Assembly (NCBI GenBank): GCA_020850535.1
Contig: JADZEM010000077.1
Coordinates: 1-38,413, forward strand
Length of the DNA stretch: 38,413 nucleotides
Direction of reading: 5' to 3'
Origin: Chloroflexota bacterium
GTDB taxonomy: Bacteria; Chloroflexota; UBA6077; JACCZL01
The notes beneath the pieces are model-generated. The model saw nothing but the letters and a program-made list of their open reading frames with translations, was not told the DNA's origin and did not search any database. The number at the start of each line of letters is the position of its first letter. Within the stretch, counting starts at the first letter, position 1. The position numbers were made by a program, and so were the translations under genes. Shown one piece after another: positions 1 to 38,413 of the stretch.

Positions 1-2
1 AC

Positions 3-1082
3 GTGATCGTCTCGGGGAACGGCGGCGAGCTGTCGGTCTTCCGCCACAGCGGCTCCGGCGGCACGGGCACCGCGACCCCCACCTCGCCGGTCTCGTCTAC
101 CGCCACCCCGACAGCCACCGTCACCGCTCCCACGGCCACGCCGGCCTCGTCAGGCGGCGGCTCGGTCGTGGACAGCGCCAGCACGGCGATCACCTTCAGT
201 GGCTGGTGGCCGGCGCAGACCGATTCCAGCGCGCTCAGCGGGTCCGAGCGCATTGGCGAATTCGGCGGCGACTCCGCGTCCCACACGTTCACTGGATCAA
301 GCGTTCAGGTCGTCTATCGGCAGGACACCAATCGCGGGATCGCTGCCATCAAGATCGACGGCACGACCGTTGGACAACTCGATCAATACGGGCCGGCGCT
401 CGCACAGCAAAAGGCGACCTATTCCGTCGCCCCGGGCGCGCACACCATCCAGATCGTCGTGAATCGCGCCAAGCAGTCCGCATCGTCCGGATACTACGTC
501 GGCCTTGATGCGCTGCTCGTCGATGGCGGCGGGGCGTCCTCTCCGGGGACCGCCACCGCGACGGCCACGCCGAAGGCGACCTCAGCGCCAACGTCTCCGC
601 CGGCGACGGCAACGTCGGCTCCCACGTCGCCCCCGACGGCCGTCCCAACCTCTACCCGTGTCCCCACCTCGACCACGGCGCCGGCCACCGCGACGCCGGC
701 TTCGGGCGCAACCACAACCATCGACAGCACGAGCGCCAGCATCACCTGGAAGGGCTGGTGGCCCGTGACGACGGATTCCGCGGCCGTTGGCGGTTCCGAG
801 AAGCTCGGCGAGTTCGGAGGAGACTCGGCCTCGTACACCTTCACGGGATCGAGCATTCAGCTCGTCTATCGGCAGAATACGAACCGAGGCATCGCGCAGA
901 TCAAGATCGACGGCGCCGTGGTCGGGACGCTCGACCAGTACGGCGCGTCCACCGCACAGAAGAAGGCGACCTACAACGTCACGCGCGGCAGCCACACGAT
1001 CCAGGTCGTGGTGACCCGGAGCAAGCAGTCCGCGTCCAGCGGCTACTACGTCGGGATCGACGCCTTCATCGTCACGCCCTGA
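3..1082 (+). CDS. Secreted protein with two tandem beta-sandwich (CBM-like) modules, 5' end missing
   Basis: The reading frame is open to the left edge, so this is the C-terminal part of a longer protein and the first GTG need not be the start. About 359 residues are visible. Two modules of about 120 residues (residues 55-175 and 237-357) are nearly identical to each other: each starts with an Asp-Ser pair and I-T-(F/W)-x-G-W-W, continues with GEFGGDSAS, (V/L)VYRQ(D/N)TNRGIA and IKIDG, and ends with SASSGYYVG(L/I)DA. Thr/Pro/Ala-rich linkers precede each one. The pattern (W near the start, NRG, IDG, HTI, VDA/IDA end) is that of the galactose-binding-like beta-sandwich modules common at the C termini of secreted enzymes. 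The linkers imply an extracellular protein. The catalytic part, if any, lies outside the window. Sugar binding is inferred from fold resemblance only. Confidence 0.75.
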   Translation: MIVSGNGGELSVFRHSGSGGTGTATPTSPVSSTATPTATVTAPTATPASSGGGSVVDSASTAITFSGWWPAQTDSSALSGSERIGEFGGDSASHTFTGSSVQVVYRQDTNRGIAAIKIDGTTVGQLDQYGPALAQQKATYSVAPGAHTIQIVVNRAKQSASSGYYVGLDALLVDGGGASSPGTATATATPKATSAPTSPPATATSAPTSPPTAVPTSTRVPTSTTAPATATPASGATTTIDSTSASITWKGWWPVTTDSAAVGGSEKLGEFGGDSASYTFTGSSIQLVYRQNTNRGIAQIKIDGAVVGTLDQYGASTAQKKATYNVTRGSHTIQVVVTRSKQSASSGYYVGIDAFIVTP

Positions 1083-1182
1083 CGCGCGGCACGGTTCCCG
1101 CACCGCAAGGCCGGATGGCGCTCGGCTCGTGAGCGCCCCGGCCCCAGGGCACGCAAGACCGTGCCATCACATGTCAGAGGTA

Positions 1183-1229
1183 CACATCGGCCGCTGGATC
1201 GGGACGCTGCCGATCCAGCGGCCGATGTG
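1183..1229. terminator. Perfect 19-bp hairpin between two secreted-protein genes
   Basis: Two perfect 19-nt arms (1183-1201 and 1211-1229) are separated by a 9-nt loop, about 100 bp after the stop of the upstream gene. There is no T-run after the stem, so it is not a textbook intrinsic terminator, although its position between two + strand genes fits transcript ending. Nothing else is evident in the 354-bp gap 1083-1436. Confidence 0.55.
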
Positions 1230-1436
1230 CGTGCTGGGCGCGCGACAAGGAGCGCGGGCACGGGGCGCTGCCTGTCAGGCGGTTACATCCTTTGCCCACA
1301 CGTATGCGTATTCGCAAGGAGATCCGGCGTATCCTACCGTGGAGCAATGCACGCCGCGTCGGCCAGGGCGGGCCGGCCCGACACGTAGCCTCCGATGCGC
1401 GCGCCTTCGTCACGCCCGGTGCAGGGGACCGAGCCG

Positions 1437-3359
1437 ATGCCAGAGCCGCAACCGAATTCCCGGGTCGCGAGCCGATCTGCTGCTGCGCTGGCAGGCGCCT
1501 TGCTGGTGCTCGCCCTGGCACTGGGCCTCAGGGCCGGTCCAGCGGCTGGCCCCGTGACTGCCACCGGGTCCGCCGCCAACACGATGCCCCTCCGGCAAGC
1601 CGCCGGCGCCTGCCCGAGTCCACGTCCCGCCGTCCAGGTGGTCATGAGCCGTGCGGTGCCCAGCATCCTGACCGTGACGGTGACCGCCGGGGCTGGCGAC
1701 CTCCAGTCGATCCGGTTCGGGACGGCCTCGAACGCGCGCATCGACGTGCCGGGCCGGCCCACCAGCACCACCGGCGGCTTCACGGCCACCTACCCGGCCG
1801 GCACCCAGACGGCGTCGTTCACCGTCCAGCAGGGGCCGGCCACCGCTGCCGTGACCGTCCCGCTGACGCCCCGCGACGCCTGTGGCGACTGGTCAACCTT
1901 TGTGGGCGGCGGCGTGAACGCCTGGCCGACGCCTGCGCCCACCGCGACGCCGACCCGCGCCGTCACGCCCACGCCGACGGGAACCGTGCAGCCGGGCGGC
2001 GCGCCGGTCCGCGAAGCGTTCGAGGCGGAGCCGGCCTCCTGGGTCGTCTCCAGGGACGTGACCGGTACCGGCAGCATCACCCGCAGCTCGGCGGTCTCCG
2101 CCGTGGATGGCAGCTTCGTGGCACGTGCGGCCACCACCAGCGGCGGCAGGGCCGGCCTGCGTGTCAACTTCCAGAACGCTGCCGCCGGCCGCGCCTGGCA
2201 GGAGCGGCCCGGCGACTGGTACTGGCAGCGCGCCAGCGTCTACGTGCCATCCTCCACCGTCAGCGCGCTCGGGTCCACCAGCTACCTGACGCTCGGGCGG
2301 CTGTGGGCCAGCGGCTCCAACTACGGCTGGTCCCTGCGGGTGCGCCAGAACGGCGCGCTGTATGCCGTGGGGCAGCGGGACTGGGATAACACGTCGATTG
2401 AGTTCCCGGTTTACGGACAGGTTCCCACCGACCGCTGGTTCGAGCTGGAGCTGGGGCTGCACAGCCAGGCCGGGCCGGGCGTCAAGCGCGCCTTCGCCTT
2501 CTCGATCGACGGCGCCTTCTTCGGCTGGTACCACCAGGGCCGCATGCAGAGCGAGACCTACGATCAGGCGGCCATCGGCGTGGTGGACACCAACAGCACC
2601 AGCCCGCTCGAAGTGTTCGTGGACCGCTGGCGTCAGCCGACCACCGCCGCCCTGCCGGACGGCCCCGACACCCGCTCGACAGCCAACGTCCAGGAGATCG
2701 ACTATCGCACCCAGTCTGGCGCAGGGTGGCAGATCGACTGGACCACCTGGGCGAACGATCTGCGGCTCGCGCCGGTCCACGGGCTGTACAGCGCCACCGA
2801 CCGGCTCCAGTCCGGCCGGAACCTGGACCGCTTCCCAGACTTGACCTCCGGCTGGGCCGAGATCGAGATCGGCTGGCCGAACGGCACGCCGTCCAACCGG
2901 ACCCCGGCGAACGGCAGCTACTTCGGTCCGATGGTCGGCTTCCGCAAGGAGATCAACCGCGAGCAGAACCTGGAAGTGATCCCGATGGGGCGGGGCGGCG
3001 GCCTCGTCTCGCTGATCTTCGAGGTCTGGGACGGCTCCGGCCCGACGATCCTCGCCGAGTGGCCGCTGCCGCTGGCGTCGATTGGCGGCGGCAGCCACAT
3101 CCCCGAGGCCGGCGACATCATCCGCGCCCGCTGGGATCAGGTCTCCGCGACGCAGCTGCGCGTCCGCGCCAGCTTCTACGACGCCAGCGCCGCGCGGTGG
3201 CACGCGGACGTCATCGACCACACCTTCAACGCCAGCAGCATCGCCGGCGTCAACTACACCGACGGCTACCATCTGGCCTCGTCGGTGACGGTGGACAGCA
3301 CGGCGTACTCGATCCGCCGGTTCAAGCTGGGGCAGCCGGCCACCTACCCGACGCCCTGA
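1437..3359 (+). CDS. Secreted multidomain protein (shared VGGG module plus two concanavalin-like regions)
   Basis: 640 residues from the ATG at 1437, chosen because AGGGGA lies about 8 bp upstream; an in-frame ATG at 1395 has no ribosome binding site. The N terminus is basic followed by a long hydrophobic Ala/Leu segment (a signal peptide or anchor). Residues about 59-160 form a module that starts with CPSPRP and ends with CGDWSTFVGGG; a related module ends the subtilase at 33194-35299. A Thr/Pro linker (TPAPTATPTRAVTPTPTG) follows. The remaining 430 residues look like two beta-rich regions with many Trp/Tyr residues (WYWQRASVYVP, WFELELGLH, FFGWYHQGRM), resembling concanavalin-like/LamG domains of polysaccharide-binding exoproteins. 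No catalytic motif was recognised, so an enzyme function cannot be assigned. It probably binds or remodels extracellular polymer. Confidence 0.8.
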   Translation: MPEPQPNSRVASRSAAALAGALLVLALALGLRAGPAAGPVTATGSAANTMPLRQAAGACPSPRPAVQVVMSRAVPSILTVTVTAGAGDLQSIRFGTASNARIDVPGRPTSTTGGFTATYPAGTQTASFTVQQGPATAAVTVPLTPRDACGDWSTFVGGGVNAWPTPAPTATPTRAVTPTPTGTVQPGGAPVREAFEAEPASWVVSRDVTGTGSITRSSAVSAVDGSFVARAATTSGGRAGLRVNFQNAAAGRAWQERPGDWYWQRASVYVPSSTVSALGSTSYLTLGRLWASGSNYGWSLRVRQNGALYAVGQRDWDNTSIEFPVYGQVPTDRWFELELGLHSQAGPGVKRAFAFSIDGAFFGWYHQGRMQSETYDQAAIGVVDTNSTSPLEVFVDRWRQPTTAALPDGPDTRSTANVQEIDYRTQSGAGWQIDWTTWANDLRLAPVHGLYSATDRLQSGRNLDRFPDLTSGWAEIEIGWPNGTPSNRTPANGSYFGPMVGFRKEINREQNLEVIPMGRGGGLVSLIFEVWDGSGPTILAEWPLPLASIGGGSHIPEAGDIIRARWDQVSATQLRVRASFYDASAARWHADVIDHTFNASSIAGVNYTDGYHLASSVTVDSTAYSIRRFKLGQPATYPTP

Positions 3360-3400
3360 CGCGCGCTGGAGCTACCTCACGACATGTCAACGTGCTGCCT

Positions 3401-3436
3401 TCAGGACGGCCCTGGTTTAGCTCCGGGCCGTCCTGA
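3401..3436. terminator. Bidirectional terminator hairpin between convergent genes
   Basis: A perfect 12-bp stem (3401-3412 with 3425-3436) with a 12-nt loop sits between the convergent exoprotein gene (+) and GT2 gene (-). The TAA stop of the minus-strand GT2 gene (3417-3419) lies inside the loop, so the hairpin forms at the very end of that message. No strong T-run follows on either strand. Confidence 0.65.
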
Positions 3437-4631
3437 TCCACGGACCGGACCCCCGCGCCGCCAGCGAGCGCGCGTACAGCCACACCTTCCAGCCGACATA
3501 GGTCGGGGCGTAGGCGAGGGCGCGATACACCCGCCACGGCGCGCCGACCAGCACCAGCCCGGTCAGGACATAGGCAAGCTGGCCGCCCAGGCTGAACAGC
3601 CCCAGCCCGGCGGCCAGCCGCGAGCGGCACAGCAGCCCGGCCCCGGTCAGCGCCCCGGCCAGCACCACCGGCACCGAGAGCGGCGGGATCAACTGCTCGG
3701 CGATGGCGTCCAGGCGGACCGGATCGCGCTGGCGCAGGCCGGCCAGCAGCAGCCCCAGGCCGCGCTCGCGCAGCATCTCGACCCGGCCGCGCTCCCAGCG
3801 CTCGTTCTGGCTTTCGGCTTGCGCGAACGTGACCGGCATGTCGGCCAGGACCGTCGTCTCGGGGATGAAGTCCACCCGCAGCCCGTCCGCGACCAGCGCC
3901 AGGTGGAACTCGACATCCTCGGCCAGCGTGAACCACTCCCAGCCGTGCTGCTCCAGCACCTCGGCCAGGAAACCCATGCCGTTGCCCTTCAGGCCGCAGG
4001 ACAGCCCGAGCTGACGACGGCCGAGCGGGCGAACATAGTGCAAGGCGGCCAGCGCGGCGTACCGCAGCGCCGCCAGCGGCGACTCGTCCGCGTTGAGGAC
4101 CGTGTAGTAGACCTGGACGACGGCGCTGCCGGCTTCGAAATGGGCATCCATCCGTGTCAGCAGGTCCGGCGCGACGACGGTATCGGCGTCGATCACCACG
4201 TAGGCGTCGTAGCGTGCGCCGCGCTCGCGGAGGCGGGCCAGCACCCAGCGCAGCGCGTACCCCTTGCCCCGGTGGGCGTTGTCGGAGCGTTCCTCGACCT
4301 GTGCTCCGGCCGCCCGTGCGATCTCCGCCGTGCGGTCGGTGCAGTTGTCCGCCACCACGACCACGTCGTAGCGTGACCTGGGATAGTCGAGGGCCGCCGT
4401 GCTCGCCAGCAGCCGCCCGATGGTGGACTCCTCGTCGTGGGCCGGCGCCAGGATGGCGAAGCGCCGCCGCTGGCCCCCTTCAGGCGGCCCGCTGACGCCC
4501 ATGAGCCGCGCCCAGAGCGCCGCGCCGGTCAGCAGCAGCAGATAGCCCGTCAGGGCGGCCAGCCCGCCGGCCGCCAGGGCGAGCGCTGTGCGTACGGCAC
4601 GCATCACGAGACGCACTGGCGATCCTGCCAC
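3417..4631 (-). CDS. Membrane-associated family 2 glycosyltransferase
   Basis: 404 residues; GTG start with AGGAG 4-5 bp upstream. The N terminus has a membrane segment (about residues 15-45). The GT-A domain follows: FAILAPAHDEESTIG (about 58-72), VVVADNCTDRT, the metal-binding DAD at 148-150 (VVIDADTVV), AEDVEF around 237-242 supplying the likely catalytic acid, and QNERWERGR (275-283), which corresponds to the Q-x-x-R-W motif of processive-type GT2 enzymes. Hydrophobic C-terminal segments (about 310-370) suggest further membrane passes. It would transfer a sugar from a nucleotide donor to a lipid-linked or growing polymer at the inner membrane face. It starts 14 bp after the stop of the GT-B gene at 4646-5860, so the two probably form an operon. 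The acceptor and sugar are unknown. Confidence 0.9.
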   Translation of the reverse strand: MAGSPVRLVMRAVRTALALAAGGLAALTGYLLLLTGAALWARLMGVSGPPEGGQRRRFAILAPAHDEESTIGRLLASTAALDYPRSRYDVVVVADNCTDRTAEIARAAGAQVEERSDNAHRGKGYALRWVLARLRERGARYDAYVVIDADTVVAPDLLTRMDAHFEAGSAVVQVYYTVLNADESPLAALRYAALAALHYVRPLGRRQLGLSCGLKGNGMGFLAEVLEQHGWEWFTLAEDVEFHLALVADGLRVDFIPETTVLADMPVTFAQAESQNERWERGRVEMLRERGLGLLLAGLRQRDPVRLDAIAEQLIPPLSVPVVLAGALTGAGLLCRSRLAAGLGLFSLGGQLAYVLTGLVLVGAPWRVYRALAYAPTYVGWKVWLYARSLAARGSGPWIRTARS

Positions 4632-4645
4632 GACGCTCCTGGTCG

Positions 4646-5860
4646 TCAGGATACCTGACGACCGCGCGACCTGGCTGTGAGCGGGTCGGCCGTCGGGACG
4701 ATTGAGAGTGGCGGCCGGCCCTGCTGCGGCGTCCGTACCAGCTCGATCACCCGTGCGATGCGCTCGGCAAACTGGTTCACCGACATCAGGTGCTCGACGG
4801 TCCGGCGGCCGGCCTCCCCGAGCTGCCTGCGGTGCTCCGGGTTCTCCAGCAGGAACGCGATGGCGCGGTGGAGCGCGCCCGGATCCTTCGGCGGGACGTA
4901 GAAGCCGTTCGGCTCCAGCGGCACGCCCTCTTCTTCCGCGAAATCGTGCAGCAGGCTGATCGGGCGGTCGCGGTCCTCCCCGCCGTTGCCGTTGCCACGC
5001 GTCACCAGGCGGCGGTCATGGATCACGTCCGTCTGGCCGTAGGTGTGGGTCACGATGACCGGCTTGCCCATCGCCATCGCTTCGAGGATCGTCGTCACGC
5101 CGGCCTGGAAGTCCACGTCGTCCACGGGGACCGCCACGATGGCCGCCCGCGCGAAAAGATCCCGCAGTTCGCGGTAGTTGAAGCTGCTCACCTCGACGTT
5201 GGCCGGGCGCGGCGCGTCCAGGGCCGTGTTCCGCCGCTTCGACCAGTGGCTTGACGCTCCGACGACCAGCTTCACGTCCAGACCGTCAACCGCCTGGAAG
5301 AGCGTCGGGTAGTCGCGATACTCCAGCCCGGCGCTGGTGACGAGCCGCTCCTCCGGCACATCCATCGGATGCCAGAAGTCGGGATCGACCTGATACGGCA
5401 GGAGCGCCAACTGCTCCTTCGAGAAGCCAAGCTCGTCCAGGGCCAGGTCGTACTGGAACCGCGAGTGCAGCACGACGGCGCTCATGTGCGTCTGGACGCG
5501 CAGCCACTTGAAGAACGGGCGCTTCTTGGATGTTGAGAGTCGGTGGCCGATGGTGACGTGCGCCTTCTTCGATGAGGCCAGCTTCAGGAGCAGCGCCAGC
5601 GGGATGCCGATGTGCTCGCCGTCAGTCAGGATCACGTCGTAGTGGCGGCGACGGAGGAAGGCGAGCAGGGCCTGCGTCGCCGAGCGGCCGGCGACCTTCG
5701 AGAGCAGGCGCAGGACCGGGTTGCCTCTGGCAGCGGACCAGTCCAGGAGGTCCGCCCCGAGCCGCTCGGCGATGGCGGCATAGTCCTTTTTGGGACCGTC
5801 GCCCTGGGGTGGAATACCGTCTGGCAGGTTCGCGCTGACCACGAAGAGGGTTCTGGTCAT
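4646..5860 (-). CDS. GT-B fold glycosyltransferase (GT1/GT4 type)
   Basis: 404 residues from ATG at 5860, preceded by AAGGA close to the start; further upstream in-frame starts lie in the gap and lack support. The N-terminal Rossmann half contains LFVVSANLPDGIPPQGDGPKKDY and the segment around DVILTDGEHIGIPLALLL. The C-terminal half carries the usual nucleotide-sugar site: FQAGVTTILEAMAMGKPVIV has the conserved E-A-M-x-x-G-x-P pattern of GT4 enzymes, and a terminal helix follows (FAERIARVIELV). No membrane segment is seen. It is likely to add a sugar to a lipid-linked or polysaccharide acceptor in the cytoplasm. It is the first gene of a two-gene unit with the downstream GT2 enzyme and lies next to an exopolysaccharide assembly locus. 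The substrate cannot be read from sequence. Confidence 0.85.
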   Translation of the reverse strand: MTRTLFVVSANLPDGIPPQGDGPKKDYAAIAERLGADLLDWSAARGNPVLRLLSKVAGRSATQALLAFLRRRHYDVILTDGEHIGIPLALLLKLASSKKAHVTIGHRLSTSKKRPFFKWLRVQTHMSAVVLHSRFQYDLALDELGFSKEQLALLPYQVDPDFWHPMDVPEERLVTSAGLEYRDYPTLFQAVDGLDVKLVVGASSHWSKRRNTALDAPRPANVEVSSFNYRELRDLFARAAIVAVPVDDVDFQAGVTTILEAMAMGKPVIVTHTYGQTDVIHDRRLVTRGNGNGGEDRDRPISLLHDFAEEEGVPLEPNGFYVPPKDPGALHRAIAFLLENPEHRRQLGEAGRRTVEHLMSVNQFAERIARVIELVRTPQQGRPPLSIVPTADPLTARSRGRQVS

Positions 5861-5994
5861 CGTCCTTCTTCGGCCTGACTTTCTTTCAGGATGATACCAA
5901 TACCGGTGGGCCAGCACGGGAGCGTGGTCCGCACGGTATGCGGATGGTGCCAGGATCGCAGCCCCCTGTGCCCGCGGCCGCCCTGACAGACCCA

Positions 5995-6675
5995 TCACAA
6001 ACCGCGCAGCGTGTACCCCGTGCCGACGATAGCCTTGATCCCAACATCGCCGCTGACCGGCAGGCCGAGCTTCTTCCGGATGCTGCAAATGCGGATCTTC
6101 AAGTGCGAGGGGCTGCCGCCGTCGTGCCCCCAGGCGTACTCGATCAGGCGATCGTACGGGACCACCCGCCCCTTGTTGGCTGCCAGGATGTGGAGGATGC
6201 GGAACTCCAGCGGCGTCAGGCGGATCTGCTGGCCGTCCTTCCGCACCTCGAAGCTCTGCACGTCCAGGTCGAGCGTGCCGGCCTGGACGTGGTCGCCGCG
6301 CTGCTGCCTGGCGGGCCGGCCCGTGCGCCGCAGCACCGCCGCTGCGCGAGCCACCAGCAGCCGGGGGCTGTACGGCTTCACGACGAAGTCATCCACACCC
6401 AGGCGGAAGGCGCGCATCACGTCCTCTTCGTCGTCGCGGGTGGTCAGGACGATCAGCGGCACCTGGTTGTCGATACGGACGCGCCGGCAGACCTCGAAGC
6501 CGTCGATGCCCGGCAGGTCCAGCTCCAACACGACCATATCCGGGCGGGCCGTGGGGATCAGGTCGAGCGCTCGCTCGCCGTCCAGCGCGGACACGACGTC
6601 GTAGCCGCCGCGCAGGAAGGCCCGCGAGATCGGTTCGAGCAGCTCCGGATCCTGATCAACCAGCAGGATCTTCAT
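5995..6675 (-). CDS. OmpR/PhoB-type response regulator with Glu in place of the phosphoacceptor Asp
   Basis: 226 residues from ATG at 6675, with GGAGG about 7 bp upstream. The receiver domain (residues 1-115) begins MKILLVDQDPELL. The region that normally reads L-D-x-x-L-P-G is PDMVVLELDLPGIDG, so the phosphoacceptor position is Glu51, with an Asp two residues later at 53. One Mg-binding acidic residue is also changed (D7-Q8 where families have two acidic residues). Thr78/79 and Lys100 (VVKPY) are kept. The C-terminal winged helix (about 130-226) is intact: LTPLEFRILHILAANKGRVV, RICSIRKKLG and VGTGYTLRGL. No histidine kinase is adjacent. It is therefore probably a phosphorylation-independent or constitutively active DNA-binding regulator; this is inference. 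It lies between polysaccharide genes, which it may control. A direct repeat lies just upstream. Confidence 0.9.
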   Translation of the reverse strand: MKILLVDQDPELLEPISRAFLRGGYDVVSALDGERALDLIPTARPDMVVLELDLPGIDGFEVCRRVRIDNQVPLIVLTTRDDEEDVMRAFRLGVDDFVVKPYSPRLLVARAAAVLRRTGRPARQQRGDHVQAGTLDLDVQSFEVRKDGQQIRLTPLEFRILHILAANKGRVVPYDRLIEYAWGHDGGSPSHLKIRICSIRKKLGLPVSGDVGIKAIVGTGYTLRGL

Positions 6676-7046
6676 GGTGCGACCTCCGCCGGGGCGTCCA
6701 GCATGGCCTGGCTGTATCGAACGGCGTAGCTGTATCTGCCGGCGTAGACTTCTCTGAATGCTGACGCACAGCTCCTGCGGCCCCTGTCTTGACCGTATAA
6801 CGGCCGAACGGCAGGAAAAGGGGCCCAGGTGGGCGCGAGTATACTTGGCGCGCCATGCCAGGGTGGTAAGTCCGCGTTCAGGACTCTTGCCGTCGCCACG
6901 CACGTACCGTGGGCGACGATGCTCCCGGCCGCACCAGACGCTCACGCTGTGTCACAAACGCAAGTCGATATCCTAGAATCCTAGTGACCAGAACGGCCAG
7001 GAACGGGCAGGACACGGTCCGCTGTCTCCTGGGCGCGGGGACGTGC
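6676..7046. other. Divergent intergenic region
   Basis: This 371-bp gap separates the minus-strand regulator from the plus-strand nucleotidyltransferase-like gene. It holds the 18-bp direct repeat described separately and a perfect short palindrome CCGTTATACGG (read on the minus strand, about 6792-6802) that could include a -10 element for the regulator. I see no convincing coding sequence. Confidence 0.35.
6711..6746 (-). promoter_or_regulatory. Tandem 18-bp direct repeat upstream of the response regulator
   Basis: Two adjacent 18-bp units (6711-6728 and 6729-6746) match at 15 of 18 positions, both starting GCTGTATC and ending GGCGTA on the plus strand. They lie 36-71 bp upstream of the regulator's ATG. 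OmpR/PhoB-type regulators usually bind direct repeats, so this is a plausible autoregulatory site. No experimental support. Confidence 0.4.
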
Positions 7047-8153
7047 ATGCCGATCAGCCCGGAAGCCCGGTTCATCACCCGCTGTGTCCGCGAGCCTGAC
7101 ACCCTGCTGCCGCGGGAGCTGCAGCAGTGCGTTCGCGCCGTCGGCGACTGGCAGACGGTCGCCGAGCTGGCCGCCCGCCACGGCGTCTCCGGCTACGTCC
7201 GCCAGGCGATCACCCGCGACCGACTGGACGTGCCGGTCTTCGTGGCAGACGGCCTGCGGACCGCCGCCCTGGCGCAGATCGCCCACGTCGCCCGGCTGAA
7301 CGTGGCCCTCGGGCAGTTGTCCGAGGCGTTCTCGGCGGCCAGGGTGCCGTTCATCCTGCTGAAAGGCCCCGTCCTCTCCCAGCTGGTGTATCGCGAGCCG
7401 ACCCTCCGGCCGTACTCAGACCTGGACTTGAACGTCCGCGAGCCTGACGAAGCTGCCGCCGTCCAGGCGATCCTCAGCGTCGGGCTGGGGGAGGTGCCGC
7501 ACGGCGCAGAGGTCGAGCGGCAGACGCACGCGCACCATGTGCACGGCGGCACGGCGTTCCACCGGGTCTTCCTGGGGCCGCGCGGCACCCCCAGTGAGGG
7601 TGTGATGGTCGAGCTGCACCTCGACCCGCTCCAGATGGGCCTCCGCACGACCCACGAGGGCTTACGCTGGGAGCGCGCGCAGCCCTTGCCGAGCCAGCCT
7701 GGCGTGCAGATGCTCAGCCTCGAAGATCAGATCATCCAGCTGTCCGTCCACGTCCACAAGCACGGCTTCAACCGGCTGATCTGGCTCAAAGATATCGACC
7801 TGCTGGTGCGGCGCTACGGCGCGACGCTCGACTGGGATGCCGTCAAGGCCGACGCCCAGGCCGAGGGCGTGGAGGGCTCCGTCTGGTATACGCTCTGGCT
7901 GGCCTCGACCGTCTTTCTGGCGCCGGTGCCGCCGGGCGTGCTGCAGATGCTCGCGCCGACAGCCCCCGTCAGGCTGCTCTACCGGCAGGTCTGGCCGCCC
8001 GAAGGAGTCGCGAATCTCGAAGGGCACATGCGGCGGCGGGCGGTACAGTTTCTTGCAGCCGACTCGTGGCGCGGGATGCTCCCGAATCTCGTGCTGATGG
8101 GCCGACGGCGGACGCGAGCACGGGCCATCTTGAGCGCCGTGTTCCGCCGATGA
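7047..8153 (+). CDS. Nucleotidyltransferase-like protein (PF14907 type)
   Basis: 368 residues from the ATG at 7047; the frame is open upstream to 6909 but the first 46 residues look non-coding. The diagnostic segment is PFILLKGPVLSQLVYREP followed by RPYSDLDLNV (about residues 113-140): a Leu-Leu-Lys-Gly motif and then an S-D-L-D-L motif matching the metal-binding D-x-D of the pol-beta superfamily. This is the pattern of the 'uncharacterised nucleotidyltransferase' family, common in capsule/exopolysaccharide and lasso-peptide loci. A second conserved stretch has HVHKHGFNRLIWLKDIDLLV. The biochemical reaction of the family is not firmly known to me. It precedes the WecG-type and sugar transferase genes on the same strand, after a 536-bp gap. 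Confidence 0.75.
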   Translation: MPISPEARFITRCVREPDTLLPRELQQCVRAVGDWQTVAELAARHGVSGYVRQAITRDRLDVPVFVADGLRTAALAQIAHVARLNVALGQLSEAFSAARVPFILLKGPVLSQLVYREPTLRPYSDLDLNVREPDEAAAVQAILSVGLGEVPHGAEVERQTHAHHVHGGTAFHRVFLGPRGTPSEGVMVELHLDPLQMGLRTTHEGLRWERAQPLPSQPGVQMLSLEDQIIQLSVHVHKHGFNRLIWLKDIDLLVRRYGATLDWDAVKADAQAEGVEGSVWYTLWLASTVFLAPVPPGVLQMLAPTAPVRLLYRQVWPPEGVANLEGHMRRRAVQFLAADSWRGMLPNLVLMGRRRTRARAILSAVFRR

Positions 8154-8689
8154 TCGTTCTGGTAGGTCACGCATCCGTGGTGCATTTGAGACGTTTTCTA
8201 GAGACGACCGATCGGGACGCAGGAACGGCGCGCGGCCCGATCGCCGCGGCCCGCCAGCAACGTGGCAGGCAACCTTCAGACGTCACCGTGAACAGATCAG
8301 GAGCAAGGCGCGGTCAACCCGACCCTCCCCGTCACATCATTGCGTTCTATCCCATAGGATGCGTGCGCCCACGCGTACCCCGAAGCGATTCAGCCCAGAG
8401 GGTGGCGTTCGCGAGGCAGGCATCCGCTGGGAGTTGCGCCGGCAGCGTGGCTCCCGGTCGGCGGTGGCCCTGGGTATTGGCCCGTGGTGGTCGATCTCCG
8501 GGCCAGCACAGGCAGCTGTCGTAGGGGTGCTATGGGTGATGGGTGTGGACATCGGGCGGGCCGGCCAACCGGGAACCAAATTGCAACGGGGTATCTACGG
8601 TCAGAGTGCGTATGTCACCGGATCATATGTATATCTGGCCGACGCACGGGCAAGCGTCGCTGCTGGAATTGAGGAGTCGAGGGCGAGAA
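8154..8689. other. 536-bp intergenic region, no supported gene
   Basis: The gap between the nucleotidyltransferase-like and WecG-type genes has only short overlapping open frames of low plausibility. It is slightly AT-richer near 8570-8640 (TTGCAACGGGG, then CATATGTATATC), where a promoter for the downstream exopolysaccharide genes could lie. No hairpin or repeat stood out. Confidence 0.3.
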
Positions 8690-9556
8690 ATGGCAACTGA
8701 GGCGCTGGCGGTCCAAAAGACGCCTCGGCACGCCGCGGGGAAAATCGTCTCCCATCCGACCCATCCGGGGCGCGAAGCGCGCCGGCGGATCGATCTCGGC
8801 GGCGTGCTGATCGACCGTGTGGATACCGGGTCGGCGGTTGAGCGCATTCGGGGCTTCCTGCGGTCAGGCACGCTGAACCAGATCGTCACCGTCAATCTCG
8901 ACTTCGTCGCGATCTCCCGACGGGACAGCTACTTCCGCGAGACGCTCAACAAGGCCGATCTGGCCGTGGCCGATGGCATGCCGCTGGTCTGGGTCTCCAA
9001 GCTGACCGACGAGCCGGTGCCGGAGCGTCTGACGGGCGTCGAGCTGCTGGACGAGTGCTGCCGCGTGGCCGTCGAGACGGACAGCAGCATCTTCCTACTG
9101 GGCGCCGCGCCCGGCGTGGCCGACGAGGCCGCCCTGACCTTGCAGGAGCGGTTCCCGGGCCTGAAGATCGCCGGCGTCTACGCGCCGCCGTTCGGCCCGC
9201 TCACCCACGAGGAGAACGAGCGCATCCTGGCGACGATCAACGCCGCGCAGCCGGAGTTCCTCTTCGTCGCGCTCGGCGCGCCGCAGCAGGACATCTGGAT
9301 CCGGGCCAACCGCGACCGGCTCGACGTGCCGGTGGCGATGGGCGTCGGCTGCGTGCTCGACCTGCTGGCGGGCGTCGTGTCGCGCGCGCCGCGCTGGATG
9401 CAGCATGCCGGCCTGGAGTGGCTGTTCCGCCTGCTGCAGGAGCCCCACCGGCTCTGGCGGCGGTACATCCTCGACGACATGCCGGTGCTCTTCTGGCTGG
9501 TGCGGCAGGCGCGGGAGCGCTCGCGCATGGCGGTCCCGGCGGAGGCAACGCCGTGA
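8690..9556 (+). CDS. WecG/TagA/CpsF family glycosyltransferase (GT26)
   Basis: 288 residues from ATG at 8690, preceded by GAGGAG. All signatures of the family are present: IVTVNLDFVAISRRD, LAVADGMPLVWVSKL, ERLTGVELL, FLFVALGAPQQDIWI and VGCVLDLLAGVVSRAPRWMQ, ending with GLEWLFRLLQEPHRLWRRY. Family members add N-acetylmannosamine(uronic acid) or related sugars to undecaprenyl-linked GlcNAc intermediates in enterobacterial common antigen, teichoic acid and capsule synthesis; a similar second-sugar step at the inner leaflet is inferred here. Its stop codon overlaps the GTG of the next small membrane gene by 4 bp, and a sugar-phosphate transferase follows, so the three form one unit for lipid-linked polysaccharide assembly. 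Confidence 0.92.
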   Translation: MATEALAVQKTPRHAAGKIVSHPTHPGREARRRIDLGGVLIDRVDTGSAVERIRGFLRSGTLNQIVTVNLDFVAISRRDSYFRETLNKADLAVADGMPLVWVSKLTDEPVPERLTGVELLDECCRVAVETDSSIFLLGAAPGVADEAALTLQERFPGLKIAGVYAPPFGPLTHEENERILATINAAQPEFLFVALGAPQQDIWIRANRDRLDVPVAMGVGCVLDLLAGVVSRAPRWMQHAGLEWLFRLLQEPHRLWRRYILDDMPVLFWLVRQARERSRMAVPAEATP

Positions 9557-9753
9557 GCGCGCCGCACTTCGCCGCCCGTGACGACGTGCTGCCCGAGCGC
9601 GGGTTCTGGCAGCGGTTCGGCGGGAGCGCCGTCCTGATTGGGGCTGGCCTCGGCTGGGCCTCGGCGCTGCTCGCCTGTGCGCTGGCCGGGCCGGTCTCGC
9701 TGGCACTGGGGAGTCGCGACGAGCGTCGCCCGACGCCACACGACGACCTGTAG
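9553..9753 (+). CDS. Small membrane protein coupled to the polysaccharide genes
   Basis: 66 residues. The GTG start overlaps the TGA stop of the WecG-type gene (GTGA), typical of translational coupling, and the stop lies 6 bp before the sugar transferase start. One clear transmembrane helix is visible (about residues 25-51, AVLIGAGLGWASALLACALAGPV without charge), after an acidic/aromatic N terminus (ARDDVLPERGFWQRF) and before a charged tail (SRDERRPTPHDD). I do not recognise a family. Its position between two polysaccharide enzymes suggests an accessory or scaffold membrane subunit, but this is inference. Confidence 0.6.
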   Translation: MSAPHFAARDDVLPERGFWQRFGGSAVLIGAGLGWASALLACALAGPVSLALGSRDERRPTPHDDL

Positions 9754-9759
9754 TACGCC

Positions 9760-11211
9760 ATGTCCACGCTTGATGTGCCCGCCAGCCGGCAAGGCTGGTC
9801 CTCTCCCACGGCCTGGGTTGGCCGCCGCCTGCCGTTATTGGCGGGAGCCGCGGTCATGGCCGGCGACGCCCTGCTGGTCGTCGGGGCGTTCTTGCTGGCC
9901 TACTGGGTCCGCTTCATCGTGCCGGACCTGGAGGCTGCCGCGCTCGGCCTGGACGAGTACGTCCGGCTGGGCGCGCTGGTCAGCCTGGTCGCCGTCGTCC
10001 TGTTCGCCCTCCACGAGTTCTACGACCTGGACCGCCCGCGCTCCTGGCTGACGCGGTTCCAGATGATCGTCTCGACGGTCTCGACGGCCCTGGTGCTGAC
10101 GGTGGCGATGTCGTTCTTCCTGGGCGATCTTCGCTTTTCGCGGCTCTGGTTCGCGGCCGGTTGGGCCTTCTCGGTGATCGGGCTGGTCGGCTGGCGCTGG
10201 CTGGCCGTCAGCGGCTACGCGGCGGCCCGCGACGCAGTCGTGCCGGCCCGCAAGGTGCTGATCGTCGGGGCGAACGTGGCCGGGCGCGATCTGGCCCGCG
10301 AGCTGGCGACCTCCTGTCAGGTGGTCGGGTACGTGGACAACGGCTCCGACCTGGAGGACGCCGAGGCCCACGAGCTCTCGCTGATCGGGCCAATCGCCAG
10401 CCTCGACCGGCTGGTGCAACAGTACGGCGTCGACGAGATCGTCGTGGCGCTGCCGCCCAGCCGTCGCGAGCAGCTCGGCCGGATCGTGGCGCGCGGCTTC
10501 GGGCGGCCGGTTCAGGTGAAGTTCGCGGCGGACCTCGGCGAGCCGCTCCCGGAGCGGTTCGCGCTGCACCGCCACGGCGGGCGCTCGTTCATCGGGTTTG
10601 CGCCGGTGGCCCCCGTCTCCTGGCTCAAGCGCGCCTTCGACCTCGTGTTCGGGACGCTGGCGGTGATCGGCCTCGCGCCGGTCATGGCGGCCATCGCCAT
10701 CTTGATCCGCCTCGACTCGCCCGGCCCGATCTTCTACGGACAGGAGCGGGTGGGCAAGGACGGCGTCCGCTTCACGATGCTGAAATTCCGCTCGATGCGC
10801 CAGGACGCCGACCGGCTCCTGGAGGAGCTGCGCGCCCAGAACGAGGCGTCGGGGCCGCTGTTCAAGATGCGGAACGACCCGCGCGTCACGAAGATCGGGC
10901 GGGTGCTGCGCCGCACGAGCCTGGACGAGCTGCCGCAGCTGTTCAACGTGCTGCTGGGGCAGATGAGCCTGGTGGGGCCGCGCCCACCCGTCCCCAGCGA
11001 GGTGGCCCAGTACGAGGACTGGCAGTTCGGGCGGCTGCGGGCGGTCCCGGGCATGACGGGCCTCTGGCAGGTGAGCGGCCGGAGCGACGTGCCGTTCCAC
11101 GACATGGTGCGCCTGGACCTGCACTACATCCGCAACTGGTCGCTGTGGTGGGATCTGGAGATCATCCTGCGGACGATCCCGGCGGTGATCGGCAAGAGCG
11201 GGGCGTACTGA
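9760..11211 (+). CDS. Polyprenyl glycosylphosphotransferase (priming sugar transferase)
   Basis: 483 residues. The N-terminal half has about four or five membrane helices (about residues 25-160), followed by a Rossmann-like region (KVLIVGANVAGRDLARELA, about 165-290). The C-terminal bacterial sugar transferase domain has every hallmark: KRAFDLVFGTLAVIGLAP, SPGPIFYGQERVGKDG, MLKFRSM, NDPRVTKIGRVLRRTSLDELPQ, MSLVGPRPPVPSE and PGMTGLWQVSGRSD. Enzymes of this WcaJ/WbaP type transfer a sugar-1-phosphate from a nucleotide sugar to undecaprenyl phosphate at the inner membrane, the first committed step of exopolysaccharide or capsule synthesis. Length is normal. It is the last plus-strand gene of the locus, only 9 bp from the convergent GNAT gene. 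The sugar is unknown. Confidence 0.95.
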   Translation: MSTLDVPASRQGWSSPTAWVGRRLPLLAGAAVMAGDALLVVGAFLLAYWVRFIVPDLEAAALGLDEYVRLGALVSLVAVVLFALHEFYDLDRPRSWLTRFQMIVSTVSTALVLTVAMSFFLGDLRFSRLWFAAGWAFSVIGLVGWRWLAVSGYAAARDAVVPARKVLIVGANVAGRDLARELATSCQVVGYVDNGSDLEDAEAHELSLIGPIASLDRLVQQYGVDEIVVALPPSRREQLGRIVARGFGRPVQVKFAADLGEPLPERFALHRHGGRSFIGFAPVAPVSWLKRAFDLVFGTLAVIGLAPVMAAIAILIRLDSPGPIFYGQERVGKDGVRFTMLKFRSMRQDADRLLEELRAQNEASGPLFKMRNDPRVTKIGRVLRRTSLDELPQLFNVLLGQMSLVGPRPPVPSEVAQYEDWQFGRLRAVPGMTGLWQVSGRSDVPFHDMVRLDLHYIRNWSLWWDLEIILRTIPAVIGKSGAY

Positions 11212-11220
11212 ACGCCATCG

Positions 11221-11745
11221 TCAGTCCGCGTCCAGCTCGAAGTGGACGGAGCCTGCTGGCGGCGTGCCCGTGCGGCCGTCGTACACGACGCGGCAGCCCA
11301 TCGCCTGCCAGAACGCGACGGCCTGCTCGGTGTGCAGGCAGACGCGTTCGTAGCCGCCGGCCTCCCGCACGAACGCGCGGAGGGCGTCCACGAGCCGGCG
11401 TGCGACCCCGCGCCGCCGCTGCCCGGCCGCCACGAAGACTCGCACGATCTGCGCCGTCCGCTCCGGGGGCTGATAGCGCTCGCGGAGCCAGACCGGCAGC
11501 GTGTCGGCGGTTGGCCCGCCCGACCGCACACCGCCCATGCCGATCAGCTCGCCGGTGTCGTCTTCCAGCGCCAGCAGCAGCGTGTGGCGTGGGTTGTCCA
11601 GGTAGACGCCCTGCAGATCGTCGTAGTCCCAGTGCCATTCGGGCCGGTAGCCGTACCCATAATCGTCCTGGAAGATCCGCAGCATGAACGCCCGTACCGC
11701 CTCGACATCGGCGGGCGTGGCCGGTCGGATGAGCAGCTCCGTCAC
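11221..11745 (-). CDS. GNAT family N-acetyltransferase
   Basis: 174 residues. The GTG start at 11745 overlaps the stop of the upstream methyltransferase (GTGA), so the pair is probably translationally coupled. The fold is a single GNAT domain: LLIRPATPADVEAVRAF at the N terminus, then LLALEDDTGELIGMGGVR, then IVRVFVAAGQRRRGVARRLV (the acetyl-CoA pyrophosphate loop R-R-x-G-x-A) and VCLHTEQAVAFWQAMGCRVV. It would acetylate an amine substrate that cannot be told from sequence. It ends the minus-strand operon that begins with the ABC binding protein and meets the sugar transferase tail to tail. Confidence 0.88.
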   Translation of the reverse strand: MTELLIRPATPADVEAVRAFMLRIFQDDYGYGYRPEWHWDYDDLQGVYLDNPRHTLLLALEDDTGELIGMGGVRSGGPTADTLPVWLRERYQPPERTAQIVRVFVAAGQRRRGVARRLVDALRAFVREAGGYERVCLHTEQAVAFWQAMGCRVVYDGRTGTPPAGSVHFELDAD

Positions 11746-12530
11746 TTGATCGCCAGCAGCACGCGATTGTCGCGGCGCTGCCAGAACGTGCCGACCTCCC
11801 GGAAGCCGGCCTCCTGGAGCGCGCCGACCTGGAAGTCGTAGCCTGGGCGGATCCACGAGCGGTCGCGGGTGGCGAAGCGGGCCTCGCGCTCGGCGAACAG
11901 GCCAGTCAGCGCGGGTTCCCGTTCGAGATGCTGCCACCACGTCGCCCAGTCCTCGGCGTCGGGGGCCGCGAACGCCGCCTGCTGCTCGCGTTGCTTCACC
12001 TGCTCGGCCATCCGCTGGAAGCCGGGCAGGGCCGGCCCGAACGGCATGTTGTCGGCGTTCATCAGCACGCTGCCCGGGGCCATCAGGCTGCCAAGCTGGC
12101 GATACACCCGCGCCAGCGCATCGCCCGCCAGCCAGTGCAGGGCCGTTGAGCTGAGGACGGCGTCCAGCGGCTGGCCGGCCAGTGCGGCCTGGAGTCGCTC
12201 GATCCAGCGCGGGTCGTTCAGGTCGTCCTTCAGCCAGGTGACCCGGCCGTCCAGCGTCCCGAGCGCCCCCGCCCCGAGCGCCAGCAGGACCGGGTCCGTG
12301 TCCAGCGCCACGGTCTGCGCGGCGGGGAACCGCCCGACGATCCGCTGGGAGATGGAGCCGGGACCGCAGGCCAGATCCAGCGCCACGAAGTCCGGTCGAA
12401 GCTGCATGTCCAGCACGTCCAGCATGATCGCGAAGCGCTCCTCGCGGTCCGGCAGGTAGCCCTGCTGCTGGGCGTCCCAACGGGCGAGCCAGCCCTGCCA
12501 GTTGATACCGGTCACGGTGGATGCGGTCAT
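11742..12530 (-). CDS. SAM-dependent class I methyltransferase
   Basis: 262 residues from ATG at 12530, chosen because AAAGGA lies about 9 bp upstream and longer starts would run into the permease gene. The Rossmann SAM-binding site is clear: VALDLACGPGSISQRI (motif I, D/E-x-x-C-G-x-G), VALDTDPVLLALG (acidic loop), VTWLKDDLND and the post-motif LDAVLSSTALHWL. The order matches small-molecule methyltransferases of the Methyltransf_11/25 type. Some permease-linked methyltransferases modify metabolites or metallophores, but nothing here fixes the substrate. It lies 43 bp after the permease stop and overlaps the GNAT gene. Confidence 0.88.
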   Translation of the reverse strand: MTASTVTGINWQGWLARWDAQQQGYLPDREERFAIMLDVLDMQLRPDFVALDLACGPGSISQRIVGRFPAAQTVALDTDPVLLALGAGALGTLDGRVTWLKDDLNDPRWIERLQAALAGQPLDAVLSSTALHWLAGDALARVYRQLGSLMAPGSVLMNADNMPFGPALPGFQRMAEQVKQREQQAAFAAPDAEDWATWWQHLEREPALTGLFAEREARFATRDRSWIRPGYDFQVGALQEAGFREVGTFWQRRDNRVLLAIK

Positions 12531-12573
12531 ACGGTCAGTCCTTTGTCGTGGAAGTGAGGGCGTATCGTCAGGA

Positions 12574-13488
12574 TTACCGATGATCGAAGGCGCGGCTGCT
12601 CCGGCTCGTCGGATCCAGAAAGCGCCGCCAGCTCTCGGCGGCAAGGCTCACGGCGAAGCAGGACACGGTCACGGCGAGGGCCGGCGCCAGCAGGACGTGC
12701 GGCGCTCGCTCCAGAAACGGCAGCGCTTCGGCCAGCATTGCGCCCCATTCGGGCGTCGGCGGCTTCACGCCGACGCCGAGAAACGAGAGGCCCGCGATGG
12801 TCAGGATCGTCTGGCCGTAGCGGGCCACCGCCAGCACCAGCAGCGACGGCATGGCGTTCGGCAGGACATGGCGCAAGAACGTCCTCACAGGCGTCTGCCC
12901 CAGCACCCGCGCCGACTCCACGAACGGCTGCACGCGGATGCGGGCCGTCTCCACACGGGCCAGCCGCGCATACGTTCCCCAGCCGAACAGCCCCAGCGCC
13001 AGCACGATCCCGTTGATGCCACCGCCAGACAGCCCGGACACCACCAGCGCCAGGATCAGGAAGGGGAACGCCAGCAGGATATCGATGAGCCGGGTGAGCA
13101 GCTGGTCGAGGAAGCCGCCACGGCTCGCGGCGAGGCTCCCGAGCCCGACGCCGATGGCCGCGCACATCAGGGTGATGACGAGGCTGACCCCCAGGCTGAG
13201 CCGGCCGCCGTGCAGGACTCGCGCCAGCAGATCCCGCCCCAGGGCGTCCGTCCCGAGCGGGTAGACGACGCTCGGGCCCTGGAGGCGGGCCGTCAACGTC
13301 TGCGTGCGCGGGTCAACGGCCCAGACCAGCGGCCCGAGTACGACGACGCCGATCACCACAACCAGGAGGATGGTCGGCAGGAGGGCCGTGACGCCTGGGC
13401 GGGGCCGCCCGGCGCCCGGCCTCCCGACGCCCGGCCGGGCCGGACCTGGGGCGGGTGGCTCGCCGGGCTGCACCGAGATGGCGCTCAC
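12574..13488 (-). CDS. ABC transporter permease, DppC/NikC type
   Basis: 304 residues; GTG start overlapping the stop of the DppB-type gene by 4 bp. A Pro/Gly-rich cytoplasmic N terminus leads to about six membrane helices. The family signatures are visible: YPLGTDALGRDLLARVLHGG near residue 80 and the ATPase-docking (EAA-like) loop SARVLGQTPVRTFLRHVLPN near 190, followed by GLSFLGVGVKPPTPEWG. It forms the inner-membrane channel with the DppB-type partner for peptides, nickel or similar ligands. No ATPase (DppD/F-type) gene is present in the window. Substrate unknown. Confidence 0.92.
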   Translation of the reverse strand: MSAISVQPGEPPAPGPARPGVGRPGAGRPRPGVTALLPTILLVVVIGVVVLGPLVWAVDPRTQTLTARLQGPSVVYPLGTDALGRDLLARVLHGGRLSLGVSLVITLMCAAIGVGLGSLAASRGGFLDQLLTRLIDILLAFPFLILALVVSGLSGGGINGIVLALGLFGWGTYARLARVETARIRVQPFVESARVLGQTPVRTFLRHVLPNAMPSLLVLAVARYGQTILTIAGLSFLGVGVKPPTPEWGAMLAEALPFLERAPHVLLAPALAVTVSCFAVSLAAESWRRFLDPTSRSSRAFDHR

Positions 13489-14519
13489 TCGGGGACCCGC
13501 AGGAGCGGGTTGAGCTGTCGGGCCGCAAGGTCGGCTGCCCAGTTCGCCAGCACCGCCAGCGAGACCTGGATCAGCAGGCAGGCCTGGACGGTCGGGATGT
13601 CCCGTTCGCCGATCGCCTCGTAGAGCAGCCGGCCGACGCCCGGGATGGCGAAGATCACCTCGGCCACCAGCCCGCCGGCCAGCGCCCCGCTGGCCGAGGC
13701 TCCGAGCAGGCTGACGACCGGCAGCAGCGTGTGTGGCAGGGCGTGGCGCGTCAGGATGATTCGCTCTGGCAGACCCTTGGCCCGGGCCGTCCGCACCCAG
13801 TCCGAACGAAGCGTCTCGTCAAAGCCCGCCATGACCAGCCGTGTGAAGGTCGCCCAGGGCCGGAAGGCCAGGGTGGCCAGCGGCAGGATCAACGCGGCCG
13901 GCGTCTGCCAGCCGGAGACCGGCAGCACTGCGAGCTTGACGGCGAAAGTCAGCATCAGCACCAGCGCCAGGACGTAGTCAGGGATCGACAGTCCCAGCTG
14001 CGTGACGCCCAGCACCAGCCGCGTCCAGGCCCCGCTGCGAGCGGCCAGTGCCCCGACCGGGATCGCCAGGACGAGCGCCACCGCCAGCGCTCCGAGCGTC
14101 AGCGCCAGGGTCACCGGCAGCCGGCTGACGATCTGCGGCATAACCGGACGGCGCTTCGTGAACGACTGGCCGAGATCGCCCTGGAGCGCTCGCCCGAGCC
14201 ACAGCGCGTACTGCTCTGGAATGGAGCGGTCGAAGCCGGTCTCGCGGCGGATCGCCTCCAGTTGGAGCCGCTCGGCGGGCACCCCCTCCCCGAAGCGCGC
14301 CCGGAACAGCGCCAGGGCGGGATCGCCCGGCACGAGCACGGTCAGCGTGTAGACCAGGAACGACGACACCAGCAGCGTGAAGGCGAGCAGCCCCAGCCGC
14401 GTCGCCAGCCAGGCCGCCAGCCCGCCCACCAGCCCGGCCCCCATTCCACCCGCCATCCCGTCGATCGTGCCGACGCGTATCCTGACCGCTGGCCCGCTCA
14501 TCTGCCGCCCCACGACCAC
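13485..14519 (-). CDS. ABC transporter permease, DppB/NikB type
   Basis: 344 residues from GTG at 14519; an in-frame ATG at 14501 is an alternative start. About six membrane helices are present. The EAA-like loop is TARAKGLPERIILTRHALPH (about 225-245), and the conserved end is VIFAIPGVGRLLYEAIGERD. The N-terminal signature L-T-V-L-V-P-G-D-P-A is also present. It pairs with the DppC-type permease downstream (4-bp overlap) and follows the binding-protein gene by 10 bp, giving an operon for uptake of an oligopeptide or nickel-like ligand. Confidence 0.92.
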   Translation of the reverse strand: MVVGRQMSGPAVRIRVGTIDGMAGGMGAGLVGGLAAWLATRLGLLAFTLLVSSFLVYTLTVLVPGDPALALFRARFGEGVPAERLQLEAIRRETGFDRSIPEQYALWLGRALQGDLGQSFTKRRPVMPQIVSRLPVTLALTLGALAVALVLAIPVGALAARSGAWTRLVLGVTQLGLSIPDYVLALVLMLTFAVKLAVLPVSGWQTPAALILPLATLAFRPWATFTRLVMAGFDETLRSDWVRTARAKGLPERIILTRHALPHTLLPVVSLLGASASGALAGGLVAEVIFAIPGVGRLLYEAIGERDIPTVQACLLIQVSLAVLANWAADLAARQLNPLLRVPE

Positions 14520-14529
14520 CCGAGGGCCG

Positions 14530-16104
14530 TCACGCCTTCACGATCTGCTCGGTGAGCGCCAGGTAGTCGGCCGGGTGGGGCTGGTAGCCGGAGATCGTCG
14601 CCTGGGTGGCGTCGATCTGGATGTACGAGCTGAGGACGATGGCGGCGGCGTCCTGCTCCACGATCTGCTGCTCCATCTGCCGATACCGTGCGTAGCGATC
14701 CGTGGTGTCCTGCAGCGTGCCGGCCGCCGCGATCTCGGCGTCGAGGCTGGCGTAGCGCGTCAGGTTGTACGAGCCGCCGCTGGAGAAGTCAGACTCGAAG
14801 GTGGCTTGCGGATCGAACAGGAACAGCGGGTTGCGCGCCACCAGCGAGATGTCGTTCTCGCCGCGCAGGCCCGCGCCCTCCATCACGCTCCCCTCGACGA
14901 CGCTGATCTCGGCCTGCACCCCGACATCCGCGAACTGCTGCTGGAGCACCTGAGCCAGCAGCGGCAGCTCCGGGCGCGATGGATAGGTGGTGATGGTCAG
15001 CGCAAGCGGGCTGCTCGGGCCGTAGCCTGCCTCGGCCAGCAGCGTGCGCGCTGCCGACTGGTCGAACGGCAGACCGGTGAGGCCGGCGTTGCCCCAGGGA
15101 TAGGCCGGGTTGAAGATCGCCGCCTGGGATGCGCCCTGGTTCTCCAGCACCGTCTGCACGATGGTCTCGCGGTCCACGGCGTGGGCCAGGGCGCGGCGGA
15201 CCCGCACGTCGCCGGTGCGCGGCCCCTGCACGTTCAGGTAGAGCAGGCGCACGCGTGGCAGCGGCAGGGTGAATACCCGGGCGTTCGGGGCGGCCTGAAG
15301 GGCGGCGAGATCGGCGGGGTTGATGATCCGGGCGATGTCCGCCTCGCCGGAGCGGATCATGTTGGCGCGGGTCTGGCCCTGCGGCACGGTCAAGTACTGC
15401 ACCTGCCCGACGCCCGGCGTGCCGCCCCAGTAGGCCGTATGCGCCTCAAGGACGCGGCGGTCGCCCGGGCGGAAGTCCACCAGCTTGAACGGCCCCGTGC
15501 CCACCGGCGCAATGAATGAGCCGTCCGCACCGAACGAGGCCGACGGCTCGTAGATGACGGCCTTGCTGTCTGCCAGGATCGCCGGGAGATACGGCACCGG
15601 CGCCACGGTGCGGATGGTGACGGTGGCGGCGTCCACCGCGGTGATTGCCGCGCCCCTGAAGGCCGCGGCGGCGTTCTTCGACTCGGCCAGCCGCTGGAGG
15701 CTGGCAACGACCGCTCCGGCGTCGAGCGGCACGCCGTTGTGGAACGTCACACCGGAACGGAGTGTGAACCGCCAGGTGGCCGGATCGTCCAGACTCCAGG
15801 AGGTCGCCAGCGCGCCCTCGAACTGGCTCTGGAAGTTGATCCTGAGCAGCCCCTGGCCGATACCCTCGCGCATGACGAAGATATCGCCATCGGCGTACGA
15901 TTTCGGCTCGAACGAATCGACGAACGTCAGCGTACGTGACGTCTGCCGCAGGCCGGCCGGCGCGTGCGGCCCGACAACCGAGGCAGCAGCGGCCGTCGCC
16001 GAACGACCTGCGAGCAGCGCGCCGACCGCGCCCGAGATGGCCGCCGTCCCAAAGGCCCGAACGAAGAGCCGCCGTGAGAAGAGCAGACCGCGAGACCGGA
16101 GCAT
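14530..16104 (-). CDS. ABC transporter solute-binding protein, family 5 (peptide/nickel type), Tat-exported
   Basis: 524 residues from ATG at 16104, with a very strong GGAGGGG site upstream. The N terminus has a twin-arginine signal (SRRLFVRAFGTAAISGAVGALLAG) and an Ala-rich cleavage region around residue 40. The body matches the SBP_bac_5 fold: ALATSWSLDDPATWRFTLRSGVTFHNG, PVGTGPFKLVDFRPG, VRVRRALAHAVDRETIV, and PAYPWGNAGLTGLPFD. Family members bind oligopeptides, nickel or other ligands and deliver them to DppBC permeases. It is followed by both permeases, a methyltransferase and a GNAT gene, but no ATP-binding subunit. The Tat signal implies folding in the cytoplasm before export, sometimes seen with cofactor or metal binding. 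The ligand is not predictable. Confidence 0.92.
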   Translation of the reverse strand: MLRSRGLLFSRRLFVRAFGTAAISGAVGALLAGRSATAAAASVVGPHAPAGLRQTSRTLTFVDSFEPKSYADGDIFVMREGIGQGLLRINFQSQFEGALATSWSLDDPATWRFTLRSGVTFHNGVPLDAGAVVASLQRLAESKNAAAAFRGAAITAVDAATVTIRTVAPVPYLPAILADSKAVIYEPSASFGADGSFIAPVGTGPFKLVDFRPGDRRVLEAHTAYWGGTPGVGQVQYLTVPQGQTRANMIRSGEADIARIINPADLAALQAAPNARVFTLPLPRVRLLYLNVQGPRTGDVRVRRALAHAVDRETIVQTVLENQGASQAAIFNPAYPWGNAGLTGLPFDQSAARTLLAEAGYGPSSPLALTITTYPSRPELPLLAQVLQQQFADVGVQAEISVVEGSVMEGAGLRGENDISLVARNPLFLFDPQATFESDFSSGGSYNLTRYASLDAEIAAAGTLQDTTDRYARYRQMEQQIVEQDAAAIVLSSYIQIDATQATISGYQPHPADYLALTEQIVKA

Positions 16105-16121
16105 CGCCCCTCCTTCATAGA

Positions 16122-16136
16122 TGAGACACTGTATCA
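16122..16136 (-). promoter_or_regulatory. Candidate operator upstream of the binding-protein gene
   Basis: TGAGACACTGTATCA on the plus strand is a 15-bp near-perfect inverted repeat (one mismatched arm position) just upstream of the ribosome binding site. It overlaps a -10-like TATGAT read on the minus strand (16133-16138). It resembles dimeric-repressor operators, but no regulator gene is nearby and the -35 side is weak. Confidence 0.35.
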
Positions 16137-16262
16137 TAAGTCTCGGCGCGAGCGCCGCGGGCACGTTGCGGCTCGTGCGTCGCTGCCAGGCGGATACCCT
16201 GCCCTACAGCATACTTTGTAACTGCAACTCTTTGCATCTGGGAGTGGCGGCGGCCTGCCGTA

Positions 16263-16284
16263 CCGGACCCGGCTTCGGGCCCGG
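16263..16284 (-). terminator. Candidate terminator after cbiX
   Basis: On the minus strand a 9-bp stem (one G-U pair) with a 4-nt loop begins 26 bp after the cbiX stop. It has no T-run. If functional it separates the riboswitch-controlled chelatase from the ABC transporter operon downstream. Confidence 0.45.
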
Positions 16285-16309
16285 CCGTGACCCCAGGCGC
16301 CCCACGCCG

Positions 16310-17230
16310 TCACCGCCGGGCGCGGTGGTGGTCGTGTAGCCCGGCGCCGCCTTCGCGCAGGCCGTGGGCCGGGTCGGACGTCTGCTCGCGCCCGGTCATC
16401 TGCTCGAAGCCGATCAGCGGCGTCCGGTAGACGCAGCAGTCGCAGCGCATCGCCACGCTGCCCGCGAGCGCCTCGCCGATGCGCCGCTCGGCCAGCCCGA
16501 GGATCTCCGGATGCGCGCCCAGGTGGTCCGCGACCAGCAGCTCAACGTGCGGCAGGCCGCTCATCACCTCGGCCACCATCTCGCCGATGCGGCGCACCAG
16601 CACGCCCGTGAACAGGAAGTACGGCAGCACGATGACCCGCTCGGCCCCCAGGGTCACGCAACGGGCGATCCCCTCCTGGAGCGTCGGCCGGGTGATCCCG
16701 ACGAAGCACGGCTCCACCCAGCCGAACGCCCGCCCCTCCCAGAGCATCCGAGCCAGGTGGTACACCTGCGCGTTGGCGTCAGGGTCGCTGCTGCCGCGCT
16801 CGACCAGGACGATCCCCGTACGCTCGCGCGGGAACGGCCCGACGGCCTCTTCCACCGCTGCGATCCGCTCGTCCAGCACGCGCAGCAGCTCTGGTTGCAC
16901 GCCGAGCGGCGCGCCGTACCGCAGGGTGAGCGTCGGGTGACGCTCGCGGGCCACGGCCAGCGCGGCTGGTACGTCGTTCTTGACGTGCCCGGCCCCGAAC
17001 AGCATCAGCGGCAGCACGACGGTCTCGCGGACCCCGGCCTCGGCCAGCCGCGCGAGGGTGTCGAGGATCGGCGGGTCGGTCAGTTCCAGAAAGGCCGGCC
17101 AGAGCGGGAGCGTCGGCCCCAGGCGTGCGGCGAGGGCGGCGGCGAACGCCCGCGCCTCGGCAGCGCCGGCCGGATCGCGCGTCCCGTGGGCCGCCAGCAC
17201 GACGGCACGTTCACACAGTGCGACAGACAT
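16310..17230 (-). CDS. cbiX: Sirohydrochlorin cobaltochelatase, CbiX long type
   Basis: 306 residues from ATG at 17230, chosen over the GTG at 17239 because GGTGGAGG precedes it. It is a double-module class II chelatase. The N-terminal half has VVLAAHGTRDP (His15) and FGAGHVKND (His82), the metal-binding histidines; the second half has ERGSSDPDANAQVY and LPYFLFTGVLVRRI. Residues 261-266 are MRCDCC, the M-x-C-x-x-C motif reported for the Fe-S site of the long CbiX of Bacillus megaterium, and a C-terminal His cluster (HDHHRAR) is also present as in that type. It inserts cobalt (possibly nickel) into sirohydrochlorin for early-insertion cobalamin synthesis in the cytoplasm. A cobalamin riboswitch lies upstream on the same strand, so B12 should repress it. 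Confidence 0.93.
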   Translation of the reverse strand: MSVALCERAVVLAAHGTRDPAGAAEARAFAAALAARLGPTLPLWPAFLELTDPPILDTLARLAEAGVRETVVLPLMLFGAGHVKNDVPAALAVARERHPTLTLRYGAPLGVQPELLRVLDERIAAVEEAVGPFPRERTGIVLVERGSSDPDANAQVYHLARMLWEGRAFGWVEPCFVGITRPTLQEGIARCVTLGAERVIVLPYFLFTGVLVRRIGEMVAEVMSGLPHVELLVADHLGAHPEILGLAERRIGEALAGSVAMRCDCCVYRTPLIGFEQMTGREQTSDPAHGLREGGAGLHDHHRARR

Positions 17231-17270
17231 CGCCTCCACCTTTCGCTCGAAGGAGTTCGGCGCTGGTGAA

Positions 17271-17395
17271 GGCAGGTAGCCTGGCTCGCGACGCTGCCTG
17301 AGCGCAGCGTTCGCCTACAGTTGCGGGACAGCGCCGGACTCTGACCGGCTTCCCCTGACACCCCACCCGAGCGGTTGCAGCGCGGACCGTACCAC
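17271..17395 (-). ncRNA. Cobalamin (AdoCbl) riboswitch
   Basis: Read on the minus strand, the region contains GGGGAAGCCGGTCAGAGTCC, then GTCCCGCAACTGT (the invariant core), then AGCCAGGCTACCTGCC, which matches the conserved B12 box. Order and spacing are those of the cobalamin riboswitch, about 40 bp upstream of cbiX. The exact 5' edge is uncertain. It should lower cbiX expression when adenosylcobalamin is abundant, by premature termination or RBS occlusion; which one cannot be told. Confidence 0.9.
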
Positions 17396-17484
17396 GTCCT
17401 GCAACGGTGTGCAACTGCATAACCAGAACGACCAGGGCGATCGCCTGTTCGCTGGTCTTCCCAGAACGCGGTGAGACGCGCAGT

Positions 17485-17611
17485 CGGGGGTTGAAACCCC
17501 CGTCTACAGTCATTCAGTCGCTGCGCGACGGATGCCGAGAACAGCAGCGACCGGTGAGCCTGGAGCGTCGCGAAGCGACTGCAGGATGGTAGACGGGGCT
17601 TTCACGCCCCG
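17485..17611. repeat. REPIN-like inverted pair of palindromic repeats
   Basis: Copy A (17485-17530, +) and copy B (17566-17611, -) are about 46-bp related sequences in opposite orientation. Each starts with a hairpin of the CGGGG-n-TGAAA-n-CCCCG type, then GTCTAC, then CAGTCGCT-n-CGCGACG. This is the architecture of REP/REPIN elements, probably mobilised in trans. It fills the gap upstream of the hydrophilic protein gene and beyond the riboswitch. Confidence 0.75.
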
Positions 17612-17646
17612 ACGACGGTGCGCGACGCGCCGCCAGCGCGGCCGCG

Positions 17647-18009
17647 CTAGCGGCGCTGTTTCGTGTCACCCTGCTGGCTGCCGCCCGCGTACGGCCCGTG
17701 CTCGACCTGTGTCACGCGGGACGGCAGCTTGCCGCCGAGCTTCGGATAGCCGTGCTCGTGCAGCGCTTCCCGATCTGCTGCGCCAGGGTTGCCGTAGTGC
17801 TCGCCGCGCTGGCGCAGGCTCGGCTCCTCGACGGAGACGCTGCTGGGCGGGGCGTCGTCTGCCGCCGCAGGATCACGGTGGCGCTGCTGGTAGCGCAGCC
17901 CACCCCCGCTCTCGATCTGCTCCGCGTCCAGGCGGGTGCGCGTGTCACGCGCCTCGCCTGGGGCATGCTCGGTCGTTGCTGCCGCGTCCCGCCGATCCTG
18001 TGCAGGCAT
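17647..18009 (-). CDS. Small hydrophilic protein of unknown function
   Basis: 120 residues from ATG at 18009; CAGGAGG about 7 bp upstream is a very good ribosome binding site and the main evidence that it is real. It is highly charged and hydrophilic, rich in Ala, Arg, Glu, Asp, Gly and Gln, with no membrane segment or cysteines. The segment REALHEHGYPKLGGKLPSRV (about 79-98) is the only part that looks folded or motif-like. The rest is probably disordered. No family was recognised. It lies 62 bp downstream of the stop of the GT-B gene on the same strand, so could be cotranscribed. Confidence 0.6.
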   Translation of the reverse strand: MPAQDRRDAAATTEHAPGEARDTRTRLDAEQIESGGGLRYQQRHRDPAAADDAPPSSVSVEEPSLRQRGEHYGNPGAADREALHEHGYPKLGGKLPSRVTQVEHGPYAGGSQQGDTKQRR

Positions 18010-18071
18010 GGTCGGGCCTCCTGACGATGTGATGTGCGCTGCGCTCGACCGCCCCGTGCTCCCTGGCGCCC

Positions 18072-19310
18072 TCAGGCGCCGGGGCCGGTCGCAAACGTCC
18101 GCGCTCGCCGGCTTTCAGAAGCAGGATGTGTGCCGCTCACCAGCCCGTCTCGCTGATGCGCGGCCGGCGCCGCTCCCGAGATCGAGTGCCGCTCGTCCAG
18201 GTCCGGCGCCCTGATGATCGCCTCCAGGTCAAGCGTCCTGGCCATGCGGGCCTGCTGGCGCGCCGTGCTCTCGTAGATGGCCTCGTAGCCGGTCGCCATC
18301 GCCGCCGGCGAGAAACGCTCCAGGGCCTCGGCGCGGCAGGCGGCCCGGTCGATGGTGTGAAGCGTGCGTGTCAACTGGGTCAACTCGGCGTTCGTCTCGC
18401 CGATCAGCCCGGTCACGCCGTGCCGGATCACCTCGGGCACCGAGCCGCGCCGCCGCCCGATGACAGGCGTCCCACAGGCCAGCGCTTCGCCCATCACCAG
18501 CCCGAACGGCTCCGGCCAGTCAATCGGGAAGAGCAGCGCCAGGGCGTTCCCCAGAAACGCCGGCTTATCACCGTCCCCAACCTCGCCCACCATCTCGACG
18601 TGGCCGTGGGCCATCAGCGGCTTGACCACGCCCTCGTAGTAGTCCCAGTCTGCCCGCACGTTTGGATCGCTCGTATCCCGCAGCGGCATGCGCGCGGCGA
18701 TCTTCAGCGGCAGCCCGGCCTCCCGCGCGATGGTGATGGCGTGATCCACCCCCTTCTCGGGAGAGATGCGCCCCAGGAACGCCAGATACTCGCCGCCGCG
18801 CGGGCTGTACGGCAGTTTCTCGATATCGACGGCGTTGTAGACCGTCCCGAGCCAGTTGGCCGAGGGCAGCGGCTCCCGCTGGCTGTTCGAGATCGAGATG
18901 ACCCCGGCCCGGGGGAAACGTGCGTACAGGCGCGGCAGATCTGGCAAGTCCAGCCGACCGTGCAACGTGGTGACCGTGGGCGTCTCGACCAGGGAGGCGC
19001 AGGCGAACGCATGAAAGTCCAGGTGCGAGTGCACCACGTCGAACTGGCCAGCCGCTGCCGCGCGAAACGCCTCCCCGGCCGTGATGGCCCAGTAGGGCAG
19101 CGGATCGCGGACCGCCTCCTGCCGCCAGAGGGCCGTGTCGACGGTTGCGACGTGTCGGGCTGAGGTGACCGAGTCGCCGCTGGCGAACAGGGTAACCTCG
19201 TGGCCGCGCCTGACCAGCTCCTCGCTCAGCAGCGAGACGACCCGCTCCGTGCCCCCGTAGCGGGTGGGTGGAACGGACTCGAACGGCGGAGCAACCTGAG
19301 CGATTCGCAT
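18072..19310 (-). CDS. GT-B fold glycosyltransferase (GT4 type)
   Basis: 412 residues from ATG at 19310 with GGAGG about 6 bp upstream. The N-terminal glycine-rich site is MRIAQVAPPFESVPPTRYGG-TERVV, typical of GT4. The acceptor half includes FDVVHSHLDFHAFACASLV. The C-terminal half begins around residue 165 with LAFLGRISPEKGVDHAI and includes the donor site FPIDWPEPFGLVMGEALACGTPVIGRRRGSVPEVI, an E-x7-E arrangement. It likely transfers a sugar to a lipid, glycan or small molecule. No other polysaccharide genes are adjacent; the hydrophilic 120-aa protein follows it on the same strand. The C-terminal 60 residues are low complexity. Confidence 0.9.
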   Translation of the reverse strand: MRIAQVAPPFESVPPTRYGGTERVVSLLSEELVRRGHEVTLFASGDSVTSARHVATVDTALWRQEAVRDPLPYWAITAGEAFRAAAAGQFDVVHSHLDFHAFACASLVETPTVTTLHGRLDLPDLPRLYARFPRAGVISISNSQREPLPSANWLGTVYNAVDIEKLPYSPRGGEYLAFLGRISPEKGVDHAITIAREAGLPLKIAARMPLRDTSDPNVRADWDYYEGVVKPLMAHGHVEMVGEVGDGDKPAFLGNALALLFPIDWPEPFGLVMGEALACGTPVIGRRRGSVPEVIRHGVTGLIGETNAELTQLTRTLHTIDRAACRAEALERFSPAAMATGYEAIYESTARQQARMARTLDLEAIIRAPDLDERHSISGAAPAAHQRDGLVSGTHPASESRRARTFATGPGA

Positions 19311-19513
19311 ACTGTGCCTCCAAAGGGCGGGGGCTTCTCCGCGACGCTGGGGATGGGCCGCCATCTTCTGTTGAGCTGATGACGCGCGCACGAATGCCGT
19401 GCTGGCTGGCGCGCGGGACCAGTGCAGACAGCATGCATGCACCGTGCCAGCCGCTTGTTCGCTTTGATGCGACACACATGTCAGGACACCGCGAGCCGGA
19501 AGGAGACTCCGCG

Positions 19514-19545
19514 GCAGGCGAAGCCGTGGCAGGCGAAGCCGTGGC
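19514..19545. repeat. Two tandem 15-bp repeats
   Basis: The 15-bp unit GGCAGGCGAAGCCGT is repeated twice without interruption, in the 258-bp gap 19311-19568 between the GT4 start and the MFS stop. It is too short to interpret, and nothing else stood out in that gap. Confidence 0.45.
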
Positions 19546-19568
19546 GCGGGGGCTTCTCCCGGCCCGTG

Positions 19569-20981
19569 CTACAGCGTCCGCAGGCTCGGGTTCCGCGCCG
19601 CCATCACGCCGATCACCAGCAGGCTCAGCAGCCCCGCTCCGGCCACCACCGCCGGCGCTCCGACGTGGTCCGCCAGGATCCCCTGCGGCAGCGCGCCCAG
19701 CGGCAGCAGTCCCCAGGTGGTCATGTAGACGCTCATCACCCGGCCCTGGAGGGCGTCCGGCACGGCGAGCTGGACGAGCGTGTTGTTGGTGGCGAGGTAC
19801 ACCGACTGGGTCAGGCCGATCAGCCCCATGATGCCGATGGAGAGCAGCAACGACTCGCTGGCGGCCAGCCCGATCAGCCCGACGCTCAGGCCGGACAGCG
19901 CCACCAGCAGGATCAGCCCCTGGCGGCGGGCCGGCAGGAACACTATCAGCATCGAGCCGGCCAGCGCCCCGATGCCCATCGCCATCATCAGCGTCCCAAG
20001 GCCGTCCGGGCCAGCGTGCAGGATATCCCGCGCGAAGATCGGCATCAGGTTGGTGTACGGCATCAGGATGAAGGCCGGTATCGCCTGGAGCAGCATCAGG
20101 TTGAAGACCGTCCCGTTCTGCCAGACGTAGCGCAGCCCCTCCAGCAGACTGCCGAACGCCGAGCGCGAGCGGGGCCGGCTGGCGACGCGCGGCCTGGGCA
20201 AGAGCACGGCACAGAGCAGCGCCAGCACAAACCCGACGCCCTGCAGGCCGAACGCCAGCGCCGCCCCGAGGGTGGCGATCGTGAGGCCGCCAAGGGCCGG
20301 GCCGATCACCCGCCCGAAGTTGGTCCCCGCCGACATCATCGCGATGGCCGGGCTGAGCATCGAGCGCTCGACGAGGCCCGGCAACAGCGCCTGCCGGGCC
20401 GGCACGATGGCGACGAAGAAGCAGCCCGACACGAACGAGAGCACGGCCACGTGCCACGCCTCGATCGCCTGGATCCAGATCATGCCCGCCAGCAGAAACG
20501 AGACCAACGCCGTGCCGACCTGGGCCACGCTCAGCACGAACCGCCGGTCGACGCGGTCCACCAGCACGCCGGCCGGCAGGGCCAGCACCAGCATCGGGAT
20601 GCCGTTGGCGAACGAGACGATGCCGAGCCAGGTGGACGAGCCGGTCAGGTCGTAGATCAGCCAGCCCTGGGCCACCATCTGCATGAAGTAGCCGGCCATC
20701 GTCAGGGTGGTGCCGAGGAAGAGGAAGCGGAACCCGGACAGCGTGAACGGCGCGAAGCCGGCCAGCGGGCCGGAGCGGCGCCCGGCAGGACGTGGCGGGG
20801 CCGGCTGCGCCACGCCGTTCGCGGCCGGGGCAGTCGGAGTGGTTGGCCCGGCTGAGGCGGTCAGCCCCGCCGTCGTCGTTGGCCCGGCCGGGCTGGGATC
20901 GTGCGCGGCCGGCCCGTGCCCCGGGCCGGCCGCTGGTGGATCGCTCGAAGGTGGCGTGCGGAGGTCGGGGCCGGACGTCAC
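19569..20981 (-). CDS. Major facilitator superfamily exporter-like transporter
   Basis: 470 residues, GTG start overlapping the LLM oxidoreductase stop by 4 bp. The first 65 residues are a Pro/Ala/Thr-rich, probably cytoplasmic extension; then about 12 membrane helices follow (RFLFLGTTLTMAGYFMQM, LGIVSFANGIPMLVLALPAG). The loop LPAGVLVDRVDRRFVLSVAQ matches the MFS motif A (G-x-x-x-D-R-x-x-R-R), and VGTALVSFLLAGMIW follows. The layout resembles the enterobactin-exporter/MFS_3 group of drug and metabolite exporters. It is probably cotranscribed with the luciferase-like gene; whether the two share a substrate is unknown. Confidence 0.9.
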   Translation of the reverse strand: MTSGPDLRTPPSSDPPAAGPGHGPAAHDPSPAGPTTTAGLTASAGPTTPTAPAANGVAQPAPPRPAGRRSGPLAGFAPFTLSGFRFLFLGTTLTMAGYFMQMVAQGWLIYDLTGSSTWLGIVSFANGIPMLVLALPAGVLVDRVDRRFVLSVAQVGTALVSFLLAGMIWIQAIEAWHVAVLSFVSGCFFVAIVPARQALLPGLVERSMLSPAIAMMSAGTNFGRVIGPALGGLTIATLGAALAFGLQGVGFVLALLCAVLLPRPRVASRPRSRSAFGSLLEGLRYVWQNGTVFNLMLLQAIPAFILMPYTNLMPIFARDILHAGPDGLGTLMMAMGIGALAGSMLIVFLPARRQGLILLVALSGLSVGLIGLAASESLLLSIGIMGLIGLTQSVYLATNNTLVQLAVPDALQGRVMSVYMTTWGLLPLGALPQGILADHVGAPAVVAGAGLLSLLVIGVMAARNPSLRTL

Positions 20982-21934
20982 GAGGCGGCGGCCTCCCGGG
21001 CCAGCAGCTCGATCAGGGTCTGCTCTTCGGCAGCCCCATCCTCGACGGTGATCCGCATGATCAGCAGCTCGTCCACGCCGGCCGCCTGGATCTGGTGGAG
21101 CCGTACCGCGATCTCGTCGGGCGTCCCCGAGACGACCAGCTCATCCAGCAGGGCATCGGGCATGGTGTTGTCGGCCGGGATCGGGTAGCCGGCGTCGGCG
21201 AACATCCCCTGGTAGAACGGCAGGCGGGCGTAATTGGCCAACTGCGGGCGGGCAGCGGCGCGGATCGCCGCGCGGCCTGTGCCCACCGCCACCGACACAT
21301 GCCCGATCAGTGGCGGGGCCGGGCGGCCGGCCGCCTGCGCGCCCGCTTCGAGGGCCGGCTTCGCCGTGTTGACGAGGTACGGCACGGGGCAGACCCAGGA
21401 GATCGCGCCGTCCGCGATCTCGCCGGCCAGTCGGAACGCACCGGCCCGCAGCGCCGAGATCGGCAGCGGCGTCTTCGGCGGCTCGACGCCGTCCGGCAGC
21501 TTCGCCCTGACCTGGAAATGCTCGCCCGCGAACTCGGCGCTGCCCTCCCAGAGCAGGCCGCGCAGGATCGTCAGATACTCGCGGAGGTGGTCGAGCGGAC
21601 GCCGCATCGGGATGCCGAACATCCCCTCGATGGTCGGGCGGTGGCTCGGGCCGATGCCGAGGCGGAACCGGCCCGGGGCCAGGGCGGCCAGCACCAGCGC
21701 TTGCGTGGCCAGCGCGACAGGGTGGCGTGGATAGGTCGGCACAATCGCCGTGCCGAGGCCGATGCTGCTGGTCTGGGCCGCCGCCGCCGCGAACAGCGAG
21801 ACGGCGTCGGGGTTGGTCCCGCCCACGGTAGACCAGACGGCCGGCAGGCCCTGCTGCTCGGCCCGCACGATGGTGGCGAGGGTCTCGACGGGGTTGGGAC
21901 TGCGAACGGCCAGGCCGGCGCGCAACGCGACCAT
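20978..21934 (-). CDS. LLM class flavin-dependent oxidoreductase (luciferase-like)
   Basis: 318 residues from ATG at 21934 with GGAGGTG about 9 bp upstream. It is a TIM-barrel of the bacterial luciferase-like family: LPAVWSTVGGTNPDAVSLFAAA, IGLGTAIVPTYPRHPVALATQALVLAAL, RFRLGIGPSHRPTIEG and LREYLTILRGLLWEG are the typical strands, and residues 215-300 form the C-terminal barrel. In this family many members, especially in Actinobacteria and Chloroflexota, use coenzyme F420 rather than FMN; the sequence alone does not decide. It would perform a redox step on an unknown substrate. It is coupled to the MFS gene that follows. Confidence 0.9.
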   Translation of the reverse strand: MVALRAGLAVRSPNPVETLATIVRAEQQGLPAVWSTVGGTNPDAVSLFAAAAAQTSSIGLGTAIVPTYPRHPVALATQALVLAALAPGRFRLGIGPSHRPTIEGMFGIPMRRPLDHLREYLTILRGLLWEGSAEFAGEHFQVRAKLPDGVEPPKTPLPISALRAGAFRLAGEIADGAISWVCPVPYLVNTAKPALEAGAQAAGRPAPPLIGHVSVAVGTGRAAIRAAARPQLANYARLPFYQGMFADAGYPIPADNTMPDALLDELVVSGTPDEIAVRLHQIQAAGVDELLIMRITVEDGAAEEQTLIELLAREAAAS

Positions 21935-22044
21935 GAGGACGCACCTCCGCTGGTGGGATCGGTGTTGGGACGCGAGCGCGCGACGACGCGCCTGCCCATG
22001 AAGATTGACGAAGTAACCGCGTCGTCTGTGCGCCAGCCGGGACG

Positions 22045-22153
22045 CCCCTCACCCCCCGACCCCCTCTCCCTGTGCGCGGGAGAGGGGGAGACGCGACCCG
22101 GGTGTGCCTCCCCCTCTCCCGCGCACAGGGAGAGGGGGTCGGGGGGTGAGGGG
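22045..22153. repeat. Perfect 46-bp inverted repeat
   Basis: Arms 22045-22090 and 22108-22153 are exact reverse complements over 46 nt with a 17-nt loop. The stem is almost pure C on one side (CCCCTCACCCCCCGACCCCC...) with a CTGTGCGCG core. The translation of this strand (for example S-P-P-D-P-L-S-L) is typical of a widespread palindromic intergenic element. It lies in the 357-bp gap between the LLM and chorismate-mutase-like genes, so it may act as a transcription barrier; the gap holds no gene. Confidence 0.9.
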
Positions 22154-22291
22154 ATCAAGGGGCCCCATGGTAGGGTGTGGAGGGCTCTTGCCGCGGTAAT
22201 TCGTCAGCCTTCATCCGAGAGGGTAGCCGATCCTCGTGACCCCGCGGCCGTGCGACCCCGCGGCCGGTGGCGCGGCGCGCGGCCGGCCGCC

Positions 22292-23065
22292 TCACCCCTG
22301 GAGGTAGACCACCTCGACGCGCAGCGTCTCCTCGATGATCCAGCGGAAGATCCGCTCGACGATGTCCGAATCCAGCTCGTAGCGGGCAGCCGTGGCGCGC
22401 ACCACCCCGATCAGCGCCTCCTCGCGCTTCGAGTCGCGCAGGGCGGCCGACAGCAGCGCCGCATCGTGGCGGGCCGGCCCGACGGTCGGATCGTTCCGCA
22501 GCTTGGCCTCCGCGACGAACCGCCCGACGTTGATCCGCTCGTTCAGCAGCTGGAGCAGGTCGGCGTCCACGTAGACCGTCTCGCCGTAGTTCTGCGGCTC
22601 GTCGCCCGGGCGGCACAGCGCGGGGAGGACGCTGAGGTAAAAGCTGAGCAGATTGTCACGGATACTGATGGAACGCGGCTCGATGCCGGCCTCGGAGCGG
22701 ACCCGCCGGACCGGCGAACTGGGGAGATTCGCCCCCGAGACCGGGTGCTGGTCGGGGTAGTCGAAGCGGCCCAGCGAGGCGTGGTACGCCTCCAACCCCT
22801 CAATGGAGAATTCGAGGAAGGAGCTGCCGCTGCGCCCGGCGATCTCGATGGCCCCTGGCGTGTAGACGGCCTGGTTCAGCGCGAACCGCGAGCGGTCTTT
22901 GAGGCGGCTCACGATCCGCTCGGTCATCTGGTCGAGTCGGACTCGCAGCTCGCTCAGATCGATGGTCACCTTCGACCGCGCACCGTCTCCGCCCTGCACT
23001 GGCGTCTCCCTTGTCTCGGCTCGGGCCAGCCGTCGAGCACGAGGCTCCAGGGGCACGGCGTCCAT
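22292..23065 (-). CDS. Chorismate-mutase-like all-helical protein
   Basis: 257 residues from ATG at 23065; the ribosome binding site is weak, and a GTG about 30 residues in is another possible start. The helix ELRVRLDQMTERIVSRLKDRSRFALNQAVY resembles helix 1 of AroQ-type chorismate mutases. VGRFVAEAKLRNDP and ALRDSKREEALIGVVRATAARYELDSDIVERIFRWIIEETLRV resemble the helices that carry the second and third active-site positions. Family enzymes convert chorismate to prephenate in Phe/Tyr synthesis. The 100-residue segment between the two homologous parts is unusual (normal AroQ domains are about 90 residues), so function and even catalysis are unproven. It lies 77 bp after the nucleoside hydrolase on the same strand. 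Confidence 0.55.
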   Translation of the reverse strand: MDAVPLEPRARRLARAETRETPVQGGDGARSKVTIDLSELRVRLDQMTERIVSRLKDRSRFALNQAVYTPGAIEIAGRSGSSFLEFSIEGLEAYHASLGRFDYPDQHPVSGANLPSSPVRRVRSEAGIEPRSISIRDNLLSFYLSVLPALCRPGDEPQNYGETVYVDADLLQLLNERINVGRFVAEAKLRNDPTVGPARHDAALLSAALRDSKREEALIGVVRATAARYELDSDIVERIFRWIIEETLRVEVVYLQG

Positions 23066-23142
23066 GATCGTACCCGAGCGCCCCGCGCCCATCAACGTGC
23101 GCACCTGGGAGTTTTCCCTCCCAGGCGCTCTCTCGACCCGCG

Positions 23143-24087
23143 TTACCGCTCGTCGTGGGCCTGGGCCGCCTGCCGGATCTCCTCGGGGACCGGTTCGCCG
23201 CGCGCCAGCCGCGCCAGCTTCGCGAAGAAATCCTCGTGGATGAAGCGCGGGTCCACCCAGTCGTAGACGCGGATCGGGCGGTTCTGGCCCGTGTGGACGT
23301 AGTGCATCAGCTCGTCGAACTCGGGGGCGGGCCGCCACTCCCAGTGGCCGCACTCCGGGTTCATCACCACGCCCACGGCCGGCGAGTCTCCGAGCGAGCG
23401 GTACTCCATCGGGCCGTTCACGCGGCGGGCGTTCAGCTCCACCAGCTGGGTTACGAGGTACCGGCCGAGCGGCCCGTACGGGTACACCCGCTCCAGCAGC
23501 TCGGCGTAGGTGACGCCCATCTGCCGGTAGACCGGCTTCGGGATCTGCCACAGCTCCAGGCTGGAGCGCATCACCACGTTCGCCGAGGGGATGTCGTTCG
23601 AGAGGTTGAACTCCTGGCCGCCCACCGGCCACGCGCCGCCGCCGATCCACACGACCTTGACGTCACAGTCCTGGATGCGCGGCTCCTGGAGCAGGGCGCT
23701 CGCCATGTCGGTGAGCGGGCCGTAGAAGAGGACGTAGAGCGGGCGCGGATCGTCCTTCAGGGCCTCGCGGACGATCAGCTCGGAGCCGGGCGAGGGCACG
23801 GCGGTGTGCTCGTCGGGCATGGCGTGCGGCGCGCCGTCCGCGACGGCCACATCCCCCTGCCAGCCCATCTCGGCCATCAGGTCGAGCAGCAGCATCACCT
23901 CGTCGTGGCTCTGCCTCAGCGACTCATTGGTGCGGCGCGTGCCGAAGTGGGCCGGGATGATCCCCGGGATCTCGAAGGACGGCGTCAGGAGGGCCTGCAC
24001 GATGGCGAACTGGTCGTCGGCCTCGTTCTTGGCGTCGGTATTGACGATGACGCGCGCGCGGTGCTCGGGCGGAAACGGAATGTCCAC
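23143..24087 (-). CDS. Inosine/uridine-preferring nucleoside hydrolase family protein
   Basis: 314 residues; GTG start at 24087 with GAGGT upstream. The N-terminal metal-binding motif reads VNTDAKNEADDQFAI (about 13-27), a variant of the usual D-T-D-x-G-x-D-D, in which the first Asp is Asn but the D-x-x-x-E-x-D-D acids are kept. Other segments fit the family: LYVLFYGPLTDMASAL, VKVVWIGGG and FNLSNDIPSANVVMRSSLE (N-x-x-x-D-x-x-A-A-like). These enzymes hydrolyse the N-glycosidic bond of nucleosides for purine/pyrimidine salvage in the cytoplasm, using bound calcium. The altered first residue makes substrate and activity less sure. It lies between the tannase-like and chorismate-mutase-like genes on the same strand. 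Confidence 0.8.
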   Translation of the reverse strand: MDIPFPPEHRARVIVNTDAKNEADDQFAIVQALLTPSFEIPGIIPAHFGTRRTNESLRQSHDEVMLLLDLMAEMGWQGDVAVADGAPHAMPDEHTAVPSPGSELIVREALKDDPRPLYVLFYGPLTDMASALLQEPRIQDCDVKVVWIGGGAWPVGGQEFNLSNDIPSANVVMRSSLELWQIPKPVYRQMGVTYAELLERVYPYGPLGRYLVTQLVELNARRVNGPMEYRSLGDSPAVGVVMNPECGHWEWRPAPEFDELMHYVHTGQNRPIRVYDWVDPRFIHEDFFAKLARLARGEPVPEEIRQAAQAHDER

Positions 24088-24257
24088 GGCAACCTCGTCG
24101 ATGCGCTTCGGTGTCAGAGGGCGCGGTCGGCAGCATCGTGTGCGGAAGGGTACACGGCGCCAGCCGGACGCCGCTCCGGCCAGCCAGGTCACACAGGGCA
24201 ATTCATGCTGCCCTCGTGGTGCAGCGTCGTCGGGCCTGAGCAGTGGTGGCCTGGCAG

Positions 24258-26093
24258 CTACGGGGCCAGCGTCCCCCGGCCGATCCACTCGACATCGTCC
24301 TGGCGCGGCGTGGCCGGCAGCACCGGGACGTAGCTCGCGGCGTCGTTCGGGTCGCCCGCGCCCGTGTACTGAGGCCGCAGCGGATAGGCGAACGCCGGCA
24401 GTGACCGCACCACCCGGCCGCTCGGCCCCTGGCTCGACGCCCCGCCGGCCGGCCTCGCCGCAGCCGCCGGCTGTGGGCCGCCGGCCGGCGCACCCTGCCC
24501 GTCTGACGGCGGCCCCTGCACCTGGGTCGGGTTCTCGAAGCCTCCGCCCGCCGTGCTCACGTCGCTCTCGTACTGCGAGGCCACGATGACAGTCGGGGCC
24601 ACGCCGCGCTCGACCCAGTCCGCAATCGGCGTCGCCATGTCCCAGTGGCTCGGACCCTCGCCGCCGGAGCAGTGGTACACCCCGGGGAACATGAACAGCC
24701 GCGCGAACTGCTGGGTCGCCTCGAGGCCACCCATCTGCCGCTGCAGCGCCGCGTAGTAGGCGAGCGTCCCGGCTGGCACGATCGAGTCGTCGGCCCAGCC
24801 GTGGTAGAGGATCAGCTTGCCGCCACGATCCCGGAAGCGGGTCAGGTCGGGGTTGCTGGCGTTGTAGACGGACGCCATCGGCAGCAAGCTGAAGAAGTCG
24901 GCCGGTGCGAACCGCACGGTATCGGCGGTCATGCTCGTGTCCTGGTACGGCAATGGCAGCGAGAGGTAGCCGGCGTACGCATCCACGATCAGCTTGTCGA
25001 ACGAGACGTCTGCGCCCATCGGACCTGCGCCGCCGGCCCACTTCAGCTCCGAGCCGTAGGTCAGGCCACCTGGATAGTAGTGCCGCCCCTGGGCATCGGT
25101 CGGGCTGCTGTACATCTTGCGGGCAGCCTCCACCTGCGCCGGCGTCAGACAGTCCGGGACGTCCGTATCGGGCGGGCAGCCCAGCGCGCCAGGATCGTAG
25201 GCGCAATCACGTGGATCGGTCAGCAGGCCGTCCTGGACCCCGTCGAGCGCGTCGCATGCGCCAAGCACCGCCGCGTGCAGCACCGCCGCCTTGTCCGCGC
25301 CGATGATCCGATTGCCCTGGGCGTCCGTGTTGGCCCGGTACATCCAGGCGTGCTGGAAGTAGTTGAGGAAGGCCAGCAGGTAGGCCGGCGCCCCCGCCAC
25401 GATGCCGTCGAAGTCGTCGGGGAAGCGCTGGGCCTCCATCAGGGCCTCGCGCCCGCCATCCGAGCAGCCGATAAAGTAGCTGTGGGCCGGCGGCTGACCG
25501 TAGTACGCGGCGATCAACGCCTTCGCGGCCACGGCAAGCTGGTGGTTCGCGGCGTACGCGAAGTCGCGGCGCGCGCCGTCGTCCAGCGCCCAGGACAGGT
25601 CATTCATGCCCTTCGTGCCGAGGTCGCTGTACCCGAGGGCGGCCCCACGGCTGAACGCCGCCTGGCAGTCTGCGCCCGGGTTGAGGTTGCCGCAGTAGCC
25701 ACCACACCCGCTCTGGAAGTACTGTCCGGTCCAGCCGGTGACTGGCAGTTGCACGACGAACTGGGCGTTCGCGCCGACAGTCCCGGTGACCTTGCAGGAG
25801 GCCGGATCCGAGCCGGTCGCCGCGACCTCAACCGCCCCTGCGATCCGGAGCGTCGCGTCCGGCAGCGCTGAGAAGTCTCGGGTGGGCAGGTCGGTGCAAG
25901 GGATGACCGGCGCAGCGCCCTGGGCCTGGGGCAACGCCTGCTGGCTGGCGGCTCGATCCGCGGCGACGGCTTCAGCGGCCGGCCCGCTCCCGGGCGGCCC
26001 TGCGATTGCCAGGGCTGCCACCGGGTTCCCCCCGATCAGCAGCACCAGCACCAGCAACGCGATAAGTGATCGTGACGCCGTCTTCTGACGCAT
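24258..26093 (-). CDS. Secreted tannase/feruloyl esterase family enzyme
   Basis: 611 residues from ATG at 26093; a Sec signal peptide (hydrophobic run ALLVLVLLIGGNPVAALAIA) is followed by a Pro/Ala/Gln-rich region to about residue 62. The catalytic centre is visible in the tannase pattern: GCSDGGRE (Ser211, preceded by Cys210), YHGWADDSIVP (Asp435/436) and YHCSGG (His474 followed by Cys475). The Cys-Ser / Asp / His-Cys arrangement is the known CS-D-HC signature, in which the two cysteines form a disulfide. Numerous other cysteines suit an extracellular enzyme. It would hydrolyse aromatic esters (feruloyl, galloyl or similar) from plant-derived polymers. It is preceded by a 391-bp region that holds a probable gene remnant. 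Confidence 0.92.
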   Translation of the reverse strand: MRQKTASRSLIALLVLVLLIGGNPVAALAIAGPPGSGPAAEAVAADRAASQQALPQAQGAAPVIPCTDLPTRDFSALPDATLRIAGAVEVAATGSDPASCKVTGTVGANAQFVVQLPVTGWTGQYFQSGCGGYCGNLNPGADCQAAFSRGAALGYSDLGTKGMNDLSWALDDGARRDFAYAANHQLAVAAKALIAAYYGQPPAHSYFIGCSDGGREALMEAQRFPDDFDGIVAGAPAYLLAFLNYFQHAWMYRANTDAQGNRIIGADKAAVLHAAVLGACDALDGVQDGLLTDPRDCAYDPGALGCPPDTDVPDCLTPAQVEAARKMYSSPTDAQGRHYYPGGLTYGSELKWAGGAGPMGADVSFDKLIVDAYAGYLSLPLPYQDTSMTADTVRFAPADFFSLLPMASVYNASNPDLTRFRDRGGKLILYHGWADDSIVPAGTLAYYAALQRQMGGLEATQQFARLFMFPGVYHCSGGEGPSHWDMATPIADWVERGVAPTVIVASQYESDVSTAGGGFENPTQVQGPPSDGQGAPAGGPQPAAAARPAGGASSQGPSGRVVRSLPAFAYPLRPQYTGAGDPNDAASYVPVLPATPRQDDVEWIGRGTLAP

Positions 26094-26161
26094 AGCGTGA
26101 ACGCTCCCACAGAGACGCGGCTTGCTGAGAAACTCTTCAGGTTCACGGACGGTGTAGCCCC

Positions 26162-26344
26162 CAGCCAGTCCATCCCGCGATCGTTGGCCGGGTCGCGTGT
26201 GATGGCGTGTAGGTGCTCGCCGTTGTTCGTCAGCGACTCCTCCACATCGTAGTCGATCGGGATGCGCGAGCCATGCACGCGAAAGTAGTAGCGCGCCGAC
26301 GGCTCCGGCGGTAGTCCCTGCCACGCGACGTCGGCGTCGGCCAT
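26162..26344 (-). pseudogene. Possible C-terminal remnant of a DUF3500-like protein
   Basis: About 61 residues of minus-strand frame read ADVAWQGLPPEPSARYYFRV, then HGSRIPIDYDVEE, then GEHLHAITRDPAND. The order (Ala-Trp-x-Gly, aromatic pair before x-R-V-x-G-x-x-x-x-I-x-Y/D, then H-x-H and a final D-x-x-N-D) resembles the C-terminal end of DUF3500 proteins. No upstream part of such a gene exists and the frame then runs into the tannase region. I judge it a leftover of a deleted gene; it could also be chance. Confidence 0.4.
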
Positions 26345-26484
26345 CCTCTTGGAATCTGACGTCTTCCTGAAGAGTGTGTCGTGGCGCGCGGCGTGGCTTG
26401 TCACCACCGTCGTGGCCGGCTACCGTTCCAGGACGGAGAAGGCTCGGTACGACACGCGGTTTCATACCCGATGGGAGAGCGACG

Positions 26485-27213
26485 ATGGCGACGTTCGTGC
26501 TGGTGCATGGCGCCTGGGGTGGCGCATGGTCCTGGAACAAGTTCGTGGCGCCGCTCCTGCGCGCGGCAGGGCAGGAGGTCTACGCGGTCACGCTGACCGG
26601 CCTGGGCGACCGGTCGCATCTCTCTTCGCCAGAGGTCAGCCTGGACTCCCACATCCAGGATGTCGTGAACGTGCTGTTCTACGAGGATCTGACCGACGTG
26701 ATCCTCGTCGGCCACTCCTACGGCGGCAACGTGATCACCGGCGTGGCGGACCGCGTGCCCGAGCGGCTCCAGCAGTTGATCTATCTGGACGCGGCCACCC
26801 CCCAGGACGGGCAGGCCAGCGCCGACAGCTTCCCCGGCCGCCGCCAGCAGATCGAGGAGCAGGCCCGGCGCGACGGCGACGGCTGGAAGGTCGCGCCTGG
26901 AGATGCGCCACCGGATCAGCCGGCCGAGATCACGGCCTGGGGGACGCCGCGCCGCAGCCCGATGCCGATCAAGACGATGACGACCCCCGTTCGCCTGACG
27001 CGCGGCGAGACGACGCTGCCGCGCACGTTCGTGTACTGCACCCTGGACAAGAAGCCGGGCAGCCCGCAAGCCGAGCGCGCCGAGCGGGTCCGCAACAACC
27101 CGAAGTGGGCGTTCTACGAGCTGAACACCGGCCACAACCTGCACTACACCGCGCCGAAGGAGACGGTGGCGATCCTGCTGGAGCGGGCGAAGTCGCCGGC
27201 CGGCGCACGCTGA
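26485..27213 (+). CDS. Alpha/beta hydrolase (MES/HNL-like)
   Basis: 242 residues from ATG at 26485 with GGGAGAG upstream. The N-terminal FVLVHGAWGGAWSWNKF contains the H-G oxyanion loop of the plant methylesterase / hydroxynitrile lyase-like group. The nucleophile elbow is VGHSYGG (Ser78). The acid is probably in FVYCTLDKKPG and the base in NTGHNLHYTAP. The size is typical for the group. It would hydrolyse small esters, for example methyl esters or lactones, in the cytoplasm; the substrate is unknown. It is divergent from the tannase-like gene, and the next alpha/beta hydrolase begins 152 bp later on the same strand. Confidence 0.9.
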   Translation: MATFVLVHGAWGGAWSWNKFVAPLLRAAGQEVYAVTLTGLGDRSHLSSPEVSLDSHIQDVVNVLFYEDLTDVILVGHSYGGNVITGVADRVPERLQQLIYLDAATPQDGQASADSFPGRRQQIEEQARRDGDGWKVAPGDAPPDQPAEITAWGTPRRSPMPIKTMTTPVRLTRGETTLPRTFVYCTLDKKPGSPQAERAERVRNNPKWAFYELNTGHNLHYTAPKETVAILLERAKSPAGAR

Positions 27214-27274
27214 GCGAGGTACACAGAGAGCGGCGCTCGCGGCACGGATCGCGACCGTGCTCGTTGCCGGTGGC

Positions 27275-27329
27275 GCGGAGGCTTGCCCTCCGCCCGCAGT
27301 GTCAATGCACGGGTGGGGGACAAGCCCCC
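27275..27329. repeat. Paired hairpins between two hydrolase genes
   Basis: Two short hairpins, GCGGAGG/CCTCCGC (27275-27293, 5-nt loop) and GGGGG/CCCCC (27315-27329), lie 62 and 102 bp after the first hydrolase. They resemble the G/C-rich hairpins of the REPIN-like pair at 17485, without the long shared core. They may act as terminator or repeat remnants. Confidence 0.45.
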
Positions 27330-27365
27330 GCGCTACACGATCGAGTCATCTGACAGGGGGAGCCT

Positions 27366-28226
27366 ATGGCGGGCTGGACCGAGGAGATCGTCTGGATCGA
27401 GACTGATGACGGCGTCGAGCTGGATGGCGTCGTCATGCGGCCCACCGGCGCCTGGAACGGCACGGCGGTCGTCTGGATGCACGGCTTCACCGGGCACTTC
27501 AGCGAACCGCACCAGATCAGGATCGGGCGCTATCTGGCCGAGCGCGGCTACCTGTTCGTCAGCGGCGACAACCGTGGCCGCTACTTCGGCGTGAGCCTCG
27601 GCGAGCCAGAGGGGCCGTTCCGGATCGGCGGCGCGTGGTGGGAGCTGGCGTCCGAGTCCTGGATCGACATCAAGGCGTGGCTCGACTACGCCGAGCAGAG
27701 CCTCACGCCGACGAAGCTGATACTGGCTGGGCACAGCTATGGCGCGGTCAAGGTGACGTGGTACGCCGGCACGCGCCAGGACGCTCGCCTCGCGGGCCTG
27801 ATCTCGGCCTCGGGGCCAGTCCGACCGCCCAACAAGCGGCCGGAGCTGAGCGGCGAGCTTCTGGAACAGGCCCGCAAGATGGTTGCCGAGGGGCGCGGTC
27901 TGGAGTTGTTGCCGTTCGGCAGCACCGGCCGGCCCGGCTCGCTGAGCGCCCAGACGGTGGTGGACCGGGCAGGCTCGCTGGTGGACACCTACGGGATGGA
28001 GTCCGACGGCTCGCCGCTCGGCGAGATCGTCTGTCCGGTCCTGGCGATCCTCGGCACGAAGGAGCCGCAGATCGGCGCGCCGGAGGATCTGGACACCCTG
28101 AAGCGGAACGCGCGGGCGTCATCCGCCGCCAGCACCGCGGTGATCGAGGGCGCGAACCACTGGTACCACCACCGCGAGGAGGCCGTCGCGAAGGCCATCT
28201 ACGAGTGGCTGGGGACGCTCGGGTAG
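27366..28226 (+). CDS. Alpha/beta hydrolase family protein
   Basis: 286 residues, ATG start with GGGGGAG about 5 bp upstream. The N-terminal half has VVWMHGFTGHFSEPHQI (the H-G motif near 39-40), the segment GYLFVSGDNRGRYFGVSLGEPEGPFRIGG (a D-x-R-G pattern), and the nucleophile elbow AGHSYGAVKV (Ser124). VCPVLAILGTKEPQIGAPEDL supplies the region that carries the acid and IEGANHWYHH the base His. It looks like a cytoplasmic serine hydrolase for a bulky substrate with an extra loop between residues 68 and 100. Substrate unknown. It is not closely related in sequence to the adjacent MES/HNL-like hydrolase, so is not a recent duplicate. Confidence 0.88.
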   Translation: MAGWTEEIVWIETDDGVELDGVVMRPTGAWNGTAVVWMHGFTGHFSEPHQIRIGRYLAERGYLFVSGDNRGRYFGVSLGEPEGPFRIGGAWWELASESWIDIKAWLDYAEQSLTPTKLILAGHSYGAVKVTWYAGTRQDARLAGLISASGPVRPPNKRPELSGELLEQARKMVAEGRGLELLPFGSTGRPGSLSAQTVVDRAGSLVDTYGMESDGSPLGEIVCPVLAILGTKEPQIGAPEDLDTLKRNARASSAASTAVIEGANHWYHHREEAVAKAIYEWLGTLG

Positions 28227-28267
28227 GCGGCGGCCGTCAGCGCCCCGCAACGCCCCCGTCAGCGCAC

Positions 28268-28316
28268 CCCCGCTGCCCCGTCCCCGCGCTGCCCCGTCCC
28301 CGCGCTGCCCCGTCCC
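28268..28316. repeat. Short tandem repeat, 16-bp unit (about three copies)
   Basis: Unit CGCGCTGCCCCGTCCC repeats three times (the first copy lacks its first two bases). It lies after the second hydrolase in the gap 28227-28354. No function is suggested. Confidence 0.6.
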
Positions 28317-28354
28317 GCCGTTACTATCCGCACACACTGCCTTCAGGAGCACTC

Positions 28355-28471
28355 GTGGACGACCTGCAGATCGCGTGGCTGATGCTCGGATGGATGGTGG
28401 CCTTCTGGGCCGGCCGGGATCTTCAGTCCCGCGCGGCGCGCTGGTGGAGTGTCCGGCGCATCAAGGGGTAG
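28355..28471 (+). CDS. 38-aa membrane miniprotein
   Basis: Starts GTG with AGGAG about 6 bp upstream. One short hydrophobic segment is visible (residues 5-20: QIAWLMLGWMVAFWAG), with an N-terminal Asp-Asp and a basic C terminus (RAARWWSVRRIKG), a single-pass topology. A clean hairpin terminator follows about 40 bp later. The combination of good RBS, TM helix and terminator is the evidence that it is translated. It is below usual annotation cut-offs. Function unknown. Confidence 0.45.
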   Translation: MDDLQIAWLMLGWMVAFWAGRDLQSRAARWWSVRRIKG

Positions 28472-28510
28472 TCGCGGCGCTGCTTCGCACCGCAGGCGGA
28501 GAGGACAACA

Positions 28511-28536
28511 AGGGCCGGCCCGATTGGGCCGGCCCT
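28511..28536. terminator. Terminator hairpin between miniprotein and hsp20
   Basis: A perfect 11-bp stem (AGGGCCGGCCC) with a GATT loop separates convergent genes. There is no T-run on the plus strand and only a short T-rich stretch on the minus side. It probably serves both. Confidence 0.7.
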
Positions 28537-28564
28537 CGTGCATGTGCGTAGAGACGCGGGCGCG

Positions 28565-29065
28565 TCAGGCAGTGGGCGCGCTGTTCGCAGCCGGCCTGCT
28601 GTCGCTCACGGCCGGCTGGCCGCTCGTGACGCCGCCGATCGGGATCCGGCGCGGCTTGGCCGCCTCAGACTTCGGGAACGTCAGCCGCAGGACGCCATCC
28701 TCGAAGCTCGCCGAGCAGCCGTCGGTGTTGTAGGTGGCCGGCAGGCGCAGGCCGCGGGTGAAGCGCCCGCTCCGATGCTCGCGCATGAAGTAGTTGCGCT
28801 CCTTGCGCTCGCTGTCAGCAGTCGTCTGGCCGCTGATCGTCAGCACGCCCTGCTCGATGTTGATATCGAGATCCTCGGGCTTCAGGCCGGGCAACTGCGC
28901 CTCGACGAAGAGCCGGTCGCCCTCCTCATAGACGTTCAGGGCCGGGCCGTTCCAGGTCTGCCCCTCACCGTTGCGCGGCATCACGAATGCATCCTCAAAG
29001 AGCCGGTCCATCACCTGCCGCAAGCCCATCGCGCGGCCAAAGAACGGATCGTGTCGGTCCAGCAT
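28565..29065 (-). CDS. Small heat shock protein (Hsp20/alpha-crystallin family)
   Basis: 166 residues from ATG at 29065 with CAGGAGG upstream. A short N-terminal region (MLDRHDPFFGRAMGLRQVMDRLFEDAF) is followed by the alpha-crystallin domain (about residues 47-135): ALNVYEEGDRLFVEAQLPGL-KPEDLDINIEQGVLTISG, ERNYFMREHRSGRFTRGLRLP and SFEDGVLRLTFPKSE. The C-terminal tail carries an I-P-I-G stretch resembling the I-x-I anchor motif, usually used for oligomer assembly. It holds unfolding proteins for later refolding. The start is preceded by a small hairpin that carries the ribosome binding site in its loop, listed separately. Confidence 0.95.
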   Translation of the reverse strand: MLDRHDPFFGRAMGLRQVMDRLFEDAFVMPRNGEGQTWNGPALNVYEEGDRLFVEAQLPGLKPEDLDINIEQGVLTISGQTTADSERKERNYFMREHRSGRFTRGLRLPATYNTDGCSASFEDGVLRLTFPKSEAAKPRRIPIGGVTSGQPAVSDSRPAANSAPTA

Positions 29066-29066
29066 G

Positions 29067-29082
29067 GTGACCCTCCTGTCAC
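29067..29082 (-). promoter_or_regulatory. Hairpin with the hsp20 ribosome binding site in its loop
   Basis: On the message, GTGAC-AGGAGG-GTCAC forms a 5-bp stem with the hexamer AGGAGG as loop, 1 nt before the ATG. It may be a weak RNA thermometer-like element or just a chance dyad. The exposed loop would make the site accessible, opposite to classic ROSE/FourU designs. Confidence 0.3.
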
Positions 29083-29294
29083 AGTGCGAATACTCACTAC
29101 TCTGGGTATATCGCTGCCGGTGTAAGAGGAGCATCAACACGCCATTAGCAGGCCGTCAGATGATCGTTAGCAAAACGTAAGCGCACGAGACGCCCCGAGG
29201 CTTCATGACAGCTCCCGCGCACAGGGACGTCGGCGTAGCCGATGTTCGCGCCGCGCAGCGGAGGGGTTGGGGGTGGGGGCTCCCGGAGTGCGCG

Positions 29295-30473
29295 CTACAC
29301 GAACTGCGCGTCTGTCTCCAGCCCCAGCAGGTACCGCCCGATCAGCTCGTAGTGCTGCTCGCGGGCCTGGACGTGCTGGGTGACTACGTGGACGTCCTGG
29401 AACAGCCGTTGCAGCGGGTGGCTTTCCAGCACCACCGTGCCGCCGGCCAGGTTGTACGCCGTGTCCACCACGTCGGCGGTCTTGCGGAGGGTGAACGTCG
29501 TTGCGCCGCGCAGGCCCACGCGGTTCACCAGCGGCAGGACGCCCTGCTCCTGGATGGCTCCCCAGGCCAGGCGCACCTGCTCGAAGAGGTAGGCCCGCGC
29601 CGCGCTCAGCAGCGCCTCGGCCTCCCCGAGCCGTACCTGCACATACTGCTGGTCCCGCACCAGATCGGAGCGGTAGGTCGGCGTCTTTTTGTGGGCGATG
29701 CTGACGAACTGATCCAGGGCGTTGCGCGCCAGACCCAGCCCGACCACGGCATCGCCCGCCGCGAACATCAGGGAGCGGGGCACCTGATAGAGCAGTCCGT
29801 ACTCCGGGCGCGGCGGCCCGAACGGGTAAAACGACCGGTGCTCCGGCACGAAATGATCGCGGATCTCGAAGTCGTGGGTGCCGGTGCCGCGCAGGCCGCG
29901 CGTGTGCCAGGTGTCCAGGATCTGTACTTCTTCTGTCGGGATCAGGAAGAAGCGCATGTCCGGCCGCCCACCCTCAGCGAGGCGCGGCGCGCCGTTCTCC
30001 AGCACAAAGCCGCGCGCGGCGATCCAGTTCGCGTGGCGGCAGCCGGTGCTGTACGGCTGCCGGCCCGTCACGAGGTAGCCGCCTTCGACGGCCACGGCGG
30101 TCGCCGTGGGGAGCGGCGTGTTCGCGACGACGCTGCGTGGCTGTGCGAACCAGATCTCACGGGCCACGGACGGTGCTACGCAGACAGCGTGCGTACCAAA
30201 GATGCCGTTCTGGCTGACGCACCACGCCGTGCTGGCGTCGGCGCGCGCCAGCACTTCGAGCGCCTGCACGAAGGTCGGGAAGTCCAGCTCCGGGCCGCCA
30301 AGCTGCCTCGGCGTGAGCAGATGAAAAAGGCCAGCATCCGCGAGCGCCTCAAAGAGCGGACGGGGTAGCTCGCGGGTCTGCTCGATCTCATCAGCGGCGG
30401 CGGCGATCTGCGGCGCGACGGCCTCGACCCGCTCGAGAATCGGGTGCGGACTGCTCTGGACCGTGCTCATCAT
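29295..30473 (-). CDS. Acyl-CoA dehydrogenase-fold flavin enzyme
   Basis: 392 residues from ATG at 30473 (a second ATG follows at 30470; no strong ribosome binding site). The N-terminal helical domain has ELPRPLFEALADAGLFHLLTPRQLGG, the middle beta domain around GGYLVTGRQPYSTGCRHANW, and the C-terminal domain (from about residue 245) has the HsaA/DszC-like acyl-CoA dehydrogenase type 2 architecture: GLGLARNALDQFVSIAH and QHVQAREQHYELIGRYLLG. Classical ACADs have a catalytic Glu near the end; here the resemblance is stronger to flavin-dependent monooxygenases of this fold. It could oxidise or hydroxylate an aromatic or thio substrate, using a separate flavin reductase; none is adjacent. This is inference. 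Confidence 0.85.
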   Translation of the reverse strand: MMSTVQSSPHPILERVEAVAPQIAAAADEIEQTRELPRPLFEALADAGLFHLLTPRQLGGPELDFPTFVQALEVLARADASTAWCVSQNGIFGTHAVCVAPSVAREIWFAQPRSVVANTPLPTATAVAVEGGYLVTGRQPYSTGCRHANWIAARGFVLENGAPRLAEGGRPDMRFFLIPTEEVQILDTWHTRGLRGTGTHDFEIRDHFVPEHRSFYPFGPPRPEYGLLYQVPRSLMFAAGDAVVGLGLARNALDQFVSIAHKKTPTYRSDLVRDQQYVQVRLGEAEALLSAARAYLFEQVRLAWGAIQEQGVLPLVNRVGLRGATTFTLRKTADVVDTAYNLAGGTVVLESHPLQRLFQDVHVVTQHVQAREQHYELIGRYLLGLETDAQFV

Positions 30474-30486
30474 GCGAGGGATCGTA

Positions 30487-31347
30487 TCAGGTTGCCGAGC
30501 GGTCCGCACCCGATCTTTCTCGCCGCTGGCCGCTGGCGACCTCCAGCTCCTCGCACACCTCGACCACCCCATCCACCCGTGACGCCACCGCTTCGGCGTT
30601 CTCGGCGTCGTCCAGGTCGTCAACCGTGCCGCGCAGCCTGACGACGCCCTGCACGACGCTGACCTCGATGCTGAGATCCGTCGTGGCCGCATCGTGGCGC
30701 AGGGCGGCCTCGACGGCGTCCACCAGGGCCTCATCCCCGATCTGCCCGTCCGACGAGCGACGCGGCACGATCTGCTCGCTGCCACTGCCAGCGAACCCGC
30801 CAAGGATCTGTGCATCTCCGCGCGTGTCCGTGGTGATCACCGGGTCCATCGGCGGGACGTACGTCTCGTCCAGGTCCGATACAGGATCCGCGGCGTCATC
30901 TGGATCGCCGACCGCCGCGACCGGATCGGTGAAGAGCGGCTGTGCCATGAAGTCAGGATCGACCTCGGCCGTCCGGCCCGGCTCTTCGCCCAGCAGGTGC
31001 GGCGTGGTGGTCAGGTCCGTCTCGTCGGCCAGGATCTCGGCGCGCCCGGGCTGCCCGGCCTCCTGACCGTCGCGTGTGGGCGTGCCGTCGTCTTCCGACA
31101 CCAGATCCAGCTCGCCGCCTTCCCGCAGCTCGGCGTCCTCGCCGTCCGGCCCGACGACGTCGGACACCCGGTCCAGATCGCCCTCGTGCGGAAAGAGCCC
31201 CAACTGAGCGTCGGTCATATCGGGGTGGCGGTCGGCCGGCTGCTGGCCGCGCGGCTGCCTGCCGCCGTCCGTCGCCGCCCTGAGCGCTGAGCGATCCGTC
31301 GAGCGATCATCGGGCCGTGACAATCGCTCGCGTTTCTCATTCGACAT
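30487..31347 (-). CDS. Acidic protein with C-terminal BON domain
   Basis: 286 residues; ATG start with GAGGAGG about 7 bp upstream. The N-terminal 200 residues are charged, low complexity and probably disordered (many Asp, Glu, Pro, Gly; no membrane segment). Residues about 208-276 form a BON domain: ALVDAVEAALRHDAATTDLS, VSVVQGVVRLRGTVDDL and VDGVVEVCEELEV. BON domains bind phospholipids or protect cells from osmotic stress in OsmY-like proteins. Without a signal peptide this one is likely cytoplasmic. It lies just upstream of the ACAD-fold gene on the same strand and 13 bp separates them. Confidence 0.8.
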   Translation of the reverse strand: MSNEKRERLSRPDDRSTDRSALRAATDGGRQPRGQQPADRHPDMTDAQLGLFPHEGDLDRVSDVVGPDGEDAELREGGELDLVSEDDGTPTRDGQEAGQPGRAEILADETDLTTTPHLLGEEPGRTAEVDPDFMAQPLFTDPVAAVGDPDDAADPVSDLDETYVPPMDPVITTDTRGDAQILGGFAGSGSEQIVPRRSSDGQIGDEALVDAVEAALRHDAATTDLSIEVSVVQGVVRLRGTVDDLDDAENAEAVASRVDGVVEVCEELEVASGQRRERSGADRSAT

Positions 31348-31453
31348 AGCTATCCTCCTCGCAAGGGCAGCCGCGCAGGATGCACGTCGCTGCCGTGCAC
31401 GGTCGTCATGACGAGGGGCAGTGCAACGTCAGTGCCAGATGGGGGGTTCTGGG

Positions 31454-31509
31454 TGTGGATCGTGGATCGTGGATCGTGGATCGTGGATCGTGGATCGTGG
31501 ATCGTGGAA
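31454..31509. repeat. Eight 7-bp tandem units (CGTGGAT)
   Basis: Six perfect CGTGGAT heptads flanked by one variant on each side (TGTGGAT and CGTGGAA), 56 bp in total. The 7-bp period does not keep a reading frame in a gene and the region is non-coding. A second array of matching size but opposite orientation lies at 31758. Confidence 0.9.
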
Positions 31510-31560
31510 GCATGCCGGCTTATGTGGGTCGCTGTGCCGTGGCAATCACGCAACTCCCCA

Positions 31561-31727
31561 TGTCATCCTGAGCGCAGCGAAGGATCTCACCCGCTGACCG
31601 TCAACGTTCGCGTCACCCGCCGACCGTCAACGTTCGCGTCACCCGCCGACCGTCAACGTTCGCGTCACCCGCTGACCGTCAACGTTCGCGTCAGCGGGTG
31701 AGGTCCTTCGCTGCGCTCAGGATGACA
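31561..31727. repeat. 38-bp inverted repeat enclosing four 26-bp tandem units
   Basis: Arms 31561-31598 and 31690-31727 are reverse complements with a single mismatch in 38. Four 26-bp units (CACCCGCTGACCGTCAACGT-plus-TCGCGT, the second and third with one C in place of T) run continuously from 31588 to 31691. Both ends of the array therefore overlap the arms. The outer arm (TCATCCTGAGCGCAGCGAAG) is a sequence also known as a widespread intergenic palindrome. There are no spacers, so it is not a CRISPR array. Confidence 0.9.
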
Positions 31728-31757
31728 ACTGGAACTCGCATGCTTTCACTCAACCAT

Positions 31758-31813
31758 TCCCACGCCCCACGCCCCACGCCCCACGCCCCACGCCCCACGA
31801 CCCACGACCCGCG
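31758..31813. repeat. Eight 7-bp tandem units (CCCCACG), inverted relative to the first array
   Basis: Eight heptads, five perfect CCCCACG with TCCCACG before and ACCCACG, ACCCGCG after, 56 bp in total. On the other strand the unit is CGTGGGG, one or two changes away from CGTGGAT of the array at 31454. It lies about 50 bp before the start codon of the sigma factor. The rest of the 515-bp gap 31348-31862 is the other two repeats. Confidence 0.9.
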
Positions 31814-31862
31814 TTCGCATGGGCACGGTTCTTGTAGGCCAGTATCGAAGGGGGCAAGCAGC

Positions 31863-33104
31863 ATGCGTGATAACCTGACGACGCAGTTTCTACCTTCCGA
31901 TCCGGCCGCCACGGATGCCTGCCGCCACCATTCGGCGGAGGACGCGGCGCGCAACCATGCCTACCTGGCCATGGCCCGCGAGCGTGGCTGGATCACGCTG
32001 CACGAGATCATGGAGTTGGCATCTGGCTCGCCGGTGGACGCCGACGAGGCCCGCCACGTCAGCCGCGAGGCCGGTATCGACCTGATCGACGATCGGGGAT
32101 CCGGCGATCCCTGGGCCGACCTGGGTACGCTGGCCGACGAAGGCGCACACGCCTTCATGCCCGGCCAGCGCGATGAGGAAGCGGCCACCGACGAGTTGAT
32201 GGCGGGCGGCCCGGCCTCGCTGTACCTCCGTGAGATCAGCCGCGCTCGCCTGTTGACGGCCGAGGAAGAGGTGGCGCTCGCCAAGGAGCTTGAGGCCGGC
32301 AAGGCCGCGCGGGCGCAGCTCGACCATGGCGTTGACGCCGCCGCCGAGCGCGAGCGGCTCGAAGATGACCTGGCGCGTGGGGAGGAAGCCCGCCGCCGAC
32401 TGATCGAGTCAAACCTCAGGCTGGTGGTCTCGGTGGCCCGCAAGTACCTCGGGCGCGGCCTCTCCTTCCTGGATCTCGTGCAGGAAGGGAACATCGGGCT
32501 CCAGCGCGGCGTGGACAAGTTCGACTGGCGGCGCGGCTTCCGCTTCTCGACCTACGCCTACTGGTGGATCCGGCAGGCCGTCAGCCGGGCGGTGGCCGAG
32601 CAGAGCCGGACCATCCGCCTGCCGGTCCACGTCGTGGAGCAGCTGACGAAGCTCTACAACGTCGCCCGTGAGCTGGAGCGCGATCTCGGCCGGCAGCCCA
32701 CGCCCGCCGAGATCGGGGCGCAGCTTGGCATCAGCGCCACGCGTGTCGAAGAGGCGTTCGCCGCCGCTCGGGTGCCGATCTCCCTGGAGACGAGCATCAG
32801 CGACGAGGGTGACTCAACCCTGGCTGACATCGTGGCTGACGACTTCAGCCGCAGCCCGTCTGAGGAGGCGGAGGAGGCGGTCTTCGGGCAGGCGCTTGAC
32901 CGCTCCCTGGCCGAGCGGCTGACCCCGCGCGAGGCCGAAGTGCTGCGGCTCCGCTACGGCCTGGGCGACAACCGCGAGCGGACGCTGGCCGAGGTCGGCA
33001 AGGAGCTCGGCATCAGCCGTGAGCGCGCCCGCCAGCTCGAAGCCGAGGCGATGCGGAAGCTGCGCCGCGACCTGTCGTTCCGCCGTCAGCTCGCAGACCG
33101 GTAG
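31863..33104 (+). CDS. RNA polymerase sigma factor, sigma-70 family (RpoD/SigA-like)
   Basis: 413 residues from ATG at 31863 with AAGGGGG about 9 bp upstream. It has an N-terminal acidic region and then regions 1.2 (GPASLYLREISRARLLTAEEE), 2.1-2.4 (NLRLVVSVARKYLGRGLSF, LDLVQEGNIGLQRGVDKFDW, RFSTYAYWWIRQAVSRAVAE), 3 and 4 (LTPREAEVLRLRYGLG and TLAEVGKELGISRERARQLE). All promoter-recognition helices are intact, and the order is that of primary or group 2 factors. It would direct transcription of housekeeping-type or stress promoters. The absence of a long non-conserved region suggests a group 2 factor or a short RpoD. The spacer before it carries a remarkable nested repeat. Confidence 0.93.
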   Translation: MRDNLTTQFLPSDPAATDACRHHSAEDAARNHAYLAMARERGWITLHEIMELASGSPVDADEARHVSREAGIDLIDDRGSGDPWADLGTLADEGAHAFMPGQRDEEAATDELMAGGPASLYLREISRARLLTAEEEVALAKELEAGKAARAQLDHGVDAAAERERLEDDLARGEEARRRLIESNLRLVVSVARKYLGRGLSFLDLVQEGNIGLQRGVDKFDWRRGFRFSTYAYWWIRQAVSRAVAEQSRTIRLPVHVVEQLTKLYNVARELERDLGRQPTPAEIGAQLGISATRVEEAFAAARVPISLETSISDEGDSTLADIVADDFSRSPSEEAEEAVFGQALDRSLAERLTPREAEVLRLRYGLGDNRERTLAEVGKELGISRERARQLEAEAMRKLRRDLSFRRQLADR

Positions 33105-33116
33105 ACGAAGGATCGT

Positions 33117-33187
33117 GGGTCGAGGGGCGTGGATCGCAGGTCGTGGCGGAGGCTCCGCCAAGACCTGCGATCCACGCCCCTCGACCC
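33117..33187. terminator. 26-bp hairpin with nested stem between convergent genes
   Basis: Arms 33117-33142 and 33162-33187 pair perfectly over 26 bp, and the 19-nt loop contains a second perfect 7-bp stem (TGGCGGA/TCCGCCA). The left arm is made of 7-bp phrases (CGTGGGT, CGAGGGG, CGTGGAT, CGCAGGT). It sits between the sigma factor (+) and subtilase (-) stops and probably ends both messages. Confidence 0.8.
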
Positions 33188-33193
33188 CGACCG

Positions 33194-35299
33194 CTAGAAT
33201 CCTGCGCCGGAGCCGCCGCCGACCAGCGTTGTCCAGGTGCCGCACATATCCTGCACCTTGACCTGCACCGTGGTTGGCGTGCCTGCCGACTGACGCGAGA
33301 TGTTGAATGTCACGGTGCTGCTCGGCGCAGATGGTACGTAGGCCGTCGTACCGTTCCAGGACTGCGGCGTCACGTTACTCGTGCCGGCGAGCGAGCCAGG
33401 GAAGATCAGCGTGGCGTTCGACATCACGCCGGCCGAGCCGCCCACCTGGATGTACCGTACGCCGTTCCCCAGGCCACTGGTCGTCACCGTCACTTCCAGG
33501 TACGACCCCTTGGGCGTGGAGGCGATCGTCACCTTCGGTCGGGGCGAGCAGGTGACGCCCGCGAGGGCCGCCGCCGCATCGATCCGACCATTCGTCCAGA
33601 AGGAGCCGGTGCCGGTGATCGGGTCCGCGGACGCGATCAGCCGATTGACGATCTGCGCGTTCGACTCGCCCGGGTACCGTCCCTTGACCAGCGCCGCGAC
33701 CGCCGCGACGTGTGGCGTTGCGGGCGAGGTGCCGTCCACCGAGTAGTAGAACGGGCTGTACGAGCCCGTCGAGAAGATCCCGACGCCAGGCGCAGCGACC
33801 GGAACCACCGCTCCGGCTGACGTGTTGGCGTTGTAGTTCGAGAACGACGCCCGCTGATCGTTCTTGTCGATTGCGCCGACCGCCACCACGTTCGCGCAAC
33901 TGCCGGGCGCTTCGGGCAACGGGTCGCCGACGCCGTCATCGCCGCCGTTGCCGGCCGCCGCCACGATGATGACGCCGCGCGTCCAGGCGTAGTTGATCGC
34001 CGTCTGGAGCGTCGAGTTGCAGCCGCCGTCGCCGCCGAGGCTCATGCTGATGACGCCCGCGCCATTGTCCGTGGCCCAGACGATCCCGTTTGCCACCCAG
34101 GAATCAAAGCCGGAGCCATCGTCGTCCAACACTTTGCCGTTGAGCAGCTTGACGTTGAAGCCGACGCCCGCGATGCCGATGCTGTTGTTCGTCTTGGCCC
34201 CGGCGATGCCCGCCATCATCGTGCCGTGATCGCACCAGTCGTCCACGTCCACCGTGCCGGCGAAGTTCTGTTCGAGGGCGACCTTCCCACGCAGGTCCGG
34301 GTGGCCGCGCTGGCCGTCCGGCCCAATCACGTTCGACGACTCGGTGAAGACGCCGCAATCAAGGATGGCGACCTTCGGCGCGGTGTCGCCCTGCATCAGA
34401 TCCCAGGCCAGGGGCGCGCCGACCTTGAACACGTTCCACTGGTCGGAGACCAGGTTCGGATCGTTTGGCTGCGTGATGGTCTTGCGCCGCACATAGTCCG
34501 GCTCGGCCCAGGCGACATCTGGCCGGGCGCGGTACGCCGCCAACGCCTGGGCCACCGTGCCGACCGGGACGTTCGCCACCAGCGTGTCTGGCAGGCCCGT
34601 GCTCTCGGTGGTCGCGGCGCCGGCCGCGCGGTGGCTGTCCGTCCGCACCGAGGCCGCTGCGCCCGGCTGGAACTTCACCACGATGCGCCCGGCCCCCATC
34701 TCGCGGCCATCCGGCGCGCGCTCTGTCTGGTGCCGGGTGATCGCCACGTCCTGGCCGCGTCGCCGCTCGACCGTCGTGCGGGTGGTTGGCGGCAGGGGCT
34801 GGGCGGTCGGAATGGGCGTCGGGTCGGGGCCGCGCGTGCCAGCGCCGGAGCGGCCGCCGTCAACGGCGCTGCTCGGAGCCTGCTGGCTGTTGCTGGTCGC
34901 GGCGATCGTCTGGCCGGGGGCCACCGCGGCGGTCGTCTGGGCGGGCGTAGCCGTCGCCGCCACGATGGGCGCCGCAACCACCGGCTCACCGCTGGTTTGG
35001 ATCAGGAAGCCGACTGGCAGGAAGCCGACGAGGCCCTCAGCCGTGCGGACCTGCCGCCAGGCGGTTCCGTTGGACACCACGTCCGGACCGGCGAGCGTCA
35101 CCGATGCCCCGGCCGGCACGACCGCGAGCGCCGTGCTTGCGCCGTTCGGCTCGGCACGCAGTGTCGCCCCCGCGACTCCCGCCACCACGAACGTCGGGGC
35201 GCCATCCTGAGCTTGCGCCAGGAGCGCCGCCGGCTGCACGGCTAGCAGGAGGGCCACCAGCACGAGCATGGCGACCCGGTGCCCTGACCACCTCTTCAT
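33194..35299 (-). CDS. Secreted subtilisin-like serine protease (S8) with SH3b and VGGG modules
   Basis: 701 residues from ATG at 35299. Signal peptide about 1-30 (MLVLVALLLAVQPAALLAQA). An SH3b-like domain follows (about 35-100, ATLRAEPNGASTALAVVPAG to GLVGFLPVGFLIQ), then a Thr/Pro linker and an inhibitor-like pro region (about 180-290: RIVVKFQPGAAASV). The catalytic domain holds Asp314 (VAILDCGVF), His358 (WCDHGTMMAGIAG), Asn451 (AAAGNGG, oxyanion hole) and Ser525 (DGTSPATPHVAAV); all four are intact, so it should be active. The last 118 residues (from Cys584, CSPRPKV) form a module shared with the 640-aa exoprotein at 1437-3359 and end CGTWTTLVGGG. It would degrade proteins outside the cell. 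Confidence 0.95.
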   Translation of the reverse strand: MKRWSGHRVAMLVLVALLLAVQPAALLAQAQDGAPTFVVAGVAGATLRAEPNGASTALAVVPAGASVTLAGPDVVSNGTAWRQVRTAEGLVGFLPVGFLIQTSGEPVVAAPIVAATATPAQTTAAVAPGQTIAATSNSQQAPSSAVDGGRSGAGTRGPDPTPIPTAQPLPPTTRTTVERRRGQDVAITRHQTERAPDGREMGAGRIVVKFQPGAAASVRTDSHRAAGAATTESTGLPDTLVANVPVGTVAQALAAYRARPDVAWAEPDYVRRKTITQPNDPNLVSDQWNVFKVGAPLAWDLMQGDTAPKVAILDCGVFTESSNVIGPDGQRGHPDLRGKVALEQNFAGTVDVDDWCDHGTMMAGIAGAKTNNSIGIAGVGFNVKLLNGKVLDDDGSGFDSWVANGIVWATDNGAGVISMSLGGDGGCNSTLQTAINYAWTRGVIIVAAAGNGGDDGVGDPLPEAPGSCANVVAVGAIDKNDQRASFSNYNANTSAGAVVPVAAPGVGIFSTGSYSPFYYSVDGTSPATPHVAAVAALVKGRYPGESNAQIVNRLIASADPITGTGSFWTNGRIDAAAALAGVTCSPRPKVTIASTPKGSYLEVTVTTSGLGNGVRYIQVGGSAGVMSNATLIFPGSLAGTSNVTPQSWNGTTAYVPSAPSSTVTFNISRQSAGTPTTVQVKVQDMCGTWTTLVGGGSGAGF

Positions 35300-35477
35300 C
35301 TTCGACCTGTCCCCCGCGCGAACAGCGACGTGCCCCACCGTTCGCCTCTCGATTTCTCGCCTATAGTACGACGAATGGATGAGAATATGCCCCTGACATG
35401 CACACCAGGAACGAACGGTCAGCATTCTGACGCAATCTGATGTGCATATAACGTCAACCTACGTTGGTAGGAGTCGG

Positions 35478-35554
35478 GCCAGGCTACCCGTAGACGCCGC
35501 GCACGGCAGCAGGGGCAGAGCCAGGTCACCCGTAGACGCCGCACACGCAGCACA
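35478..35554. repeat. Partial duplication of the GNAT gene end
   Basis: Two tandem copies of about 36 bp (35478-35513 and 35520-35554, GCCAGG-xx-ACCCGTAGACGCCGC plus a similar tail) lie at the end of the minus-strand GNAT gene. The second copy carries its last codons and stop; the first is downstream of the stop. It looks like a recent slippage duplication. Confidence 0.5.
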
Positions 35555-36344
35555 CGGCAAACCCGAGCCGGCGATACAGCCGCTCGCCCATCTCGGAGGG
35601 CTGGAGGAACGCCACGCCGTAGCCCAGGGCCGCCGCTTCTTGCAGCATGGCTGTCGTCATGGCGCTGCCGATACCCCGGCGACGTGCGTCCGGCGCTGTC
35701 GAGACGTCGTAGATGCCGGCGATGCCGCCTGCCAGCAGCAGCGACGCCGTGGCGACCGGCTCGCCATCGATCCGCCCCAGGAAGTAGCGCATCGGCAAAC
35801 GTGGTCCCAGGCCCATCGCCTGCCGCAGCCGCGCCAGTCCCGCTCCCACGGCCGGCTCGCTCTCGAACCCCTGGCGCTCGGTCTCGATCCATTCCGTCAG
35901 CGCGCCGCTGTCGGCGACACGCTCGATGGTCAGTCTCGGCACCCGCTCGGCCTCGGGCAGGGGGGCCGCCAGCGTGCTCGTCATCGGCGTCAGGTCCGTC
36001 AGGTGGGCCAGCCCCTGTGCGCGCAGTCGGCGGGGCAAGTCGAGGGGCCGCGAGGCCGGCCCGACGAGCCAGTTCATCGGGACGCGGTGCGCCGCTCGGA
36101 GCCGGCCCAGCTCTGCCACGGCAGCCTCGATCCGGCCCACCGGAAGGTTGGCGTACATGATCGAGTTGAAGGCAGGATCCGGCAATCCCGTCAGGAACCA
36201 GAACAGCTCGCGGTCGTCGCGGATCGACACCGACGGCGCGAGACCGAACGCGCTGACGCTCGCCCGCCAGTTGACCTCGACGGCCGCGACGATGCGCTCG
36301 GCGGATGCGCCGGGCAAGATGGCGCCGCGCGAGATGTGGGACAT
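35526..36344 (-). CDS. GNAT family N-acetyltransferase, two-domain type
   Basis: 272 residues from ATG at 36344 with AGGAG about 5 bp upstream. The N-terminal half (to about residue 120) is poorly recognised; it begins SHISRGAILPGASAERIVAAVEVNW and holds ELFWFLTGLPDPAFNSIMYA. The C-terminal half is a GNAT fold with LTIERVADSGALTEWIETER, PVATASLLLAGGIAGIYDVST, then APDARRRGIGSAMTTAML (the acetyl-CoA loop R-R-x-G-I-G) and EMGERLYRRLGFAVCCVCG. The N-terminal half may be a degenerate GNAT domain, as in other fused acetyltransferases. The substrate is unknown. The gene overlaps a small duplication at its 3' end. Confidence 0.88.
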   Translation of the reverse strand: MSHISRGAILPGASAERIVAAVEVNWRASVSAFGLAPSVSIRDDRELFWFLTGLPDPAFNSIMYANLPVGRIEAAVAELGRLRAAHRVPMNWLVGPASRPLDLPRRLRAQGLAHLTDLTPMTSTLAAPLPEAERVPRLTIERVADSGALTEWIETERQGFESEPAVGAGLARLRQAMGLGPRLPMRYFLGRIDGEPVATASLLLAGGIAGIYDVSTAPDARRRGIGSAMTTAMLQEAAALGYGVAFLQPSEMGERLYRRLGFAVCCVCGVYG

Positions 36345-36487
36345 CAGGCTCCTGACGGTCACGGGCCGGTCGTCTGTCTGCCGGTCTTCTGTCTGATTGT
36401 AGCCATGCCCCCACGGAGTGCTACCCTGTCTGCCGCGACGACCCGGGCACGGACCTGGGCAGGCGGGCATGGGAGGGACGCGGCATC

Positions 36488-37270
36488 GTGGCGACGACGG
36501 CCTACGAGAACATCCTGGTGGAGAAGGTAGACGGCGGCGTCGGCGTCATCACGCTGAACCGGCCGTCCAAGCTCAACGCGCTCAGCTATCCGCTCGCCTG
36601 CGAGCTGGACGCCGTGTTGACCCAGTTCGAGGCGGACGACGACGTGCGCTGCGTGGTCATCACCGGGGCCGGCCCGAAGGCGTTCTCGGCGGGCGCGGAC
36701 ATCCACGAGATGGCTGGCCTGTCGCCCGAGGAGCTGGCCGAGCGCCAGCAGCGGCGCGCCGGCTTCACCTGGCGCCTGGCGACCTTCAAGAAGCCGACCA
36801 TCGGCGCAATCAACGGGCTGGCCTATGGCGGCGCGGCGCTGCTCTCCAGCTCGCTCGATCTGCGGATCGGCTGCGAGCGTTCCAGCTTCCGCTTCCTGGC
36901 CGCCACCTACGGGCGAATCAACTCGACCTGGAGCCTGCCCATCGTGGTCGGCTGGGCGAAGGCGAAAGAGCTGCTCTACACCGGCCGCGTCGTGACGGCC
37001 GACGAAGCGCTCCAGATGGGGCTGCTCAACAAGATCGTGCCGAGCGAGCAGCTGCTGGACGCAGCCATCGAGATGGGACGGCAGATCGCCGCGAACACCC
37101 CGGAGATGGTGCAGGGCATCAAGCTGCTGCTGATCGAGGATCTCGGGCGGGCCTGGCACGAGATGTACGAGGCCGAGCGGACCGCCCTGGCCACCACGCA
37201 CCGGCCGAGCGCGATCGCCGACGGGTTCAAGGACTTCCTGGCCCGGAAAGCGCCGGCCGCCGACGCCTGA
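36488..37270 (+). CDS. Crotonase (enoyl-CoA hydratase/isomerase) superfamily protein lacking the catalytic glutamates
   Basis: 260 residues; GTG start, with GGGAGGG upstream at a rather long spacing. The fold is clearly crotonase: GVITLNRPSKLNALS, AFSAGADIHEMAG (first oxyanion-hole segment) and PTIGAINGLAYGG. In an ungapped alignment with rat mitochondrial enoyl-CoA hydratase, the residues facing Glu144 and Glu164 are Leu118 and Ala138, so both acid/base residues are missing while the oxyanion hole is kept. It is therefore unlikely to hydrate enoyl-CoA and may bind or act on acyl-CoA differently, for example as an isomerase, decarboxylase or thioesterase-like member. It precedes the MBL-fold gene, with a 7-bp-period tract in between. 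Confidence 0.9.
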   Translation: MATTAYENILVEKVDGGVGVITLNRPSKLNALSYPLACELDAVLTQFEADDDVRCVVITGAGPKAFSAGADIHEMAGLSPEELAERQQRRAGFTWRLATFKKPTIGAINGLAYGGAALLSSSLDLRIGCERSSFRFLAATYGRINSTWSLPIVVGWAKAKELLYTGRVVTADEALQMGLLNKIVPSEQLLDAAIEMGRQIAANTPEMVQGIKLLLIEDLGRAWHEMYEAERTALATTHRPSAIADGFKDFLARKAPAADA

Positions 37271-37335
37271 CTGCTGACTCCTGATTACCGACTCCTGAAA
37301 GCTGACGACTGATGACTGACGCCGAATGACTGACC
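37267..37335. repeat. 7-bp-period tract (CTGANNN) bridging two genes
   Basis: Nine to ten heptads, mostly CTGANNN (CTGACTG, CTGACTC, CTGATTA, CCGACTC, CTGAAAG, CTGACGA, CTGATGA, CTGACGC, CGAATGA, CTGACC...), run without a break from inside the crotonase stop codon (37268-37270) to the start codon of the MBL gene at 37326 and beyond. The whole 55-bp spacer is this repeat. Confidence 0.75.
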
Positions 37336-38363
37336 GTTCTCCCACCGACTACACGATCCCGCCCGAGGAGCTTGCGCCAGGCCTCTGGCGGCTGCCGTTG
37401 CCGATCCACCGGCACTCGCTGGGCGGCGCAAACGCCTATCTGATCCGTGACGCTGATGGTTTCCTGCTTTTTGACAGCGGTGCCGACGTCGAGGAGTGCG
37501 TGGCGGCGATGCGCGCGCACCTCGACAGCCTCGGCGTCCCCTTCGACGCCATCCACACGATCCTGCTCAGCCACGGCCACGGCGATCACGCTGGGCAGGC
37601 CCGGCGCGTGGCCGGGCTGGCCGGTGCACGGATCGTCTGCCACGCCGCCGAGGTCCGCTTCGTCGGCTACCCCAACGGCAGCGATGACGACCGTCGTGAC
37701 CTCGTGACCTGGATGCAGCGCCAGGGCTACCCGCGGGAAGACATCACGACCCTGCTGGAGACGGCTGCCACCAGCGAGCGTGGCGACCGCCGCGACATCT
37801 TGCTCCACCCTGACGCGCAGCTTGCTGGCGGCGAAGTGTTCGCGGCCGGTCCGTATCGCTTCGAGGCGCTCTGGATCCCCGGCCACACCCCTGGACACCT
37901 CTGCCTCTACGACGGGCGCCAGCGCATCCTGCTGACGGGCGACCATATCCTGGAGATCGTGACGCCGAACGTCGGGCTGCACCCGCTGCTGAAGGAGAAC
38001 CCGCTGCCGGGCTATCTCGGCTCATTACGTCGACTCGCCGACGCCGAGCTTGACACGGTGCTGCCGGGGCACGGCCCGCGCATCGAGGACTTCCGAGGCC
38101 GGATTCACGATATCGCCTCGCGCCATGCCGATCGCCGCGAGCAGGCGTTGGCCCGCCTCACGCCCACGCCGCAGACCGCCTACGCGCTGGCGGCACAGGT
38201 CTGGTCCAGGCCCGGTCGCCGCAACTGGGCATCGCTCCACCCGTACCTGCGGCGCAACGCGGTGGGGATGTTGGCCGCGCACCTGGAGCTGCTGGCCGAA
38301 GACCACCCCGAGGTGAAGCGCGTCGAGGACGGCGGCATCGTGCAGTACCGTCTGGATCGCTGA
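37326..38363 (+). CDS. MBL-fold metallo-hydrolase
   Basis: 345 residues from ATG at 37326, which lies within the 7-bp repeat tract; no distinct ribosome binding site. The di-metal motif is complete: LLSHGHGDHAGQARR (H-x-H-x-D-H, about residues 80-90), then IPGHTPGHLCLYD (His), LTGDHILEI (Asp) and LPGHGPRI (His). The N-terminal strand pair GGANAYLIRDADGFLLFDSG is typical of glyoxalase II/RNase Z-like hydrolases. The C-terminal 100 residues (from REQALARLTPTPQTAYALA) form the helical region seen in the group with an extra winged-helix-like domain. It hydrolyses a thioester, lactone or phosphodiester; the substrate is unknown. It may be cotranscribed with the crotonase. Confidence 0.93.
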   Translation: MTDRSPTDYTIPPEELAPGLWRLPLPIHRHSLGGANAYLIRDADGFLLFDSGADVEECVAAMRAHLDSLGVPFDAIHTILLSHGHGDHAGQARRVAGLAGARIVCHAAEVRFVGYPNGSDDDRRDLVTWMQRQGYPREDITTLLETAATSERGDRRDILLHPDAQLAGGEVFAAGPYRFEALWIPGHTPGHLCLYDGRQRILLTGDHILEIVTPNVGLHPLLKENPLPGYLGSLRRLADAELDTVLPGHGPRIEDFRGRIHDIASRHADRREQALARLTPTPQTAYALAAQVWSRPGRRNWASLHPYLRRNAVGMLAAHLELLAEDHPEVKRVEDGGIVQYRLDR

Positions 38364-38413
38364 CGACCTGCGCCTATGACGGCCAGGAGAGCGTTTGCTC
38401 GTCGGCGTTCCGC

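Follow-up and report, generated by a model that had tools for sequence, protein, structure and literature searches.

The Ssn family, which Chenal et al. are said to have presented in Nat Commun in 2025, reportedly consists of site-specific single-stranded GIY-YIG nucleases tied to the NTS repeats of Neisseria. The STRR sequences of cyanobacteria are heptamer arrays akin to G-rich heptamer arrays. Genes of the REP-associated tyrosine transposases (RAYTs) are flanked by two inverted REP hairpins (Nunvar et al., PMC2817692), and in Neisseria the dRS3 repeat, ATTCCC(N8)GGGAAT, and the neisserial intergenic mosaic elements (NIMEs) have been described (PMC3898611). Intergenic heptamer arrays were reported in Xanthomonas (GGGAATC) and Nostoc (GGGGAYT), where they lie nearer the 5′ neighboring gene (Rehm et al. 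2015, PMC4692102). The Xanthomonas arrays often form convergent pairs (PMC4692102), so that convergence of heptamer arrays is not new in itself. Here we analyze a nested repeat in a 38,413-nt stretch of Chloroflexota DNA (the window), and propose that this locus is, on balance, a non-autonomous composite copy (a mosaic, NIME/REPIN-like) of a nuclease-linked hairpin family.

Results

Layout of the window element

The nested layout that the initial annotation had described was confirmed at its place: an array, an arm, 26-bp units, the inverted arm and a second array follow one another between a BON-domain gene and a sigma factor gene (Table 1). When the inner part (31540-31750) was folded as single-stranded DNA, an energy of -69.2 kcal/mol was obtained (z -9.7), and no shuffle equaled it. 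The complete ends extend beyond the 38-nt arm first annotated and belong to two types: type A reads GTGAAAGCATGCAAGTCGCAATT-GTCATCC, and type B terminates in GCAACTCCCCAT-GTCATCC. These ends are variable mosaics (37 A-type and 14 B-type), and the window copy is itself a mosaic, with a B end on the left and an A end on the right. The outer arrays had been given as equal, of 56 bp each; they measure 54 bp and 52 bp, and their units differ (TCGTGGA on the left, GCGTGGG/TCGTGGG on the right).

Table 1. Parts of the element and its flanking genes, in window coordinates
Feature	Position	Strand	Remark
Flanking gene, BON-domain protein, divergent	30487-31347	-	PF04972, E 1.3e-10
Left heptamer array, GTGGATC x 7.7, 100% matches	31455-31508	+	G-rich strand towards element
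B-type terminal segment, ends GCAATCACGCAACTCCCCAT	31509-31561	+	also outside other arms in the genome
Left arm, 38-nt inverted repeat	31561-31598	+	97% complementary to right arm
Hairpin GTC-ATCCT GAGCGCAGCGA AGGAT-C, core GCGNAGC	31562-31586	+	start of left arm
Four 26-bp units TCACCCGCYGACCGTCAACGTTCGCG, 4.1 copies, 97% matches	31587-31693	+	
Right arm, 38-nt inverted repeat	31690-31727	-	
Inverted hairpin GTCATCCTGAGCGCAGCGAAGGACC	31702-31726	-	
A-type terminal segment GTGAAAGCATGCGAGTTCCAGTT	31727-31749	-	37 A-type ends share consensus
Right heptamer array x 7.4, minus-strand units GCGTGGG/TCGTGGG (plus: CCCACGC)	31759-31810	-	
Flanking gene, sigma-70 family factor	31863-33104	+	

The longest frame of the sigma gene (window 31698-31862; MRSFAALRMT...) crosses the right arm and array. 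The likely start is the ATG at 31863, rather than the GTG at 31698 that would read through the repeat, and automatic annotation may place the start of the sigma protein too early. Two other repeats were noticed in the window. An intergenic stretch (37260-37334) contains degenerate 14-bp repeats of CTGACGACTGATGA type, which an ACTGACA array outside the nuclease copy of another locus (L029) resembles, and a 16-bp unit, CCCGCGCTGCCCCGTC, occurs three times at 28267-28316.

A dispersed family of inverted arms

The window repeat belongs to a palindromic element of which about a hundred copies are scattered over the genome. With up to 3 mismatches, the arm core matched 241 times in the 7.65-Mb genome and its reversed control 0 times, and copies adjoin many unrelated genes. 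The arrangement of the arms was analyzed in 787 kb of long contig stretches, some of which were chosen for known copies, so that densities in this sample are not unbiased. Inverted pairs less than 450 nt apart held 54 of the 70 arms, and arm-pair spacing peaked at 63, 115, 141, 167 and 219 nt, i.e., at 63 plus multiples of 26; these steps indicate a core that typically consists of one to seven 26-bp units. The number of 26-bp units differs among copies, and pairs stepped by 26 bp occur at more than 100 genome sites. A search of the genome for the same layout, as had been suggested, thus found dispersed arms, mostly in inverted pairs, with arrays outside many of them. These dozens of independent copies speak against an assembly artefact, raised initially as a way in which the repeat could be spurious. 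The initial suggestion of an unknown sort of mobile element comes close, the locus being a copy of a dispersed palindromic family with a nuclease-bearing member; movement was not observed.

Another family of dispersed repeats, bounded by CCAGGGCGATTGCACGTTGA...TCAACGAACGTGCAATCGCCCTGG, was seen at L044 (C95:8100-8412), at L041 and at L156 near 13300. The L044 copy lies inside an element of the window type, with a possible GGTGAGGTCC duplication.

Heptamer arrays outside the arms

Among short periods in this genome (periods below 12, score of at least 60), seven is nearly the sole one, with 36 arrays, while periods 3, 6 and 9 have one array each. Unit sequences differ by locus (TCGTGGA, TCGTGGG, TCGTAGG, GTCGTGC, AGGTGGC, CAGTAGG, GCGATCA) and their length is constantly seven. 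CGTGGGT as a unit hardly occurs elsewhere: 396 matches lie in this genome and one in 100 relatives. The window units TCGTGGA and GCGTGGG match neither GGGNATC nor GGGGAYT, and cyanobacterial-type heptamers gave too few matches in five other genomes to be used.

The opposite, convergent orientation of the two window arrays proved to be a genuine rule, since all 26 of the 26 arrays outside an arm aim their G-rich strand at the arm. Position is also constrained: among 43 arrays scoring at least 50, the hairpin start GTCA lay downstream on the G-rich strand in 29 and upstream on the same strand in one (background 1.5% per window), and the distance from array to hairpin start was usually 30-34 or 53-55 nt. 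The G-rich strand also runs away from the nearer gene, the left window array lying beside the BON gene start and the right one 52 bp from the sigma start, and the same orientation relative to genes was seen at other individual arrays of the genome.

Array size behaves differently from orientation. The equal size of the outer arrays had been read as the mark of one event; in the 9 arm pairs with arrays on both sides, left and right copy numbers were uncorrelated (Spearman 0.0) and agreed within half a unit in 2, so that the similar sizes in the window are coincidental. The view that the repeat is too symmetric for independent events is thus sustained for orientation and position and fails for size, the arrays varying independently of the arms. 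Separate occurrence of arrays and inverted repeat, which had been named as an observation that would count against a single nested unit, was found in part: of 36 arm pairs, 15 had an array on one side and 12 on neither, and 14 of the 43 arrays had no hairpin start downstream, 3 of them because the contig ends there.

Contigs C31, C32, C63 and C165 (G000) end within heptamer arrays; the assembly thus breaks at these arrays, and array lengths may be unreliable. At L081:4410-4490 two heptamer-like arrays face each other as the halves of a palindrome, separated by a short loop that contains no hairpin arms. At L086:4241-4276 a CAGTAGG array apparently extends from the stop codon of a gene up to a GTCAT hairpin, a position which suggests that array units may derive from local gene sequence.

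Hairpin structure

Two inner stem pairs covary in other genomes, being Watson-Crick in 28/30 and 30/30 cases against 11.0 and 18.3 expected, and the central N of GCGNAGC is unconstrained. By a DNA energy model, isolated hairpins of the CTGA type are only marginally stable and do not surpass shuffles, so that the structural case rests on covariation.

A GIY-YIG nuclease gene between the arms

The sole stand-alone GIY-YIG gene of the genome (C108:7277-7600, 108 aa) sits exactly between two arms, in the position that the 26-bp units occupy in the window copy, and about 15 heptamers lie on each side of it, outside the arms. Three further GIY-YIG matches in the genome lie in open frames of 670-747 codons. 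The small protein carries the nuclease domain PF01541 (54.6 bits) with the GIY-YIG residues conserved; its predicted fold is confident, and the top PDB matches were UPF0213 BH0048 and Slx1. NCBIfam has no specific model for it. In the pairs that were read, the GIY-YIG gene was the only gene seen between arms.

Association of nuclease and hairpin in other genomes

We then analyzed relatives of the nuclease retrieved from 301 genomes of the phylum, and 80 named loci of GTDB genomes. At least one locus is shared by both sets, L066 and L199 being apparently one Thermomicrobiales contig. A GTCAT hairpin was defined as GTC-ATnnn...n'n'n'AT-C, and was considered near when it lay within 250 nt of the nuclease gene. 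In the phylum set, strong homologues had such a hairpin near in 47/53 cases and on both sides in 31/53; for divergent stand-alone GIY-YIG genes the counts were 3/20 and 0/20. Hairpin density was 4.85 per kb near the nuclease and 0.59 beyond. The named loci gave a near hairpin in 67/80, hairpins on both sides in 52/80 and an inverted pair in 42/80, with 5.0 hairpins per kb near and 0.27 beyond, an 18-fold difference; no hairpin was detected at 13/80. By record title, these loci include Chloroflexota, Pseudomonadota, deltaproteobacterial groups, Bacillota, Bacteroidota, Patescibacteria, Planctomycetota, Acidobacteriota, Actinomycetota, Armatimonadota, Nitrospina, Omnitrophota, Cloacimonadota and Zixibacteria.

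At the level of genomes, the link was 19/44 against 28/257 (odds ratio 6.2, p 1.3e-6, Fisher), with ancestry only partly removed. Nuclease similarity was higher within the same hairpin type, and 0 of 2000 permutations equaled it, shared ancestry again being only partly removed. Tandem repeats made up 12.1% of the DNA near nuclease genes and 2.4% farther away. The reverse situation was also found: G083 (426 hairpin cores) and G131 (410) are rich in hairpins and yielded no nuclease of this family, which implies either that these genomes lost the nuclease or that it is not required.

The nuclease loci L051, L073, L062 and L232 carry tandem arrays of 15-34-bp units, some of them made from the hairpin start (GTCAT...).

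Discussion

The window locus is, in our reading, probably a non-autonomous composite copy of a hairpin family whose nuclease-bearing member lies elsewhere in the same genome. The position of the gene, the covariation of the stem and the GIY-YIG fold together lead us to consider it quite likely that the nuclease cuts these hairpins. In the most likely mechanism, the locus would become single-stranded on the lagging strand, during repair, or as DNA taken up; the arms would then fold, and the nuclease would recognize the hairpin and nick at its foot. The cut ends would be repaired or annealed, by which the element would be copied, deleted or re-inserted and short tandem units could expand along its borders, the 26-mers on the inner side and the heptamers on the outer. 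That cutting drives the spread of the family is possible, if somewhat doubtful. That it seeds the tandem arrays is a tentative and rather unlikely proposal. Neither an empty site nor a target duplication was found for this element, the sigma relatives in the order having other neighbors; this speaks against a simple account, as do the hairpin-rich genomes that yielded no nuclease.

The alternative that survives best is that the hairpin is passive and has a host role, as a protein-binding site, a transcription terminator or an mRNA stabilizer, with arrays arising by polymerase slippage, and that the nuclease merely settles near hairpins or processes them in repair or transformation. The genomes with many hairpins and without the nuclease fit this account, as does the fact that the heptamer arrays of Xanthomonas and Nostoc obey the same orientation rule without links to mobile elements (PMC4692102). 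However, a passive site would not be expected to enclose a nuclease gene between inverted hairpins across many phyla, nor to form pairs with 26-bp-stepped cores at more than 100 sites, and we regard the account, its parts taken jointly, as unlikely, though worth weighing. A bolder form of the nuclease-linked reading, in which a GIY-YIG single-strand nuclease drives a class of self-amplifying elements whose hairpin-foot nicks spread the palindrome and seed arrays of fixed length, appears to us less likely still; if true, such a class could explain bacterial heptamer arrays: the Xanthomonas unit GGGAATC has the sequence of a dRS3-type hairpin's 3′ half-stem together with its foot, and both the window unit GTGGATC and the window hairpin terminate in GGATC.

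Much less probable is a REP/BIME element mobilized by a RAYT. The anatomy is shared, with hairpins in inverted pairs, a copy number above 100 and one enzyme gene between two inverted hairpins (PMC2817692), but the gene between the arms encodes a GIY-YIG protein and not a Y1 transposase, and a search for PF01797 at E 0.01 gave 0 matches in this genome and was positive in 6 of 14 control genomes. RAYT mobilization was rejected for this genome, the Y1 transposase not being found. A classical MITE of a DDE transposase with long terminal inverted repeats is just as improbable: the long inverted ends, dispersed copies and short non-coding core agree with it, but the pairs that were read contain only the GIY-YIG gene and no transposase, the ends are variable A/B mosaics, and no target duplication was seen. 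The regulation of sigma factor transcription that the initial annotation had proposed is unsupported, and a conserved cis-regulatory element is the least probable reading of all, since, although 52 bp separate the element from the likely sigma start downstream of it, family members adjoin unrelated genes, four sigma relatives (59-64% identity) lack the element, no sigma-70-type promoter match was found from 31300 to 31900, and the single Rfam match, to a miRNA model, was far below the gathering score.

Repeats with hairpins of the GTCAT form are spread over many bacterial phyla without an agreed cause, and the consistent tie to one small nuclease offers a testable agent for them, as RAYTs do for REPs. 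The fixed geometry of hairpin and heptamers gives, in addition, a handle on why bacterial genomes bear 7-bp arrays. A literature search on GIY-YIG proteins with dispersed palindromes found nothing relevant.

The nuclease resembles Ssn in being a small stand-alone GIY-YIG protein with intact motifs whose associated repeat occurs hundreds of times, also beside the nuclease gene. It differs in that the gene here lies within an inverted repeat pair with 26-bp and heptamer arrays, in another phylum, and its cutting of ssDNA is a prediction. We file the link between nuclease and repeat as one of a known kind on the strength of the reported Ssn family. The likeness to dRS3 and NIMEs lies in the mosaic intergenic arrays and in the GTC-ATTCCC...GGGAAT-C hairpins of nuclease loci L179, L198 and L202; the window stem is ATCCT/AGGAT and is accompanied by 26-bp units and heptamers, the GTC-AT...AT-C form being shared. 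With REP/BIME/REPIN systems and their RAYTs the element has in common abundant non-autonomous pairs and an enzyme gene between inverted hairpins, a GIY-YIG nuclease replacing the Y1 transposase. The heptamer arrays are, like those of Xanthomonas and Nostoc, intergenic and oriented relative to the nearer gene, but their units differ (TCGTGGG and others) and they end at fixed distances from a hairpin, a feature unreported in PMC4692102. The nested composite with 26-bp units and heptamer arrays is filed as a new variant.
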